The translations under genes were made by a program, and so were the position numbers. This document shows positions 1-64,000 of a stretch of DNA of 64,000 bases, in pieces. The notes beneath the pieces are model-generated. The model had not been told where the DNA came from, made no database searches, and was given only the letters and a program-made list of their open reading frames with translations. The stretch is from an uncultured Victivallis sp. GTDB lineage: Bacteria; Verrucomicrobiota; Lentisphaeria; Victivallales; Victivallaceae. Where the stretch lies: NCBI GenBank assembly GCA_944389815.1, contig CALXNS010000034.1:1-64000 (forward strand), read 5' to 3'. Within the stretch, counting starts at the first letter, position 1, and the number at the start of each line of letters is the position of its first letter.

Positions 1-2
1 AA

Positions 3-638
3 TTGACGCAAACGCTCACCCGGCTGCAACGCGAAACCAATGATCTGCAAACCTCCAACCGCGCTCTCGAGCGCCGGATTAAACTCACGCAAATCGCACA
101 GCAGAAAGAAACCCGGCTTCTCTCGGAAGAGTCACTCGATAATCAAAAACGGCAAAAAGAGCTCCACAATGAACTCCTGAAACTGGAACGGGAAAATCAA
201 CGACTGAAGAATGCCATCCAGAACCGCCGGCCGCGGCAGTTGACCTTCTCATACGAAGATGCCACAAGCCTCGCCCCCTACTGGATGCTCATGTGCGACA
301 ACACCCTTTACCGCATCGGTCCGATGAACGAGCGCGAATATCCGATTCCGGATGTGGTTCAGACCACCGCGGCGAACGGAACACTTTTCGCCTACACGCC
401 GCGTTCCGGATTCAAAGTCGGCGCCAGACCGACCGGGGAACTGGAATATATCTTCCGGGAGATCAATCCGAAACGGTATTTCATTGACGTATTCCTTTCT
501 CCGGAAAGTTTCGACACCTTCATCGCCTTGAAAGAGTATCTTCGGGAACACGCCTTTCAGGTCAACTGGCATTTCACCAACAATAAACGCGCTCTGCTGC
601 GCAGCGCCGTCAATCCGGATTACCAGGCGTCAAAATGA
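3..638 (+). CDS. Coiled-coil protein, 5' end outside window (partial)
   Basis: I do not recognise a named family. The reading frame is open from the left window edge. The first in-window start-like codon is TTG at position 3, so the true start is probably upstream. Roughly the first 75 visible residues are rich in Glu, Lys, Arg, Leu and Asn with heptad-like spacing, which predicts a coiled coil. The remaining 130 residues look globular, with mixed strands and helices and several aromatic residues, and have no recognisable catalytic motif. No membrane segment is visible. The stop overlaps the next gene's start as ATGA, so it is translationally coupled to the lipoprotein at 635. It may belong to the same envelope-associated assembly as the lipoprotein and ankyrin protein; that is inference only. 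Confidence 0.7.
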   Translation: MTQTLTRLQRETNDLQTSNRALERRIKLTQIAQQKETRLLSEESLDNQKRQKELHNELLKLERENQRLKNAIQNRRPRQLTFSYEDATSLAPYWMLMCDNTLYRIGPMNEREYPIPDVVQTTAANGTLFAYTPRSGFKVGARPTGELEYIFREINPKRYFIDVFLSPESFDTFIALKEYLREHAFQVNWHFTNNKRALLRSAVNPDYQASK

Positions 639-1351
639 AACAATTTCTTCGCTCGACATCGCAAATATTCTCCTTTTACAGCGTCCTGTTGCCGCTGCTC
701 TTCCTCCTCCTGCTCGCCGGCTGCGACGATCCCGGACCAGAACCGAAACCCGAACCGAAACCAGAAGCGCCCTGTCAGGAACAATCCGAACCCCAGCAGC
801 AGCCCGCCGCCGCACCCGACGAAGAAAACGCCGACAAACCGGCGCAAAACGCCCCGAGCGCTTCTGACGCACCCAAACCCGCCGACAAACCGGCGACCGG
901 TGAAAAACCAGGTAAAAAACCGGGAGAGAAGCCGGGAGAGAAACCAACTCAAACGCCTTCCTCTTCCGGCACCTCCCCCCGTCCGGCAACGTCCGCTCCG
1001 GCAAATGCTTCAGGTTCCGGAAACGGCGGCGGTGGCGGCGGCGGCGGTTCGGGCGCGCCCCCGCCGCCGGATGACATTCTGCCGCCGCCGGAAAATGAAG
1101 ATGAACTCCTGCTGGAAGCCGCCGCCACCGCAGTCCGCGGTCTACTCAAAAACCCGGAAAGTGCCGTATTCCCCGCTCCCGGCAGCAGTTCAATCCGTAT
1201 CCGACACAAAGATGATCACCTTACTGCCGTCGAGGGAGAAGTGACGGCACAACAGCCGTCCGGAGAGAAAGTTACGCTTGAATTCCGCTGTCGGGTTCTG
1301 CGGATCAACGGCGTCTATTACGAGGCGGAAGTTGAATTTCTGGAGGAATGA
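635..1351 (+). CDS. Low-complexity lipoprotein with KPG repeats and a poly-Gly linker
   Basis: Predicted lipoprotein of 238 residues. An N-terminal hydrophobic segment ends in the lipobox LLAGC, followed by two Asp residues. Next comes a Pro/Glu/Lys-rich region, then repeated GEKPGKKP-type units at about residues 88-105, a Ser/Thr/Pro-rich stretch, a run of Gly codons near 1024-1050, and a short Pro-rich segment. The final ~90 residues look like a small folded domain. The long disordered stalk suggests a lipid-anchored protein that spans a distance in the envelope. The start overlaps the preceding stop (ATGA), and the stop lies 3 bp before the next start, so all three genes form one unit. Asp after the lipidated Cys is an inner-membrane retention signal in E. 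coli; whether that holds here is unknown. No function is assigned. Confidence 0.8.
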   Translation: MKQFLRSTSQIFSFYSVLLPLLFLLLLAGCDDPGPEPKPEPKPEAPCQEQSEPQQQPAAAPDEENADKPAQNAPSASDAPKPADKPATGEKPGKKPGEKPGEKPTQTPSSSGTSPRPATSAPANASGSGNGGGGGGGGSGAPPPPDDILPPPENEDELLLEAAATAVRGLLKNPESAVFPAPGSSSIRIRHKDDHLTAVEGEVTAQQPSGEKVTLEFRCRVLRINGVYYEAEVEFLEE

Positions 1352-1354
1352 TTC

Positions 1355-3505
1355 ATGCAAAGCGAATGCCCGTTCTGCCGCACCATGCAGGATGTCCCCG
1401 AGGAACTTCTCGGGCGCGAAAGCCGCTGCAGTTGCTGCGGCGCTCAATTCATCGTCCGTTTTCACGGACAACCACCGCAACGCCGGAACAAAAGCAAATC
1501 TCCGTTTCGGAAATGTCTTGCAGCCCTGACAATTCTGCTTCTGCTCGGCATCGCCGCCGCCGGAATCGCCGTCTATTTTCTCGACCCCGAACTCTTCCGG
1601 CCGGAAACCAAAGAACCGCCGCCGGCAATTTCCGGCTCGCAGGAGGCCGCGCCATTTCCCGCATCGCTTCTGGCCGCGGTGGAAACCGATGACCTGGTCT
1701 CGTTTCAGACCGAATTCCGAAAAGCCGGGTTCTCACCCGACCGCCGCGACCACGAAGGTCTTACGCTCCTGATGCGCGCCGCCGATGCCGGAGCGGAGAA
1801 CATCGCATTGCTGCTGCTCCGACAACACGCCTCCCCGGAACTTACCGATCCCGAGGGAAAAACCGCACTCGTCCGCGCCGCGGAAAACGGAAATCCCGCC
1901 ATGATCGAAACGTTGATCCGGGGCGGCGCCGATCTCAATGCCGGCGCCTCTTCCGGAAAAACCGCTCTTGCCGCCGCCATCGAACGGGAGGATACGGTTC
2001 TCCTTGAAACCCTGATCCATTTCGGCGCCGCCCTCTGGGCGGGCGCCAGTCAGGGCAATCCGCCGTTGATTCAGGCCGCCGCCCGGAATTTCAAGCCGGG
2101 AATCAAAATCCTCCTCAACGCCAACGCCGATCCCGCGACAACCGACGCCAAAGGCGAGAATCTGCTCTTTTACGCAATCCACGCCGAAGATCCCGAACTT
2201 CTGGAAACCGCCCTGCGCGCCGGAACACCGGTGAATCAGACCAATACCGCCGGAGAAACACCCCTCATCGCCGCACTCAATGCCAAACTCGAATCCTTCG
2301 CTTTCCGACTGCTCGCAGCCGGCGCCGATCCCGGACGCGCGGACGACCGGTTCCATCTGCTGATCGCCGCGGCTGATTTTCCGCAACTGCTGGAAAAACT
2401 CCTCGCGCAGATTCCGGAAAAGATCAACACCCCCGGCCCCGACGACGCCCCCCCGATCGTCGCCGCCATCCGGCTCGGCAATGTTCAGAGCGCGGCTCTG
2501 CTGCTGAAAAACGGCGCCGAACTGAAATTGACCGGCAACGCCGCAAACGATCCGGTCACTGGTGCAATCTCATCCGGCAGCGTCGAAATGTTCGACTGGC
2601 TGCAACAGCATCTGGAGCTCCCGCAGCAACGTCTCGATCAGGCACTCGTTGAAGCGGCCCGGATCGGCAACGCGCAGATGGTTCAAAAATTACTGCAGCT
2701 CAATGCCGATCCGATCGCCGTTTCGCCATCCGCCCTGGACGTCGCCACTGCCGCCGGATTCGAACGCTGCGTTGCGGTATTGCAGAAACCGACCCGGGAC
2801 GCAACGGAAAAACGCGACCGTGAAATGATTCAAACCGCCATCAAACAGATTTCACCGCAGACTCCGGGCGAGTCGCTGCAACTCCTGGAAAAAGCTGCAG
2901 AAAAGCTGCAGAATTGCGAACTTCCTGAAATGCAAACCTTCCAAATCGCTCTCGGGCGATACCGCACACTCGCCCAGGAATATGACAAAGAAAATCTGCA
3001 ACGCGTGATCGACCGAAGCCGGCACCTGGACAATGACGACGCATTCCATCAACTGGCCATCGCGATCCGCCGTTACCCCCGCGCACCACAGCTGGAGGCG
3101 GCGAAAAACATCTGCAACAAATTCCAGACCGACACTCCGGAAAAGAAATCCGAATATGAAGAGTTCCTCAAACAACTCGACTCCATCACCGCCATGAACA
3201 GCGAAAACATCGCCGAGGAAGTAACCACGTTTCTCAACGCCTGGCTGAACGATCTCAAACTCAAGATCAATACCGATCGTTACTGGGCATCCAAATCATT
3301 GATGACCAACCTCCCGGAACTGGAATCCTGGACCCCCCCAAAACCGAAAGATAAAAACTGGAATGCTTTCGAGACCACGGTTCAACTGCAGGCCCGCGTC
3401 AAACCCGCACGCGGCGGTTCGGAGCTTCGCATCTACAACATCAAACTGCAACGGGCCACGGACACACTCCAGTGGCAGATTCTTACCGTGGAAAACGCAA
3501 TTTAA
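1355..3505 (+). CDS. Zinc-ribbon / transmembrane / ankyrin-repeat protein
   Basis: A 716-residue protein with three parts. Residues 1-35 carry two CxxC pairs (CPFC near residue 5 and CSCC near residue 27), a small zinc ribbon of the MJ0042 type. A single membrane helix lies at about residues 52-74. Residues ~105-480 are successive ankyrin-like repeats with recurring motifs such as GLTLLMRAA, GKTALVRAAENGN and GETPLIAALN. The C-terminal 230 residues are helical with no repeat and end in a small domain. This topology puts the zinc ribbon on one side of the membrane and the ankyrin platform on the other; ankyrin repeats bind partner proteins. The start is 3 bp after the lipoprotein stop, with a GGAGG ribosome site overlapping that stop. 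Partner and role are unknown. Confidence 0.85.
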   Translation: MQSECPFCRTMQDVPEELLGRESRCSCCGAQFIVRFHGQPPQRRNKSKSPFRKCLAALTILLLLGIAAAGIAVYFLDPELFRPETKEPPPAISGSQEAAPFPASLLAAVETDDLVSFQTEFRKAGFSPDRRDHEGLTLLMRAADAGAENIALLLLRQHASPELTDPEGKTALVRAAENGNPAMIETLIRGGADLNAGASSGKTALAAAIEREDTVLLETLIHFGAALWAGASQGNPPLIQAAARNFKPGIKILLNANADPATTDAKGENLLFYAIHAEDPELLETALRAGTPVNQTNTAGETPLIAALNAKLESFAFRLLAAGADPGRADDRFHLLIAAADFPQLLEKLLAQIPEKINTPGPDDAPPIVAAIRLGNVQSAALLLKNGAELKLTGNAANDPVTGAISSGSVEMFDWLQQHLELPQQRLDQALVEAARIGNAQMVQKLLQLNADPIAVSPSALDVATAAGFERCVAVLQKPTRDATEKRDREMIQTAIKQISPQTPGESLQLLEKAAEKLQNCELPEMQTFQIALGRYRTLAQEYDKENLQRVIDRSRHLDNDDAFHQLAIAIRRYPRAPQLEAAKNICNKFQTDTPEKKSEYEEFLKQLDSITAMNSENIAEEVTTFLNAWLNDLKLKINTDRYWASKSLMTNLPELESWTPPKPKDKNWNAFETTVQLQARVKPARGGSELRIYNIKLQRATDTLQWQILTVENAI

Positions 3506-3527
3506 CCTGATACGACTCCGGAAACGC

Positions 3528-3556
3528 TTGCAAAAGATCATTCGTCACGGTATATT
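3528..3556 (+). promoter_or_regulatory. Sigma-70-like promoter before the chromate transporter pair
   Basis: TTGCAA at 3528-3533, a 17-bp spacer, then TATATT at 3551-3556. It lies in the gap after the ankyrin gene and reads toward the transporter start at 3637. Confidence 0.6.
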
Positions 3557-3636
3557 AATTCCATTCATACGCAGACGGGCAACCGGTTCGTTCGCCGGTG
3601 TATTGATATGATATTTTGCAACGGATATTCATCAAA

Positions 3637-4242
3637 ATGGAAGAACTGCCCGAAAATCCGCTTAAAAATCTGCCGCGCCGCAGGGTATTATGGCTGCTCT
3701 TCTTTCATTTCTTAAAAATCGCCACATTCGTCGTCGGCGGCGGCTACGCGATCATTCTTGCGGCGGAACGCATTTTCGTGGAACGACTTAAATGGCTTAC
3801 GCAGCAGGAGCTCTTCGACGGAATCGCCCTTTTCCAGACCGTTCCCGGATTGATGGCGGGCAATACCGCAGTCTACATCGGTTATCGGGCGGCGGGATAT
3901 CCGGGCGCACTGGCGGCGCTCTCCGGAGTCGCCCTGCCCTCGTTCGTAATCATCACGCTCATCGCGCTGGGATTTTCCGCATTGCCGCTCGACAACGTCT
4001 ATGTGCAGGGAGCATTCGTCGGGGCGCGTTCGGCACTCGGAGGGTTGACGCTCGCGGCAATCATTAAATTGTGGAAAAGTTCGAAGGTCGATCTTTTCTG
4101 GTTCGTCATCGCCTTCGGCTGCCTGGCTGGAGTGTTGCTCAGTTCATGGAATCCTGCCTGGTTCCTCCTGGCGGGCGCGGTCGCGGGAACGGTGCGCACT
4201 TACCTGGGAATGTTGTTTGCCCTGAGACACCGGAGAAATTGA
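3637..4242 (+). CDS. Chromate transporter family protein, first half
   Basis: Membrane protein of the CHR (chromate ion transporter) family, about 200 residues. Long CHR proteins carry two homologous halves; here each half is a separate gene. The family motif is clear near residues 25-75: FVVGGGYAIILAAE, then QELFDGIALFQTVPGLMAGN, where Gly and Pro residues are conserved. About six hydrophobic segments follow. I prefer the ATG at 3637 over the in-frame TTG at 3616, because family homology starts shortly after it, although neither has a strong ribosome site. The second half begins 9 bp after this stop, so the two are surely co-translated and probably form a heterodimer. Members export chromate in some bacteria, but the substrate here is not shown by sequence. 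Confidence 0.88.
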   Translation: MEELPENPLKNLPRRRVLWLLFFHFLKIATFVVGGGYAIILAAERIFVERLKWLTQQELFDGIALFQTVPGLMAGNTAVYIGYRAAGYPGALAALSGVALPSFVIITLIALGFSALPLDNVYVQGAFVGARSALGGLTLAAIIKLWKSSKVDLFWFVIAFGCLAGVLLSSWNPAWFLLAGAVAGTVRTYLGMLFALRHRRN

Positions 4243-4251
4243 GGAAACATC

Positions 4252-4839
4252 ATGGTATATTTGACCATTTTTCTCACCTTCGTTTACTACGGATGTCTCT
4301 GCTTCGGCGGCGGCAGCGCCCTCGTGCCGATTTATATTGAGGATCTCGTCAACAACCGCCACTGGATGACGCTGGAGGAATTCGGAAATCTGATCGCCAT
4401 CTCCCAGATGACCCCGGGACCGATCGGCGTCAACGCGGCCACTTTTTTCGGTTATCAATACGGAGGAATTTTCGGCGGTTTTCTCGCCACCTGCGGCCTG
4501 CTGCTCGTACCGTTTTTCCTGATGATCCTCGTGGTGCGTTCCCTCGACCGCTGGTCGCAGACCAGACTGGTCAACGGCATCATGGACGGATTGCGTCCAG
4601 CGGTTTTCGGCATGATTGTTGCATCGCTGGTCATCTATCTCGGGCTCTCGGTGTTCACCGAACCGATCCCGTGGGACAAAATCCTGCGCTGGAAACCCGA
4701 ACTTCCACCTTCATTCTCCATCAATCCAGCGGCATTGATATTGTTCATCATTTCAACAATTCTCTTCGCCAGAACCAGAATCGCGATCATCACGGTAATT
4801 TTTCTCTCCGCGCTGGCGGGAGCGTTCTTCTGCCGATGA
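4252..4839 (+). CDS. Chromate transporter family protein, second half
   Basis: Second short CHR-domain membrane protein, 195 residues and homologous to its upstream neighbour. It has the same signature in order: FCFGGGSALVPIYIEDLV-like Gly-rich loop, then LIAISQMTPGPIGVNAATFFGY, where the PGP motif is diagnostic. Six or so hydrophobic helices are predicted. GAGGAAAC lies just upstream of the ATG, and the gap to the previous gene is 9 bp. Paired short CHR genes are known from Gram-positive bacteria, where both are needed for transport. The gene converges on the GntR-fusion gene whose stop is at 4906. Physiological substrate unknown. Confidence 0.88.
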   Translation: MVYLTIFLTFVYYGCLCFGGGSALVPIYIEDLVNNRHWMTLEEFGNLIAISQMTPGPIGVNAATFFGYQYGGIFGGFLATCGLLLVPFFLMILVVRSLDRWSQTRLVNGIMDGLRPAVFGMIVASLVIYLGLSVFTEPIPWDKILRWKPELPPSFSINPAALILFIISTILFARTRIAIITVIFLSALAGAFFCR

Positions 4840-4880
4840 GAACGGTCGCGCCTGTCACTCCGAGTGCCTTCACATTCCAT

Positions 4881-4910
4881 TGCAGAAAACTCACATGCAG
4901 AAAACTCACA
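4881..4910. repeat. Perfect 15-bp tandem duplication
   Basis: TGCAGAAAACTCACA occurs twice head to tail, at 4881-4895 and 4896-4910. The second copy covers the stop codon of the minus-strand gene at 4906. It fills most of the 66-bp gap between two convergent genes. It has no dyad symmetry, so it is not a terminator. Confidence 0.9.
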
Positions 4911-6312
4911 CCGGAGGAAGTCCGGCTCCGATTCCGGCATTGAGCTTCTCCTGCAGCTCGCGATATTGTTCCGGTTCGAGAACCAGTCGATGAGCCAACA
5001 GCAGACTCAACGATTCATCCATCATTTTCACGACATTGCAACTGCTGCTCAACAAGCTCGGACGGGCAATCTTCAAAAACGCCTCCAGCTTCTCCGGTAC
5101 CGTTCCTGCCGGTGGCTGATAGGCCGGCATTGCCGGAATTTCCCGGCAATATTCACCGCAGGCCTCAGCAGTCAGCATCCGCTCCAGCAATGCAAAGCGT
5201 TCTCCGACCCGCGCCCCCGCAGTCAAACCGATTCCGCACACCGACAATGATGACGCCCGCCTTTTCCTGCCGGGCAGCGTCACCACACCCCAATCCTCAC
5301 GCGGCATCCTTTCGCACAGCAGCCGATAATCGGTGCCTTCGCCAATCAACATCGCCGTCCGATCGCAAGCGAGAAGATCGACCAGCGCGCTGCGGGGATC
5401 ATTCCGCCGCAGCGAACAGGTGCCGGGATGCGAGAAAATTCGGGAAAAGAAATCCAGGGCTTCACGGGCCGCCGGATCGTCATAAATCACGCAGTTGCCG
5501 TTACGATCAAGAAACTCCGCATCATTCTGAAAGAGAAATGGGATGTAACTATTCAATGTGAAAATGACACTCAGCGCATAATTGACGATCTGCTCCTCCC
5601 GCCGAACCGTCAACTTATCCAGATGATTCCAGAGATCTTCCCAGCTCCAATCCGCCGTCGGTTCCGCCAGCCCGAACCGCCGGAACAGCCGTCGATTGAA
5701 AAACAGCATCGCCGTGCTGAACGTCACCGGCAGCGCGTATAATTTCCCGTACCACCGGAATGCACGCAACACTTCCGCAGGAAAATGTTCCCTTTTCAGC
5801 ACTGTGGATTTTTCCAGCCACTCATCCAGCGGCAGCAGAGCCCGGCGTTGCGCAAGATGCGGCAACTGACCCTCATCAACCGCCGCAAAACCAATCTGTT
5901 TTTCACTGCCCCGCCCGAGCCGGGAAATCCATTCCATATATTCCGGATTATCCTTGTACTCCGCCGACGGAAGATTCTGCAGCTCAACCTCCGGCGTCAC
6001 CCGCTGCAGAAAACGCTCCGTCGCCAGAGGCGGCAGCACGCAGAGCCAGTTGTAAAAATAAAATGCCGCCGATTCCGGCTGCCAGACTCCGGCAACAAAG
6101 GTACCGGCACCTGGCTTCATCTCCAGTTCGCCGTTCTCGGACAGTTGTCGGTATACTGAATGACATACCGCGAAACTTACTCCATATTCCGCAGCCAGCT
6201 CCCGCGCAGACGGCAGCCGCTCTCCCGGGCGCAGGGTTTGATTACGAATCTTTTCGCGGATTTCCTGAATAATCCGTCGAGTCATAGGTATTGCGTTTTT
6301 TTCACGTACCAT
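4906..6312 (-). CDS. GntR-type regulator fused to a solute-binding-protein domain
   Basis: A 468-residue, apparently cytoplasmic one-component regulator. Residues ~10-75 are a winged helix of the GntR family, with the recognition region SARELAAEYGVSFAVCHSVY and wing GELEMKPGAGTF. From about residue 95 to the end, the sequence resembles family 1 extracellular solute-binding proteins (for example YALPVTFSTAMLFFNRRLF followed by a WSWEDLWNHLDKL segment). There is no signal peptide between the domains. Ligand-binding domains of this kind usually bind oligosaccharides outside the cell; here one seems to have become a sensor. The start at 6312 has AGGAG 11 bases upstream. It is divergent from the pseudopilin/GH2 pair, its likely target, and its own promoter contains repeated TGTGATATA sites. 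Effector unknown. Confidence 0.85.
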   Translation of the reverse strand: MVREKNAIPMTRRIIQEIREKIRNQTLRPGERLPSARELAAEYGVSFAVCHSVYRQLSENGELEMKPGAGTFVAGVWQPESAAFYFYNWLCVLPPLATERFLQRVTPEVELQNLPSAEYKDNPEYMEWISRLGRGSEKQIGFAAVDEGQLPHLAQRRALLPLDEWLEKSTVLKREHFPAEVLRAFRWYGKLYALPVTFSTAMLFFNRRLFRRFGLAEPTADWSWEDLWNHLDKLTVRREEQIVNYALSVIFTLNSYIPFLFQNDAEFLDRNGNCVIYDDPAAREALDFFSRIFSHPGTCSLRRNDPRSALVDLLACDRTAMLIGEGTDYRLLCERMPREDWGVVTLPGRKRRASSLSVCGIGLTAGARVGERFALLERMLTAEACGEYCREIPAMPAYQPPAGTVPEKLEAFLKIARPSLLSSSCNVVKMMDESLSLLLAHRLVLEPEQYRELQEKLNAGIGAGLPPV

Positions 6313-6343
6313 GTTAATTTCAGCTCCTGGTTTTCTTTATTTT

Positions 6344-6372
6344 ATTATATCACAATATATCACATTTGTCAA
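6344..6372 (-). promoter_or_regulatory. Consensus promoter of the GntR-fusion gene with tandem operator-like repeats
   Basis: On the minus strand, TTGACA (6372-6367) is separated by exactly 17 bp from TATAAT (6349-6344), a perfect sigma-70 consensus. The spacer and -10 are filled by two TGTGATATA repeats spaced 10 bp apart (6364-6356 and 6354-6346), one helical turn. A repressor bound there would block polymerase, which fits autoregulation by the adjacent GntR-type protein. Confidence 0.75.
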
Positions 6373-6425
6373 GTGATTTATTTTTTAAAATTATTTTTTA
6401 TTTCACTATTGGATATTGATTTTTT

Positions 6426-6437
6426 TGTGATATAATA
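6426..6437 (+). promoter_or_regulatory. Third operator-like copy over the pseudopilin -10 element
   Basis: TGTGATATAATA here is the exact inverse of the sequence at 6343-6354. It overlaps a TATAAT (6431-6436) that can serve as the -10 of the plus-strand pseudopilin/GH2 unit, with only a weak TTGGAT 16 bp upstream. The same element therefore lies on the -10 of both divergent promoters. Confidence 0.6.
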
Positions 6438-6488
6438 TTATCAAAACAAAGGCCGTAACAATCCCATCATTACTGAAAGGTTTGTGCA

Positions 6489-7268
6489 ATGCAAAGACAA
6501 AATCTCCATCCACGAAACGTAATCTCCTCAACATCCGCCTCCCCCTGCCCGACGAAAGGCCGTCGCAATTTCACATTGATCGAATTGCTCGTTGTAATTG
6601 TGATCATCGCCATCCTTGCCTCAATGCTGCTTCCGGCGTTGAACCAGGCTCGGGAAAAAGCACATCAAGCCAGTTGCACCGGGGCTCTGAAACAACTCGG
6701 TCTGGCCGGTTGTACCTATTTGAATGATAATCGCGGCATGAGCATTCCGATCCTCGGAAAGGACTGGCTCTATTGGGCCGATCAACAATCAGTACGCAGT
6801 TATCTCGGCATCGGCACGGTGGACACCTCTGAGAGCAACTGGCAGGCGGAATCGCGCAACTTTCCCTCCGGATTGATCTGCCCGAGCGCAATCCGGGCTC
6901 AAACTCCTGACGATACCGGGAAACGCAACGTCATGAATGCATACGGCATCAACGCCCCGCGCGACGACTCCTGGTATCGAACCTATGACGGGTTCAACTC
7001 CGCCCGTCTGAAAACGCCGTCCCGTTTGATGGCGTTCTGCGATGCGACCGACAACCGCGCCTTCCGCTGGAGCAGCAACACGTCGCAGAATTCATGGATT
7101 CTCTACGGCGACACTGCCGGACGCTGCGGCGCGGCCGGACGCCATTCGCTGCGGATCAACGTCGCCTACATGGATGGTCACGCGGGAACCGTTTCCTACG
7201 GTGAGATCATTTACACGGAGACGCCGGAATTCTGGCTCGACGACAACGCCTACGTGATGATCCAATAA
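6489..7268 (+). CDS. Pseudopilin-like protein with type IV pilin N-terminus
   Basis: A 259-residue protein with a long polar leader (residues 1-27), then [20 protein letters not shown], the hydrophobic helix of type IV pilins and type II secretion pseudopilins, followed by [11 protein letters not shown]. Position -1 to the presumed cleavage site is Asn rather than the usual Gly. The C-terminal globular part ends in [16 protein letters not shown], an H-x9-DG motif of the kind seen in the many pseudopilin-like proteins of Planctomycetes and Lentisphaerae. GAAAGG precedes the start by 8 bases. The GH2 gene begins 16 bp downstream, so the pair is probably one transcript. Role in displaying or exporting hydrolases is inference; the N-terminal identity is certain. 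Confidence 0.88.
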
Positions 7269-7284
7269 TAATTTTGATGATAAC

Positions 7285-10200
7285 ATGATGACATCGCATT
7301 CATTTCTACGTCATGCACCGGAGGTTCTGCGGCTCCATCAGGCGTTGCGGGCACTGCTCCTGACACTGCTTGGGCTGTCCATTTCCTCCGTCCGTGCGGA
7401 AATGGCCCCCTGGGTGCCGGAACCGCTGAAGATTGAACAACGCAAATTCATTTCGCCCGCGGAGGTGAAGATCCGGTTCGGAGAAGAATTCCGTCCGATG
7501 GCGACGGTTGCGATCCGCAATATGGGTGGAGAATGGAAATTCTCCGGAGTGGAAACTTCCCCCGTCCCCTTCCCCGTTGAATCGGATCAGCCGGCATTCG
7601 CCCGCCCGGATTTTGATGATTCCGCCTGGGGAACAATTCAGGTGCCTCGCAACTGGTATGCGGATGAACGCTTCAGTTATGATAAATTCCTCAATTCATC
7701 CGGAACCGCGACATCCGAAGGGAATAATTTCTTCCGAGGCTGGTACCGGCGAACATTCGACTTAAAACCAGAAGAGTGTTCCTCTCGACGCATTTTGCTG
7801 GATTTCGATGCGATCGGCTACGAAGGAACCGTGTTCGTCAACGGCCGGAAAATCGGTGTCGCCCACGGAGAATTCGTTCCGACGCGGTTCGACATCACCG
7901 ACGCAGTGCAACCGGGACGAAACACGCTCGCCGTCCGAGTTCTGACCGATTTCCGGCCAATTGGTCAAAGGGGGTTCAAAGTCAGTCACACCTACGGAGC
8001 CGCCTGGAGTCCACGTCATATCAAAGGCGGCATCTGGCAGCCGGTCACATTGCGGATCGAACCGGAGATCCGATTTGAAAATATCCGCATCGCCACCCAT
8101 GTCTCATCTGGAAAAATCGAAATTCAGGGAGAAGTGGAAAACCACACCGGAGTCGAACAAACCCGCGTCATCACCGCTTTCATCACCGACGCCGCAGCCG
8201 AGTCCGCCAATCAGGAAAATACGCGTCACACAATTGCAACGCTCCGACTTAAACCCGGCACGACTCCGTTTCGCAGCGTTTTCCGGGTGAATTCGCCCAG
8301 ATTATGGGGCGTCCGAGATCCAAATTTATATTTTCTGACCCTCACGGCATCCGACAGCGACAGCGTGAAATCGATCGAAACCGCCGCGGTAATTCGGTTC
8401 GGATTCCGTGAGTTCACCGTTGACGGAATGCATTTCAAACTCAACGGGAAACCGGTTTACCTTTTCGGCGAAAATCTCAGCAGTTCGAGTTTCGGCGGCA
8501 ACCGGCCCGAAGCCGAAGACCGCTGGCAGTTGAGAAACGAAATCATTCAACGGATGGCCGCAGGTTGCGTCATTCTGCGCACCGCCCACATGCCCGCAAT
8601 CCGAATGGCCACAGAAATCGCCGACGAACTCGGTATGATGATCTACGACGAATGGAGTTTCTGTTTCTCGGTCGGCGTCATGGACGAACCCCGGTTCGAG
8701 GCGGCCAATCTCGATGAACTCAAACGTTTCCTCCTGCGTGACTTCAACGCTCCGTCGGTGGTGATGTGGTCGCTGGGCAATGAAGTCCGCCACCGCACTG
8801 ATCCTGCCGCGTTGCGCCAGTTGCGGAAACAATCGGCTCTGGCGCGGTCGATCGACTTCCAGAAGCGTCCGATCGTCGCATTTTCCGGCAATGCAAATCT
8901 GGATAATTTCGGCCGGGAGAAGATCGACGGAGATGTTCTTGATCTGCACACTTACCACGGAATTGAAAACTCCTCCTGGACCCGTTTTCAGGAACATATG
9001 AATTACAATTATCAAATCGCGGCCGCCATTTACGGCGACGGTCAAAATTTGAAGATGCCGCAGATCGCCTGGGAAGCGGTCGGTTACTCCTGGGGCTGGC
9101 TCCGGGATCCGGAATTCCGCCCCGGCAACCTGGAACAATACCTCAAATACGCGAATTATAATTTCAACTGGGGCAACCCTCACGGCATCGGGTTCGCCGC
9201 GGCCACCGGACTGTACATGGTAATTGATCCGAATCGCGGCCCGCGCTACGTTCTGGACCGGCAATGCGGACGGCTCTTCGAACTCTTCCGCCAGGAACCG
9301 CGCTGGCAGGGATTCGCCTCGTGGTGCGCCCCGATTGATCTGCCACAGAGAACCCGCTGGAATCAGGAAATTTACGTTTTGCTGCGTACCGGAGAACGCG
9401 GACTGCCTCCGCATAATCTCTTCCGGGGCGTCTCAACGGAACTGCAGCTCTATTTAAGCAACAACAGTTCCAATACGCTCTCCGGAGCGACGCTGTTTCT
9501 CACGCTCGCACTCCCGGACGGCACGGAGCGCCCCATCGGACGTTATTCGATTCCGAAGGTTGCCGCCACGGAACATTACGTTACGCAGGTTCGCCTGACG
9601 ATTCCGAAGGATGTTCCCGCCCCCGGCGCGGGGCAGTTGCGTCTGAGCTGCCGTAACGCCGCAGGTGAGGAGATCAGCCGGAATTACGCCAACATCAATC
9701 TGGAGGATCCAGCCATTCTCGACGCGCCGGTCGCCACCTCGGTCAAGATCGGAGTTCTGCGCCCGTCACCGAAAAACACGGCTCTGCTTGAAATTCTGAA
9801 ACGCTGGCGGATACCATACCAGTTCGTCACTGCGGCAAACATCCCCGATGACGTGAAAACCGTCATTCTGCCGCCGGGCGAAGCGGGCAGACACGCCGAA
9901 GAGCCGCTGCAACGTTTCGTTCAGGCCGGCGGCGTACTGCTTGTGCTCGAACAACCCGCGGGAAGCGGCGTACCGCTGATGCCCGGAGCGCAATACGCCG
10001 CCGAATCGAATTCGCTCGCGGATCTGGTTTTACCGGAACATCCGGTGTTCTCCGACATGTCCCAGGAAAATTTCGACCTCTGGAGCGGTGCGCCGGAAGG
10101 GGATGTCGTGAAGGTCATGATCTCGCCGATTTCGGAGAACGTGATTGCGGCGAAGCCGCCGTTCCTGGTTCGTCAGACGATCGGTTCGGCCATTGCCGAA

Positions 10201-10989
10201 GCCGCAATCGGCGACGGAGTTCTGTTCGCATCGCAGTTGAATGCCTGTGCCAATTACCGGACGGAACCTGCGGCGGCCCGTTATCTGCGCAATCTTTTCG
10301 CTTATGTCGGAAATCGCCCGCTGCGAAACGACATCCGTCCCCTTCCCCGGAACGAACAGGAGTATCGCGTGGGAAAAACCGAACCAGTTTCTCTGGCCGC
10401 CTATGCGAACCGTTCCTTTGAAGATGAAGTTGCCGAAGACCGGAAGGGCGGCTGGTTCGATCAGGGCAGGAATGATTTCCGTGTCATGCCGACGGGAAAA
10501 GTCGTCGCCGCCGGGGTGCCGTTTGAAATCATCGACGCAAAGAAGAATCACGGCAGATCCTGTTTGATTGTCCGCGGTGAAAAACGTCCTGAATTTCCCG
10601 GATCGATCCGGGACATCCGGGTGAACCGGAAATTCAAGGCGCTCTATTTTCTGCATACCGCCGGATGGGGAAACAACTCTCTCTGCGGGTATTACCGTAT
10701 CCGTTACTCGGACGGCTCCAGCGTCGATTATCCGCTCACCGGCGGGAAAAACATCGCCGACTGGTGGATGCCGAAAAATCTTCCGGAGGCGCCGGTCGGA
10801 ATCCGACGCGTCGGCGCAGATGGTCACGAAATCGGATTTTACGTGGCCAAATGGCAGAATCCGCACCCCGACAAAACGATCGCGTCCATCGATTTTTACG
10901 CCGCATCGCGAAACGACGAAGGAGAAGTTGATTACATCAACCTTCAGAGCCCGGTTCCGGCATTGGCTGCGATCACCGGAGAATTTTAA
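7285..10989 (+). CDS. Very large secreted GH2 beta-galactosidase-like enzyme
   Basis: A 1234-residue glycoside hydrolase of family 2. An N-terminal hydrophobic segment ending near SSVRA is a signal peptide. Residues ~70-260 form the jelly-roll sugar-binding domain (GWYRRTFDL, GTVFVNGRKIG, NTLAVRVL). An immunoglobulin-like domain follows, then the TIM barrel from about 380. The general acid/base is Glu500 in MWSLGNEVRH, and the likely nucleophile is Glu597 in IAWEAVGYSWG. Residues ~810-1010 resemble the glutamine-amidotransferase-like fold found in some beta-galactosidases (TVILPPGEAG, FVQAGGVLLVLEQP). The last ~180 residues look like a carbohydrate-binding beta-sandwich. The substrate could be a beta-galactoside, beta-glucuronide or beta-mannoside; sequence does not decide. 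The start ATG at 7285 is doubled by another at 7288, with a weak ribosome site. Confidence 0.88.
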   Translation: MMTSHSFLRHAPEVLRLHQALRALLLTLLGLSISSVRAEMAPWVPEPLKIEQRKFISPAEVKIRFGEEFRPMATVAIRNMGGEWKFSGVETSPVPFPVESDQPAFARPDFDDSAWGTIQVPRNWYADERFSYDKFLNSSGTATSEGNNFFRGWYRRTFDLKPEECSSRRILLDFDAIGYEGTVFVNGRKIGVAHGEFVPTRFDITDAVQPGRNTLAVRVLTDFRPIGQRGFKVSHTYGAAWSPRHIKGGIWQPVTLRIEPEIRFENIRIATHVSSGKIEIQGEVENHTGVEQTRVITAFITDAAAESANQENTRHTIATLRLKPGTTPFRSVFRVNSPRLWGVRDPNLYFLTLTASDSDSVKSIETAAVIRFGFREFTVDGMHFKLNGKPVYLFGENLSSSSFGGNRPEAEDRWQLRNEIIQRMAAGCVILRTAHMPAIRMATEIADELGMMIYDEWSFCFSVGVMDEPRFEAANLDELKRFLLRDFNAPSVVMWSLGNEVRHRTDPAALRQLRKQSALARSIDFQKRPIVAFSGNANLDNFGREKIDGDVLDLHTYHGIENSSWTRFQEHMNYNYQIAAAIYGDGQNLKMPQIAWEAVGYSWGWLRDPEFRPGNLEQYLKYANYNFNWGNPHGIGFAAATGLYMVIDPNRGPRYVLDRQCGRLFELFRQEPRWQGFASWCAPIDLPQRTRWNQEIYVLLRTGERGLPPHNLFRGVSTELQLYLSNNSSNTLSGATLFLTLALPDGTERPIGRYSIPKVAATEHYVTQVRLTIPKDVPAPGAGQLRLSCRNAAGEEISRNYANINLEDPAILDAPVATSVKIGVLRPSPKNTALLEILKRWRIPYQFVTAANIPDDVKTVILPPGEAGRHAEEPLQRFVQAGGVLLVLEQPAGSGVPLMPGAQYAAESNSLADLVLPEHPVFSDMSQENFDLWSGAPEGDVVKVMISPISENVIAAKPPFLVRQTIGSAIAEAAIGDGVLFASQLNACANYRTEPAAARYLRNLFAYVGNRPLRNDIRPLPRNEQEYRVGKTEPVSLAAYANRSFEDEVAEDRKGGWFDQGRNDFRVMPTGKVVAAGVPFEIIDAKKNHGRSCLIVRGEKRPEFPGSIRDIRVNRKFKALYFLHTAGWGNNSLCGYYRIRYSDGSSVDYPLTGGKNIADWWMPKNLPEAPVGIRRVGADGHEIGFYVAKWQNPHPDKTIASIDFYAASRNDEGEVDYINLQSPVPALAAITGEF

Positions 10990-10994
10990 CAGAA

Positions 10995-12905
10995 CTAAAC
11001 AAGAAAGGTGAAATTCGTACAGTGCGCGTTTCCCTGTTCGCCGGGCCGGAAACTGTTTTTGTAGTTGATGCTCAACGTGACTTTTTCGCCCTGGCGAACC
11101 ACCTTGAATACCGCGCGGTGCCGGCCGGCCGGAAGTTTCAACCCGTCGAGATTGAGATTTTCCGGCGTGCGCCACGTCTCCAGCCGGGTGCGTACCAATT
11201 CCCGGCCGTCGAGCCAGAAAACCATCGGGCCGGAGTGACCGACGCTGATCAGAATTTCCATGTCGATCGGCGTTTCAAACTCCGAAACCAGATAGAATAC
11301 CGCAGGACCGCTGCAACCGAAGGCCGAATCAACCGGAATGAGATCGTCCGGCGCGGCAATCCGCCCGTCCGGTACCCGAACGCCCTTGCCTGAAATGATT
11401 TCAGCTTCGTCCGGCAATGCCAATTCCAAGCCGGCGTGGGAGTTCAAGTGATAATTGCGGATCGCCGTCGCACGGTTGATGAACTCCCCCTGCGGCAGAA
11501 AATAATCGTAATGCACCCCGAAGAGATCCACCTGTCCAATCTCGTCGAAATTCCCGAAACACGGACCGTAAACCCGATACGGAACCGCCGCGGCGAAGCC
11601 GAATTCATATTTCTCTCCGCCGAGCTCCATTCGAACCAGATTGGTGTCCGCCACCGCCGCCGGGTTGCCGTGGCACACCGCGACCACGACAACGGCAACG
11701 CATCCTGCGGGAATGACAACTTCCGGATCGTATTCCAGCGTCAGAGAATCCGAAACCAGTCGCGCCGTGCCGCGAAATTCCGCATCGGTCAGATTTTCGA
11801 TCAGGATCCTGCAGGAGGCGCTTCCGCCGGCCGCGATCACCGGCAATGCATCATATTCCACTTGAAAACGGAATGCGCGTTTCCGTTTCGGCAGACGGAA
11901 TTCCGCCACTTCCGGCGGCAGGCCGGTCACCTTGAGCGAACGATTCCAGAAACGTCCCGCCTCATCAACCAGCCGGGCGACGTCACGTGCAAGCTGTTCA
12001 ATCCGGTTCGAAGGTCGATTCAATTCAAACCCGGTGACGAAACCTGTGTCCTGAATGCCGTAATGGCGCTGCAATTTCTCCGCTCCGGAGATAATTCCCA
12101 GAACCGCTCCGGCAATCCCGCAGGTGCAGTCGGTATCATATCCGCTGTTCAGCGCAATCAGCGTCGCCTTTTCAAGGTCGCCGCCGCTTTTCTTCAATGC
12201 CGTCAGCGTGATGCCGATATTCTGAAACATATTCGTGCAATCCGGATGTCCATAATGACGCAACACCATCTCCCGGATTTTCCGCCAATCCTCCTCTTCC
12301 TCGCACCAGGCGGAAACCCGGCGAACCAGCCCGGCCAGTTTCGACTCCGCCGGAATTTCCGCGAGTCCCGCCGCAATCAATTGATCCAGATCGCGTTCGA
12401 CAAAGGCTGCCGCCTCCATCGCGGCGATGAACGATTCCGAATAAATCGATTCCGCCGAATGGTCGATCTGACCATCCGCCCGGCAGATGCGCGCGGCCAG
12501 TTCCGGATCGCCCGCCGCAAGGCACGCCCAGATCTCGGCGCGAATGCAGCAGCCCATGCCCTCATGGTAATAATGATTATTGTAAATGCCGGACGTCGGC
12601 GGGTGAATGCCGCGCCGGTAATTGCGCTTGAAATAGGCGTATTCTCCGGGGTTGTAGGGCACGTGGGCGAGAAACGCGGCGGCAAGATCATCGGCGTCGA
12701 AATCCAGTCCGATTTCTTCAATCACGTTGAGCCACAGAATCTGCAGTTCAAGATCGTCATTCGGCAGCGAGATCCGCCAGAATGCCGGATCGAACTGATA
12801 ATGAAAAAGCTGTTTGCAACCTTCCAGCGGCGCTCCGATCGATCCGCAGATGCATTTGCCAAGCCAGCAGCCGTATACCCGGTCGAAATATTCTTCATAA
12901 TCCAT
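10995..12905 (-). CDS. ADP-ribosylglycohydrolase-fold protein with C-terminal beta domain
   Basis: A 636-residue protein. The N-terminal ~350 residues follow the ADP-ribosylglycohydrolase fold: DRVYGCWLGKCICGSIGAPLEG at the start, an acidic pair in PNDDLELQI near residue 45 in place of the usual TDDT, and GYDTDCTCGIAGAVLG near residue 270, the second metal-binding motif. The C-terminal ~280 residues look like beta-sandwich domains. Family members remove ADP-ribose from proteins or hydrolyse related N- or O-glycosidic bonds. The variant first motif and the neighbouring hydrolases suggest another glycosidic substrate, which is inference. I chose ATG 12905 because an AAGGGACGG ribosome site precedes it and homology starts there. 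The gene is divergent from an AraC regulator and its stop lies 5 bp from the convergent GH2 stop. Confidence 0.82.
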   Translation of the reverse strand: MDYEEYFDRVYGCWLGKCICGSIGAPLEGCKQLFHYQFDPAFWRISLPNDDLELQILWLNVIEEIGLDFDADDLAAAFLAHVPYNPGEYAYFKRNYRRGIHPPTSGIYNNHYYHEGMGCCIRAEIWACLAAGDPELAARICRADGQIDHSAESIYSESFIAAMEAAAFVERDLDQLIAAGLAEIPAESKLAGLVRRVSAWCEEEEDWRKIREMVLRHYGHPDCTNMFQNIGITLTALKKSGGDLEKATLIALNSGYDTDCTCGIAGAVLGIISGAEKLQRHYGIQDTGFVTGFELNRPSNRIEQLARDVARLVDEAGRFWNRSLKVTGLPPEVAEFRLPKRKRAFRFQVEYDALPVIAAGGSASCRILIENLTDAEFRGTARLVSDSLTLEYDPEVVIPAGCVAVVVVAVCHGNPAAVADTNLVRMELGGEKYEFGFAAAVPYRVYGPCFGNFDEIGQVDLFGVHYDYFLPQGEFINRATAIRNYHLNSHAGLELALPDEAEIISGKGVRVPDGRIAAPDDLIPVDSAFGCSGPAVFYLVSEFETPIDMEILISVGHSGPMVFWLDGRELVRTRLETWRTPENLNLDGLKLPAGRHRAVFKVVRQGEKVTLSINYKNSFRPGEQGNAHCTNFTFLV

Positions 12906-13105
12906 TTTCCGTCCCTTCTTCATCCTGAAATCATGGAATTTTGAAATTATAATAAAGTATATCATGACAACCGGAAGAAAACCTGCCCGATCCACCGAAA
13001 TTTCAGCCCGGAACAATTTTTTTTCAACACTTCTGTGGCAGGGACTCCTCCGGCGGTGTATATTGGAACCAACCGACCGACCGGAGAAATGGGAAATACG
13101 GAGAA

Positions 13106-14032
13106 ATGCATCTCTATAAACTGCTCGATTATGGAACAGAAGAGTTACCGCTGGCAGTCTGGCAGGTGAAATTCGACGCCGGCAATCTTCAGTTCAGAAA
13201 AAACGACGAACACCGGCACGACTGCATGGAAGTGATGTTCGTTACGCGCGGCTCCGGCGTCTGCCGGATCAACGGCGCCGCATACCCGGTACTGCGTGGA
13301 GATCTTTACATCATCACTCCGGAGGATGTACACAGCTACCTTCTGGATCCGGAGTGTGAATTCTACAATATTCTCTTCGAGCCGGAATTTTTCGCAACCG
13401 TCCCCGAACTTGCAGCAATCATTGCGAAATGGCGGAAAAACCGTGAACACCCTCAAGTCGTGTTTCTCTCCCCTGACAAAATCGATCATCTGACCACGCT
13501 GGCGGAACGCATGACCGACGAACTGCACAGCCGCCGCCGGGGAGCGCAATGGCTGGCACGCTGCCTCTTCGGCGAATTCATGGTCGAACTGATCCGACAA
13601 CAGGAGTTTGCACAAATTACGGCACCGCCGCCCGGACAACCGCAGACCGCATCCAGAATTCTCACTTACATCGAACGCCACCTGCATGGAGAACTGTCAC
13701 TCCGGCAACTCGCACGCCTGGCGGGAATGAGCGACTCCACCTTCTCCGCCGCCTTCCGGAAGTGGACGGGAAGTTCCGCATTCGAATATATCGCCGCATT
13801 GAAGATTCGCCGGGCGTGTTCGCTGTTGAAGGAGCCGAAGCTCTCCATCGGCGAAATCGCCCGGCAGCTCGGTTTCAGCGACAGCTGCCATTTTTCGCGG
13901 GCGTTCCGGCGCCGCACCGGAATGGCTCCACGCGAATACCGCAGGCACCTTAAGGAACACGCCGCCCTACCTGCCATCCGGAGAGGAAACGGCGTTCCGA
14001 CCGGGCGGGTGGAAACCATCAATCCTGCGTGA
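13106..14032 (+). CDS. AraC-family transcriptional regulator
   Basis: A 308-residue regulator. Residues ~20-110 form a cupin-type sensor domain (HRHDCMEVMFVTRGSG, PVLRGDLYIITPEDVHSY) of the kind that binds sugars. The C-terminal ~100 residues carry the paired AraC helix-turn-helix: LSLRQLARLAGMSDSTFSAA and LSIGEIARQLGFSDSCHFSRAFR, ending in the conserved TGMAPREYR. It is divergent from the ADP-ribosylglycohydrolase-fold gene, its most likely target. A TATATT at 13059-13064 could be its -10 but has no good -35, as expected for an activator-dependent promoter. The stop overlaps the convergent FAD oxidoreductase by 14 bp. Ligand unknown. Confidence 0.92.
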   Translation: MHLYKLLDYGTEELPLAVWQVKFDAGNLQFRKNDEHRHDCMEVMFVTRGSGVCRINGAAYPVLRGDLYIITPEDVHSYLLDPECEFYNILFEPEFFATVPELAAIIAKWRKNREHPQVVFLSPDKIDHLTTLAERMTDELHSRRRGAQWLARCLFGEFMVELIRQQEFAQITAPPPGQPQTASRILTYIERHLHGELSLRQLARLAGMSDSTFSAAFRKWTGSSAFEYIAALKIRRACSLLKEPKLSIGEIARQLGFSDSCHFSRAFRRRTGMAPREYRRHLKEHAALPAIRRGNGVPTGRVETINPA

Positions 14033-15326
14033 CGCCCATCGCATTGAGCCGGGCGTGAACCGCTTCAAGATCCACCTCACGGACGGACGTTCCGTTCCGG
14101 ACGGCGACCGCCGCCGCCACCCCGGCTCCAAGTCCGATATTGGCGCAGATCGGCATGACGCGGAAATTGGAATGCGCCTTGTGCGAACCGCCGATGCTCC
14201 GGCCGGCGAGCAGCAGATTCTCCACCTTTTGCGGCACGCAGCAGCCGTAGGGAATCGAATAATCTCCGGCGGAATGAAAATGCTTCTGGACTCCATTCGC
14301 ATCCAGCCCCGCCCCTTCGACGTTGTGAATGTCGAAGTTGAAGATGTTCTTCGTCGCAATCCAGTCCGGGAACCGGCGCGCCTCAAGAATATCGTCGGCG
14401 GTCAATTCGTATTCCGTAAGAAAATGGCGCGTCTCACGCACACCGACCACCTCGGCGGTCTTGAGCCAGAAACACGATTCGTATCCCGGCACATATTCGC
14501 GCAGAAACGCCACGATCGCCGGGATCTGCCGGTGACAGACGATCTCCGCCCGAGTCAGATCGTCGGCGTTGCTGCCGTCCACATCGGTCAGATTGGTCAT
14601 GTTGACCGTCACCTCGCCGCGCATCGTCGAGCGGTAGAGCAGCACATGTCCGGCCGGCGGCGGCAATAATTTGCGCGCGAGAGCCTGGAGCTCCCCCTTC
14701 GGCGTGTCGACGAGCGTCTCAAATGAACCCGGGAACACCGCCCGGTCAAAATCGACCCCGCCGATCTTGAACATCAACGTCACCGGCTGCATTTTCCCGT
14801 CCCCTTCACGCCCGACGCGGAACTCCGCTCCGGCCCGGGCGGCGAGGTCGCCGTCACCGGAACAATCGATCAATACCCGGCAGCGCCACGCCTCCCGGCC
14901 GGATTTGCTCTCGGTGACGATTCCGGTGACCGCCTCCCCCTCGCAGATCACATCACAGCAGCGGGTGTGAAGGCGCATCTTCACCCCCGCCTCCTCCAGA
15001 AGATCGAAGATCGCCAGCTTGGCTTGTTCATGATTGATGACCAGCGTATTTTCTTCATCGAGCACTTCGCACTCCCACGGACTCCTGCGGCAACGCGCCT
15101 GAATTTCATGCATCACCGGCGAATCGGTCCCGCCGGTCCAGTGCGACATCAACCCGGAGGTAATCATGCCGCCGAAACAATTCGTCTCTTCGACGATCAA
15201 CGTCGACGCTCCGCTCCGTGCCGCCCCCAGCGCCGCGGCGACTCCGGCCGGGCCGCCTCCGGCGACGATGACGTCATAACTGCCTTTTACTGGAATACTC
15301 CGGGCCGCCTCCTGATACATTTCCAT
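14019..15326 (-). CDS. FAD-dependent oxidoreductase
   Basis: A 435-residue flavoprotein of the FAD_oxidored type. The dinucleotide-binding motif VIVAGGGPAGVAAALGAARS lies near residue 18, and the C-terminal FAD-binding region carries LLLAGRSIGGSHKAH and GLGAGVAAAVA. A Gly-rich FGGMITSGLMSHW segment follows the first motif, as in secreted and cytoplasmic members that act on sugars or organic acids. The start ATG at 15326 is preceded by AGGAG at a good distance, whereas the longer frame to 15527 has no ribosome site and adds only atypical residues. No signal peptide is visible. The reaction is not determined by sequence; the neighbourhood suggests sugar or sugar-acid oxidation. Confidence 0.85.
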   Translation of the reverse strand: MEMYQEAARSIPVKGSYDVIVAGGGPAGVAAALGAARSGASTLIVEETNCFGGMITSGLMSHWTGGTDSPVMHEIQARCRRSPWECEVLDEENTLVINHEQAKLAIFDLLEEAGVKMRLHTRCCDVICEGEAVTGIVTESKSGREAWRCRVLIDCSGDGDLAARAGAEFRVGREGDGKMQPVTLMFKIGGVDFDRAVFPGSFETLVDTPKGELQALARKLLPPPAGHVLLYRSTMRGEVTVNMTNLTDVDGSNADDLTRAEIVCHRQIPAIVAFLREYVPGYESCFWLKTAEVVGVRETRHFLTEYELTADDILEARRFPDWIATKNIFNFDIHNVEGAGLDANGVQKHFHSAGDYSIPYGCCVPQKVENLLLAGRSIGGSHKAHSNFRVMPICANIGLGAGVAAAVAVRNGTSVREVDLEAVHARLNAMGVTQD

Positions 15327-15849
15327 GAGTAAATCGCTCCTGTGAATTGAGTTGGTTCGCCTTCTGAATATAATATCATAAAACATTTCCCGCCGAAAAC
15401 CTTCGATCGCCACACGAATTTTCTTCGATTTCCGCAGAATTCGACAAAAGAACTCCTGTCTGCTGTGAGCAAAATCATTCAGTCCGTCTTGTTGAAAACT
15501 TCTTATGGCTCTAGAGATGACGGACATTCCGTTTAGACATCGTTCTTCTCCAGTTCAATAAGAACCGCCGCAGCGCTCAATCCCCCTCGACAGCACGTTC
15601 CTCCGTCATATTATAATCCAGCCCGAATCAATGACCGTTCCTCCGCAGCAGATTTTCAGGTCACACACATTCCCAGATGTCCGACGTGATGCGAATGGAA
15701 TGCGTTGAAAACTTTCCGTCTCCGGCAGCGAAACTTCTTGAAAAAGAGTCGAATAATATTCTCTCGTTTACGCTGATCGGAGATCAACTTTCACTTGCAA
15801 AATTGAAAATTGATGGTATTAGTTCTGTATCAGCAGAAGGAACAGAACC
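15327..15849. other. 523-bp intergenic region with one possible small ORF
   Basis: Gap between the divergent FAD oxidoreductase and GH42-like genes. It holds AT-rich stretches around 15365-15385 and 15800-15835, the latter with a weak TTGCAA (15795-15800) and TATTAG (15817-15822) reading toward the hydrolase. A 58-codon frame at 15677-15853 (starts MSDVMRMECVEN) ends in an ATGA overlap with the hydrolase start but lacks a ribosome site, so I do not call it a gene. No RNA gene or repeat was recognised. Confidence 0.5.
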
Positions 15850-18800
15850 ATGACAAAATCTTTATTTTCATTCGCAGCCCTTCTCCTTGCGGGGGCCTGG
15901 TTATCCGCGGCGGCGGCGGCACCGATACTCAACGTGACGCCGCAATCCGCGCCGGATTTCCCCGAAGCGGTCGATCTCTGGATTCCGGGCGGAACTCCAG
16001 TCGCCGGCAACATCAATTCGGAAGGGTGTGCCGACTCCTTTTCCGGACGCATTCTCCGGAAGCTCGACCGGGCTCCTGAGAGCGGACGCTTCACCGCCCG
16101 ATATGAATTCGACGTGCCCGAAGAAGGCGATTACCTTTTTTTCGCCGCGCTCATTCAACAGGGCCGTGCACACGCGTCGCCGGTCGCGTTCCGGTTCGAC
16201 GACGAACCGTTCCGCCCGGTTCAACCCTCGAATGCGCCGCGCGAATGTTGGGGAATTTCATCGGCACTCTCATGGGACACGCTCGGAATTGAACATCTCA
16301 CAGCCGGGAAACATGCGCTTGAATTCGAAGTGACGCAGAAATCGCAGCTCGGCACCTGGAGTTTCATGTGCGACGGAATTGCCGCCATCCGGACCGGCGG
16401 CTGGAAAACGCTTCAGGTCAAACAATTTGAAGCGCCGGAACGTTCCGCCGCAGGGGAGACGGTGGCTCTTCAGCTCGAAACCGAAGGCGGCAGCGCCCTC
16501 TGTGAAGTGCTTCTTTCGCTCGGCGACGATGTCGCCGTGCGCTGCGGTCTCTTTCTGCGAAGTGGAAAACTTGTGATTCCATTCAAGCTGCCCGATGTGC
16601 TCGGAGCAAATAGTTATCGTCTGGCGCTCGTTCCGGTTGAAGCGCCGGAAAATATCCTGGCGGAACGTGTCATCGATATCCCGCGTCCCGCTTCGTCGCA
16701 GCCGGCGGCGTCGATCGCCGCGGTCAAGGCCGATGTTGAAAAGTATTCGATCCGGTTTGCCGCACCGGCGGCAGCCGCGGGGACGGCGTGCGTCGCCGCC
16801 GAAATCGATGGGAAACTTTACGCGGTCGATGCCCGGCCGTTCGACGCCGGGGCAACCGAAGTGAACGGCACATATTCGGAAGAATTTCTTCAGGTCGTCT
16901 CCGGTTACGTCGCACAGCTTTTCTTCCGGATCACGCCGGGCGGTGCCGAACCGGAACGTGAAATTGAACTCCGATTCCCCGGCAATCCCCGGAAGTTGCC
17001 GATTCCGTTCAATAACGGCGTGCTTGCCGATCGCGACAATGTCCGCCATTTCTGGTACATCGACCGCGACCACAATTACATCTTCGACGGGAAACCCTAC
17101 ACCCCGTTCGGCGGCATGTGGTGTCCGGACACTTTGCTGAGCACCTCAACCGATCCGGCCGCCGTCAACCGGAATCTCGACCACGACCGCCAGGTGCTTA
17201 CGGCACTGCTCAGTTACGACATCCGCGATTTCTATTTGAACATGTCCTCGCCGGCTCCGGTCTGGGTCAAACAGAAATTCATCGATTTTCTGGAGGAGAA
17301 CAACGTTCAATACGGTTATCAGCTCAGCGCCGGAAGCGGCGATGAAGTGCCCTGTTTCTTCATCACCCGCGACAAGGAAAATCCCGCCGGAAACTATCAG
17401 GTACTGCTGCGCGGCAGCTATTCCGGCGGGAAAGTGGTGGCCGAACTGCCGAAAACTTACAAGGTTCTGGGACTGCTCATCGTCCCCGACGTCCCGACGC
17501 CGGAATGGTGCCGCTTCGTCAATTTCACCGACACCGAAGGCAAAGATCAGCGCAGCGGCATCATCGACCTCGAAACCGTGCAGGATTTCTCCGACCGGCG
17601 GCAGGTGGCGTTCCCGGCCGAATTGCCTCTGGTGGAGAATTCCACGGTTCTGCTGATCCCGCTGCTGCATTCGAAACTGCACAACGCCAATCTCTGGAGT
17701 CCCGAACGCCGCGCGGAAATCAAACAGCGCATGGCGTGGGTCGGCGTGGTCAAATGGGGCGGAAATCTGCGCTGTTTCGTCGACCCGATCTGCAATGAGA
17801 CCAACATGGTCAACGGGACGGAAAATCTCCGTCAGTACACCGATTTCATCAACGCCGATTTCGTGAAATATCTTCAGGATCGTTATCCGACGCTCGACTC
17901 GCTCAACCGCGCCTGGGCGACCGGTCTGCCCGATTACGAGAGCGCCGCGCGGATCATTCCGCTGCCGATTGCGGACAAGCTTTATCTTCTCGACCCGGCG
18001 GCGGGCCGTGTCTATCGGGCCGACCCGGAAAAATCGTTCGCCTGGATCGATTATCAGGACATGATCCGCACCAGTTACGCCGATTACGCCGACGAGATCG
18101 CCATGGAACTCAAACGCATGGCCGATGTGCCGGTCATCTTCAAGAGCGTCGGCGTGATCGGCGAGAAAATGAGCATCAGCCGCACCTACAAGGGTTATGA
18201 CGGCGTCGGGTTCGAGGTCTATCTTAACCAGTGCCAGCCGGAACCCGCGGCGACCGGCGCCGGCGCCGCCCGCGCCGAAGCCGAAGCGGCGGCGCACACG
18301 ATGTGGAAGGTCGGCACGGAGGTCGGCAACAGCGCCGCCGTTCAGAACGACGGCGTCAAATTCTTCAAGAGCGAAGCGGAACTGCGCACCCTCACCGCCA
18401 ATCTGGCCAAACTCGGCGTCAAGGGGTTCTATTACTTTGGAATCGATCTGAAACCGGGCAACCTCTGGAGCAACCACGGTTATCACGACTTCCCCGAAGG
18501 AATGGAGTGGGTTGCCCGAAGCAAGCGCGATTTCGCTCAGGGAACGCCGGCGACGCCGCGCAATTACGTTTTCCCCGGCGGTTACACCTGGTGGTGGTGG
18601 ACGACGCGCTTTCAATGCGTCTACGGTTACGAACCGTCGCGTCTGGCGCAGTCGGTGAAAATCGGCAACGTCTATTTCAGCAATACGAACGTCCTGCCGG
18701 AAGAGTTCAACGCGGTGCTCGTCAACCTGCCGCGGCCGCCGTTCTCGCGTTACTACGCGCCGGAAATCGAACGGGCGCTCAACAGCGGGAACAAAGTCTA

Positions 18801-19062
18801 TTACGTCGGTTCGCGCGAGGATCTCGGCGGAATTCCGGCGCTGGACAACTTCTTCACCTCGGAACGCATTTCATTTCCGGACGGTTCGAGCGCACAGGTG
18901 CTCAGGGCGGCAACCGGCACCGAGGTGCTCGCCGCCGAAGACGGCCGTCCGTGGGCGATTCGTAACGGCAATCTGACCATCGTCAGCCGCGAACCGGAAA
19001 CGACCACCGACCATTCCGGTGCGGAGATGACGCGTTATCTACGGGAAATTCTTGAAAAATAA
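15850..19062 (+). CDS. Large secreted GH-A clan (GH42-like) hydrolase
   Basis: A 1070-residue protein with a clear signal peptide ending near SAAAAA. The N-terminal ~380 residues are beta-rich domains. A TIM-barrel-like segment begins around residue 400 (YIFDGKPYTPFGGMWCPD). Near residue 650, CNETNMVNG followed by LDSLNRAWATGLPDY strongly resembles the acid/base region of GH42 beta-galactosidases, making Glu650 the candidate acid/base. The nucleophile is uncertain: Glu789 in GVGFEVYLNQ or the Glu in VGTEVGN some 30 residues later. An unusual Ala/Glu/Arg-rich low-complexity segment separates those two. A domain after ~950 looks like the C-terminal amidotransferase-like fold. AGAAGGAAC precedes the start. 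It may be a divergent GH42/GH-A enzyme; substrate not assigned. Confidence 0.75.
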   Translation: MTKSLFSFAALLLAGAWLSAAAAAPILNVTPQSAPDFPEAVDLWIPGGTPVAGNINSEGCADSFSGRILRKLDRAPESGRFTARYEFDVPEEGDYLFFAALIQQGRAHASPVAFRFDDEPFRPVQPSNAPRECWGISSALSWDTLGIEHLTAGKHALEFEVTQKSQLGTWSFMCDGIAAIRTGGWKTLQVKQFEAPERSAAGETVALQLETEGGSALCEVLLSLGDDVAVRCGLFLRSGKLVIPFKLPDVLGANSYRLALVPVEAPENILAERVIDIPRPASSQPAASIAAVKADVEKYSIRFAAPAAAAGTACVAAEIDGKLYAVDARPFDAGATEVNGTYSEEFLQVVSGYVAQLFFRITPGGAEPEREIELRFPGNPRKLPIPFNNGVLADRDNVRHFWYIDRDHNYIFDGKPYTPFGGMWCPDTLLSTSTDPAAVNRNLDHDRQVLTALLSYDIRDFYLNMSSPAPVWVKQKFIDFLEENNVQYGYQLSAGSGDEVPCFFITRDKENPAGNYQVLLRGSYSGGKVVAELPKTYKVLGLLIVPDVPTPEWCRFVNFTDTEGKDQRSGIIDLETVQDFSDRRQVAFPAELPLVENSTVLLIPLLHSKLHNANLWSPERRAEIKQRMAWVGVVKWGGNLRCFVDPICNETNMVNGTENLRQYTDFINADFVKYLQDRYPTLDSLNRAWATGLPDYESAARIIPLPIADKLYLLDPAAGRVYRADPEKSFAWIDYQDMIRTSYADYADEIAMELKRMADVPVIFKSVGVIGEKMSISRTYKGYDGVGFEVYLNQCQPEPAATGAGAARAEAEAAAHTMWKVGTEVGNSAAVQNDGVKFFKSEAELRTLTANLAKLGVKGFYYFGIDLKPGNLWSNHGYHDFPEGMEWVARSKRDFAQGTPATPRNYVFPGGYTWWWWTTRFQCVYGYEPSRLAQSVKIGNVYFSNTNVLPEEFNAVLVNLPRPPFSRYYAPEIERALNSGNKVYYVGSREDLGGIPALDNFFTSERISFPDGSSAQVLRAATGTEVLAAEDGRPWAIRNGNLTIVSREPETTTDHSGAEMTRYLREILEK

Positions 19063-19085
19063 CCCTGCACTCCAGCGGCGCCCCC

Positions 19086-19113
19086 TTGCAATCACGGACA
19101 ATTGCATTACATT
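19086..19113 (+). promoter_or_regulatory. Promoter of mcsA-mcsB
   Basis: TTGCAA at 19086-19091, 16-bp spacer, TACATT at 19108-19113, about 32 bp upstream of the mcsA start. No CtsR-like heptad repeat operator is seen around it. Confidence 0.55.
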
Positions 19114-19145
19114 GTAGTGAAAAGAGAACACGAGGAGGCGCCATC

Positions 19146-19700
19146 ATGCTTTGCGACATCTGCAAAAAAAATGAAGCCACGATCCATATCAAGGAAATTC
19201 ACAACGGCCAGAGCCATACGTCCAATCTCTGCGAAAGCTGCGCGGCCGAACAGGAAAAGAATGGAAAATTGGGAGCACTGGGATTCAATCTTGCCGAAAT
19301 GCTCCATAATCTTGGAAAAATTTCTGCGGACGCCGCCCACACTCCAGATTCGGAGGAGCGGAACGAATCCGTTCTGACCTGTCCCGGTTGCGGCTGGACG
19401 CTTTCGAAAATCAAACATTCCGGCGGTCGTCTCGGTTGCCCGGAGTGTTACCACACTTTCGAAAAAATCATTCGAGACGCTCTTTCCGGCGTCCAGCGCG
19501 GCACCGTCCACTTCGGGAAACGCCCGCCGAGCGCCTCCGGCAACAGCCGCGCCGCGCTCGAAGCCGAGCTGAAGGAGCGCCAGCACGAACTGGAGGCTCT
19601 CGTCAAGCGCGAGGAATACGAGCAGGCCGCAGCCTGCCGCGATCGAATTCTTCAGCTCAAGGAAGAGCTCGCCGCACTCGATGGAGGGAAAAATGAGTGA
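19146..19700 (+). CDS. mcsA: McsA-like zinc protein, activator of the arginine kinase
   Basis: A 184-residue zinc protein. Four CxxC pairs are visible: CDIC and CESC in the N-terminal third, CPGC and CPEC in the middle, as in McsA. The C-terminal ~40 residues form a UVR motif (LKERQHELEALVKREEYEQAA) that mediates protein contacts. McsA binds and activates the protein arginine kinase McsB, which marks misfolded proteins and regulators for ClpCP. I start at ATG 19146, with GAGGAG 9 bases upstream; the longer frame is unlikely. The stop overlaps the mcsB start by 8 bp. In Firmicutes the pair sits in a ctsR-mcsA-mcsB-clpC operon; ctsR and clpC are absent here. Confidence 0.92.
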   Translation: MLCDICKKNEATIHIKEIHNGQSHTSNLCESCAAEQEKNGKLGALGFNLAEMLHNLGKISADAAHTPDSEERNESVLTCPGCGWTLSKIKHSGGRLGCPECYHTFEKIIRDALSGVQRGTVHFGKRPPSASGNSRAALEAELKERQHELEALVKREEYEQAAACRDRILQLKEELAALDGGKNE

Positions 19701-20757
19701 ATCCATTGAACGACTGCTCAAAAATCCCGTAAGCTTTCTCACCGACGCCGGTCCGGACGAAGACATCGCCATCAGTTCCCGGATCCGGCTGGCGCGCAAT
19801 CTGGCTGGAAAACCCTTTCCCGTCGCCGCCGACCTTGACCTCCGGCGCGAAATCTGCGACGAAGTCGCGAAAGCCGCCGCGCAGTCCGGTGCGCTCGGCT
19901 GCCCGGAGTGTTTCCAATTTGATCCGGAGGAGATGGACGCCATCGATCGGGAAATTCTTTTCGAACGCCGGCTGGCGAGCCGGGATTTTCTCGCCCGCGC
20001 CGGCGGGACACGGCTGCTGGTGCGCGATGACGAATCCAGTTCCGTGATGATCAATGAAGAAGATCATCTCCGCATTCAAACGCTGCGTCCCGGATTTCAA
20101 CTGGACACGGTCTGGAAAATTATTGACCGGCTCGATTCCGAACTGGCAAAACAGCTGGATTTCGCCTTCGACGACCGGCTCGGGTTCCTGACCAGCTGTC
20201 CGACCAACGTCGGAACCGGCATGCGGGCCTCGGTGATGCTTCACTTGCCCGGACTGGTTCTCACCGGACAGATCGGGCCGACGATTCAGGGAGTCAACAA
20301 ACTCAATCTTGCCGTGCGCGGCATTTACGGCGAAGGCACCGACAATCGCGGCAGCCTTTATCAGGTTTCCAATCAGAGCACGCTCGGAGAAAGCGAAGAA
20401 CAGATCATCGACCGGCTCAATTCAGTCATCAGCCAGCTGATCGCGCACGAAAAAGAGGCGCGCCGCACGCTCCTCGAACGCGATCAATATGGCCTCCTTG
20501 ATTATGTCGGCCGTTCCTACGGCATTCTGCGTCACAGTTACAAATTAAGCAGTGAAGAGGCGATCAAATCGCTCTCCGGACTCCGGGTCGGCGTGGATAT
20601 GGGGCTCTTCAATTCGGTCGGCATCCGGAAGGTCAACGAGCTTTTCATCGCAATCGGCGCGGCGCATCTGCAAAAAAGCGCTGGTCGCGAACTTTCTCCC
20701 GCCGAACGGGATATCTGCCGGGCAGCACTCTGTCGCGAAAAACTGAAGCACTCCTGA
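19693..20757 (+). CDS. mcsB: Protein arginine kinase McsB
   Basis: A 354-residue protein of the ATP:guanido phosphotransferase superfamily. Near residue 27, the IAISSRIRLARNLAGKPFP motif binds nucleotide. Further on, LTSCPTNVGTGMRASVMLHL and the loop around RGIYGEGTDNRGSLYQVSNQ match the catalytic domain of bacterial McsB rather than creatine kinases. McsB phosphorylates Arg residues on target proteins, marking them for ClpCP degradation. The start at 19693 overlaps the mcsA stop by 8 bp, so the two are translationally coupled and GGAGGGAAAA within mcsA serves as ribosome site. Length equals the usual family size. Full kinase function is expected, although the arginine phosphatase YwlE and ClpC are not in the window. 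Confidence 0.95.
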   Translation: MSESIERLLKNPVSFLTDAGPDEDIAISSRIRLARNLAGKPFPVAADLDLRREICDEVAKAAAQSGALGCPECFQFDPEEMDAIDREILFERRLASRDFLARAGGTRLLVRDDESSSVMINEEDHLRIQTLRPGFQLDTVWKIIDRLDSELAKQLDFAFDDRLGFLTSCPTNVGTGMRASVMLHLPGLVLTGQIGPTIQGVNKLNLAVRGIYGEGTDNRGSLYQVSNQSTLGESEEQIIDRLNSVISQLIAHEKEARRTLLERDQYGLLDYVGRSYGILRHSYKLSSEEAIKSLSGLRVGVDMGLFNSVGIRKVNELFIAIGAAHLQKSAGRELSPAERDICRAALCREKLKHS

Positions 20758-20779
20758 AATACATGGTGGGAAAACGAAA

Positions 20780-21757
20780 ATGACCAAATCATTCGCATCC
20801 GCCCGGCCCTATCTGGCAAATTTCGATCAACTTCTTTACGCACGCATGTCGACCCTCTGTGACGGTGACGGGCGCGGCAACCGCATCATTGAATGTTTCA
20901 ACGGCACCGGACTGGCCTTCACCGTCGCCCCCGACCGCGGCATGGATCTGGTGGAATGTTCCTTCCGGGGAATTCCGATCGCCTTCCGCGCTCCCAACGG
21001 TCACCGGAAACGGCGGGAAAACGACTGGCTGCGCAACTGGACCGGAGGGATGATCACCGGGTGCGGCCTCCACAACGTCGGCGTTCCGGACGGTGAACAT
21101 GGGTTGCATGGCAGATTGTCCAATCTCGCCGCCGAGGAAGTTGCAACGCACCGTGGTGACGATGACGGCACGCTTCGAATATCGGGAGTTTTGCGCGAAG
21201 CGGCGATGTTTGGAGAGAATCTGCGGCTGCGCCGGGAGATTTCCAGCGCCTACGGCGACAACCGCATCCGCATTACCGACACGGTGACCAATCTTGCAGC
21301 CCGAACTGACTATGTGGCAATTCTCTATCATTGCAACTTCGGCTATCCCTTCGCGTGCCCGGAACTGGAAATTTCCATGCCGGAACATCCGGTCGTTCCA
21401 CGCGATGCCGAGGCAGCCGCCGGATTGAACAACTGGCGGCATCTCATTGCGCCGGAAGCGGGCTTCCGGGAACAATGTTTCCGTCATGCGCTTCCGCCGG
21501 ACGGCGACGGCTTCGCCCGGGTGACGCTGACCAACCGGAAACTCGGCATTCAAGTGACGATCGCCTACGATACGGCCACGCTGCCGCATATCTGGCAGTG
21601 GAAAAATTGTGAAATGCGCAACTACGTGCTGGGGCTGGAGCCATCTAACGTCTCCTTGATGGGACGCAGCGCCGACCTCGCGGCGGGGCTGCTGCCGAAA
21701 CTGGAACCGGATGAATCGATCCACTTCCGGATGGAACTGCAATTTGAGGAAATCTGA
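20780..21757 (+). CDS. DUF4432 aldose-epimerase-like protein
   Basis: A 325-residue protein resembling DUF4432 members, which have a galactose-mutarotase-like beta-sandwich. The N-terminal APDRGMDLVECSFRGIPIAF and GLHNVGVPDGEHGLHGRLSN segments include the conserved His residues expected at the sugar-binding face. Further conserved pieces are VAILYHCNFGYPF and LPHIWQWKN. Members are thought to be sugar mutarotases or epimerases acting in catabolic loci. It follows mcsB by 22 bp, with a GGTGGG ribosome site in the gap, and may be read through from it. The MFS transporter downstream makes a sugar-handling role likely. Exact substrate unknown. Confidence 0.8.
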   Translation: MTKSFASARPYLANFDQLLYARMSTLCDGDGRGNRIIECFNGTGLAFTVAPDRGMDLVECSFRGIPIAFRAPNGHRKRRENDWLRNWTGGMITGCGLHNVGVPDGEHGLHGRLSNLAAEEVATHRGDDDGTLRISGVLREAAMFGENLRLRREISSAYGDNRIRITDTVTNLAARTDYVAILYHCNFGYPFACPELEISMPEHPVVPRDAEAAAGLNNWRHLIAPEAGFREQCFRHALPPDGDGFARVTLTNRKLGIQVTIAYDTATLPHIWQWKNCEMRNYVLGLEPSNVSLMGRSADLAAGLLPKLEPDESIHFRMELQFEEI

Positions 21758-21844
21758 AACGAAAAACACATCCGCCGACATTGACCTGGTTTGAATTTTA
21801 TGCTGCGCCGGGGCGAAACGGTGGTGTAAAATGGAATATCCATC

Positions 21845-23149
21845 ATGATTTTCAAGGGCGCGGTTCCTCCGGCGCGGCAGTTGTCCTCGCAGCGCAATTA
21901 CAACATCTTCAATCTGATCAACGGTCTCTCCTACATGTGTCTCGGAGAAACGGTGATCATTCTTCTGGCGGTACGGCTCAATTGTCCGGATTACATCGTC
22001 TCCTCGCTCGGGGCGATGCTTTATTTCGGATATCTCCTGCTGCCGCTCGGAAAAATCGTCACGGCACGGATCGGGGCGGCTCAGTCGCAGGCGACGTTCT
22101 GGGTGTTGCGCAACATTGCGGCACTGCTGGTGGCGCTGGCGTCGCCGGCGGGGATTCTTGGGTATCAGAGAATTGCGATTGCGCTGCTGCTGGTGGGGGC
22201 GTTTTTATTTTACGGGTTCCGGGCGGCGGGCGTGGTGCTGTCGCAACCGCTGATCGGCGATTTCACCGACGACGTCAACCGGGCGAAGGTCATTGCCGTG
22301 AGCGTCGGAATCTTCTATGCAAGCTGCCTTGCCGCCCTGCTGGCCATCACCGTGCTGTTGAAATTCAGCCAGAGTTTGTTGATGCTGACCGGAATCGTTG
22401 TTGCGGGTGCGGCGCTGGGGTTCACCTCGTCGCGTTACATCCGGCGGATCGACGAAACGGAAAACATCCGGCTGTCAGCGCGCAAACCGATCCTCGATCA
22501 GGCCGTGAAGATTTTCCAAAACCGTTCGATCCGACGTCAGCTTGCGGCGGGATTCGCCAACAATCTGGCAATCATCATGCTGGTGCCGATTTCGATGCTG
22601 GCGCTGAAACGCGGTTATGGTGTGAGCGATACGGCGGCGTTGATTTTCGCGATCGGACAATTTGCAGCCTGCGCCGGAGTCTCGATCTTTTCCGGAAAAA
22701 TCGCCGAAAAAATCGGGCCGCGCAAAACGATGCTTCTGGCATATTGTCTGATGCTCGGAATCGGCGTGATCTGGATCTGTGCGCCGTCGCATCTGATCGG
22801 GATCTGCATGATGCCGGTCTTTCTGCTCTGCGGCGGAGCCCAGGTGAGCCTCAACAACTCGATGATTCACTATTTTCTGCAGACCGTCGTTCCGGAAAAC
22901 CGCGTTGCGGCGTCGATCTTCATTGCGGTCGCCACCGGCGCGGGAGCGGGAATTGCCGGGATGCTTGCCGCGGGAACGTTGTTGAAATGGTGTGCGCCGG
23001 AGACTTTCGAGGAGCCGCTCGACGGTTACCGACTTTATTTTCTGCTTGCTACGGTGCTGCTGCTGCCGGGCATCTGGCTTCTTGCGCGCCTTACGCCGTT
23101 GCCGACGGAGAAACGGAAACTCAAGCGCACCTGGGCGGAATCCCGCTGA
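21845..23149 (+). CDS. Major facilitator superfamily transporter
   Basis: A 434-residue integral membrane protein with about 12 hydrophobic segments and a central cytoplasmic loop near residues 195-235, the usual two-times-six MFS plan. Recognisable helix segments include GLSYMCLGETVIILLAVRL at the N-terminus and VSIFSGKIAEKIGPRKTMLL at the loop between helices 8 and 9, an MFS motif A relative. It is 87 bp downstream of the DUF4432 gene and probably imports the sugar that protein acts on. No strong ribosome site precedes ATG 21845, and an upstream ATG at 21831 reaches a stop overlapping it. Substrate is not predictable from sequence. Confidence 0.9.
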   Translation: MIFKGAVPPARQLSSQRNYNIFNLINGLSYMCLGETVIILLAVRLNCPDYIVSSLGAMLYFGYLLLPLGKIVTARIGAAQSQATFWVLRNIAALLVALASPAGILGYQRIAIALLLVGAFLFYGFRAAGVVLSQPLIGDFTDDVNRAKVIAVSVGIFYASCLAALLAITVLLKFSQSLLMLTGIVVAGAALGFTSSRYIRRIDETENIRLSARKPILDQAVKIFQNRSIRRQLAAGFANNLAIIMLVPISMLALKRGYGVSDTAALIFAIGQFAACAGVSIFSGKIAEKIGPRKTMLLAYCLMLGIGVIWICAPSHLIGICMMPVFLLCGGAQVSLNNSMIHYFLQTVVPENRVAASIFIAVATGAGAGIAGMLAAGTLLKWCAPETFEEPLDGYRLYFLLATVLLLPGIWLLARLTPLPTEKRKLKRTWAESR

Positions 23150-23213
23150 AAACGGAGTATGTGTGCCGCAGCGCCGACCGTGAGAAAACCTCTTGTATGC
23201 AACGCGGGGCGGC

Positions 23214-23256
23214 AAAAAAAATGCGGAACTCCGTCTGTCTCAGACCGGAATCCCGC
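23214..23256 (-). terminator. Intrinsic terminator of the CBM9/GH-A gene
   Basis: Read on the minus strand, a GC-rich hairpin (arms 23256-23242 and 23236-23223, small loop, one bulge and mismatches) is followed by a run of eight T at 23221-23214. It lies just after the stop of the minus-strand gene ending at 23289. Confidence 0.8.
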
Positions 23257-23288
23257 ACACGGCTAAAACCACCGCTCCGGTAAAGCCG

Positions 23289-26246
23289 CTATTTCAATTG
23301 AAACACCTTGTACAAAAATGGATACTTCATTTCGCCGATCCCCTCAGTCACCCCCAGCCAGTAGTTACGGCCGGTGCCGTTGTTCTGGTTGACGATGAAA
23401 TTGAACCGGAAAAACCGCCCCGGCTCGGGAGCGAGTTTCCCCAGTTGCGACCACGGCAACGCAATCCGATACCGGGTGAGGTGTTTCGCATCGTCCCGGG
23501 TGATCTCCACTTTTGACTCCGGAACCGGCATTCCGATGTCGTTGGCCGGCGACCAGGTTTTTTCGAGATGGGGACCTTCATCGTCCAGCCAGGCGATGAA
23601 TTCCACGTCGTTTTCATTGTATTCGAACACATTCTCCCGCCCGTCATTGAGCGAATCGACCGCAAGCTGCAGCGAATCGGCATGCCATTTGCGATATTTC
23701 GCGGAAGACGGCGTGTGGACGGGATCGGTCACATCGACGTCGAGATAAAGACACTTTTCATCATACGAGAGAGCGTATTCCGCAGAAAGATCCTGCGCCG
23801 ATTTCCAATCGATCCCCGGGTCCGGCGGATAAATGAAACGCCGTTCCCCGAGCAGATGCCGCGGAACGGCTTCCGCCGCGCCGGCAGCGGGGCGTTTCCC
23901 GCAGCTCTCGAGTGTCTCGGGATCGAAAACAACCGTCATCGTTCCCGCGTCCGAAGTGAATGTTACGGGAATTTCGCCCGCCGGGCGCGCGTCATCGGTC
24001 TCCCAGTTCACCACAAGCGACTTCAACATGCCGGGGGCAAGTTTCGTGCGCCACGCTTTCGCCCCCGGAGCGGAAATCGTCACCTCCTGCCGGGTCGGCA
24101 GATTGTTGCGGAACGTTCCCGCCAGCCGGTTGCCGGTGTCGGAGAAGAAACTGACCGTGAACGGCGTCACCGCAATCCGCGCCGCCTTGATCGATTCAAG
24201 CAGTTCAGTTCCGTCATTGCCGTCGGTGTCGCACTCCAGACGAATCGGAGTTTCCGAAAGCGGAATGACTACTTCATTTTCCTCCTCGGTCAATGCGAGA
24301 CGCTTTCCGAAAAGATCGAATCCGGCAATATCGCCCGCAATTTTACCGATCCTCAGTTCGGAAATATCCCCTCCCCCGCGCCAGACCAGGCAGAAGACGC
24401 GTCCGTCATGCCGCCGGAATGGGTATACCCGCAGATCCGCTTCGTAAATCGGCTCAAGCGGCGTGGCCTCTTCGAGCAGTTGAGCAAGATTGGCATAGAA
24501 CACCGTCGCCGCGAGCGGTTCGTATTCCTCCCGCCACAATCCGTACTGGAAAAAATCGCGCTCGTAACATCCCTGCGCCTTGAACCACATAACGCGTTCA
24601 ACCTCCTTCACCGAACGGATCAGAATCAGCGCCCGCGCCACGTAATTGGAATAGGTGCGGTACGTCGCCGAATCGAGTTTCTCGCGCCGGTCGTAACTCC
24701 AGCCGACCTCCCCGGCCCACAACGGCCTGCCGCCGGTCAACTTCGCCCGATCCATCAAATGCTTGCGAATGTAGAAGTCCGCCGGAACCGATTTCAAACG
24801 CGGCCCGATGTAACGACTTCCGGTATAGGGATGCGGCGCAAAGAGGTCGATCTGTGCGCCGTCGGCGGATTTCTCCGCCTGCGTGACGAACGCCGAATCC
24901 CCCGCACCACCGGAAACCGGCATCGCTCCGACCGGAAGATCCGGACGCACCTCCTTGAAAAACGCACTCGCAAGAGCGACGACTTCGCCGTAATATTTCG
25001 CCGCCTCCACCCGATCGGACTTCAGGCGCGACGGGTAGGTTTGATCCGGTTCGTTTTCGATCTCCCAGGCGCGGACGTTCTCCGGCACGGAACGGCCGAG
25101 GGCATGGAGAAACCGGCGCAACGCCTCCACATCCCGGATCTTCCCATCCGGCCCCACATACGCCTGAGGCGCCTGTTCCAGAATCCGCAGCGAAAAATAA
25201 ACGGCAAGATTGTATTTCCCCAGTTCCTCAAGATCGCCGAAACGGAAATCGTATTCCCCCGGCGTCTTTTCCAGATATCCCCACAACGGCATATATCTGA
25301 CCCATTTTGCCCCGATGCGCGCCAACGCCTCATTGGCCACCCGCGTGCTGTCGGGATGGACGCCGAAAAACGATCTCTCCGCCGGAATCTTCAACGGTTC
25401 CGGAACCACACCGAACGGCATCGCATCCGAAGCGGCCACCTTTCCCGTCGCATCCTCGGTCAACGTGGCGGTCACCAGATAATATCCGTTTTTCAGCACG
25501 TCACCCGCCGGAGCGGAGTAAGCGTAACGCACGACGGGATTTTCCGCATCAAGCACAATTGAAATTTCTTCCGCCCGAACCTCCGCGCCGTAAAAATCCT
25601 CCGTCCGGATCCGCAGCGTGCCGCGGAAGGGTTCGATCTCCTGCCGCCCCTCCCCCGCAACTTCACGCAGGACGCCGATGTTGAGCGAAGGCAATGAATC
25701 CCCTTCATAAACGATGTTGCCCGCATAACCGGTCCGATCGATCTGAAGAAGATACGGCGCCGCCGGCCGGAAAGGTTCCGCCGCCGTGCCGGAGTTGAGC
25801 ATCAGATCGTCGATGCGGGCACGCCGGTTTTCCGGAAGATAAAACGTGAGGTAAATATCATGATTGCGCTCCGACGCCGGAATCGGAACTTCAAACGTCC
25901 GCCACTCCTCCGTAAGATCGCAACTCCTCCCTGCCAGATTGCCGTAAAGCACGTGCGCGACCGCCGCGTGAAGCGTCACCGGCCCGCCGACGGAACGGGC
26001 CTTGAAGCTCAATACGTAAGAATTTCCCTTACGGACGACGTCGTAAAGAATCGGACTGTGATTGTAGGTGTCATGCAACTCCAGCACGTGATTGTGTCGT
26101 TCCGCAGTCTCCTCCGACACGACGCTTCCGCCCTTGAATCGAGCCGAACCGGTTTCAAACGAGGCGTCCCACGGGAGAAGATTTCCGGCGGATACGCAAA
26201 TGGAGGATGCAAGAAGACAACTTTCCAGACAGAAGGATTTCCTCAT
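23289..26246 (-). CDS. Secreted GH-A clan hydrolase with CBM9-like tail
   Basis: A 985-residue secreted enzyme. A short signal peptide (MRKSFCLESCLLASSICVSA) leads into a carbohydrate-binding-like jelly roll (WDASFETG to ~residue 170). The catalytic barrel spans about 290-600: Glu399 in WEIENEPDQTYP is the predicted acid/base and Glu513 in LWAGEVGWSYD the nucleophile, as in GH5/GH39-type clan-A enzymes. After linker beta domains, the last ~180 residues match family 9 carbohydrate-binding modules (LYLDVDVTDPVH, WHADSLQLAVD). The start is 4 bp after the stop of the upstream carbohydrate-binding-like gene, and the transcript ends at the terminator at 23214. The target may be a complex plant or host glycan; specificity is not assigned. 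Confidence 0.85.
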   Translation of the reverse strand: MRKSFCLESCLLASSICVSAGNLLPWDASFETGSARFKGGSVVSEETAERHNHVLELHDTYNHSPILYDVVRKGNSYVLSFKARSVGGPVTLHAAVAHVLYGNLAGRSCDLTEEWRTFEVPIPASERNHDIYLTFYLPENRRARIDDLMLNSGTAAEPFRPAAPYLLQIDRTGYAGNIVYEGDSLPSLNIGVLREVAGEGRQEIEPFRGTLRIRTEDFYGAEVRAEEISIVLDAENPVVRYAYSAPAGDVLKNGYYLVTATLTEDATGKVAASDAMPFGVVPEPLKIPAERSFFGVHPDSTRVANEALARIGAKWVRYMPLWGYLEKTPGEYDFRFGDLEELGKYNLAVYFSLRILEQAPQAYVGPDGKIRDVEALRRFLHALGRSVPENVRAWEIENEPDQTYPSRLKSDRVEAAKYYGEVVALASAFFKEVRPDLPVGAMPVSGGAGDSAFVTQAEKSADGAQIDLFAPHPYTGSRYIGPRLKSVPADFYIRKHLMDRAKLTGGRPLWAGEVGWSYDRREKLDSATYRTYSNYVARALILIRSVKEVERVMWFKAQGCYERDFFQYGLWREEYEPLAATVFYANLAQLLEEATPLEPIYEADLRVYPFRRHDGRVFCLVWRGGGDISELRIGKIAGDIAGFDLFGKRLALTEEENEVVIPLSETPIRLECDTDGNDGTELLESIKAARIAVTPFTVSFFSDTGNRLAGTFRNNLPTRQEVTISAPGAKAWRTKLAPGMLKSLVVNWETDDARPAGEIPVTFTSDAGTMTVVFDPETLESCGKRPAAGAAEAVPRHLLGERRFIYPPDPGIDWKSAQDLSAEYALSYDEKCLYLDVDVTDPVHTPSSAKYRKWHADSLQLAVDSLNDGRENVFEYNENDVEFIAWLDDEGPHLEKTWSPANDIGMPVPESKVEITRDDAKHLTRYRIALPWSQLGKLAPEPGRFFRFNFIVNQNNGTGRNYWLGVTEGIGEMKYPFLYKVFQLK

Positions 26247-26250
26247 CGCA

Positions 26251-26835
26251 TTATTCGCCTTTTTCAGAAAATTTCACATCCGCGATCGACAATTCGCCCT
26301 CCGACGGATTCGCATTCTGGAAAAATACCGCAAGCAGCGTCGCATCGGCTCTCATCGTCCCCGCGGGAATTTCGATCTGGAACGTCTTCCAGTCAAACGT
26401 CCCCGAAACCGGCGTCTTTTTCAATACATCGTCGCTCTTTTCCAGAACGGTCCAGCCGAGCACCTGATGTTTCCCTTCGGCATCTTTTTTGAATTCGAGC
26501 AGTTGCACCTTGATTACATTCGCAGCGACATTCTCTCCGGCAAGCGAAAATTCGAGCACGTAATTTTTCCCCGGCTCCACCGGAAACTCCTGCGTCCGGA
26601 AGAAACGCGGCGTCGTATCGCCCGGCACCGTGAACACAAAATATTTTTTCCCCGGAGCGGTTTCATCCTCTTCGAACCGTCCCGGCACCGTCCGACCTTT
26701 GTGAGCTTCGTAATTCCAGTAATTCTGCGCTTCGCTGAAGTTGCCGTTGCGGATCAAATTTTCCGCTCCGGTGAGCGCAAAACCGCCCAGAAACAGCATT
26801 GCCGCCGAACAAGTCAACACTACCGTATTTTTCAT
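26251..26835 (-). CDS. Secreted carbohydrate-binding-like protein
   Basis: A 194-residue protein with an N-terminal signal peptide (hydrophobic segment ending near TGAEN). The mature part begins NLIRNGNFSEAQNYWN, the typical opening of CBM4/9-type or related jelly-roll carbohydrate-binding modules, and continues with RFFRTQEFPVEPGKNYVLEF and a C-terminal LSIADVKFSEK strand. No catalytic domain is present. The start at 26835 has AGGAGAGG upstream; the longer frame to 26907 is improbable. It lies between the pseudopilin and the GH-A enzyme in one minus-strand unit, and could present substrate to the enzyme or bind released oligosaccharides. Binding specificity unknown. Confidence 0.82.
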   Translation of the reverse strand: MKNTVVLTCSAAMLFLGGFALTGAENLIRNGNFSEAQNYWNYEAHKGRTVPGRFEEDETAPGKKYFVFTVPGDTTPRFFRTQEFPVEPGKNYVLEFSLAGENVAANVIKVQLLEFKKDAEGKHQVLGWTVLEKSDDVLKKTPVSGTFDWKTFQIEIPAGTMRADATLLAVFFQNANPSEGELSIADVKFSEKGE

Positions 26836-26950
26836 TGTTTCCTCTCCTTTGAATTTTTGATTATTACGGTTGTTATTTATTCCGGGTTGTTTTTTTCGTG
26901 TAAGCAACAGAAAAACGCAGGAAACTTCCGGCGTTTCCTGCCAGGATCCA

Positions 26951-27727
<777 letters not shown>

Positions 27728-28039
27728 TCCAACACTCCCGATTATGATTGCTGTCGCTCAGTTGTTTTTATTATCCAATCGCTGCAAGCCGTCAACGACT
27801 CCTTGCCTCAAACCCAGGGCGGTTGCGTTGCGGCTCAAGCCTTACCGTTCTCTTTAAGTATACCCAAAAAAAAACAAAAGCAAACTTTTTTTGATATTTT
27901 TTTGATTTTTTTTATTTTTATTCAAATAATATCCCTGTTTTTGGTAAAAAAATGGAATTTTTTTGATATCAAGCCTTGATTTTTGCGCAAAAATTTGGTA
28001 CTCTATATATAAACAAAGCTCGAACCCGAGGATTTTATC
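27728..28039. other. 312-bp divergent intergenic region, extremely A/T-tract rich
   Basis: Between the pseudopilin unit (minus) and the Gfo/Idh/MocA operon (plus). Positions 27866-27965 consist largely of A or T tracts, which suggests curved DNA or UP elements. A TATACT on the minus strand (27862-27857) could be the -10 for the pseudopilin, giving a ~120-nt leader. The plus-strand promoter is listed separately. No gene or RNA seen. Confidence 0.6.
27976..28004 (+). promoter_or_regulatory. Promoter of the Gfo/heparinase operon with 16-bp palindrome in the spacer
   Basis: TTGATT at 27976-27981, 17-bp spacer, TACTCT at 27999-28004; a TATATA at 28004-28009 is an alternative -10. The spacer carries ATTTTTGCGCAAAAAT (27979-27994), a perfect palindrome centred between the two boxes, as expected for a repressor site. 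Confidence 0.6.
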
Positions 28040-28954
28040 ATGCTCACAGTCGCAATCATCGGCGCGGGAGAACACTCCCGTCTGCATCACGGCGCAGCGC
28101 TGCACGCGTTGCGCAACCGGCTGGGCCGGTTGTCCGTAACGGATTTAAATCGGAACGCCGCCGAAGCGTTTCAACGCGACTACGAACTCGACCGCGCCTA
28201 TGACCGGATGGAAACCATGCTCGACGCCGAACAGCCCGACGCGGTCATCGCCGTCACCCCCGTGAACGTAACCGGAAAAGTCTTCCGGGAACTGGTGAAA
28301 TATCACATCCCGCTCCTGATGGAAAAACCATTCGGCGCGAATGCCGTCGAATCCCGTTCGCTTCATGAACTGGCGGTGCAGTCGCAGACCAAGCTCATGG
28401 TCTCCTTCAACCGCCGCTTTTCGCCGGTCATCACCCGGATGCGTGAAATGCTCCGCGGACGCAGTGTCGAACATCTCGCAGGAACAATGGCCCGCACTCA
28501 CCGGCACGATAAAGATTTCATCCACACCACCGCAATCCACCTCTTCGATATTCTCAATTATTTTGCCGGCGACGTGGCACCGCAGTCCGTCGAAGCGGGC
28601 GCATTGCTGCAGAACCGCAGTGCGCTCTTCCATTACCCCGGTGGAATTACCGCATCGGTCGCCATTCATCCGGACTGCGGACGGCTCGCGGAATGTTACG
28701 ACATCATCGGCGACGGGTTTTACATCGAAGCGGATTATTTTTCCGGTTGCCGCCTCTATGAAGATGGCCGCGTCGTCGACGAATACCGTATTCCGCCGGA
28801 TTCGCCGCTGGCGTTCCGCGAAGGCGCCGTCGCCGAACTGGAGCATTTCATCGATCAGATCGAATCGCATCAGCCGCATTTCGCCTCCACCAGCGCCAAT
28901 GCGCTCCACGCGGCCATGGCGGCGGAACGAATCCCGGAAATGGTGAACTTATGA
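28040..28954 (+). CDS. Gfo/Idh/MocA-family oxidoreductase
   Basis: A 304-residue NAD(P)-dependent oxidoreductase. The Rossmann fold begins at once: TVAIIGAGEHSRLHHG is the variant GxGxxS/A nucleotide motif. The catalytic EKP signature appears as LLMEKPFGANAVESR, and a His in the HTTAIHLFDILNYFAG segment corresponds to the catalytic region. It is somewhat shorter than the common 330-400 residues. Members oxidise, reduce or isomerise sugars and sugar acids. It is first in a plus-strand operon and overlaps the heparinase-like gene by ATGA, so it probably processes the product of that enzyme. Exact substrate unknown. Confidence 0.88.
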   Translation: MLTVAIIGAGEHSRLHHGAALHALRNRLGRLSVTDLNRNAAEAFQRDYELDRAYDRMETMLDAEQPDAVIAVTPVNVTGKVFRELVKYHIPLLMEKPFGANAVESRSLHELAVQSQTKLMVSFNRRFSPVITRMREMLRGRSVEHLAGTMARTHRHDKDFIHTTAIHLFDILNYFAGDVAPQSVEAGALLQNRSALFHYPGGITASVAIHPDCGRLAECYDIIGDGFYIEADYFSGCRLYEDGRVVDEYRIPPDSPLAFREGAVAELEHFIDQIESHQPHFASTSANALHAAMAAERIPEMVNL

Positions 28955-31272
28955 AACTGCATTTCGACTGCCTGACGCCCGGCATGTATGAATTGATTTA
29001 CCGGTTCCGCGCGCGGCAATTCGATCCGGAACAACTCTTCTTCAACGTCGACGGCCGCCGCTCCGGCCCGTGGGATTACGCCCCGTGGACGGCGCCGAAC
29101 GCCGGGGCGTGCGTGTTGCCGCGCGTGTGCGTTTCCGGTTCGGAGATCGACCGGACGACCGCGCGGGTCTTCGTCCCCCGGGCCGAAGAACTCGAACGGA
29201 GGGAATTCAGCGGCAGCATCGGCTTCGAAGTAAAACAATACGGCAGCATCGAACTGGAACTCGAAACCGATCTGCCGCACCCGGAGTGGATCTCGACGGA
29301 AATCCATCCTCTCGCAGATTTCAAAGATTTTTCCATCACCCGGGAATCCATTCGTCCGGAACAGCGTTTCCTGATCGAAACTTTTTCCATCGATGAACTG
29401 CGACGCGCCTGGCGCCGGAATGAATGCTGCCGGAGAATCGACGCGATTCTGGATGACTGCGGCCGGTTCGATCCGCCGCGGACGCAGCAGGAGGCCAATG
29501 GCGTAAGTTCACAATTTCTCAAGGGAACCAGCCATCCCTATGAAGATGACTGCGTCTTCTGGGGGGATTATCTTCTGGCGCTCGGATTGCGCCGGCTGAT
29601 CCTGAAACGCGACGACGATTTGAAACAACTCCGCCAATGGATCGAAGCATTGATCGCGCTTCCGATCTGGGGACGGGATTCCGATCCCGACGGGCGGGAC
29701 TGCGACAACGATCTCACCGCCGATTTTCACATGCTCGGGCTGACGTTCGCCGTCAGCTTCAACGCCGGAGATTTCGAACCGGAACTCCTCCGACGCATCC
29801 GGGAAAAAATCGCCGTTCAGGCGCGGAAAATGCGCCGCTGGATCGTCAGCGCCCGCAGTTCATGGCCGGGGGTGATCTCCCAGAATCACGCCTACTTCGG
29901 TTATCAGACGCTGATTCTGGCGGGACTGGCGCTTCTGGCAGATGAACATTATTCCATGGAAGCGCTCGATTTTCTTCAGATCGGCGCGGCTGCGTTCCGC
30001 CGTTTCAAAGATTGCCTGCCGTCGGACGGCTCTTACGCCGAAGGAGTGGGATATGTTCCGTTCGGACTGCAGGGTTTGATGCCGTCGCTCCTGCTGCTCA
30101 CGCAAACCACCGGAAAATCAGAGTGGATTCCCCGCCGCTGGCTGGAAAAACATCTCGCGGCGATGAACGCCTTCATCGCCGATCCGCCGGGAGACGGCTT
30201 GTTCATCGATGACGCGGTCGGAGTGTTCCCGGTCAACATCTCCGTGGTGGAATGGGTGTTTCATCATGCAAATTCCCAGGAAACGAAACAAATTGCGCAG
30301 GAACTTCTCCGGAAATACCGGATCTTTTCCGCGAATCATCCCGAAGACCGCGCAACCGAAGTTCGCTGGCTCTGCCACGACACCTGGCGTTTTCTTTTCG
30401 CTCCGGACGGCGTGCCCGCCACGGAGTTGACCGGAACGCCGCGCTCCGCCGCCGCGCTTGAATACACACTTCTTCCTCAAGCGGGCTGTTTCATCGCCGA
30501 TCCCGCACCCGGAATGAAGGTGATTTTTCTGGCGGGCCCGCCGCACGGGCACGAATTGTTCGGACGAGAAAGACACACCTATTCCTATGGGCACCATCAC
30601 CCGGACGCGGGGAACATCCTGCTGCAGGATGAGGGACGCTGGATTCTGGCGGACACCGGGTATTCGCTCTGCAAATCCAGCGCCGAACACAACATTCTCC
30701 TGATCGACGGTCACGGCCAGCACAACGACAATTATCCGTGGACGCCGCCGCCGCCGTGGGAGATCGTCCCGGAGAAAATCCGCCTCCGCGACTTCGGCGG
30801 CAACCGGATCCGCGCCGGACTCGATCTCGGCTGCTTTTATCCGCGGCAGCTCGCATTGCGGAACTGGAACCGTTCCTGCTGGATCGTCGGAGAGGCGATC
30901 GCGGTCGTCGATGAGGTGCGGTGTTTCCAACCGCGCCGGATGACCCTTCAATGGGTCTCCGAATACGCGTGGCACAGACAAAACGAGATGACGTTTCACA
31001 ACGATGCCGGGTGGCGGCTGACCTTATATGGAGACGCCCGCGAAACGCGCACGGATCAAATCCGTCCCTGCCGTCGCTGGCAATCCGCTGAAATCAAATA
31101 TTTTCACCGTCTGCAGATAAGCAATGTCGATGAAAATGCGACCGAATTCACCTTGCTCTCCATATTCCGCCGGGCGGAGTCTCCCGGAACGGATGAAGCA
31201 CTGCTCGATTTCCTGCGTCGGGAAACGGCTGACGCGGTCGCACCTGTACATTCTGCGGAGGCGGAAAAATGA
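28951..31272 (+). CDS. Heparinase II/III-like polysaccharide lyase
   Basis: A 773-residue protein. The central alpha/alpha toroid spans about residues 130-470 (SQNHAYFGYQTLILAGLALL, LPSDGSYAEGVGYVPFG). The C-terminal beta-sandwich contains YGHHHPDAGNILLQDEGRWI with His548-550, followed by LADTGYSLCKSSAEHNILLI, the diagnostic heparinase II/III-like signature. Such enzymes cleave uronic-acid polysaccharides (heparin, alginate, ulvan-like) by beta-elimination. No signal peptide is seen, so it probably acts on imported oligosaccharides. It overlaps genes on both sides by 4 bp, tightly coupling it with the oxidoreductase and the TIM-barrel protein. Substrate specificity is open. Confidence 0.87.
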   Translation: MKLHFDCLTPGMYELIYRFRARQFDPEQLFFNVDGRRSGPWDYAPWTAPNAGACVLPRVCVSGSEIDRTTARVFVPRAEELERREFSGSIGFEVKQYGSIELELETDLPHPEWISTEIHPLADFKDFSITRESIRPEQRFLIETFSIDELRRAWRRNECCRRIDAILDDCGRFDPPRTQQEANGVSSQFLKGTSHPYEDDCVFWGDYLLALGLRRLILKRDDDLKQLRQWIEALIALPIWGRDSDPDGRDCDNDLTADFHMLGLTFAVSFNAGDFEPELLRRIREKIAVQARKMRRWIVSARSSWPGVISQNHAYFGYQTLILAGLALLADEHYSMEALDFLQIGAAAFRRFKDCLPSDGSYAEGVGYVPFGLQGLMPSLLLLTQTTGKSEWIPRRWLEKHLAAMNAFIADPPGDGLFIDDAVGVFPVNISVVEWVFHHANSQETKQIAQELLRKYRIFSANHPEDRATEVRWLCHDTWRFLFAPDGVPATELTGTPRSAAALEYTLLPQAGCFIADPAPGMKVIFLAGPPHGHELFGRERHTYSYGHHHPDAGNILLQDEGRWILADTGYSLCKSSAEHNILLIDGHGQHNDNYPWTPPPPWEIVPEKIRLRDFGGNRIRAGLDLGCFYPRQLALRNWNRSCWIVGEAIAVVDEVRCFQPRRMTLQWVSEYAWHRQNEMTFHNDAGWRLTLYGDARETRTDQIRPCRRWQSAEIKYFHRLQISNVDENATEFTLLSIFRRAESPGTDEALLDFLRRETADAVAPVHSAEAEK

Positions 31273-32063
31273 CTTCACCTCTGAATGACAAAATCTCCCA
31301 CCCGCCAATCCCGTGGGGCATTTCCACTCTCGGGTGTCCGGAATTGTCGCTCGAAGAGGCGGCGCGTCTGGCGGACCGGTTCGGAATTTTCTTTCTCGAA
31401 CTGCGCGCGCTGGAGAATTCGCTTGCACTGGAATCGATTCTGACACGCCCGGAGAATTCATCTCTCATGGCCGAACTCTGCGCCGCCGGCAGGATCCGGA
31501 TGATCGACAGCACCTTCTGGTGCTGCGACCCGACGGAGGAGTCGTTCGACGAATTGTGCGCTCTTGCGGCGATGGCGGATCGATATCACGTGCCGTTTGT
31601 ACGCATTTTCGGCACCCGGAGCCAGACGCGGCCGACGGAATCTCAACTCGTTGAAGGCGAACGATCCATCAAACACTTTCTTTGGCAAAATTTCGCATGT
31701 CGCCTGGTACTGGAAACCCATGACGGATTCTCTGCGGCGGCGGATTGCGCCGCCTTCGCGGCACGATTTCAATTGCCGCCGGCGACACTCTGGGACGTTC
31801 ATCATACGCTTCATGCCGGGGAATCCCTCGAGACAAGTTTCCAGTTTCTGAAAGCAAGCATCGTTTCGTTCCACGTCAAGGATTGGGACGAAGAGGGCAA
31901 TGCCGTTCTTCCGGGGTGCGGCATTCTGCCGTGGCGGGAGTTGAGGCCGTATTTTGAACAATTGCCGGGGGTACCGGTCATATACGAATCCGAACGGTTG
32001 TGGGAGGCGGATTTCCCGCCGCTGGAAGAGGTTTTGCCGCAACTCGCGGAACAATGGAATTGA
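31269..32063 (+). CDS. TIM-barrel sugar isomerase/epimerase-like protein
   Basis: A 264-residue member of the xylose-isomerase-like TIM-barrel (AP endonuclease family 2) group. The metal-ligand pattern is visible: Glu in RLVLETHDGFS, Asp/His in LWDVHHTLHAG, His in VSFHVKDWDEEG and Glu in VIYESERLW. These enzymes isomerise or epimerise sugars such as inosose, tagatose or hydroxypyruvate-type substrates. It overlaps the heparinase-like stop as ATGA and ends the enzyme operon, so it likely acts on the sugar acid released by lyase and oxidoreductase. An independent promoter for the AraC gene overlaps its stop. Reaction not assigned. Confidence 0.85.
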   Translation: MTSPLNDKISHPPIPWGISTLGCPELSLEEAARLADRFGIFFLELRALENSLALESILTRPENSSLMAELCAAGRIRMIDSTFWCCDPTEESFDELCALAAMADRYHVPFVRIFGTRSQTRPTESQLVEGERSIKHFLWQNFACRLVLETHDGFSAAADCAAFAARFQLPPATLWDVHHTLHAGESLETSFQFLKASIVSFHVKDWDEEGNAVLPGCGILPWRELRPYFEQLPGVPVIYESERLWEADFPPLEEVLPQLAEQWN

Positions 32064-32088
32064 AAGTGAAATTCATCGGTGTTATCTT
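32060..32088 (+). promoter_or_regulatory. Promoter of the AraC gene
   Basis: TTGAAA at 32060-32065, 17-bp spacer, TATCTT at 32083-32088. It overlaps the stop of the preceding TIM-barrel gene, so the regulator can be transcribed independently of the operon. Confidence 0.55.
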
Positions 32089-32132
32089 AAACGGGAAATG
32101 ACGAGAACATGATTCAATTGAGGAGCGACATC

Positions 32133-32966
32133 ATGATTCATTGCGGAAATCCGGTCGCCGCACTGATGGATTATCTGGCGAACCACCATCCGGTAGTGGT
32201 GTTCAGCAGCTGCGACATCGTGCAGCGCAACCGCGACATCGAACATCTGCACAAGGATCTTTATCAATTAAGTTGCGTGGCGGGCGGCGAAAGCGTTCTC
32301 AACTTTCAATCGATCCATCAGGAGATCCAGCCGAACACCTTCTACATCATCAACCCGAACGAACTGCACAGTTTCTACTCCAAACCCGGTCAGGTCGCTC
32401 AGGTTGCCACCTGCCGTTTTCAGTTGCCGGGTTATTCACACCCTCTGCTTCGGCCGCGGATCGCGCTTCCGCCGGAACGGATTGCCGAGGCGCTGGGATT
32501 GATCTATCAGATGCAGGCATTGAGGTTGAAGGAGACGCCTCAGGACGCGGTTCGCGCCGGGCTCCGGCTGGCGGAACTCCTTCTGCTGCTGGCGGAATAC
32601 TGTCCAGGTGAAGAAAAGGAGAAATATACCTCGCTGGTGAACACCGCTCTTGATTTCATCAACGAACATTTCCGTTCCGGCATCGGCGTCGACGCGGTAG
32701 CCACCGCCTGCGGAGTAAGCGGCAGTCATCTGTCGCGCACCTTCCGAAAAGAGATGGGGATCACGCCGCAGGCGTTCATCCACCGGCTCCGGCTGGGGTA
32801 CGCCCAGGAACGATTGTTCCGCACCGACATGAAAATCGCCGACATCGCCCGCGAAGCCGGCTTCGAAAACAGCAAAAACATGAACCTCGCCTTCAAGCGC
32901 ACCTGCAAAATGAGCGCGAGTTCCTTCCGCGCCCAATATCAGGAGAAAAACAAACTGGAAAAATAA
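32133..32966 (+). CDS. AraC-family transcriptional regulator
   Basis: A 277-residue regulator. The N-terminal sensor is a cupin-like barrel (DLYQLSCVAGGESVLN, NTFYIINPNELHSFYSKP). The C-terminal ~100 residues carry two helix-turn-helix motifs, SGIGVDAVATACGVSGSHLS and MKIADIAREAGFENSKNMNL, with the typical GITPQAFIHRLRL linker. I start at ATG 32133, which has a strong GAGGAG 9 bases upstream, rather than at 32109. It follows the Gfo/heparinase/TIM-barrel operon and is the natural candidate for its regulator. The stop is immediately followed by the start of the 95-residue membrane protein. Confidence 0.92.
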   Translation: MIHCGNPVAALMDYLANHHPVVVFSSCDIVQRNRDIEHLHKDLYQLSCVAGGESVLNFQSIHQEIQPNTFYIINPNELHSFYSKPGQVAQVATCRFQLPGYSHPLLRPRIALPPERIAEALGLIYQMQALRLKETPQDAVRAGLRLAELLLLLAEYCPGEEKEKYTSLVNTALDFINEHFRSGIGVDAVATACGVSGSHLSRTFRKEMGITPQAFIHRLRLGYAQERLFRTDMKIADIAREAGFENSKNMNLAFKRTCKMSASSFRAQYQEKNKLEK

Positions 32967-33254
32967 ATGAATCTCTGGGAAGCATTAATGATGCTCTGTT
33001 TCGGCATCGGCTGGCCGGTGGCGATTTACAAGACGGTCAGAGAAAAAAATCCGGCAGGGAAAAGCGTCGCCTTCTCCTGGATCATCGTCGCCGGTTATCT
33101 GGCCGGCATCATTCACAAACTCGACAACCCCGACTGGGTGCTTTTTTTGTACGTCATCAATACGGCAATGGTTCTGATCGATCTGGCATTGATGCATAAA
33201 TACCGCCACCGGAACAACCGCCCGCCGGCAGCCGTCTCCACGCAGCATCCTTGA
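32967..33254 (+). CDS. Small membrane protein resembling a SemiSWEET/PQ-loop unit
   Basis: A 95-residue protein with three predicted membrane helices. Helix 1 contains FGIGWPVAIYKTVREKNPAG, then KSVAFSWIIVAGYLAGI and a third helix VLFLYVINTAMVLIDLAL. The sequence around WPVAIYKT and GKS resembles the PQ-loop repeat of SemiSWEET sugar transporters, which are also three-helix proteins of about this length and work as dimers, but the Pro-Gln pair itself is replaced by Pro-Val. It starts directly after the AraC stop, without a gap, so it is co-translated with it. A sugar-transport role is a plausible inference from fold, size and context only. Confidence 0.7.
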   Translation: MNLWEALMMLCFGIGWPVAIYKTVREKNPAGKSVAFSWIIVAGYLAGIIHKLDNPDWVLFLYVINTAMVLIDLALMHKYRHRNNRPPAAVSTQHP

Positions 33255-33349
33255 ACATTGCCGCCGGCCTTCCTCTGCCGCACAGCAGCCCCCGTCAAGT
33301 CTCGCCGTGGAGGACGACGAAAAATTCCCCGGAAAATTTATTCCGGAAA

Positions 33350-33378
33350 TTGACAATTGAAACAATTCATGCTATTTT
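33350..33378 (+). promoter_or_regulatory. Strong promoter of the lipopeptide gene
   Basis: TTGACA at 33350-33355, 17-bp spacer, TATTTT at 33373-33378, giving a leader of about 50 nt before the ATG at 33434. Confidence 0.75.
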
Positions 33379-33433
33379 TCGTTACGGGATGCCTTCCGCA
33401 TCTCAATTCCATCAACGCAGAAGGAGGTACTTC

Positions 33434-33511
33434 ATGAAACTGATGCTCCTGACCTTTGCCGGAACGATCGCATTGTTGCTGTTGAGCGGCTGCTGCGGAA
33501 GCTGCTGCTGA
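33434..33511 (+). CDS. 25-residue Cys-rich lipopeptide
   Basis: A very short gene with complete expression signals. The 25-residue product, starting MKLMLLTFAGTIALLL, is almost entirely a lipoprotein signal peptide with lipobox LLSGC. After lipidated Cys only five residues remain, four of them Cys with one Gly and one Ser in between. A perfect AAGGAGG ribosome site lies 7 bases upstream, a consensus promoter at 33350 and a strong hairpin terminator at 33535. This makes a real, highly expressed monocistronic gene likely. The mature product would be a lipid-anchored peptide of six residues. It resembles short lysis or entericidin-like lipopeptides in plan only; no function is claimed. Confidence 0.75.
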   Translation: MKLMLLTFAGTIALLLLSGCCGSCC

Positions 33512-33534
33512 AACAGAAAAGAGACCGGCAAACG

Positions 33535-33584
33535 CTCCGCCGCGCCGCTTCAGAAAATAAAGCGGTACGGCGGAGTAAATTTTT
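33535..33584 (+). terminator. Strong intrinsic terminator after the lipopeptide gene
   Basis: Two 16-base arms (33535-33550 and 33560-33575) pair except for two central mismatches around a 9-base loop, followed by TAAATTTTT. It lies between the lipopeptide stop and the convergent rhamnosidase stop at 33599. Confidence 0.85.
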
Positions 33585-33598
33585 GTGCCCGATCCTCT

Positions 33599-35698
33599 TT
33601 ATTTGTCGCGCACAAAATCCAGATGTTTCGTCAATGAGCCGTCCGCATTCCGTTTGAAGTGCGCGTGAATGCGCCCCTCCGGTATCCGCAACTGGAAGGA
33701 ACCGCGTTTCACCGGCCCCGGCTGCGGGTCAAATTCATACTCCGCCCAACCCGGCCGCGTCGGACGGATCCCGAAGAGCCGCCGCACGATCACGTTGCCC
33801 GGAGCGCTTCCCCACGGATGGGCGAAACTCATATTCGGCTTGAGCTCCACATCCCACGCTTCGGTGGTCACGGTGGCGCCGCCGGAGATCATCCGCAGCC
33901 AGGAGCGTTCCCCATCGGAGGTCATCAGTTCAATCGCCCGCTCCGCCCGGCGATGCCGGAAGAGCGCGTCCAGATAAAATTGTGCGCCGTAGACGCTGCA
34001 TTTCATGCCGCTGCGATCGATGAAATCAAGTGCCCGTCCGACATGATTTTCCTCCGCCACGCCGAATGCCAATGCGAACATGTTCGCGTGGAACGAAGCA
34101 TGAGTGCTCCCGACATGATCGAGAAAGAGCCCGCGCTCCCCGTCGTACAGACGCGCATTGAACGCGGCGCGCAGTTCGGCGGCAAGTTCGGAAAATTTCC
34201 GCGCATCGCGGTCGCGCCCGAGATAATCCGCCAGTTCCGCAAGCAGCGTAAGATCCCAGTAGACGAACGCATTGGCCACCGCGTTCCCGGAACCGAATTC
34301 GTAATTGTCCCGACAGGACATCGGCCAGTCGACGATGATCCGCATCGGAAATTCACTGACCAGCCCGTCGCAGAGCAGTTCATGGAACGAACACTCCTTG
34401 ACCAGACGCGGATAATATTGCTCCAGCAACCCCATATCCCCCGTGTGCAGCAGATATTCCCGCATGACCGGAATCAGAAACATCCGCCATTCGCACGGCC
34501 ACGTCGTGTGGTTGATCTGATACTCGAAGGTGCGGCGCGCCACACGCGAACGGTGTTCGACGCAGAAATGCGTCAACATGTTGATGTAGGCGTCCGCCTC
34601 GTAGGCCATCCGTTCCCGGCTGGGGCAGTCGTAATAGACGTCCCACGTCGTGTAACGGATGGTGTCGCGGCAGAAATTCCAGACTTTCTCCAGCCGGTGG
34701 TCGCTCAATTCCAACGTCGAATCCTTCTCGTTGAACGGCGAATTGAGCGCGATCGCCGCCACATCGCCGCTCCGCAGCTCCCCGGGGTAATCGACCAACT
34801 CCAGATAACGGAACGAACGCACTCCGAAATTCGTCAGCGTCGCGCCGCCGGCGGGAAAACGCCACCCTTCCTGATAACAATTTCCAGTCCGCATCTGAAA
34901 ACGCACTTCGCCGGACGGCAGGAGTTCCTCGCCGAGCCGCATTTCAACGACCCCCTCGCGCGAAGTGCGAAGTTCCGGAGCGCCGGTGACGTTGCGCCCA
35001 AAATCCACCAGAATCCGCCGTACGTCGAGCCGCCGGATCTCCTGTGGCGCAACCCGGGTGAAACGGTAATTCGGAATGCCGGCAGGTTCAATCTCATACG
35101 CGTCGCCGGGAGCAAAAATTTTCGCCTTCTTCCATTTGCGATCATTGAATCCCGTCCGAAGCCAGCCGAAGGGATAGAGTTCGCCGTCAAGATGTTCCGG
35201 GGTCTCGCCCGGGCCTGAACTGCCTTTGTGGAAAGAGCCGAATCCGGGATGAAACCAGCAGAACGGCGAAAATATGTCATTCGCCGGCAACGTTTTCCAG
35301 TCGGATCCGCTGACGATCTTCCTGGTACTGCCGTCCCGGTATTGGAGTTCGAGCCGCAACGCGAAACCGTAACGTTCGCCGCGCGAAATCACCCCGATGA
35401 CGTTGCGTCCCTCCACGAGCGCAGCCGTGACGTCGAAATGATGTTCCACCGCGTGCGCATCGACGATCGGACGTGCCGGTCCGGCACCGACCTGGGTCGA
35501 ATTGACGAAGAGGCGATATTTCAGAAAGCTTCCGGCCATCAACCAGTTATGTTCATATTCAACGCGCATCCAGTCCTTCCAGAGATAACTGTGCGGATCC
35601 GCGGTGATCCACACCGTCGCCGACTTCAGATGTTTCCGGACGTTGAACACCTTGCGGCAGAATTGATTGCCGGGGCCGCCGATATAGGATGGGGTCAT
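33599..35698 (-). CDS. GH78-like alpha-L-rhamnosidase
   Basis: A 699-residue protein. The N-terminal ~230 residues are beta-sandwich domains typical of GH78 (WMRVEYEHNWLMAGSFLKYR, VFNVRKHL). The catalytic alpha/alpha barrel carries YYDCPSRERMAYEADAY, matching the GH78 signature in which Glu362 is the probable general acid, then a helical segment with DWPMSCRDNYEFGSGN. The C-terminal beta domain contains SFAHPWGSAPGNVIVRRLFG, also typical. No signal peptide is visible, suggesting intracellular action on imported oligosaccharides. GGGAG precedes the start. The enzyme is divergent from the toroid-like gene at 35908. GH78 members release alpha-L-rhamnose; specificity here is inferred from family. 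Confidence 0.85.
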   Translation of the reverse strand: MTPSYIGGPGNQFCRKVFNVRKHLKSATVWITADPHSYLWKDWMRVEYEHNWLMAGSFLKYRLFVNSTQVGAGPARPIVDAHAVEHHFDVTAALVEGRNVIGVISRGERYGFALRLELQYRDGSTRKIVSGSDWKTLPANDIFSPFCWFHPGFGSFHKGSSGPGETPEHLDGELYPFGWLRTGFNDRKWKKAKIFAPGDAYEIEPAGIPNYRFTRVAPQEIRRLDVRRILVDFGRNVTGAPELRTSREGVVEMRLGEELLPSGEVRFQMRTGNCYQEGWRFPAGGATLTNFGVRSFRYLELVDYPGELRSGDVAAIALNSPFNEKDSTLELSDHRLEKVWNFCRDTIRYTTWDVYYDCPSRERMAYEADAYINMLTHFCVEHRSRVARRTFEYQINHTTWPCEWRMFLIPVMREYLLHTGDMGLLEQYYPRLVKECSFHELLCDGLVSEFPMRIIVDWPMSCRDNYEFGSGNAVANAFVYWDLTLLAELADYLGRDRDARKFSELAAELRAAFNARLYDGERGLFLDHVGSTHASFHANMFALAFGVAEENHVGRALDFIDRSGMKCSVYGAQFYLDALFRHRRAERAIELMTSDGERSWLRMISGGATVTTEAWDVELKPNMSFAHPWGSAPGNVIVRRLFGIRPTRPGWAEYEFDPQPGPVKRGSFQLRIPEGRIHAHFKRNADGSLTKHLDFVRDK

Positions 35699-35734
35699 GT
35701 TGTCTTTCTCCCTCTTGTTTACACTCTTTCTTCC

Positions 35735-35762
35735 AATATAAGACTTTTTGTCGTCAAAGCAA
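35735..35762 (-). promoter_or_regulatory. Promoter of the GH78-like gene
   Basis: On the minus strand, TTGCTT (35762-35757), 16-bp spacer, TATATT (35740-35735). The start codon follows about 37 bp downstream with a GGGAG site. Confidence 0.55.
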
Positions 35763-35907
35763 GCCCGATCGGCGCGGCATGAAAAAAAACAAATCGTTTT
35801 TTTACAAATTTGCTTGCAATTTACGGAACCGCACGCACCTTAGTAGAAACAGTTCAGAAACTGGTATCAAACCCCAAATCAATTCCAATTCACGGAGCTC
35901 AAAAAAA

Positions 35908-37596
35908 ATGGAACCGGACGTCGATTTGAAAACAATGCTCGCCGCGCAGGAACCGAATTTTTCCACTCAATGCAACCTTCTCGGTGAATCCTGGCACAGC
36001 ATCGGTTATCACTCCCAGGTCCCCACCGGTACGTGGGTGCACGCCACACGCACATCGATCTATTACGCGCTTGCATTGCTCGCTTCGGGCGAAACCGCCT
36101 GGATCGAACGCGCTCCCAAAGTCATCCGCGCCGTCCTCGCCAGCCAGGTGACCGATCCCTACGACCCCGCCTTCGGCATCTGGCCGTGGCTCGATGAGGA
36201 ACGCGTCCCGCAGATGGCGCCGCCCGACTGGAACTGGGCGGATTTCATCGGCGCCGCCCTCTGCCACATACTGCGAGAATATTCCGATCTTCTCGATGAC
36301 GCGATCAAGGCGGAGATCCGGGCCGCCCTCGAACGCGCGGCCTGGTCGATTTTCCGCCGGAATGTTCAGCCCGAATACACCAACATCGCGATCATGGGCG
36401 CCGCCGTCACCGGCGCCGCCGCCGAACTGCTCCACATTCCGCTCCTGCTCGAATACGCCCGGAGACGGTTGGAAAAATTCGCCGTGCACACCGAAAAATC
36501 CGGAGGCCTCACGGAATACAACAGCCCCACCTACACCTTCATCGCCCTTTTCGAACTCGAACGCATTCTGCAATTGATCGAAGACCCGGTCATCCGCGAA
36601 TACGCCACGAAACTTCATGAAGTTGTCTGGGGCAAAATCGCCGACCACTTCCATCCGCTCACCGGTCAGCTCTGCGGTCCGCAGTCGCGCGCCTACAACG
36701 ATTTTCTTTCGAAGGGAACCGTCCGATTCCTGCGCTGGGCCACCGGCGTTGAAATTCCATTGGGACCGCAGCCGGCCGACAGCGGAAACCCGCTCAGTTT
36801 CAATTATGACGGCATCCGCCATTTGCCCTGCCCGGAAAAAATCCGTCACCGGTTCGCCGAACTGCCCCGGGACGAATTCGAACTTCGTGAATGCTGCATC
36901 CGCCGCGTGCCGGAGGAGAATTCGTTTCATGCGGTCGCCTGGTTCAGTACCGAAGCCACGCTCGGCAGCGGCAGCCGCGACGCCTTCTGGGCGCAGCGCC
37001 GCCCGATGCTGGGATACTGGATGGCGGCCAACGGACAACCGGCCGTTTTGAAGGTGCGTTTCCTGAAGGACGGCCGCGACTGTTCCGCCGCCGGCATCTG
37101 GCAGGCGCAGCGCGGAACCGAGATCGTTTTCGCCATGCAGATGTTGACCAACCTCGGCGATTATCACATCACGCTCGACCGGCCGCCGCAGGGAATCTAC
37201 ACGTTTCATTCGCTCGCCTACAGCTGGGAACTCCACGCCGCGGACGCTGAAGTGACGGAAGAGTCGGACGGTTCCTTCGTCATGAGTTCCGGCGCGTACA
37301 AAGTGCGGATCACTCCCGCACCCGACGGACGTTTCCACGATGAACCGGTCAAGTGGCGCTGCATTCAGGAAAAGGGCTGCTGCCGGGTCGAAGCCGTGCT
37401 CTGCGACGGAGCCGAACGCAGTCTCGCCTTCGACGAGAATCTCCGCTGTGAACTTGGCGGCGCTCTCGAACTTTTCCCCGCAACGGCTGAACCATCCACG
37501 GAAAAACCGGTCAAAACCATGTCTGAGGGAAAGATTCATTTCTCCCGGAATGGTCTCACCGTCACTGCACCTGACCATGCGGTGACGTTTCAGTAA
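35908..37596 (+). CDS. Unknown protein with toroid-like helical half and beta half
   Basis: A 562-residue protein I cannot place with confidence. The N-terminal ~330 residues are helical with alternating patterns seen in alpha/alpha toroids (STQCNLLGESWHSIGYHSQV, TEKSGGLTEYNSPTYTFIAL, LHEVVWGKIADHF). The C-terminal ~230 residues are beta-rich. That order is shared with polysaccharide lyases such as heparinase II/III-like and chondroitin/hyaluronan lyases, but no diagnostic signature was found. No signal peptide is seen. I start at ATG 35908, with GGAG upstream; the longer frame is probably untranslated. It is divergent from the GH78-like rhamnosidase, which suggests a role in the same glycan pathway. 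Confidence 0.75.
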   Translation: MEPDVDLKTMLAAQEPNFSTQCNLLGESWHSIGYHSQVPTGTWVHATRTSIYYALALLASGETAWIERAPKVIRAVLASQVTDPYDPAFGIWPWLDEERVPQMAPPDWNWADFIGAALCHILREYSDLLDDAIKAEIRAALERAAWSIFRRNVQPEYTNIAIMGAAVTGAAAELLHIPLLLEYARRRLEKFAVHTEKSGGLTEYNSPTYTFIALFELERILQLIEDPVIREYATKLHEVVWGKIADHFHPLTGQLCGPQSRAYNDFLSKGTVRFLRWATGVEIPLGPQPADSGNPLSFNYDGIRHLPCPEKIRHRFAELPRDEFELRECCIRRVPEENSFHAVAWFSTEATLGSGSRDAFWAQRRPMLGYWMAANGQPAVLKVRFLKDGRDCSAAGIWQAQRGTEIVFAMQMLTNLGDYHITLDRPPQGIYTFHSLAYSWELHAADAEVTEESDGSFVMSSGAYKVRITPAPDGRFHDEPVKWRCIQEKGCCRVEAVLCDGAERSLAFDENLRCELGGALELFPATAEPSTEKPVKTMSEGKIHFSRNGLTVTAPDHAVTFQ

Positions 37597-37629
37597 TCGG
37601 ACAAAGAATCACTTCCGGTCAAAATAAAG

Positions 37630-37668
37630 AACACGGCGGAGAAATGATTTCACTTCCCGCCGTGTTTT
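37630..37668. terminator. Bidirectional terminator between the toroid-like gene and dnaE
   Basis: Perfect 10-bp arms (37630-37639 and 37657-37666) enclose a 17-base loop that contains a smaller dyad. T tracts follow on the plus strand, and a TTTATTTT-type tract follows on the minus strand, so it can serve both convergent genes. Confidence 0.8.
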
Positions 37669-37687
37669 TCTGCATTTGCTGTTACAT

Positions 37688-40600
37688 TCAGCTCTTCTTC
37701 TCCTCCATCGCCGGCTGGCCGTCGGCACCGGGTTTGCTCCACGCCCGTTTCTGGGGCGGATTGTAGGGCCGCGCCTTGAGCCGGTAATGGCCGTGTCCGA
37801 GCAATTGATCGAGTTTTCGCAGCAACTCCTGCGTGACGGTGATCTTTCCCCTGTGCGCTTCAATGAAGGTGACCGAATCGTCCACCCCCACCAGGCAGAT
37901 CACCAGCCGCGTCTCCCCGGGAACTTCATAACACGCTTTCGCCGCCGCTTCCAGATCGCCCTTCCTGAGCTTGTCGGCGTAGAAATGCAAATGCAGTTCC
38001 TCGGTGAAGAAACTCGGAGCGTCCAGCAACGAATACACCTTGTCCACAATGACGCGCGGTTTCTCGTTTTCGTCGCGTTTGCTCACCGTCGCCTCCAGCA
38101 GCAGCGGAGTTCCCGGCGACATATCGATTCCCGCCGCGGTGAGCGCTCCGAGCGCCCGTTCGTAAATCATGCATTCCGCCGAGGAATCCAGATCCTCCAG
38201 CAGCAGGATGCCGAACTGTTTGCCCGAATTCCGGCTGAACTTCTGCGTGAAGGAGTTCACCATTCCGGCCACCCGGATCTGCGTGTTGTCCTTGAGCGTC
38301 TCCAGCTGCCGCAGCGGCACCGAAGAATAGGTCCGCACCAGTTCGGCATACGGATCGAGCGGATGGCCGGTCACGTAGAACCCGAGCAGCTCCTTCTCGC
38401 TCTTTAAAATCTCCTGCAACTCGAATTCCGGAATATCCGGAATCGGCACCGAACACCCGTCATTCCCGCCGTCGTCGAGCAGATCGAAGAGCGACCCCTG
38501 TCCGGCGGCCTTATCCCGGGCGCGCCCCGCCGCGAACGCCATCATTGGTTCCGCGGTCGCCAGCAGCTGCGAACGGCGAAGCCCGAGCCCGTCGAGCGCC
38601 CCCGCCCGGGTCAAATGTTCCAGCATGCGCGAATTGAGGTCGCTGCCGCACCGTTCGCAGAAATCGAGGAACGTTTCGAATTTCCCCTCTTCGCGCCGGC
38701 TCTCGATGATCCGCCGCGCCGCGATTTCGCCGACCCCCTTGATCGCCCCCAGGCCGAAGCGGATCCGTCCGGCGTCCACCGAAAAACTGATCCCGCTCGA
38801 ATTGACGTCCGGCGGCAGCACTTCGATGCCCATCTCCCGGCAGGCGTTGATCAAAAAAGCGATCTTTTCGGCGCTCTCAAGTTCGCTCGTGAGCACCGCG
38901 GCCATGAATTCGACCGGATAATTCGCTTTGAGGTACGCCGTCTGATAGGTGACGAAACCGTACGCCGCCGAGTGCGATTTGTTGAACCCGTACCCGGCGA
39001 ACAACTTGATCTTCTCCCAGATCTGATCGGCAAGCTTTTCGTCGATGTTGTTGGTCTCCTTGCAGCCCTTGAAGAATTTCTCGCGCTGCTTGGCAAGCAC
39101 ATCGACTTTCTTCTTGCCGATCGCCCGCCGGAGAATGTCCGCGCCGCCAAGCGTGAAACCGGCCAGAACCTGCACCACCTGCATGATCTGCTCCTGATAG
39201 AGCATGATCCCGTACGTTTCCTTGAGGCACTCCTCCATCAGCGGATGGTCGTAGATGATTTTCTCTTCGCCTTTTTTACGCCGGATGAAGTCCGGAATGA
39301 ACTGCATCGGCCCCGGACGGTAAATCGCCAGAAGCGCGATGATGTGTTCAAGCGTCTCCACGCCGAACGAACGGCAGAGATTCTGCATGCCGCCGGATTC
39401 CAGCTGGAAGACCGCGATCGTATCGCCGCGCCGGAGCATTTCGAAGGTTTTCGGATCGTCGAGCGGAATTTTCATCATATCCAGTTCGACGCCGTGGTTT
39501 TCCTTGATCATGTCGATCGCATTCTTGATGATCGTGAGCGTCCGCAGCCCGAGGAAGTCCATCTTCAACAGCCCCTGCTCCTCGCACGGATGCGCCGGAA
39601 ACGGCACGACCATGCTGTCGGACGCGCTCCGCGCCAGCGGCACGAGATTGTCCAGCCGCTGGTCGCCGATGATCACTCCCGCGGCATGGATGCCGGTCTG
39701 CCGGTTCAACCCCTCCAGCACCTTGGCGAACTTCCACACCTGGGCGATCTGCGGATCGTTTTCGAGCGCGTCGGCGAGCTCCTTGTTCTGTTCGACGGCC
39801 TTGTCGAGGGTCATTTTCGGATCCTCGGGGATCATCTTCGAGAGCCGGTTGCCGAATTCGAAATCGAACCCGAGCACCCGGGCGACGTCCTTGACCACCG
39901 CCTTGGCCTTCAACTGACCGTAGGTGCAGATCTGCGCGACGCTGTCGAATCCGTATTTGCCGCGGACGTAATCGATCACTTCGCCGCGCCGTTTTTCGCA
40001 GAAGTCGATGTCGAAGTCCGGCGGACTTACCCGTTCCGGATTCAGAAACCGTTCAAAAAAGAGCCCGAACCGCAATGGATCGATGTCCGTAATCAGCGTG
40101 AGATACGCCACGAGCGACCCCGCGCCCGAACCGCGCCCCGGCCCGACCGGAATACCCTGGCGCTTCGCGTGCCGGATGAAGTCGGAGACCACGAAGAAGT
40201 AACTGATGAATCCGGTCTTCTCGATGACGCCGAGCTCGTAATCCATGCGTTCGAGAATTTTCTGCTGCCGGGGGGTGAAGGAGCCGCAGGTGCGCGGATT
40301 GAATCCGTAACGGTACTCCATGTTGTCGAGGCACACCTCGCGCAGATCGTTCCGGTCGGCGAGCCGGCCGTCCGGCATGAAGAACTTCGGGTAATGGTTC
40401 ACTTCGGGCACGTATTTGAATTTCATGCTGCAACGGTCGGCAATCAACCGCGTATTGGTGATCGCCTCCGGGAGTTCCCGGAAAATTTCGCGCATCTCCG
40501 CTTCGCTCTTGAAGTAATAATCCGGCCCCGAGAATTTGAAATGCTTCTCCGCCAGACGCGCCCCGGTCTGAATACAGAGCATGATCTCATGCGCTTCGGC

Positions 40601-41257
40601 GTCTTCCTTGCGCATGTAATGCACGTCGTTGGTGGCGATCATCCGCAGGTTGTTCCGCCGCGCGAGATCGACCAGGAATTTATTGCAGCGGCGCTCCTCC
40701 TCCATGCCGTGATCCATCAGTTCGATGAACAAATTGTCACTGCCGAAAATTTCCAGATAATCGTGAAGCGCCTGTTCGGCGCGCCGTTCGTCGCCCTGGA
40801 GGAAATATTGGGAAATCTCGCTGCCGATGCAGGCCGTCGAACAGATCAATCCATCGTGGTATTCGCGCAGCAGCGCTTTGTCGATCCGCGGCTTGTAATG
40901 GAATCCATCCTTGTTGGCGGCGGACATGAGTTTGCACAAACTTGCGTAACCGCGGTCGTTCTCGCAGAGCAAAATCAGATGGAACCCGCCGCGGTTGAAT
41001 GGTTTGTTCGAATCGAAATCGCGCATGTCGCCGGGTGCGACATACGCCTCCACGCCGATGATCGGATTGATCCCCGCCCCGGAGAGCGTCTGGTGAAACT
41101 CCTCGACGCCGCCCATGTAACCGTGGTCGGTGATGGCGATGGCGTTCATATCCATCTCCTCGGCGAGCTTGAGCAGTCCCTTGACGGTGCAGGCGCCGTC
41201 GAGCATGCTGTAATGAGTGTGCAAATGCAGATGTACGAAATCGGAAGGCATCTTCAA
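37688..41257 (-). CDS. dnaE: DNA polymerase III alpha subunit DnaE
   Basis: The 1189-residue replicative polymerase subunit. It begins with a PHP domain (FVHLHLHTHYSMLDGACTV, AIAITDHGYMGGVEEF) with the metal-binding His and Asp residues in place. The polymerase core carries GPGRGSGAGSLVAYLTLITD and PDFDIDFCEKRRGEVIDYV, with catalytic carboxylates Asp414, Asp416 and Asp418. The fingers region has ILYQEQIMQVVQVLAGF and KKKVDVLAKQ. A helix-hairpin-helix and an OB fold follow in the last third (LGFYVTGHPLDPYAELV). Length is close to the 1160 residues of E. coli DnaE. The start ATG at 41257 follows a consensus promoter at 41296-41324. It is single and flanked by unrelated genes. Confidence 0.97.
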   Translation of the reverse strand: MKMPSDFVHLHLHTHYSMLDGACTVKGLLKLAEEMDMNAIAITDHGYMGGVEEFHQTLSGAGINPIIGVEAYVAPGDMRDFDSNKPFNRGGFHLILLCENDRGYASLCKLMSAANKDGFHYKPRIDKALLREYHDGLICSTACIGSEISQYFLQGDERRAEQALHDYLEIFGSDNLFIELMDHGMEEERRCNKFLVDLARRNNLRMIATNDVHYMRKEDAEAHEIMLCIQTGARLAEKHFKFSGPDYYFKSEAEMREIFRELPEAITNTRLIADRCSMKFKYVPEVNHYPKFFMPDGRLADRNDLREVCLDNMEYRYGFNPRTCGSFTPRQQKILERMDYELGVIEKTGFISYFFVVSDFIRHAKRQGIPVGPGRGSGAGSLVAYLTLITDIDPLRFGLFFERFLNPERVSPPDFDIDFCEKRRGEVIDYVRGKYGFDSVAQICTYGQLKAKAVVKDVARVLGFDFEFGNRLSKMIPEDPKMTLDKAVEQNKELADALENDPQIAQVWKFAKVLEGLNRQTGIHAAGVIIGDQRLDNLVPLARSASDSMVVPFPAHPCEEQGLLKMDFLGLRTLTIIKNAIDMIKENHGVELDMMKIPLDDPKTFEMLRRGDTIAVFQLESGGMQNLCRSFGVETLEHIIALLAIYRPGPMQFIPDFIRRKKGEEKIIYDHPLMEECLKETYGIMLYQEQIMQVVQVLAGFTLGGADILRRAIGKKKVDVLAKQREKFFKGCKETNNIDEKLADQIWEKIKLFAGYGFNKSHSAAYGFVTYQTAYLKANYPVEFMAAVLTSELESAEKIAFLINACREMGIEVLPPDVNSSGISFSVDAGRIRFGLGAIKGVGEIAARRIIESRREEGKFETFLDFCERCGSDLNSRMLEHLTRAGALDGLGLRRSQLLATAEPMMAFAAGRARDKAAGQGSLFDLLDDGGNDGCSVPIPDIPEFELQEILKSEKELLGFYVTGHPLDPYAELVRTYSSVPLRQLETLKDNTQIRVAGMVNSFTQKFSRNSGKQFGILLLEDLDSSAECMIYERALGALTAAGIDMSPGTPLLLEATVSKRDENEKPRVIVDKVYSLLDAPSFFTEELHLHFYADKLRKGDLEAAAKACYEVPGETRLVICLVGVDDSVTFIEAHRGKITVTQELLRKLDQLLGHGHYRLKARPYNPPQKRAWSKPGADGQPAMEEKKS

Positions 41258-41295
41258 AAAATTCCCGTTGCAATGGTCAAGATAATTATGCTTGT

Positions 41296-41324
41296 AGTAT
41301 ACTTCCGGAATCGATTTTTCTCAA
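41296..41324 (-). promoter_or_regulatory. Promoter of dnaE
   Basis: On the minus strand TTGAGA (41324-41319), 17-bp spacer, TATACT (41301-41296), about 38 bp upstream of the dnaE start. Confidence 0.7.
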
Positions 41325-41556
41325 CCCGGGAAATGATTTTTTTCGCAAAAATCATTGTCTTCCGACTGTTGTGGTCAAACTCCCCGGCAGCCTCCGGCGC
41401 CACCGGAGTCGACGACATTCGTGCAGACGTGTTTTTCTTGAATTGCGTCAACGGTGGAAATTAATTTTTCATCCTCAGCAAAAATAGTTCGCCGCCTCCT
41501 TTCCCCCCACTGACTCTGCGGGCAAAGATGGAGGAAATGGGCCAGATCCATGGCCT

Positions 41557-41586
41557 GCGGGAACCGGATGTGAGACCGGTTCCCGC
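41557..41586 (-). terminator. GC-rich hairpin after the GH106-like gene
   Basis: Perfect 11-bp arms (41557-41567 and 41576-41586) around an 8-base loop, some 24 bp past the GH106-like stop. There is no T tract on either side, so termination is less certain; the arm resembles the serC terminator stem. Confidence 0.5.
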
Positions 41587-41609
41587 AAGCCTGCCTGCCG
41601 CCGCTGAAC

Positions 41610-44600
41610 TCAGCAATCGAGCAGTCGCGGCGCAATGAACAACCCGAACGGTTGAAGTCGGTATTCGTAACTGAACATATCCCCGTTCGTCCGCCACGCC
41701 TGCGGCCCCATCCACGAATAACGGAAACTCAGATGCACCGCGCCGAAACAGTTGATCCGGCTGCCGTAAAGCGTGAGATCGATCGCATGTCTTCCCGCGG
41801 CAACCTCACCGAGGGCGCATTCAAACGGCGCAAACGCGAGATCCCCCATTTCTTTCCCATCCAGCCGCACCGACATCAATGTGCCGCGAAACGCCGAAAA
41901 CAACACCTCGCGGGCGGCGTTCGGTCCGGTCAAACCCTCCGGCACGTTCGAAGCGCGGCTCGGCAGATGCAGCATGAGCTGCCGCGTTTCCGGCGCATCA
42001 TATTCGAAGTGATAGGTGATGTTTCCACCAAAGAACGGCAGCCCCTGCTGCGTCGCGTCTCCGAGCGTCAGTTCCCGCACCGGTTCCACGATCACCGCGC
42101 GGTCGCCGCGGAGCCGCACGCCGAAATCGCCCAGAAGGTATGCCCATTCAACATTCGTCCGCTCCGAATACGGTCTCCGGAGAATCAGTTCATGTTTCCC
42201 CGCCGGAAAATCCGGCAATGCAACGCATTTCAACGCCCGGTCGGTCCACCACGACTCCACGTTCATCGGAACTTCCACGCCATCCCAGAAAACGACCGTC
42301 GTCTCCGGCTGTTCCAGCGCCAGGCGCGCTCCCGAAACCGGAACACGGCTGTCGATGACGAACCGCATTTCCAGCGTATCGAGAATTTTGTCCGACGCCT
42401 TCATCACCCAGGGCTGGACAATCTGTCCGGTAACCGGCGGCAATCCCATTTCGGCACGGGCGAGATTGTTGAGGCGCAGCACTTCTTCGCGGGGGCGCCA
42501 CGTGCCGTCCCCGGAGAGTTTCCACTCCGCCTGGTCGAGCAGCAGCACATTCGGCTCGTCAAGCGAAACCGGCACCGTTCCTTCCGGCATCCGCAGAAAA
42601 CCGCGCGTCGCCTTTTCGACCTCGTCCTCCCGGAACGGTACCTGACGCAGAGTCACTCCCTCGCAGACCTGCGCCGGTTCCAGTTTCAGCAACAGGTGGC
42701 CATGTGCGCAGAAATCCTGTTTTTCGAGCAGCGTCCAGTCGTTTTCGATCCGTCCGGCCAACGGGGTTGAAGTACCGTCGGCGGTATTGAGCAGCGAAAT
42801 CTGCCACGAACCGCGAATCCGCACCGTCCCGCGGAACGATACGCCCATGCGGGCTGTGTTGACGAGGAACAAATACCCCTTGTCATTTTCGCGGCGCAAC
42901 TGATAAATCAATGTGGAAGACGGAGTTCCGTCCTCACAGATCACCGCGACGTCGCGTTCGGGCGCGAGCGCTTCAAGAAGATCGATCCGGTTGAAGGGAA
43001 CCTTTTCGCATTTTTCGGCCAGTTTGGCGGCGCGGTCGGATTCGATCGCATCGGCGAGCGTCGCAACCGGGCCGGAAAAAATCACCCGGCCGCCCGCAGC
43101 GACAAATTGTTCGAGCCGTTCCAGCGTCGAATTCCGCAATGTCACCGTCGGCGGGACGATGACCACGTCGTAAGCCATCTCTCCGACGATGAGACATTTG
43201 CCGATCTGAAGCGGCGACTGCTTCGGCAGCAGCGCTTCGGAGATGAAGTCGAAATCGATCAGTCCGAAAAGCAGCCACTGAATCAGGTTTTGAAAATCCT
43301 CTTCCGACTGCTGCCGCCGCCCCGCGGTCTGTTCAATCGGTCCGCAGTGCAGCCAGAAAGATTCGATCGGATGGATCACTCCGACCCGCACCCGGGCACG
43401 ACCGCGCGACATGGCGCAGTTCACCCGGGCGAAATGGTCGGCGATCAGATGATATTTCTCGAACCACGGCGACTGATAGCTGATCGACGCAGGATAATCC
43501 CGTTTCGCCTCGCCCGCCATCGACAGCCACGCCAGATGCGGAACGCGCACCGTAACTCCGAGCGCCGCCTGCCAGTCGCCGTGTCCCTTGTGCCCCATGA
43601 AACTGAAATCCCAGTCAGTCACGCCGTCGAGTTCACAGAGAACGCCGCCGCGTCCGGCCTGACGTGAAACGCTCGCAACCTGTTTGGCCGTACTGTATTC
43701 GAACCAGTCGCAGAGCATGTCGATTCCCGGCAGCTGAAACGATCGGTAACAGCGCATCGCTTCTCCGATGCAGAAGGTTTGACTGGTCAGCGCCCCTTCC
43801 GCATTGAGGTGCCCCGAGAAACGGATGCCGTGCGCTTCGCACCATTGCCCGATCTCATCGCAGAACGCTCCGGCAAACCGTTCGGCAAGATGGTCATGAT
43901 AACGATAACGCGCCGTAGAATACCGGTCGCCGGGCAGCTGCCAGACGATTTCCGGAATCGTCGGGAGAAATTCCGTACCGTAGCAGCGACGGTAACTCTC
44001 GTCGAAGGTGTCCGTCCACGGCAGAATGACGTCTTCCCCGCTGCGGGCGGAACGCAGCCAGGTTTTGGCGGGGAACTGCGGTTCATCGGTGAAAATCGCC
44101 GGAATCACCTTGCCGAATTCGTCGCCGACGCTCCGGAAATACGCTTCGTAGGTCACGTCGATGAATTTTTGGACCGCTTCCGGATTGAGCGTATCCAGAT
44201 AAGTTTCGCCGTTGAACCAGCTGCTTTCTTCTTGAAGTTCGCGATAAAGGAAGAAGCGAGTCTCCCCGTCTTTCAATGTTTCGTCGGCGGCGAGAATCCG
44301 GCTGGATTCCAGACAATCTGCGGCATCTAATTTCACCGCGAAGACCGCATGCGGCGTTTCGCCGGACCGTTCAGTCGGAGTCAATCTCAGAAAGCGAGCG
44401 CGATATCGCGGATCCTTCGTGACGATGCCGCCCGCGGCGCCGCTCGGCCAGCGGTCTTCATCGTAAAGCCAGGCGAGCATCTTCCGCTCCCGGGCGCCTT
44501 CGACGCACTCGCGGACGCGGGCCATGAACTCCTCGCTCAGATAAGGGGTCTCCAAGCCGGTTCTGGCATGCATATGAAAGCCGCCCATCCCCATTTTCCT

Positions 44601-44744
44601 GAAAATATCGATCTGCCGGAGCAGTTCAGCCGGCTCCAGCGCGCTGTTCCACGCCCAGAACGGCGTCTCCCGGTACAACGCCCCCGGCGCAGCGAAAAGA
44701 GCGTCAAAATCCCGTCTGGCATCATCGGCGTATAACGATTCCAT
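41610..44744 (-). CDS. GH106-like glycoside hydrolase
   Basis: A 1044-residue enzyme of a large group annotated as glycosyl hydrolase and related to GH106 alpha-L-rhamnosidases. The hallmark N-terminal region is present: ETPFWAWNSALEPAELLRQI, GMGGFHMHARTGLETPYLS and MLAWLYDEDRWPSGAAGG. A long TIM-barrel region and several C-terminal beta domains follow (LGDFGVRLRGDRAVIVEPV). No signal peptide is visible, so it probably works inside the cell. The start at 44744 has GGGAGG upstream; the frame continuing to 44783 is unlikely. It is divergent from an AraC regulator with a strong inverted repeat between them. Catalytic residues and specificity cannot be assigned by eye. Confidence 0.75.
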   Translation of the reverse strand: MESLYADDARRDFDALFAAPGALYRETPFWAWNSALEPAELLRQIDIFRKMGMGGFHMHARTGLETPYLSEEFMARVRECVEGARERKMLAWLYDEDRWPSGAAGGIVTKDPRYRARFLRLTPTERSGETPHAVFAVKLDAADCLESSRILAADETLKDGETRFFLYRELQEESSWFNGETYLDTLNPEAVQKFIDVTYEAYFRSVGDEFGKVIPAIFTDEPQFPAKTWLRSARSGEDVILPWTDTFDESYRRCYGTEFLPTIPEIVWQLPGDRYSTARYRYHDHLAERFAGAFCDEIGQWCEAHGIRFSGHLNAEGALTSQTFCIGEAMRCYRSFQLPGIDMLCDWFEYSTAKQVASVSRQAGRGGVLCELDGVTDWDFSFMGHKGHGDWQAALGVTVRVPHLAWLSMAGEAKRDYPASISYQSPWFEKYHLIADHFARVNCAMSRGRARVRVGVIHPIESFWLHCGPIEQTAGRRQQSEEDFQNLIQWLLFGLIDFDFISEALLPKQSPLQIGKCLIVGEMAYDVVIVPPTVTLRNSTLERLEQFVAAGGRVIFSGPVATLADAIESDRAAKLAEKCEKVPFNRIDLLEALAPERDVAVICEDGTPSSTLIYQLRRENDKGYLFLVNTARMGVSFRGTVRIRGSWQISLLNTADGTSTPLAGRIENDWTLLEKQDFCAHGHLLLKLEPAQVCEGVTLRQVPFREDEVEKATRGFLRMPEGTVPVSLDEPNVLLLDQAEWKLSGDGTWRPREEVLRLNNLARAEMGLPPVTGQIVQPWVMKASDKILDTLEMRFVIDSRVPVSGARLALEQPETTVVFWDGVEVPMNVESWWTDRALKCVALPDFPAGKHELILRRPYSERTNVEWAYLLGDFGVRLRGDRAVIVEPVRELTLGDATQQGLPFFGGNITYHFEYDAPETRQLMLHLPSRASNVPEGLTGPNAAREVLFSAFRGTLMSVRLDGKEMGDLAFAPFECALGEVAAGRHAIDLTLYGSRINCFGAVHLSFRYSWMGPQAWRTNGDMFSYEYRLQPFGLFIAPRLLDC

Positions 44745-44859
44745 CTTCGTACCTCCCTCATGACACATGAAGTGATCGTTCATTTCAGAGATCCCGGACT
44801 ATGGATCCCCGTCAGCTTTCATTACAATACTTCGGCCCCCGATTGCGAACCTTGATTTT

Positions 44860-44898
44860 TTCAACAAAAATAAGCATTTTTCGGGCATTTTTGTTGAA
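44860..44898. promoter_or_regulatory. 12-bp inverted repeat between divergent GH106-like and AraC genes
   Basis: TTCAACAAAAAT (44860-44871) and ATTTTTGTTGAA (44887-44898) are perfect inverse copies around a 15-base centre. The right arm ends 7 bp before the -35 of the AraC promoter, a typical activator position. No T tract follows on either strand, so it is an operator rather than a terminator. Confidence 0.65.
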
Positions 44899-44905
44899 GA
44901 GGTGG

Positions 44906-44934
44906 TTGCAAGTGCGCGATCCGTGCGATATTTT
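44906..44934 (+). promoter_or_regulatory. Promoter of the AraC gene
   Basis: TTGCAA at 44906-44911, 17-bp spacer, TATTTT at 44929-44934, 35 bp upstream of the start at 44970. Confidence 0.6.
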
Positions 44935-44969
44935 CCATAACAGTGAGCACAGCAGGGAGAACATGCGCA

Positions 44970-45836
44970 ATGATACATCACCCGGAACCGAGTCCGGAAT
45001 GGAATGCTCAAAACGGAGTCGATTTCGACTTCAAGGTGCTTTATTACATTCACGACCGGGAATACAATTTCCGAAGCCGCCACTCCCACAAGTTCTGCGA
45101 ACTTGTCGTCGTGCGCGAGGGAAGCGCCGAACACACCCTCGACGGCATGCACAGCCGAATTCACGCCGGAAGCGTCTTTTTCATGCGCCCGGGAGAACAG
45201 CATTATTACAGTCGCGCCAACAAGCTTGGAATTTACAACATCCTATTCTCCAGCGGCTTCATGGACAAAATCCGCCGCGACCTTCCCGCGGAGTCGATCG
45301 TCGGACATTTTTTTTCCTCTTTTCACTACACGCCGCGCGCACTTTCCGGCGAACCTTTCCGTCGGCTGCTCGCACTGCTTGTCGAAGTCCTCGATGAACC
45401 GCGCTCCGATCGTCCCGGCGCCCGGATTCAAATTTTCGCCGACGCCCTCAAAATTCTTCTGCTGGTCAGCCGTTCCGCCCGCCTGCCCGACGCCGGGCGC
45501 GCCAGCGATACGGAATACCGGATCAGTCAGCTGCTCGAAAAAATCGGCGCCACCCCCGCCGAAGCGTGGCCCCTCGAACGAATGTCCCGATTCTGCGGGC
45601 TTTCGGAATCCGGATTCCGACGGAATTTCCTCCGCGTGACCGGTTCTTCGCCGATCCGCCATCTGCTGACACTGCGGCTGGAGAAAGCGGCGCAGCTCCT
45701 GCAGGAACAATCTCTTTCCATCGCCGAAATCGCCGAAACGTGCGGCTTCAGCGACAGCAATTATTTCGCCCGCTGCTTTCATCGCGAATTCAATTGTTCG
45801 CCGCGCGCCTACCGCCGCCGGGAACGCCGTACCTGA
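44970..45836 (+). CDS. AraC-family transcriptional regulator
   Basis: A 288-residue regulator. The N-terminal sensor domain is cupin-like (RSRHSHKFCELVVVREGSAE, HAGSVFFMRPGEQHYYSR). The C-terminal part has two helix-turn-helix motifs, PLERMSRFCGLSESGFRRNF and LSIAEIAETCGFSDSNYFAR, ending in the conserved NCSPRAYRRR. I place the start at ATG 44970, after GGGAG; an in-frame GTG at 44943 is possible. It is divergent from the GH106-like gene and directly upstream of the sialidase-like gene, so it probably controls both. Its likely binding site is the 12-bp inverted repeat at 44860. Confidence 0.9.
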   Translation: MIHHPEPSPEWNAQNGVDFDFKVLYYIHDREYNFRSRHSHKFCELVVVREGSAEHTLDGMHSRIHAGSVFFMRPGEQHYYSRANKLGIYNILFSSGFMDKIRRDLPAESIVGHFFSSFHYTPRALSGEPFRRLLALLVEVLDEPRSDRPGARIQIFADALKILLLVSRSARLPDAGRASDTEYRISQLLEKIGATPAEAWPLERMSRFCGLSESGFRRNFLRVTGSSPIRHLLTLRLEKAAQLLQEQSLSIAEIAETCGFSDSNYFARCFHREFNCSPRAYRRRERRT

Positions 45837-45894
45837 TGCGACACAACCGCAGTCACTGCGGAAGAAAATTTAAAAGAAAGATTAAGGTATCGCA

Positions 45895-47037
45895 ATGAAA
45901 ATTTCCATCACTTCTCCGTTCCGCAACCGGGACGGTTCGAACACCAGCTGGTTCCAGACCCGTCCCGCCTCACTCGGCAATGGCCGTCTCGTCATGACCA
46001 TGCAGCCGATCACCGGCAGCGACCATTACGGCGCGGTCGTCGAAACCACCTCGGAGGATTCCGGTGAACACTGGAGCGCCCCGCAGCCGGTACCCGGGTT
46101 CGAATGCGAAGAACTCTCCGGCGGCGTCCTCATGGGAATCTGCGATGTCGTTCCCGAATATCACGCCCCCACCGACACGGTGCTGGCGATCGGCCACAAT
46201 GTCTATTACCGTGACGGCAGGCTGCTCGACACCCTCGGCGACTGGAACGCCAATGCCGCCCGGCCGGATCTGCCGCGTTATCCGGTCTGGGGCGTCCGCG
46301 ACAACCGGGGGCGCTGGATCAGACAGCGACGAAAACTCGAACTCGTCGATTCGGACAATATGTCGATCTATTCCTGCAACTGTTCTCAGCGGCTCTTCCG
46401 CGGCGAAACGGAACTCATCGTGCCGCTCACGTGGGGATTGTGGGGACGGATGGACCGGATGTTCTCTTCGCTTCGCGTGCATTACGACGGTCGTGAACTG
46501 ACCGTGCTCGAACGCGGCAACACCCTCGAACTTCCGGTCGGCCGCGGCCTCATGGAGCCGTCGCTGACCGAATGGGACAACCGCATTCTCGTTACGCTGC
46601 GCACCGAAGACAATTCAGGGTATTTCGCCGAATCCGTCGACGGCGTGCAGTGGGGGCCGCTGCGGAAATGGGAATTCGACGACGGCACGGTGCCGGTGAT
46701 GTACAACACCCAGCAGCACTGGCTCCGTCACTGCGGCCGCCTCTATTTGATCTACAACCGGAAGATGGCGGACAATCAGCATCTGATGCGGTACCGCACG
46801 CCGCTCCTGATCGCCGAAGTCGCTCCGGAAACGATGAAACTGCGCCGTTCCACCGAAACGATCATTTTCCCGATGCTGCCGGAAACGCAGCCGGACGGCT
46901 CCTTCCTGGCGGCATTGATGGGAAATTTCCATCCGGTGCAACTCAGCGAAACCGAATCCCTCGTCGCGGTCGGCGAGAACCGTTACTACGATCACTACCG
47001 CGGCGACACGCTGATCGCCCGCATCAGCGGCTGTTGA
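45895..47037 (+). CDS. BNR/sialidase-like beta-propeller protein
   Basis: A 380-residue protein with the repeat pattern of a six-bladed beta-propeller. An Asp-box-like motif is visible at TSEDSGEHWSAPQPV, and a second at ESVDGVQWGPLRKWEF. An Arg-rich RNRDGSNTSWFQTRPASLG segment opens the protein, and RTEDNSGYFAES lies later. Such propellers occur in GH33 sialidases and related exo-hydrolases, but I cannot confirm the catalytic Arg triad and Tyr/Glu pair by eye. No signal peptide is present, so it would act intracellularly. It follows the AraC regulator by 58 bp, with TTAAGG as ribosome site. Its 3' end overlaps the convergent GT9 gene by 14 bp. Confidence 0.7.
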   Translation: MKISITSPFRNRDGSNTSWFQTRPASLGNGRLVMTMQPITGSDHYGAVVETTSEDSGEHWSAPQPVPGFECEELSGGVLMGICDVVPEYHAPTDTVLAIGHNVYYRDGRLLDTLGDWNANAARPDLPRYPVWGVRDNRGRWIRQRRKLELVDSDNMSIYSCNCSQRLFRGETELIVPLTWGLWGRMDRMFSSLRVHYDGRELTVLERGNTLELPVGRGLMEPSLTEWDNRILVTLRTEDNSGYFAESVDGVQWGPLRKWEFDDGTVPVMYNTQQHWLRHCGRLYLIYNRKMADNQHLMRYRTPLLIAEVAPETMKLRRSTETIIFPMLPETQPDGSFLAALMGNFHPVQLSETESLVAVGENRYYDHYRGDTLIARISGC

Positions 47038-48232
47038 TTAATAAATCGTCAACTTCGGCGATGACCATCTCCGGAGTGATCTGCCGGATGCAGCGATTCT
47101 CCCCCCGGGGACATTCGCGGCGGAAGCATGGAGCACACTCTATTTTCCGATAAAGCAGCCGCCAGTTCGAAGCGATCGGCCCGGTCGCGGTGTAATCGGT
47201 CGGACCGAAGACGGCCACCCCCGGCGTACCGAGCGCGGCGGCCAGATGCATCACGCCGGAATCGTTGGCCACGGTGACGACTGAGGATTTCAAAAGATGC
47301 ATGAGGTCGGCAAGCTGGGTGCGTCCGCACAGATTGAACGCCTTCTGACCGGACAGGCCGGCGACCACCTCGGTTCCGATGATCCGTTCGGATCCCGCCC
47401 CCAGAACCGCCACGATGCCGCCGCGGGCGATCCACGCCTCCGCCACTTGTCGGAAATTTTCGCTCGGCCAGCGTTTGGCCGCGCCGTATGCCGCGCCGGA
47501 GGCGATGGTCATAAGCTTCGGATGGTCACAGATGGCGGTGATCCCGGGGCGCAGTTCATCGACGGCGGGGCGCAGTCGGAAAACCGGCATTTTCCCGTCC
47601 CACTCCGGAGCGCCCATGGCGCGGGCCATCGCGAGCAGCTTATTGGCTTGATGGCTCAATGCCAGTTTCCGTTTCGGCCGGGCCGGAAAACGAAACGCCC
47701 GCTTCAAAAGCAGCGAACGCCAGCGCGCCGCCGCCCCGTAAAGCGTGCCGACTCCGGCAAGACGCATCAGCAGCGCATCACGGAAGGAGTTGTTGAAGAG
47801 CACCCCGACTCCGAACCGTAACTGGCGCAGCCGCCGGAACTCCCGCCAGCGCCAGAGCCGGTGCGACTGTTTCAATTCGACCACGCCGTCGACGATCGGC
47901 AGCGAACCGTACAGCGGCTGCTGCGAACGCGGGGCAATCACGTAAAGCGCGCAAATCTCCGGAACGATCTTCCGGAGAACCGAAAGTGCCGGAAGCGCCA
48001 TGACCGCGTCACCGAGATGGTTCGGCATCCGGACGACCAGCCCGTTGCGCCAGGCCCGTTCCGGAACCGGTTCCACCGGAAAACTTCCGGCGGGAAAATC
48101 CTTCCGGATGTCCAGAAAATGCACGTATTCTTCCTGAGCTGCCATATCGTCGTCTTTTTTCCGTTTACCGCGCGCTCCCGCCCCGCCCGGAAGCGACACG
48201 GAAATTTCTTTCAGGCGTTTAAAATAAACCAT
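47024..48232 (-). CDS. Glycosyltransferase family 9 (heptosyltransferase-like)
   Basis: A 402-residue cytoplasmic glycosyltransferase of family 9, the family of lipopolysaccharide heptosyltransferases. Typical segments are VVRMPNHLGDAVMALPALSV near residue 65 and the nucleotide-sugar-binding half with KLMTIASGAAYGAAKRWPSE, VAVLGAGSE and VTVANDSGVMHLAAALGTPG. The C-terminal CAPCFRRECPRGENRCIRQI resembles the end of heptosyltransferase II. It suggests a Gram-negative lipopolysaccharide core. I start at ATG 48232, with AAGGCC upstream; earlier ATGs are in atypical sequence. It is divergent from mreB. Which sugar it transfers is not known. Confidence 0.88.
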   Translation of the reverse strand: MVYFKRLKEISVSLPGGAGARGKRKKDDDMAAQEEYVHFLDIRKDFPAGSFPVEPVPERAWRNGLVVRMPNHLGDAVMALPALSVLRKIVPEICALYVIAPRSQQPLYGSLPIVDGVVELKQSHRLWRWREFRRLRQLRFGVGVLFNNSFRDALLMRLAGVGTLYGAAARWRSLLLKRAFRFPARPKRKLALSHQANKLLAMARAMGAPEWDGKMPVFRLRPAVDELRPGITAICDHPKLMTIASGAAYGAAKRWPSENFRQVAEAWIARGGIVAVLGAGSERIIGTEVVAGLSGQKAFNLCGRTQLADLMHLLKSSVVTVANDSGVMHLAAALGTPGVAVFGPTDYTATGPIASNWRLLYRKIECAPCFRRECPRGENRCIRQITPEMVIAEVDDLLINSR

Positions 48233-48310
48233 TGTGGCCTTTTTTTCAATCGGAGAAGGAAAAAGCGGCAGGATTTTCGGCATTGTTTTGCAATAAATGA
48301 CGTTTGTTAC

Positions 48311-48340
48311 TTGAAATTTCCGAAAAAAAAAGTCTATTAT
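48311..48340 (+). promoter_or_regulatory. Promoter of mreB
   Basis: TTGAAA at 48311-48316, 18-bp spacer, TATTAT at 48335-48340, about 52 bp before the mreB start. Confidence 0.6.
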
Positions 48341-48392
48341 GCATTATGAATGTTTATGACAAGGGAAATTTTATATTCAGGTAAAGGTTCTC

Positions 48393-49418
48393 ATGGGCAA
48401 TCAATGCTTGGCAAAGTTGTTTTCCACCCACATCGGCATCGACCTCGGAACCGCGAACTGTCTGGTCTATGTGCGGGACAAGGGAGTGGTGCTGTCGGAA
48501 CCGTCGGTGGTGGCGATCAAGGAAAGCACCCGCGAGGTTCTCGCCGTCGGCAGTGAAGCCAAAAGCATGCTCGGCAAAACCCCGTTCAACATCCGTGCCA
48601 TCCGGCCGATGAAGGACGGCGTGATCGCGGACTTCGAAATCACCGAGGAGATGCTGCGCTATTTCATCCAGAAGGCGATTCGTTCGGTTCCGTGGCGGAA
48701 GCGGCTGCTCCATCCCAGAGTTCTCGTGGCGGTGCCGTCCGGGATCACCGAAGTGGAAAACCGTGCGGTCAAGGACAGCGCCAAACGCGCCGGCGCCGGC
48801 GAAGTGGTTCTGGTCGAAGAACCGATGGCGGCCGCGGTCGGCGTCGGGCTTCCGGTGGCGGAACCTTCCGGCAGCATGATCGTCGACATCGGCGGCGGCA
48901 CGACGGAAGTGGCGGTCATCTCGCTTTCCGGCATCGTCGGCGCGCGAAGCGTCCGGGTCGGAGGTGATGAGCTCGATGACGCGATCATTCAGCATTTGAA
49001 GAAGGTCTACAATCTGATGATCGGCGAACTCACCGCCGAACAGATTAAAATGCGGATTGGAAGCGTTTATCCAGTCAAGGACGACGAAAGTCTGGAAGTC
49101 AAGGGACTCGATCTGGTTTCGCGCGTGCCCAAAACCGTGCGCGTGACCGCGGCCGAGATCCGCATGGCGCTTCAGGAACCGATCACCACCATCATCGAAG
49201 CGGTGCGTGCGACGCTGGAGCGCTGTCCTCCCGACCTGGCGGCGGATCTGATCGACCGGGGAATCATGCTGGCAGGCGGCGGTGCGCTGCTCGCCGGACT
49301 CGATAAATTATTAACCGAAGAGACCGGACTGCCGGTATTCGTTTCGGAGGAACCGCTCAACGCGGTCGCCAAAGGAACCGGGGTCATGCTTCAGGAAGAC
49401 AGCATCTGGTCAGCGTAA
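48393..49418 (+). CDS. mreB: Cell-shape actin homologue MreB
   Basis: A 341-residue bacterial actin. The nucleotide-binding pattern is complete: HIGIDLGTANCLVYVRDKGV (phosphate 1), MIVDIGGGTTEVAVISLSG (phosphate 2) and IMLAGGGALLAGLDKLL (adenosine motif). VGGDELDDAIIQHLKKVYNL and NPEAV-like PLNAVAKGTGVML further match MreB rather than FtsA or ParM. MreB forms membrane-associated filaments that guide lateral wall synthesis in rod-shaped cells. The usual mreC and mreD partners are not adjacent; a DUF2156 gene follows by 13 bp instead. TAAAGG precedes the start. The length is normal for the family. Confidence 0.95.
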   Translation: MGNQCLAKLFSTHIGIDLGTANCLVYVRDKGVVLSEPSVVAIKESTREVLAVGSEAKSMLGKTPFNIRAIRPMKDGVIADFEITEEMLRYFIQKAIRSVPWRKRLLHPRVLVAVPSGITEVENRAVKDSAKRAGAGEVVLVEEPMAAAVGVGLPVAEPSGSMIVDIGGGTTEVAVISLSGIVGARSVRVGGDELDDAIIQHLKKVYNLMIGELTAEQIKMRIGSVYPVKDDESLEVKGLDLVSRVPKTVRVTAAEIRMALQEPITTIIEAVRATLERCPPDLAADLIDRGIMLAGGGALLAGLDKLLTEETGLPVFVSEEPLNAVAKGTGVMLQEDSIWSA

Positions 49419-49431
49419 CTATTTCGGCAAC

Positions 49432-50331
49432 ATGAAGATTGATTTGAAAGCCCTGCGGCCGGTCGCACTCGGCGACCGGGAGTTGTTTGAAGAGAAGTTC
49501 GCCGTGCAGCCCAATCAGAGCTGCGAGTGCAGCTTCGCTAATTTATTGATGTATCAGGTACCCTACGGAATTGAATTTGTTCCGGATGACGAAGGAAGAC
49601 TGATTGTTTACGAACGCGTCAGCCGGACGATTCATTATCCGATCGGGCCCTGGACGCCGCCGGAGGAATTGCGGAAAATCAGCCTGGCGTTCATGGATGC
49701 CGGCTTGACCGACGGCGGCATTTACGACGTGCCGGAGGAGTTTCTCGACCGCCATCCGGACTGCGACCTGTTTTTCGAACTGGAATTCGATGAAGGTGCG
49801 ATCGATTATCTCTATTCCATAGAGAAAATCGCCACCTTCACCGGGCCGAAATTGCGCAAAAAACACAATCTGGTCAAACAATTCCAGACCAACTGGCCCT
49901 ACGCGACGGTTCGGAAGATCACCCGGGCGGAACTGCCGGAAGTAGCCCGGCTCGCGACGGAATTGAATTCCAGACTTGAACCGTGCGAATTCCTCGAAGA
50001 GGAGGCGGTGGCGATGAAGTGCGCCCGGGATCATTTCGACGAACTCGGCCTCGGCGGTGTGATTTTGTATGCGGAACCGGATTTTCCGGCAGGTTTCTCC
50101 ATCTACAGCATGATCGGCGAAGATACCGTGGACGTACATTTCGAGAAAGCCGATCACACGGTCAAAGGGGCGCCGCAGACCTTGACGTGGCAACTGGCGC
50201 TCGCATTGCGCGGCAAGGCGAAATTCATGAATCGCGAACAGGACATGAATGAAGAATCGCTGCGTCATGCCAAACGCTCTCTTGATCCGGAACGGTTCTT
50301 CAAACGTTATTTCCTCAGGACAATCCGCTGA
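49432..50331 (+). CDS. DUF2156 (LPG synthetase C-terminal-like) protein
   Basis: A 299-residue soluble protein matching DUF2156, the acyltransferase-fold domain of phosphatidylglycerol lysyltransferases. Visible pieces include CECSFANLLMYQVPYGIEFV, LRKKHNLVKQFQTNWPYATV and the final NREQDMNEESLRHAKRSLDP, which is strongly conserved in the family and forms part of the aminoacyl-tRNA-binding region. There is no membrane domain, unlike full MprF. Soluble members may transfer an amino acid or acyl group to an unknown acceptor. It is 13 bp downstream of mreB, so the two are probably co-transcribed, which hints at an envelope role. The start has no strong ribosome site. Confidence 0.85.
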   Translation: MKIDLKALRPVALGDRELFEEKFAVQPNQSCECSFANLLMYQVPYGIEFVPDDEGRLIVYERVSRTIHYPIGPWTPPEELRKISLAFMDAGLTDGGIYDVPEEFLDRHPDCDLFFELEFDEGAIDYLYSIEKIATFTGPKLRKKHNLVKQFQTNWPYATVRKITRAELPEVARLATELNSRLEPCEFLEEEAVAMKCARDHFDELGLGGVILYAEPDFPAGFSIYSMIGEDTVDVHFEKADHTVKGAPQTLTWQLALALRGKAKFMNREQDMNEESLRHAKRSLDPERFFKRYFLRTIR

Positions 50332-50336
50332 GCGGT

Positions 50337-50393
50337 CGTTCCGGCAATGTCTTCCGCATTCTCAGAGAGAGAGAGAGAGACATTGCCGGAACG
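50337..50393. repeat. 16-bp perfect inverted repeat with (AG)8 tract in the loop
   Basis: Arms CGTTCCGGCAATGTCT (50337-50352) and its inverse (50378-50393) flank a 25-base loop whose right half is the dinucleotide run at 50364-50380. No T tract follows. It lies between the DUF2156 and FMN reductase genes, and may form a transcript hairpin. A repeat-length change would alter the loop, not the arms. Confidence 0.8.
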
Positions 50394-50466
50394 ATGAATG
50401 CGCATGGCGTTGGCGTTTCCAGATGAATTTGGTGTGTTTCTTTGCAGACGGGAGGAGTATGAACTG

Positions 50467-51021
50467 ATGAAAAAGATTCTTTTCCTGAGTGGAAGTCCGC
50501 GTTCCGGAAGCAACAGCCGCGCGGCATTGGAAAGCATTGCGGACGGCGTCAGGGAGAATTTGTCGCAATGTTGTGAAGTGGAATTCATCGATGTGCCGAA
50601 GTTGAAGTTGTCCGGCTGCGTCGCCTGCGACGGCTGCAAGAAAAACGGCGGTCGCTGCGTCCGCCCCGATGAGAGCGCCGCGTTGATGGAAAAAGTCGCA
50701 ACCGCGGATGTCCTGATCCTCGGCATGCCGGTTTACTGGTGGGGAATTTCCTCCCAGTTGAAAATGGCGATCGATAAATTCTACAGCAAAGACGAAGCCT
50801 TTCACACGATGAAAAAACAAGTCGGCGTAGTCGCGGTCGGCGCGGCGGAAACGACCGACCGGCAGTATGAATTGATCCGCGGTCAATTCGAATGCATCAC
50901 CGAATTCCTCGGATGGGAGTTGATTTTCTGCGAATCCGCCTCCGCCTGGCAGCGCGGCGAACTTGCCGCCGACGCCACACGCATGGCATCCTTCAAGGAA
51001 CTCTGGAAAAAGATCAAATGA
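50467..51021 (+). CDS. NADPH-dependent FMN reductase / flavodoxin-like protein
   Basis: A 184-residue flavodoxin-fold protein. The FMN phosphate loop appears at once as LFLSGSPRSGSNSRAALESI. A Cys cluster follows near residue 55 (LSGCVACDGCKKNGGRC), as in iron-sulphur flavoproteins and FMN reductases of this type. MPVYWWGISSQLKMAIDKFY is the characteristic flavin-contact segment. These enzymes reduce quinones, flavins or other acceptors with NAD(P)H. I start at ATG 50467, with GGGAGGAG upstream. The stop overlaps the start of the AGE-type epimerase as ATGA, so the two are coupled. Physiological acceptor unknown. Confidence 0.88.
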   Translation: MKKILFLSGSPRSGSNSRAALESIADGVRENLSQCCEVEFIDVPKLKLSGCVACDGCKKNGGRCVRPDESAALMEKVATADVLILGMPVYWWGISSQLKMAIDKFYSKDEAFHTMKKQVGVVAVGAAETTDRQYELIRGQFECITEFLGWELIFCESASAWQRGELAADATRMASFKELWKKIK

Positions 51022-52220
51022 ACAGCAGCGTGTCCGCGCTCGCAACGGCGGTGAGGCGAAAAGCCGAAACCGAACTTTTTGAAGTCATATTGCCCTTCTG
51101 GACCGGTCGCGCCGTCGACTGGCACCATGGCGGCTGGTTCGGCCGGATTGACGGGGACAACCGCCCGATTCCGGAAGCGCCGCGCGGAGCGATCTTAAAT
51201 GCGCGGATTCTCTGGAGTTTTTCCGCCGCGGCGAGGATCACCGGCGATGCGGCGTTGCGGGCCTTCGCCGACCGGGCGTGGGAATATTTCCGCAATTGTT
51301 TCATCGACCATGAATTCGGCGGCGTCTACTGGAATGTGAATTGCGACGGTTCCGTCCGGGGCGATTTCAAGCACGTCTATTCCAACGGTTTCGCGCTGTA
51401 CGGGATAAGTGAATATTACCGTCTGACAGGAAAACCGGAGGCGCTGCGGGAGGCGGAAAAAATCTTTCATTGTCTGGAAGAGAAGGCATTCCGCCCGGGA
51501 AACGGTTCCTATGCCGAAAGTTTCCGGCGTGACTGGGCGGAGGAAGTTCCGCTGCCACATCCGCAGCCGCCGTCATCGATGAACACCGCGCTGCACATTC
51601 TGGAACCTTATGCCAATTTCCATCGCGCGGCGCCGTCGGAAGAAAACGGCCTGGCACTGCGTAAATTGCTCCGAATGTTTCTCGATCGAATTTACGATCC
51701 GTCCAGCGGTCATTTCCACACCGTCTTCGATCTGGAGTGGCACAGCTTGCGGCGCGAATACTCCTATGGACACGAAATCGAAGGCTCGTGGCTGCTTACG
51801 GAAGCTGCCGAAATTTTGAATGATCCGACCATCCTCAAGGAGGTTTCCGCCATTCTGCCGCGGTTGACGACGGCGGCGCTGGAAGGATTGCGACCGGATG
51901 GTTCGATGATTTACGAATTCCGACCGGAGAACGGTCGAATCCTGGAACATCGCTCCTGGTGGGTTCAAGCCGAACTCGTGGTCGGCTGCATCAACGCCTG
52001 GAAACACGGACTCGGCGAAGAATATCTCAGAAAAGCCGATGCCGCGCTCGATTACATTGCAGAATTTGTAAGCGATCGTCGGAACGGCGAATGGTTTCAA
52101 ACAATCAATCCGGACGGTTCCGTCGTCTCAGCCGACGACAAGGCCGGACACTGGAAGTGCCCCTATCACAATTCGCGCATGTGTCTGGAAGTGATCACCC
52201 AACTTGCAGACGCCGGATAA
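51018..52220 (+). CDS. AGE-family sugar 2-epimerase (cellobiose 2-epimerase-like)
   Basis: A 400-residue alpha/alpha barrel enzyme of the N-acylglucosamine 2-epimerase family. Typical segments are RAVDWHHGGWFGRIDGDNRP, KHVYSNGFALYGISEYYRLT, PPSSMNTALHILEPYANFHR and RREYSYGHEIEGSWLLTEAA, ending with WKCPYHNSRMCLEVI, which contains a His expected in the active site. The length and the HHGGW and SYGHEIE motifs fit cellobiose 2-epimerases, which convert beta-1,4-linked glucose or mannose disaccharides, better than GlcNAc 2-epimerases. The start overlaps the FMN reductase stop by ATGA. It fits the glycan-use theme; the true substrate is unverified. Confidence 0.87.
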   Translation: MNSSVSALATAVRRKAETELFEVILPFWTGRAVDWHHGGWFGRIDGDNRPIPEAPRGAILNARILWSFSAAARITGDAALRAFADRAWEYFRNCFIDHEFGGVYWNVNCDGSVRGDFKHVYSNGFALYGISEYYRLTGKPEALREAEKIFHCLEEKAFRPGNGSYAESFRRDWAEEVPLPHPQPPSSMNTALHILEPYANFHRAAPSEENGLALRKLLRMFLDRIYDPSSGHFHTVFDLEWHSLRREYSYGHEIEGSWLLTEAAEILNDPTILKEVSAILPRLTTAALEGLRPDGSMIYEFRPENGRILEHRSWWVQAELVVGCINAWKHGLGEEYLRKADAALDYIAEFVSDRRNGEWFQTINPDGSVVSADDKAGHWKCPYHNSRMCLEVITQLADAG

Positions 52221-52269
52221 CCGCCTCCAGAACCCCAACCCCCATTCGGCAAACGGCTCATCCGTTGCG

Positions 52270-53658
52270 TCAGAGCAGCCCTGCCGCCAGCGCGGCCAGT
52301 TCGCTGCGTTCGCTGCGCGCAAGCGTCACATGCCCGAAAACCGGCTGGCCTTTCAAGCGCTCAACCGTGTAACTCAAACCATTGCTCGATGCATCCAGAT
52401 AAGGATTGTCGATCTGGTGCGGATCGCCGGTCAGAACCATTTTGGTGTCCTCGCCGCAGCGGCTGACGATCGTCTTGATCTCATGCGGGGTCAGGTTCTG
52501 CGCCTCGTCCACGATCACGAACTGACGCGGAATGCTGCGGCCTCGAATGTAAGTCAGCGCTTCAAGTTCAAGTCTGTGATTGCGCATGAGCATCTCCTTC
52601 GTGAGGCGTCCGGAATGATTTTTCTTGCCGCCCGGTTCCTCTTCGGCTCCCAGCAGATAATCCAGATTATCGAAAATCGGCTGCATCCAGCTGTTCAATT
52701 TCGCATCCTTGTCGCCGGGCAGATAACCGATGTCGTTCCCGAGCGGAATGATCGGACGCGATACGAGTATGCGCTCGTATAAATTCTCATTCTGCGTAAG
52801 CTGCAATGCCGCCGCCAGCGCCAGCAGCGTTTTTCCCGTTCCGGCCCCGCCGACCAGCGTCACCAGCCGGATCGTCGGATCGAGCAGCAGGTCCAGCGCC
52901 ATGCGCTGCTCCTTGTTGCGCGGCGTGACGTTCCAGACCCGGTCGGTTCGTCCGTCGAGCAGATGAATCACACCGTCGGCGTGCAACCGGGCGAGCGCAC
53001 TCTGCCGGGATCCGTCCTTGCCGCCGGCGGAAAACACCGCGAATTCATTCACCAGCAACCCCGGCTTCGGCAGCGTCAGTTTTCGTTCCCGATAGAGCGT
53101 TTCGATCTTGTCGGCACTGAGATCGCGCACGGCAAATCCGGTATACAACGTTGACGTATCCACCTTGCCGCGTTCGAAATCCATCACCCGCAACCCCATC
53201 GCATCCGCTTTGAGCCGCAAATTGATGTCTTTGCTGATGAACACCACATGCCGCCCCGCCGCCTGCAGCCCGACCGCAACCTTCAATATCCGGTTGTCAG
53301 GCGACTCCTCGGCCAGGTCATGGCGGAAAATGGCCGCATCCGGTCCATTCAATGTACTTAAATCGAACTCCCCGGTCGAAAGCACATACAATTTTCCAGT
53401 CGCAATCGCGGAGATATGTTTCAGCGGCACCCCATGCCGCAAACACCCCGTTTTCGGCAGTTCGGCCTTCCGCAGCGCGTCGAGATGACGGATTACCTGT
53501 CGCGCGTTCCGGCCAAGTTGATCGGAATTCTTCTTGAATTTATCCAGCTCTTCGACCACCGCCATCGGGATAATCACGTCGTTGTCGCTGAAGGATTCCA
53601 GACTCTGTGCGCTGTGCAGCAGCACGTTGGTGTCCAGAACAAATGCCTTGACCGTCAT
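52270..53658 (-). CDS. phoH: PIN-domain PhoH-family ATPase
   Basis: A 462-residue PhoH2-type protein. The N-terminal ~140 residues form a PIN ribonuclease domain (KAFVLDTNVLLHSAQSLESF, VIIPMAVVEELDKFK) with the acidic residues of the active site. The C-terminal half is the PhoH ATPase/helicase domain: Walker A VGGAGTGKTLLALAAAL with Lys276, and Walker B QFVIVDEAQNLTPHEIKTIV followed by MVLTGDPHQIDNPYLDASSN. PhoH2 proteins unwind and cleave RNA in mycobacteria. I start at ATG 53658, preceded by GAGGAGG. It lies downstream of a lipoprotein and purD on the same strand and may share their transcript, although the 110-bp gap allows its own promoter. Confidence 0.92.
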   Translation of the reverse strand: MTVKAFVLDTNVLLHSAQSLESFSDNDVIIPMAVVEELDKFKKNSDQLGRNARQVIRHLDALRKAELPKTGCLRHGVPLKHISAIATGKLYVLSTGEFDLSTLNGPDAAIFRHDLAEESPDNRILKVAVGLQAAGRHVVFISKDINLRLKADAMGLRVMDFERGKVDTSTLYTGFAVRDLSADKIETLYRERKLTLPKPGLLVNEFAVFSAGGKDGSRQSALARLHADGVIHLLDGRTDRVWNVTPRNKEQRMALDLLLDPTIRLVTLVGGAGTGKTLLALAAALQLTQNENLYERILVSRPIIPLGNDIGYLPGDKDAKLNSWMQPIFDNLDYLLGAEEEPGGKKNHSGRLTKEMLMRNHRLELEALTYIRGRSIPRQFVIVDEAQNLTPHEIKTIVSRCGEDTKMVLTGDPHQIDNPYLDASSNGLSYTVERLKGQPVFGHVTLARSERSELAALAAGLL

Positions 53659-53768
53659 GGTTCGCCTCCTCTCTTCTCTCCCCGGAATCAATCAAAACCG
53701 GTAAAAACTCATACGCCACCAGCGCGGCGTCTTAATCGCATACGAATACGAAGCATGCTGCGGCAATT

Positions 53769-54212
53769 TTACGGTTCGAGATCGTATTCAATCTGCGCCT
53801 TTTTCGCCGCCTGTGCTTTCGTCCGCACGCCGATGCCGGAGCCCTGAATGACCTCCTTGGTGATAAACGGGAAAACCGAGTGTTCGGAAGTGGTCACCTG
53901 CACATCGATCATCCGCGCCGCACCGCGTTTCTTCGCCTCACGCGTCAGCAGATTGACCACGTTTTCCGGCGTCAGAGTATTCATGAAGATCGCCATCTCG
54001 CCGTCTCCCATGGCGCTGCCTACGAAAATCGGCAGTCCGAGGAAAAAATATCCGGGAATTTCCACATGCGTGAGACAGACGGCCTTCTCATTGACGGTTC
54101 CCATGCCGATCGCGTTGAATTTCTGCGTCGAAGACACCGACGTGCAGCCGCTGAACAGTCCGCCGCACACAAGCGCCGCAGCTCCAATCAACGAAATGGT
54201 TTTCCGTTTCAT
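53769..54212 (-). CDS. Small lipoprotein of unknown function
   Basis: A 147-residue lipoprotein with a signal peptide ending in the lipobox LFSGC, then TSVSS. The mature domain has an alternating beta/alpha pattern, with VKNLLTREAKKRGA-like sequence (VVNLLTREAKKRGAARMIDV) and VTTSEHSVFPFITKEVIQGS. I do not know a named family; the pattern of a helix rich in Lys and Arg followed by a strand recalls small envelope lipoproteins that oligomerise. AAAGGAGAT precedes the start at 54212. It is 30 bp downstream of purD and upstream of phoH on the same strand. Confidence 0.85.
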   Translation of the reverse strand: MKRKTISLIGAAALVCGGLFSGCTSVSSTQKFNAIGMGTVNEKAVCLTHVEIPGYFFLGLPIFVGSAMGDGEMAIFMNTLTPENVVNLLTREAKKRGAARMIDVQVTTSEHSVFPFITKEVIQGSGIGVRTKAQAAKKAQIEYDLEP

Positions 54213-54242
54213 TTTGAAATCTCCTTTCATCGCGTTTCGAAT

Positions 54243-55529
54243 TCATTTCAAATGTTTCAGAGCCTTCGCTCCAATATCATGCCGGAAGAAACTTCCCTCA
54301 AATGAAATTTTTTCCACCCCCGCGTATGCGTTCGCAATCGCTTCGGCAATCGAGGCGCCGCGGGCCGAAACCCCGAGCACCCGTCCGCCCGCGCTGACGA
54401 TTTTCCCGTTCTTCCGCGCGGTGCCGGCGTGAAACACCACCGCCCCGGTGGCGGCGGCATCCTCAAGTCCGGAAATTTCGAACCCTTTCGCGTAGCTTCC
54501 GGGATATCCTCCGGAGGCGATCACCACCGAAACGGCCGCATCCTTCGACCAGACAAGCTCCGCTTCGCTCAGGCGACCATCGGCCACCTTGGCGAGCACA
54601 TCGAGCCAGTTCCCTTCAAAACGCCGCATCACCGGCTGGATTTCCGGATCCCCGAAGCGGACGTTGAATTCCAACACCTTCGGCGCGCCGTCGCCGGTCA
54701 CCATGATTCCAACGAAAATCACCCCGCGAAAATCAAGTTTTTCCGCCTGGATACCATGCAGGAACGGCTGAAGAATCTCCTCATTGATCCGTTTCATCAC
54801 CTCATCGGTCACCACCGGCGCCGGAGAATACGCTCCCATGCCGCCGGTATTCGGTCCCTTGTCGTCGTCGAAAACGCGCTTGTGATCCTGTGACGACACC
54901 AATGGAACAATCGTCTTTCCGTCGGTCAGCGCCAGAATCGACGCCTCCTCGCCGAAGAGACACTCCTCGACCAGAACCCGCGCTCCGGCCGCACCGAACG
55001 CCCCCTCGAAACATTCCGCAAGAAACGCCAAAGCGTCGGCTTCCTTCTCCGCCACCAGCACGCCCTTGCCTGCCGCGAGCCCGTCGGCCTTGATGACGAC
55101 GGCCGGTGCGCCGGAAGCGAATTCGCCTTTCACATATTCCGCTGCCGTAGCCGCATCGGTGAAGGTTGCCGCCCGCGCCGTCGGAATTTTGTATTTCAGC
55201 ATGAAGTTTTTCGCGAAATCCTTGCTGCCTTCGAGCCGCGCCGCCGCTCCGGACGGCCCGAACACCGCCACACCACGACTCCGCAGCACATCGGCGACGC
55301 CCGCGCACAACGGCGCCTCCGGGCCGATCACCGCCAGATCCACATGGTTGGCGACGGCGAAGTCGGCCAGTTTTTCCAGTTCATCAACGTCGATATTGAC
55401 GCATTCGGCATCTGCGGCGATTCCGGCATTGCCGGGAGCGCACCAGATATGTCCGATACCGGGACTGCGTTTCAACTGCCAGACCAGCGCGTGTTCGCGC
55501 CCCCCGGAACCGACCACCAGAACATTCAT
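54243..55529 (-). CDS. purD: Phosphoribosylamine-glycine ligase
   Basis: A 428-residue ATP-grasp enzyme for the second step of purine synthesis, joining glycine to phosphoribosylamine. The start NVLVVGSGGREHALVWQLKR is diagnostic, followed by HVDLAVIGPEAPLCAGVADV, the ATP-grasp lysine region VIKADGLAAGKGVLVAEKEA and DDKGPNTGGMGAYSPAPVVT, then LEFNVRFGDPEIQPVMRRFE with the metal-binding Glu/Asn. The start ATG at 55529 follows AGGAGA. It is divergent from the release-factor-like gene, with a 19-bp palindrome in the gap, and leads a probable unit with the small lipoprotein and phoH. Length and motifs are complete. Confidence 0.97.
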   Translation of the reverse strand: MNVLVVGSGGREHALVWQLKRSPGIGHIWCAPGNAGIAADAECVNIDVDELEKLADFAVANHVDLAVIGPEAPLCAGVADVLRSRGVAVFGPSGAAARLEGSKDFAKNFMLKYKIPTARAATFTDAATAAEYVKGEFASGAPAVVIKADGLAAGKGVLVAEKEADALAFLAECFEGAFGAAGARVLVEECLFGEEASILALTDGKTIVPLVSSQDHKRVFDDDKGPNTGGMGAYSPAPVVTDEVMKRINEEILQPFLHGIQAEKLDFRGVIFVGIMVTGDGAPKVLEFNVRFGDPEIQPVMRRFEGNWLDVLAKVADGRLSEAELVWSKDAAVSVVIASGGYPGSYAKGFEISGLEDAAATGAVVFHAGTARKNGKIVSAGGRVLGVSARGASIAEAIANAYAGVEKISFEGSFFRHDIGAKALKHLK

Positions 55530-55555
55530 CGTAAAGAAATCTCCTGCATTCAAAT

Positions 55556-55591
55556 TTGCATTTCCTTTGTCAAGCTATTATAATAATAGCT
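55556..55591 (+). promoter_or_regulatory. Promoter with 19-bp palindrome between purD and the release-factor-like gene
   Basis: TTGCAT (55556-55561), 17-bp spacer and TATAAT (55579-55584) read toward 55621. AGCTATTAT, one central base, and its exact inverse (55573-55591) cover the -10 and start region. The dyad also lies upstream of purD, so a regulator bound there could affect both genes. Confidence 0.65.
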
Positions 55592-55620
55592 CAAAACTTC
55601 AAAAAAGAAAGCCGCCACCC

Positions 55621-56106
55621 ATGGAAAATCGGGATGAATTTTTGCTCATGGACGATGAAACGCTCTCCCGGCACTGTGAACTGGAGTTTTTCAAGGGTAC
55701 CGGTAACGGCGGCCAGAAGCGCAACAAAACCTCCAGCTCCGTCCGTGTGAGATTGATCGATTTTCCCCTCTTATGCGCCGAAGACTGCACCGAACGCAGT
55801 CAGCACCGGAACCGCGCGAACGCATTGCGCAAACTCCGGCTGCGCATCGCCTATGCCGAACGCGCCGTTCCCGCCCTCCCCCCGGAACGGAACGAATGCG
55901 CCGTCGATCACGATGATTATCCGCTCTGGCTCGCACATCTGCTGGATCTCTGCGAAGAATCCAACTGGGAAATCAAACCCGCCGCGGAAAAACTCGGACG
56001 GACTCCGACCGCATTTTTGAAACTCCTCGCACGAGACCCCGAACTCTGGCAATTTTTCAACCGGAAACGCGCCGCTCTGGGAAAAAATGCGCTGCGCCAT
56101 CCCTGA
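55621..56106 (+). CDS. Stand-alone release-factor-like peptidyl hydrolase
   Basis: A 161-residue protein whose first ~80 residues match the catalytic domain of class I release factors. The GGQ motif appears as GTGNGGQKRNKTSSSVRVRL, where the Gln normally coordinates hydrolysis of peptidyl-tRNA, and the following segment with CTERSQHRNRANALRKLRL fits the RF-1 domain. The codon-recognition domain is missing, as in ArfB/YaeJ or PrfH-like rescue factors. The C-terminal ~75 residues form a helical extension of unknown role rather than the short basic ArfB tail. It is divergent from purD. Likely a ribosome-rescue or RNA-repair-linked factor, but which one is not decided. Confidence 0.85.
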   Translation: MENRDEFLLMDDETLSRHCELEFFKGTGNGGQKRNKTSSSVRVRLIDFPLLCAEDCTERSQHRNRANALRKLRLRIAYAERAVPALPPERNECAVDHDDYPLWLAHLLDLCEESNWEIKPAAEKLGRTPTAFLKLLARDPELWQFFNRKRAALGKNALRHP

Positions 56107-56132
56107 CTCGGTATTTTTATATCGAAAGAGAT

Positions 56133-56161
56133 TTGCATTTTAAGCGAATTCATGGTATATT
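56133..56161 (+). promoter_or_regulatory. Promoter of serC
   Basis: TTGCAT at 56133-56138, 17-bp spacer, TATATT at 56156-56161, 43 bp upstream of the serC start. Confidence 0.65.
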
Positions 56162-56204
56162 GGAAGATATTCACAAGGAACCCATCAACACAGGAGAGTC
56201 AATC

Positions 56205-57287
56205 ATGGCCATCTATAATTTTGCCGCCGGGCCGGCGATGCTGCCCAAAGCGGTGATGGAACGCGCTCAAGCCGAATTCACCAACTATCAGAATTGCGGG
56301 AGCGGAATCATGGAGCTCTCCCACCGCGGCAAGCTCTTCCAGCCGGTCATCGACCGCGCGGAAGCCAACGTGCGGGAACTCCTGAACATTTCCGATGATT
56401 ATGCAGTGCTTTTCATCCAGGGCGGCGCGAGTCTGCAGTTCGCGATGCTCGCGATGAATCTGCTCAACGGCGGCGTCGCCGATTACGTCGACACCGGAGT
56501 CTGGAGCGCCAAGGCTGCCAAGGAGGCGGCGATGTTCGGCACCGTCAATCTGGTTGCCTCCAGCAAGGCGACCAAATACGATCACATCCCCGCTCAGAGC
56601 GAATGGAAGCGTTCCGAAAACGCGGCTTATCTGCATATTACCAGCAACAACACCGTGGCCGGCACCCAGTATCAGGTGCTGCCGAAGCCGACGGCGGGAG
56701 TGCCGATGATCGCGGACATGTCCAGCGACATCATGTCGCGCGTCTTCGACATCAATGATTTCGGCATGATTTACGCCGGAGCGCAGAAGAATCTCGGCCC
56801 CAGCGGCGTCGCGTTGGTCGTCATCCGCAAGGATCTCGCCGCACGCACCGATGAGAGCAAAGTGCCGACCATGCTGCGTTACAGCACCTACATCGACAAC
56901 GGTTCGATGTTCAACACGCCGCCGACGTTCGCCATCTACATGCTTGCGTTGATCACCGACTGGCTCAAGGGGATCGGCGGTGTTGCCGCGATTGAGAAGA
57001 TCAACAATGAAAAGGCGGCCATCCTTTACGATTTCCTCGACAATTCGACCTTCTTCAAGAGCCCGGTCGCAAAAGCCGACCGTTCGAGAATGAACGTCGT
57101 CTTCCGCACGCCGAGTGACGAACTTGACGCCGCATTCGTCAAGGAAGCAAAAGAGAACGGGCTCACCGATCTCAAGGGACACCGGCTGGTCGGCGGATGC
57201 CGCGCCAGCATCTACAATGCGATGCCGATCGAAGGAGTCAAGGCGCTGGTTGAATTCATGAAGAAATTCGAACTGGCGAACAAGTAA
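56205..57287 (+). CDS. serC: Phosphoserine aminotransferase
   Basis: A 360-residue PLP enzyme that converts 3-phosphohydroxypyruvate to phosphoserine, and may also act in pyridoxal synthesis. The start YNFAAGPAMLPKAVMERAQ, then GSGIMELSHRGKLFQPVIDR and FIQGGASLQFAMLAMNLL are typical. The PLP lysine is Lys195 in IYAGAQKNLGPSGVALVVI. The end with LKGHRLVGGCRASIYNAMPI is the conserved phosphate-binding region. The start at 56205 follows a CAGGAGAG site; the longer frame to 56133 is not translated. It has its own promoter and terminator, so it is a single-gene transcript. Confidence 0.97.
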   Translation: MAIYNFAAGPAMLPKAVMERAQAEFTNYQNCGSGIMELSHRGKLFQPVIDRAEANVRELLNISDDYAVLFIQGGASLQFAMLAMNLLNGGVADYVDTGVWSAKAAKEAAMFGTVNLVASSKATKYDHIPAQSEWKRSENAAYLHITSNNTVAGTQYQVLPKPTAGVPMIADMSSDIMSRVFDINDFGMIYAGAQKNLGPSGVALVVIRKDLAARTDESKVPTMLRYSTYIDNGSMFNTPPTFAIYMLALITDWLKGIGGVAAIEKINNEKAAILYDFLDNSTFFKSPVAKADRSRMNVVFRTPSDELDAAFVKEAKENGLTDLKGHRLVGGCRASIYNAMPIEGVKALVEFMKKFELANK

Positions 57288-57307
57288 TTGTTCCGGATCG
57301 TCTTCCG

Positions 57308-57347
57308 CGGGAACCGGAGTTGCAGAGCTTCGGTTCCCGTTTTTTAT
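57308..57347 (+). terminator. Intrinsic terminator of serC
   Basis: Arms 57308-57319 and 57328-57339 pair at 11 of 12 positions around an 8-base loop, followed by TTTTTTATT. Confidence 0.88.
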
Positions 57348-57394
57348 TGTCCGAAAACAATGCCGGCGGATGGATGAACCATCCCCGAAAGGAA

Positions 57395-57423
57395 TTGACA
57401 TTTCCCCGGACTGAAGATATATT
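57395..57423 (+). promoter_or_regulatory. Promoter of ugd
   Basis: TTGACA at 57395-57400, 17-bp spacer, TATATT at 57418-57423, 46 bp before the start at 57470. Confidence 0.75.
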
Positions 57424-57469
57424 AACGCGGGAAACGATCGAAGAAGATATCTCTTGAGGAGAAATGCAC

Positions 57470-58849
57470 ATGAAAAAGATTCTCTGTATCGGCGCTGGTT
57501 ACGTCGGCGGCCCGACCATGGCGGTCATCGCGGATCGTTGTCCGGAATACCGGATCACCGTCGTCGACATCAATGAAAAGCGCATCGCCGCCTGGAATTC
57601 CGACCATCTGCCCATTTACGAACCCGGTCTCGAAGCGGTCGTCAAGCGATGCCGCAACCGCAATCTCTTTTATTCCAATGACATTCCCGGCTCGATCCGC
57701 GAAGCGGACATCATTTTCGTAAGCGTCAACACTCCGACCAAAACCTTCGGCGCCGGCGCCGGAAAAGCAGCCGACCTCCAGTATCTCGAAAAAACCGCCC
57801 GCAGCATCGTCGAATATGCCGAGAACGACAAAATCGTCGTCGAAAAAAGCACGTTGCCGGTACGTACCGCGCAGGCCATCAGCCGAATTCTTCACTCCAA
57901 CACCAAGAATCTTAAATTCCAGATCATCTCCAACCCGGAATTCCTCGCCGAAGGCACCGCCATCGCCGACCTGGAAAATCCCGACCGCGTGCTCATCGGC
58001 GGCATGGAAACTCCGGAAGGGAAAAAGGCCATCGCTGAAGTCGCCGCCATTTACGAACACTGGGTTCCGCGCGAACGGATCATCACCACCAATTTGTGGA
58101 GCAGCGAGTTGACCAAGCTGGTCTCCAACGCCCTGCTGGCACAGCGCGTCTCCTCGGTCAACAGCATCTCGGCTCTCTGCGAAAAAACCGGCGCGAACAT
58201 CTCCGAAGTGACCGCTGCCGCCGGGCGCGACAGCCGCATCGGTCCGAAATTCCTCACCGCGAGCATCGGGTTCGGCGGATCCTGTTTCAAGAAGGACATT
58301 CTCAATTTAGTCTATCTCTGCGGTTATTACGGACTCCAGGAGGTCGCCGACTACTGGGAACAGGTCGTAAAGATGAATGATTTCCAGGCGCGCCGGTTCG
58401 TCGCCAACATGCTGGCCGCCATGTTCAACACCGTCGCGGACAAAAAAATCGCCATTCTCGGGTTCGCATTCAAGGCCGATACCGGCGACACCCGCGAATC
58501 CCCCGCGATCGCGGTCTGCCGGCAACTGCTCGACGAACACGCAAAACTGGCCATTCACGACCCGAAGGCGCTCGACAACGCCAGAACCGATCTCGAAGAC
58601 GCTCGCGGAATCATCGATTTCTGTGAAGACCCGTATGACGCAGTCAAAAACGCTCACGCAATCGCATTGATGACCGACTGGAGTTGTTTCCGACGTCTGG
58701 ATTTCCGCAGGATCTTCGATCTGATGGAGAAGCCGGCATTCCTTTTCGACGGGCGCAATCTGCTCGACCATGAAGCTCTTTACCGGATCGGGTTCAACGT
58801 CTACCCGATCGGCCGCAAGGCGCTGACCCATTTCCCGGCCGCCAATTGA
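57470..58849 (+). CDS. ugd: UDP-glucose 6-dehydrogenase
   Basis: A 459-residue NAD-dependent enzyme that oxidises UDP-glucose to UDP-glucuronate for surface polysaccharides. The Rossmann motif is [19 protein letters not shown], followed by [11 protein letters not shown] and [11 protein letters not shown]. The catalytic Cys272 sits in [20 protein letters not shown], and the C-terminal NAD/UDP domain has [20 protein letters not shown]. The overall length and the [11 protein letters not shown] insertion resemble animal-type UGDH more than the shorter E. coli form. The start ATG at 57470 has GAGGAG 8 bases upstream; an in-frame ATG at 57464 is too close to that site. It is a single gene with a consensus promoter. 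Confidence 0.96.
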
Positions 58850-58853
58850 ACGG

Positions 58854-58887
58854 TTCCGTCGCCGCAACTGAAACTGCGGCGGCGGAA
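58854..58887. terminator. Hairpin between convergent ugd and MFS genes
   Basis: Arms 58854-58866 and 58875-58887 pair at 12 of 13 positions around an 8-base loop, between two convergent stops. No T tract follows, so termination is uncertain. Confidence 0.45.
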
Positions 58888-58892
58888 TCCCC

Positions 58893-60345
58893 TCAGGCGG
58901 CGTCCGCTCGTGAAAGCGATGATGGAAGCGGCGGCCGGTAATGATCCGGTCCGCCGCGCCTGCGCCATCCCCGGTAGAGAACGAAGAACGAAATCAAGGC
59001 GCCGATGGTGAAGAGAAAATCCCATGCGTAAATATATTGATAATCGTCGAGCAGATCGAACAACATCCCGCCGCCCATGCCGCATAACGCCATGAATGCC
59101 GCCCGCAGCAGCGCGTTGGCCGAACTGAACTGCCCGTAATACTCTTTCGGCAGAATCGCCACGAAACACGGCAGCGTCGCCGCCCCCTGAATCGTATAGA
59201 CGACCGACAAAAGTAAACTGGATATGTAGAATGTCACGAAGTCATTAACGTAAAAGAAACTTACGATATTCACCACCACCACCAGAAACAATCCGGCCGC
59301 GTACACCCGCAACGCGTGGAATCTGTCCACCAGAAAGCCCACCGGCAAACTCAACACCAGCCCGATCACTCCACCCCAGCCCATCACGTTCCCGTACTCC
59401 TGATACGACAACCCGAGCGATTCCTGCGCGTAAAGAAAATTGAACATCGCCCGACAGATCGTGGAGACGTCACTCAATGCGATCATGATGAAAAATCCAT
59501 AGTAAAACGGAATGCTGTAACACTCCCGGAAATAACTGCGAACCATTTTGCACAACGAAAACTCTTCGTCCGAATCCGAGGCCGGATACGCCCCTTCCCG
59601 AACCGTCTTTCCCATAAAAAAGATCGTCACCAAGATAGAACAACGCCACTCCGGTGAAAAGCCAGTGAAAATAGTTCTCCCCCAGCGGCAGAAGATACCG
59701 CGGAAACAAAAAGCCCACCAGAGAACCGATCACCTGAAAAAGCGCCATGAACCGACCGATGAATTTCTCCGGTATCACATCCGGAAACAGGTAGTAAATG
59801 ATCGAACCGACAATCAGAAAGAAAATCTGATATCCGATCGACAATACGCCGAGCAGCAACAGCGAAACTCTTTCTGAAAATGCGACCGATTTACAGACAA
59901 TCGGCGCCCAGCCGATCAAAATCAGAAACAGCGACACGAACGGCGCCGAATACAGAACGTACGGCATTCGCCTCCCCAGTGCGCTCCGCAGACGGTCGCT
60001 GCGGAAACTCACCACCGGAGTGATGATCATGTTGAGCACATACGGAATCGACGTAATGAAAACGGCAATGAGCGCATTGGAAGCTCCCAGCTTCTTCATC
60101 TCGACCGGAAGCAGCGCCCCCACCAGCGACGACATCAGAAAAAAACCGAACGCGCCGACCGAAATCAGCAGCACCGTCATCCGCAATCCCGCGCCGGTGT
60201 AGATCAGCGTACCGACCCGGCCGCCGCCCGCATCGGCCTTCTCCGCGTCCGCCGCCGTCAGGGGATGATAACCGGAACCATTCCGCCACAGGAATTTCGG
60301 TTCATTCAACTCCGAACTTGAATCCATATCACTCATTGTTTTCAT
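58893..60345 (-). pseudogene. MFS transporter interrupted by a one-base frameshift
   Basis: Two overlapping frames make one MFS protein. The first (60345 down to 59470) gives GTLIYTGAGLRMTVLLISVG and several further helices; it runs correctly to Leu238 (FTGVALFYL) and then turns into a non-membrane sequence. The second (59633 down to 58893) begins inside the first, VTIFFMGKTVREGAYPASDS, and supplies the remaining helices, including LSLPVGFLVDRFHAL. One extra base at about 59631-59634 would restore a 483-residue, 12-helix protein resembling sugar carriers of the SLC45/MFS type. It may be a real mutation, an assembly error or a +1 recoding site. It overlaps the upstream MBL-fold gene by ATGA and so was co-translated with it. 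Confidence 0.8.
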
Positions 60346-61196
60346 TCCGTTTGGGCGTCGGACCGTGTCGGTACGGCAATGCGCATCCCATCGTAACCGG
60401 GCTCCATGCCGAAGGGCGCGAGCAGCCCTTCCAGTTCGTGGTGAAGACGCGCTCCCGCGCCGTGACCGAAATGCACGGCGACCACCCGGGTTTTGTCGTC
60501 GGCAATCCCAAGTTCACGCAATTGCTCGACAATGGATCCGCCATTGGGAACGCCCAGATGCGATTCATGCCGATCCTCCATTCCCCAGGTGGCGTCTATC
60601 GTCATGAGATCAAGTCGGCATCCGGCAAGTTGCCGCAGCGTCGCTTCCGGAAACACATCCGTATCTCCGGAGATCAACAGCGTCCGGCCGGGCGATTCAA
60701 AGAGATACATTAAAGATTGTTCCGGCGACGTATGGTTCGCCGCAAGCGCCGTCACCTTCCACCCCTCCTCCGGAAGCTCGATGCTTTTTCCGGGTTCCAT
60801 CCGCACCGGAATCAACCGATTTTTCTCCCAGTTCCCGCCGATCGCGCGTTCGATCAACGCCAATGATTCCTTATTGCCGTAAACACGCAGCCACCCGGCT
60901 TCGCCTGCCGGCAGCTGCGACACGCCGCGGCTCCAGAAATCCATCGGAAAGAGATGATCCTCATGGCTGTGCGTGATGAAAACATGACGCAACTTCCACG
61001 GTTCGAGGCCATAACGGAACGCCTGCGCAACCGAATCCGGCCCCCAGTCGATGCGGATTGTGTCGCCAAGCTGAAATGCCGTGCGCGTCCGGATATTTTT
61101 TCCACCGGCCGCGCGCGCCTTGACGCAGAAATCACACAGACACCATCCCGAAGGAATCCCTTCGGACGCACCGGAACCCAGTATCAGAAACTCCAT
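60342..61196 (-). CDS. MBL-fold metallohydrolase (PhnP-like)
   Basis: A 284-residue metallo-beta-lactamase-fold enzyme. The metal-binding signature is HVFITHSHEDHLFPMDF, with His76, His78, Asp80 and His81. A later His in TSPEQSLMYLFESPGRTLLI region, Asp in ISGDTDVFPEATL and His in DKTRVVAVHFGHG complete the set. An N-terminal cluster WCLCDFCVKARAAGGKNIRT resembles PhnP-type phosphodiesterases, which cleave cyclic phosphates. The start at 61196 follows GGGAGGGG; the frame upstream is untrustworthy. Its stop overlaps the MFS start as ATGA. Substrate is not determined. Confidence 0.88.
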   Translation of the reverse strand: MEFLILGSGASEGIPSGWCLCDFCVKARAAGGKNIRTRTAFQLGDTIRIDWGPDSVAQAFRYGLEPWKLRHVFITHSHEDHLFPMDFWSRGVSQLPAGEAGWLRVYGNKESLALIERAIGGNWEKNRLIPVRMEPGKSIELPEEGWKVTALAANHTSPEQSLMYLFESPGRTLLISGDTDVFPEATLRQLAGCRLDLMTIDATWGMEDRHESHLGVPNGGSIVEQLRELGIADDKTRVVAVHFGHGAGARLHHELEGLLAPFGMEPGYDGMRIAVPTRSDAQTE

Positions 61197-61352
61197 AGCC
61201 CCTCCCGTCGTAAGACTGCTGGTTATCTTTTCGTAACTGAAGAAAAATCCCGAACACAGAGATAATCTCCCGGAATCCGGACACACTCCGAATACCAATC
61301 CGGATCCCCGAATTCGGACAAGTAAAGCTCTGCGGCGAATGAATATACAAAT

Positions 61353-63266
61353 TCACCGGCGGCTGACGGCCGCCGCCGGAGGTACGGAAGGAGGCGCCGT
61401 TTCCCGTTGGACGATTTCCCGGACGGCATCGACGATGCCGCGCAGGAGAATCAACAGCAGCAATCCGGCGTAAAAATAGGCGTTCCCGGCAAAATAAACC
61501 ACCCCAAATACCACCAGTGTCACTGCCGCATTCCGATTCCCGCTCCGCCAGAACCGCACCGCCATCACTCCGATCCCGGCGATCAGGAGCCACATGATCC
61601 CGCGTCCCATCGCCGCCGGTATTCCGAACGAACCGATGCCGAACCGTGCCGCCGAAGGCGCCACCAGTACCAGCGACAACGCAATCAACCCCATCGCGAT
61701 GAACCGTTCACGCTTTTCCGGTATCGTCCAGAGTTCCAGCGCCGCGAATCCGGCCAGCATCGGCAGCACCGTCGGCAGAATGAACCGCAACGCGTCGCAG
61801 AAGGTGTGACTGTATCCGAAGAAAAACCAGATCACCGGAACCACCCAGAGCGCGAAAAGCGTCCGCCAATAGCGTTGCCGCATGCAGAGCAATCCGGTAA
61901 TTCCGAGCGCCCACAGCGCATAATTCGCATCCGCCAGCTGCCGGATGTTGCGCCCCTTGAGGAACGTATGCCAGGTAAAACCCGCGGTCGGCCGGTCGAT
62001 CTCCGCCCAATCGGTGTAATGCAGCACATATCCGAAGGTCAACGGATTGCCGAATTGATGCATGTTCACCCACAACTGGAACCCGAACACCACAAAAAAT
62101 CCCACTGCCGCCGCCACCATCGGAATGACCACACTGCGCCATTCGCGAAACCGCACCTCGTATTGCCGGAGCCCCAGATAACACAACGCCGGAGCGAACA
62201 AAATATTGTTGATCCGAACCAGACAGCAGAACCCGAACACCCCGCCAAGCACCACCGCCCACCGCCGGCGCGCCGGCAAACGCAGCAGCAGATAAAACGT
62301 CAAAAGCACCATCAACATTCCGGGCGTATCGCTCATCGCATTGAAACCGCTTCCGATCGCCATGCGGTAATAATCCCACGGTCCGCCGGGCAGCCATTTG
62401 AAAAGCGATGCGAAAAGTTCCCGGTTCCAATCCTCCATGTGAAACGCGAAGAACGGCCACACCGCCCACAACAAAATCGGTACCAGCGCCTGCCGGTTCG
62501 AAAACCCCAGCTGCCGGAGCAGCGCAAAACCCACCGCCAGCGCCGCCGGCGCCAGCACCAGCCCGGAAAAATAATCGAACGCCAGCGCGATGTCGTAGAA
62601 TTCCGAGGCGTTGCACAACAATATGAACGGCAGATAAAAAAATCCATTCCCGACCGTGAAGCTCCACGGCCCGTCAAACCGCCCCTGAAGCATCTCCTTC
62701 ATCGTTCGGAAATACCCCGGATCATCCGCCGCCGCCGGAATCACGTTGTTGAAATCGATGAGCTGCGTCAGAAGAAGAAGTTGGCGCAGCAGCACCGCGA
62801 AAAGACAGAACATCACCGCTTCTTCCCGGCTCCCCGGAACCAGTTTCCCTTCCCGGACGCGCCGCATGTAACGCAAAAGCAAAACCACCAGCGCCGCGCC
62901 GAGCATTCCGGTCAGGCCGATTCTCCAGAGCGGTTGATCCGGCGCTGGATAGAATCGGCGGTCAACAAAGGCGTCATCAACAAAATGCAATTCCGGAGAG
63001 ACATAACCGATCCGCGCCTTATCCCTCTTTTCCGAAAATCTCCCGTAGTCGGAAGTCATGCCGTATTTGAAATAATAACTCAGCGGATGCGTCGCGGAAA
63101 AATGATACCGCAACTCCAGCTCTTCCGGAAACGGCGCCGGAATCCCACCGATTATCCGGGAGTTGAAATCCGGCTTCTCAAATACCGGATAAACCCAGCT
63201 CGCTGCCGGAACAACGCAGCAGATGAAGAAACTGATGATGACTCCAAACCAATATCGTTTCTTCAT
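61353..63266 (-). CDS. Multi-spanning membrane protein, probable GT-C glycosyltransferase
   Basis: A 637-residue protein with one N-terminal hydrophobic segment, a ~100-residue extramembrane loop, then about ten to twelve membrane helices. The pattern, with a large loop after the first helix and conserved acidic residues near loop ends (LIDFNNVIPAAADDPGYFR, FNAMSDTPGMLMVLLTFYLL), is that of GT-C fold lipid-sugar-dependent glycosyltransferases such as those of the ArnT/PMT type. I see no signature fixing a family. GGAG lies upstream of ATG 63266. It is 98 bp downstream of thiC on the same strand. Likely role is modification of an envelope glycan or lipid; that is inference. Confidence 0.75.
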   Translation of the reverse strand: MKKRYWFGVIISFFICCVVPAASWVYPVFEKPDFNSRIIGGIPAPFPEELELRYHFSATHPLSYYFKYGMTSDYGRFSEKRDKARIGYVSPELHFVDDAFVDRRFYPAPDQPLWRIGLTGMLGAALVVLLLRYMRRVREGKLVPGSREEAVMFCLFAVLLRQLLLLTQLIDFNNVIPAAADDPGYFRTMKEMLQGRFDGPWSFTVGNGFFYLPFILLCNASEFYDIALAFDYFSGLVLAPAALAVGFALLRQLGFSNRQALVPILLWAVWPFFAFHMEDWNRELFASLFKWLPGGPWDYYRMAIGSGFNAMSDTPGMLMVLLTFYLLLRLPARRRWAVVLGGVFGFCCLVRINNILFAPALCYLGLRQYEVRFREWRSVVIPMVAAAVGFFVVFGFQLWVNMHQFGNPLTFGYVLHYTDWAEIDRPTAGFTWHTFLKGRNIRQLADANYALWALGITGLLCMRQRYWRTLFALWVVPVIWFFFGYSHTFCDALRFILPTVLPMLAGFAALELWTIPEKRERFIAMGLIALSLVLVAPSAARFGIGSFGIPAAMGRGIMWLLIAGIGVMAVRFWRSGNRNAAVTLVVFGVVYFAGNAYFYAGLLLLILLRGIVDAVREIVQRETAPPSVPPAAAVSRR

Positions 63267-63364
63267 ACATCACTCTCCTTCATTCCCGCCCCGCGCCTCG
63301 ATGTTGCCCGGCGCTTCTTCCGCACCGGGCCGCCGCCCGGCGGCCGGATTCCGGTGCAGTTAAC

Positions 63365-64000
63365 TTAAATGTCGCGGCTGATCCGCATCGAACAGAAATT
63401 CGGCCCGCACATCGTGCAGAAATGTTCCCCGTCGCCGCTGCCGTGATCCGGCGGCAGCGAACGCTCTTCAAGCGCTTCACGGCGCAGTTCCCGCGCCCGC
63501 TCCGGATCGAGGGCATATTCGAACTGCTTCTCCCAGTCGAAATCCGCCCGCGCCTGGCTGATCGCATCATCCCGGTCGCGCGCGCCGGGCCGCCCGAGCG
63601 CGATATCCGCCGCGTGCGCCGCAATCTTGTAGGCGATCACCCCTTCACGCACATCGCGGGCGTTGGGCAGGCCGATATGTTCCTTGGGCGTCACGTAACA
63701 GAGCATCGCCGCGCCCGAATAGGCCGCCATCGTCGCTCCAATCGCGCTGGTGATGTGATCGTAACCAGGTGCACAATCGGTCACGACCGGACCAAGCACG
63801 TAAAACGGCGCGTCATCGCACAATTCGCGCTCCTTATGCATATTCATCGCAACTTCGTTGAAGGGAATGTGTCCCGGCCCCTCCACCATCGCCTGCACAT
63901 CCGCGGCGCGGCAGCGGCGAACCAGTTCGCCGAGCACCTCCAGTTCCGCAAACTGCGCCTCGTCGCTGGCGTCGGCCAGACAACCGGGACGCATGCCGTC
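63365..64000 (-). CDS. thiC: Phosphomethylpyrimidine synthase, C-terminal part (runs off right edge)
   Basis: The visible 210 residues are the C-terminal part of ThiC, a radical SAM enzyme that converts aminoimidazole ribotide to the pyrimidine precursor of thiamine. Typical segments are [17 protein letters not shown]-like [60 protein letters not shown] and [20 protein letters not shown]. The [4Fe-4S] cluster motif is [14 protein letters not shown]-x2-C-x4-C. The reading frame continues past position 64000, so start codon and any thiamine riboswitch lie outside the window. Confidence 0.96.

Follow-up and report, generated by a model that had tools for sequence, protein, structure and literature searches.

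Bacterial metallothionein-like and vicinal-thiol peptides are Cys-dense, soluble, and longer than the peptide described here, and Cys-rich attenuator leader peptides (e.g., those of mycobacteria) consist of a run of Cys codons followed by a terminator. Members of the entericidin family (EcnA/EcnB; Atu8019) are encoded by small genes with an N-terminal signal peptide and a lipobox, and their mature part has a few tens of residues; that of Atu8019 has 32 residues, and the protein is not lytic (PMC7296081). We analyzed a stretch of 64,000 nucleotides (hereafter, the window) on contig 34 of the 3.4 Mb draft genome of a Victivallis-group bacterium from the gut, which carries a 25-codon gene. The gene resembles the entericidin genes in its small size, N-terminal signal peptide, and lipobox; however, its predicted mature part has 6 residues (3–8 in its relatives). 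It shares its Cys density with the metallothionein-like peptides, but its short tail is predicted to be lipid-anchored. With the attenuator leaders it has the Cys run and the terminator in common, and it differs from them in having a convergent next gene and a conserved lipobox.

Searches of six members of this gene class against NCBIfam and Pfam gave no match above cut-off. Among the entericidin models, only NF007319 (entericidin A) produced a match, to the member in genome G029 (11.7 bits against a cut-off of 86; E = 0.19). The model of LptM, the LPS translocon maturation lipoprotein (NF047847), resembled three members in signal peptide and lipobox (E = 0.01–0.13), with scores of 12–16 bits (best 15.9) against a cut-off of 27.7, and these matches covered residues 1–20, i.e., the signal peptide only. 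Neither the entericidin models nor the LptM model matched the window peptide. The likeness to entericidins and LptM is limited to the signal peptide. Lipoproteins as short as this one are not described in the part of the literature that was covered, and the window gene is filed here as an unusual variant among small lipoproteins.

Anatomy of the 25-codon gene

The initial annotation had described a 25-codon gene enclosed by a promoter-like site, a ribosome site, a lipobox, a stop codon, and a terminator. This arrangement was confirmed, and its parts are as follows.

33350..33378, plus strand: sigma-70-type promoter-like site TTGACA-17-TATTTT, with TG preceding the −10 region (10 of 12 consensus bases)
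33385..33433, plus strand: presumed 5′ untranslated region, placed from the promoter position
33422..33427, plus strand: perfect Shine-Dalgarno sequence AGGAGG, with the ATG 6 nt further on
33434..33511, plus strand: ultra-short lipoprotein gene of 25 codons, product MKLMLLTFAGTIALLLLSGCCGSCC (ORF translation, pattern and profile searches)
33434..33490, plus strand: predicted lipoprotein signal peptide of 19 residues with LSG at its end (from the sequence and the Lgt and LspA genes in the genome)
33491..33508, plus strand: predicted mature lipopeptide C-C-G-S-C-C (from the sequence; C20, C21, and the final Cys are invariant in eight members)
33534..33584, plus strand: intrinsic terminator, a GCTCCGCCG...CGGCGGAGT hairpin (about 33534–33576) followed by TTTTT (33580–33584)

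The peptide has a basic N-terminus, a hydrophobic stretch, and the lipobox LSG followed by Cys (context MKLMLLTFAGTIALLLLSG followed by Cys), where the criterion for a type II signal peptide was [LVI][ASTVI][GAS]C. Its tail had been given correctly as C-C-G-S-C-C, but the accompanying count was garbled: there are six residues, four of which are Cys, including the one predicted to be lipidated. The terminator hairpin (−29.2 kcal/mol) begins 22 nt past the stop codon; it was missed by a simple terminator scanner, which was probably defeated by the mismatches inside the hairpin and by the 9-nt loop. The predicted transcription unit is about 200 nt long. Downstream of it lies an alpha-L-rhamnosidase gene (33599–35698) on the minus strand, and this convergent orientation means that the 25-codon gene stands alone. 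In the 5′ direction, the reading frame remains open as an 86-codon ORF that begins with TTG at 33251; among the starts inspected, a clear ribosome site precedes 33434 alone.

A consensus promoter had also been claimed. The site is present, but taken alone it is near chance and not significant, with two such sites observed in 2 kb versus 0.9 expected. We then scanned for the combination of an ATG, a Shine-Dalgarno sequence of at least 4/6 matches, a basic N-terminus, a hydrophobic stretch, a lipobox, and a tail of at most nine residues with at least two Cys. The window contains one match, versus none in 60 dinucleotide-preserving shuffles (3.8 Mb). High expression would be a reading of the consensus signals only.

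Relatives in the Victivallaceae and selection in genus g16

As the initial annotation had proposed, we searched related genomes for small ORFs with a lipobox and a Cys-rich tail. A protein search of relatives gave possible matches, and inspection of those loci revealed short stand-alone ORFs that share the plan of the window gene. Pattern and profile searches of 78 Victivallaceae genomes agreed on eight such ORFs, and the recurrence of this plan in seven further genomes supports the earlier view of a self-contained, ultra-short lipoprotein gene whose product has a Cys-rich tail. The seven members outside the window are as follows.

G001: MKYFAFSLFTLSLAFILSGCCC
G007: MKTALSFVAGTVAALVLAGCCC
G023: MKNLFAWISCTAMVLMLAGCCC
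G035: MKKIFAWIACAAMVLMLAGCCC
G062: MKNLSAWISCAAMALLLAGCCC
G026: MKAAVLTLAAVIATLALAGCCGGGC
G029: MIRIMFAVLCAAVLLSGCCGGCGGC

The eight members have 22–25 codons and tails that read CCC, CCGGGC, CCGGCGGC, or CCGSCC, all with Cys as the last residue. Lipobox GCC and the final Cys occur in 8/8, and Leu17-x-Gly19-Cys20 is found at equal spacing in seven; tail length and Gly/Ser content vary. The sequence of the signal peptide is poorly conserved across genera, whereas the Cys tail is kept in every member. Ribosome sites with 4–6 of 6 matches precede all eight ORFs, and terminators follow seven of them (G001 being the exception). Promoter-like sites end 32–40 nt 5′ of the ORF in G001, G007, G023, G035, and G062, and are weak or absent in G026 and G029.

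The pattern search of the 78 genomes returned 24 rows, of which eight are the in-frame members, and a reversed-pattern control gave five matches. In the profile search of the same genomes, the members scored 28–44 bits; lower-scoring matches sit in longer open frames and are mostly signal peptides of ordinary lipoproteins, and one non-member, within a 256-codon frame, reached 29 bits. Outside the family, the strings matched in a further 59 genomes of the order and in 242 genomes of the phylum (partly the same genomes as the 59) included no in-frame member, and none of 27 pattern matches in viral contigs was in frame with a lipobox. A GTDB-wide scan of 85,000 species matched at least 117 stretches; among the matches listed, only those from the Victivallis group passed a strict lipoprotein and ribosome-site scan, and in-frame matches outside the group (e.g., in Pseudomonas, Hymenobacter, and Devosia) failed it and were rejected. 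The restriction of this gene class to the family Victivallaceae, as read from these genomes, is well supported, although not proven.

Within the family, the distribution is patchy. The small gene is present in three of the nine genomes of the window's own genus, and for the window copy we found neither a relative with matching flanking gene order nor an orthologous locus. A gene 87% identical to the kdpC beside the G007 member occurs in a sister species (G005), where the small gene is lacking downstream. Neighboring genes vary by genus with no common theme: the window gene lies among an AraC regulator, a small membrane protein, and the convergent rhamnosidase, and the neighbors in genomes other than G007 include an isochorismatase, an amino-acid permease with a ClC channel, and a C39 peptidase with a longer lipoprotein. 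In the window, G007, and G026, the gene that follows runs on the opposite strand; in a further genus, g16 (rhaA), and in G029 (the ClC gene), it lies on the same strand.

In g16, the ORF occupies one shared place in three species, in frame, between a P-type ATPase gene and rhaA; the ATPase is of the heavy-metal type with a CPC motif, and a metal gene adjoins the ORF in this genus only. The ORF has no indels, versus several in the flanking intergenic DNA, and the sequence past the stop codon is divergent. The Nei-Gojobori estimates of dN/dS, 0.14, 0.22, and 0.40, indicate purifying selection. In a randomization that scattered the observed changes, 0.4–2.6% of trials preserved an intact frame and start together with the GCCC tail at equally few residue changes. 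This substitution pattern, which covers 66 bases, is modest evidence for translation.

Proposed product and alternative explanations

The genome contains genes for both Lgt (PF01790, E = 2.5e-64) and LspA (PF01252, E = 3.5e-39); lipidation and cleavage before Cys20 are thus the expected fate of the product. The 25-residue peptide would probably be made and exported through Sec, after which Lgt would acylate Cys20 and LspA would cleave before it, leaving a lipid-anchored peptide of 3–8 residues, Cys-Cys-Gly-Ser-Cys-Cys in the window. In E. coli, a +2 residue other than Asp favors the outer membrane, and under this rule the lipopeptide, with Cys at +2, would probably reside there. Adjacent thiols suit soft metals. 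The Cys content is kept despite the variable tail length, which suggests that thiols are the selected feature, and the constancy of the cysteines in an otherwise variable tail favors a tethered thiol ligand; the working part would be free thiols beside the anchor, which would form a membrane-tethered ligand in soft-metal or redox chemistry. The ATPase neighbor in g16 fits metal handling and is the sole contextual hint. Since ordinary longer lipoproteins of the group can likewise have Cys at +2 (6 of 33 collected, a sample biased by the search), two Cys following the lipobox are by themselves no sign of special function; Cys at +2 appears to be a lineage tendency, and the pair may be partly a lineage habit.

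We consider it likely that this is a real, translated lipoprotein gene. The analysis established the anatomy of the gene, its recurrence, the selection in g16, and the presence of the lipidation enzymes in the genome. Its expression and the lipidation and location of the lipopeptide are inferred from sequence, and a thiol, metal, or redox role of the Cys tail is speculative, as are the toxin and signaling roles raised in the initial annotation. To the full chain, in which a real monocistronic gene encodes a lipoprotein that is exported, lipidated, and used as a thiol, metal, or redox ligand, we assign a probability of roughly 0.35. The extension to the whole class is more tentative, namely that these are family-restricted minimal lipoproteins whose mature part is a lipid-anchored set of 3–5 Cys, serving as membrane-tethered thiol ligands in metal or redox control. 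If expressed, the product would be among the smallest lipoproteins, with the export and lipidation signal making up nearly the whole gene and a few thiols as payload, which raises the question of the minimum a lipoprotein can be while still useful. The 25-codon gene is under the size reported by gene finders, and such minimal lipoproteins would be invisible to gene callers, because they would have no protein domain; small genes below the usual length cut-off can be found by joining ribosome site, lipobox, tail, and terminator across a bacterial family.

Other explanations were weighed against the tethered thiol ligand. With its own promoter and terminator, the gene follows the plan of small lipoproteins such as the entericidins, and the sub-cut-off match of the G029 member to entericidin A points the same way; the product may be a membrane-active or envelope-stress peptide (entericidin- or lysis-lipoprotein-like), for which the decisive feature would be the acylated stub or the burden it places on the Lgt/LspA/Lol pathway, and the cysteines could serve for dimerisation or extra acylation. 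However, a mature part of 3–8 residues lacks the length needed for an amphipathic helix, no model matched above cut-off, and Atu8019, with its 32-residue mature part, was not lytic (PMC7296081), so that we regard this explanation as unlikely. The ORF could also be a remnant, either the N-terminal part left after mutation truncated a longer lipoprotein of the GCC type or a new short ORF without function, as a GCC or GCCC start is seen in some of the family's longer lipoproteins, the distribution is patchy, and no locus is shared with a sister species. Eight genes of one plan and the selection in g16 argue against it, and the terminator so close to the stop codon leaves no room for a lost lipoprotein body; its chance of being correct is small.

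Enterococcal pheromones are cut from lipoprotein signal peptides, and 19 of the 25 residues here are signal peptide; a hydrophobic fragment released by LspA and membrane proteolysis might therefore act as a signal. This is improbable, given that the signal peptide is the part poorly conserved between genera and that a pheromone requires the lipobox only, not the Cys-rich tail that all eight members keep. A short transcription unit with a strong terminator might instead yield a small regulatory RNA, in which the ORF would be incidental or of secondary importance; but an Rfam search gave no match, the RNA of 33385–33511 (without the terminator) does not fold better than shuffled sequences do (z = −0.83), and translation is favored both by the perfect ribosome site and by constraint at the codon level in g16, which leaves this explanation little room. 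A Cys-codon leader peptide or attenuator that controls the downstream gene would suit the Cys codons followed by a terminator and the same-strand rhaA (g16) and ClC (G029) genes, but it is refuted at the window locus by the minus-strand orientation of the next gene and is highly improbable for the class, since the next gene is likewise on the opposite strand in G007 and G026, the downstream genes have no evident cysteine link, and an attenuator has no need of a signal peptide or lipobox.

Longer lipoproteins and genes around the window locus

At L031, L226, and L234, we observed longer lipoproteins whose mature part starts with CC or CCC (e.g., GCCCKVAEADVKES, GCCNCGKNCPP). In G001 (L048, 4473–5121, minus strand), a longer lipoprotein, MKFLTALPLITLLAGCCFVSM..., begins about 25 nt past the short gene; the interval contains no terminator, and the two may therefore be co-transcribed.

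The small membrane protein in the window (32967–33254; 95 aa) looks PQ-loop/SemiSWEET-like by eye, with a Pfam match below cut-off only. It has relatives in 66 of the 78 family genomes and exists in two copies in the source genome, the other being on contig 94 (59% identity). Synteny through this gene was tried and rejected: the window copy is the second copy, and the copies in other genomes are at most about 59% identical and lie elsewhere. The wider region, 28951–44783, is a carbohydrate gene cluster that includes a heparinase II/III-like protein, the AraC regulator, the GH78 rhamnosidase, and another protein, whose match to GH106 rhamnosidase falls below cut-off.
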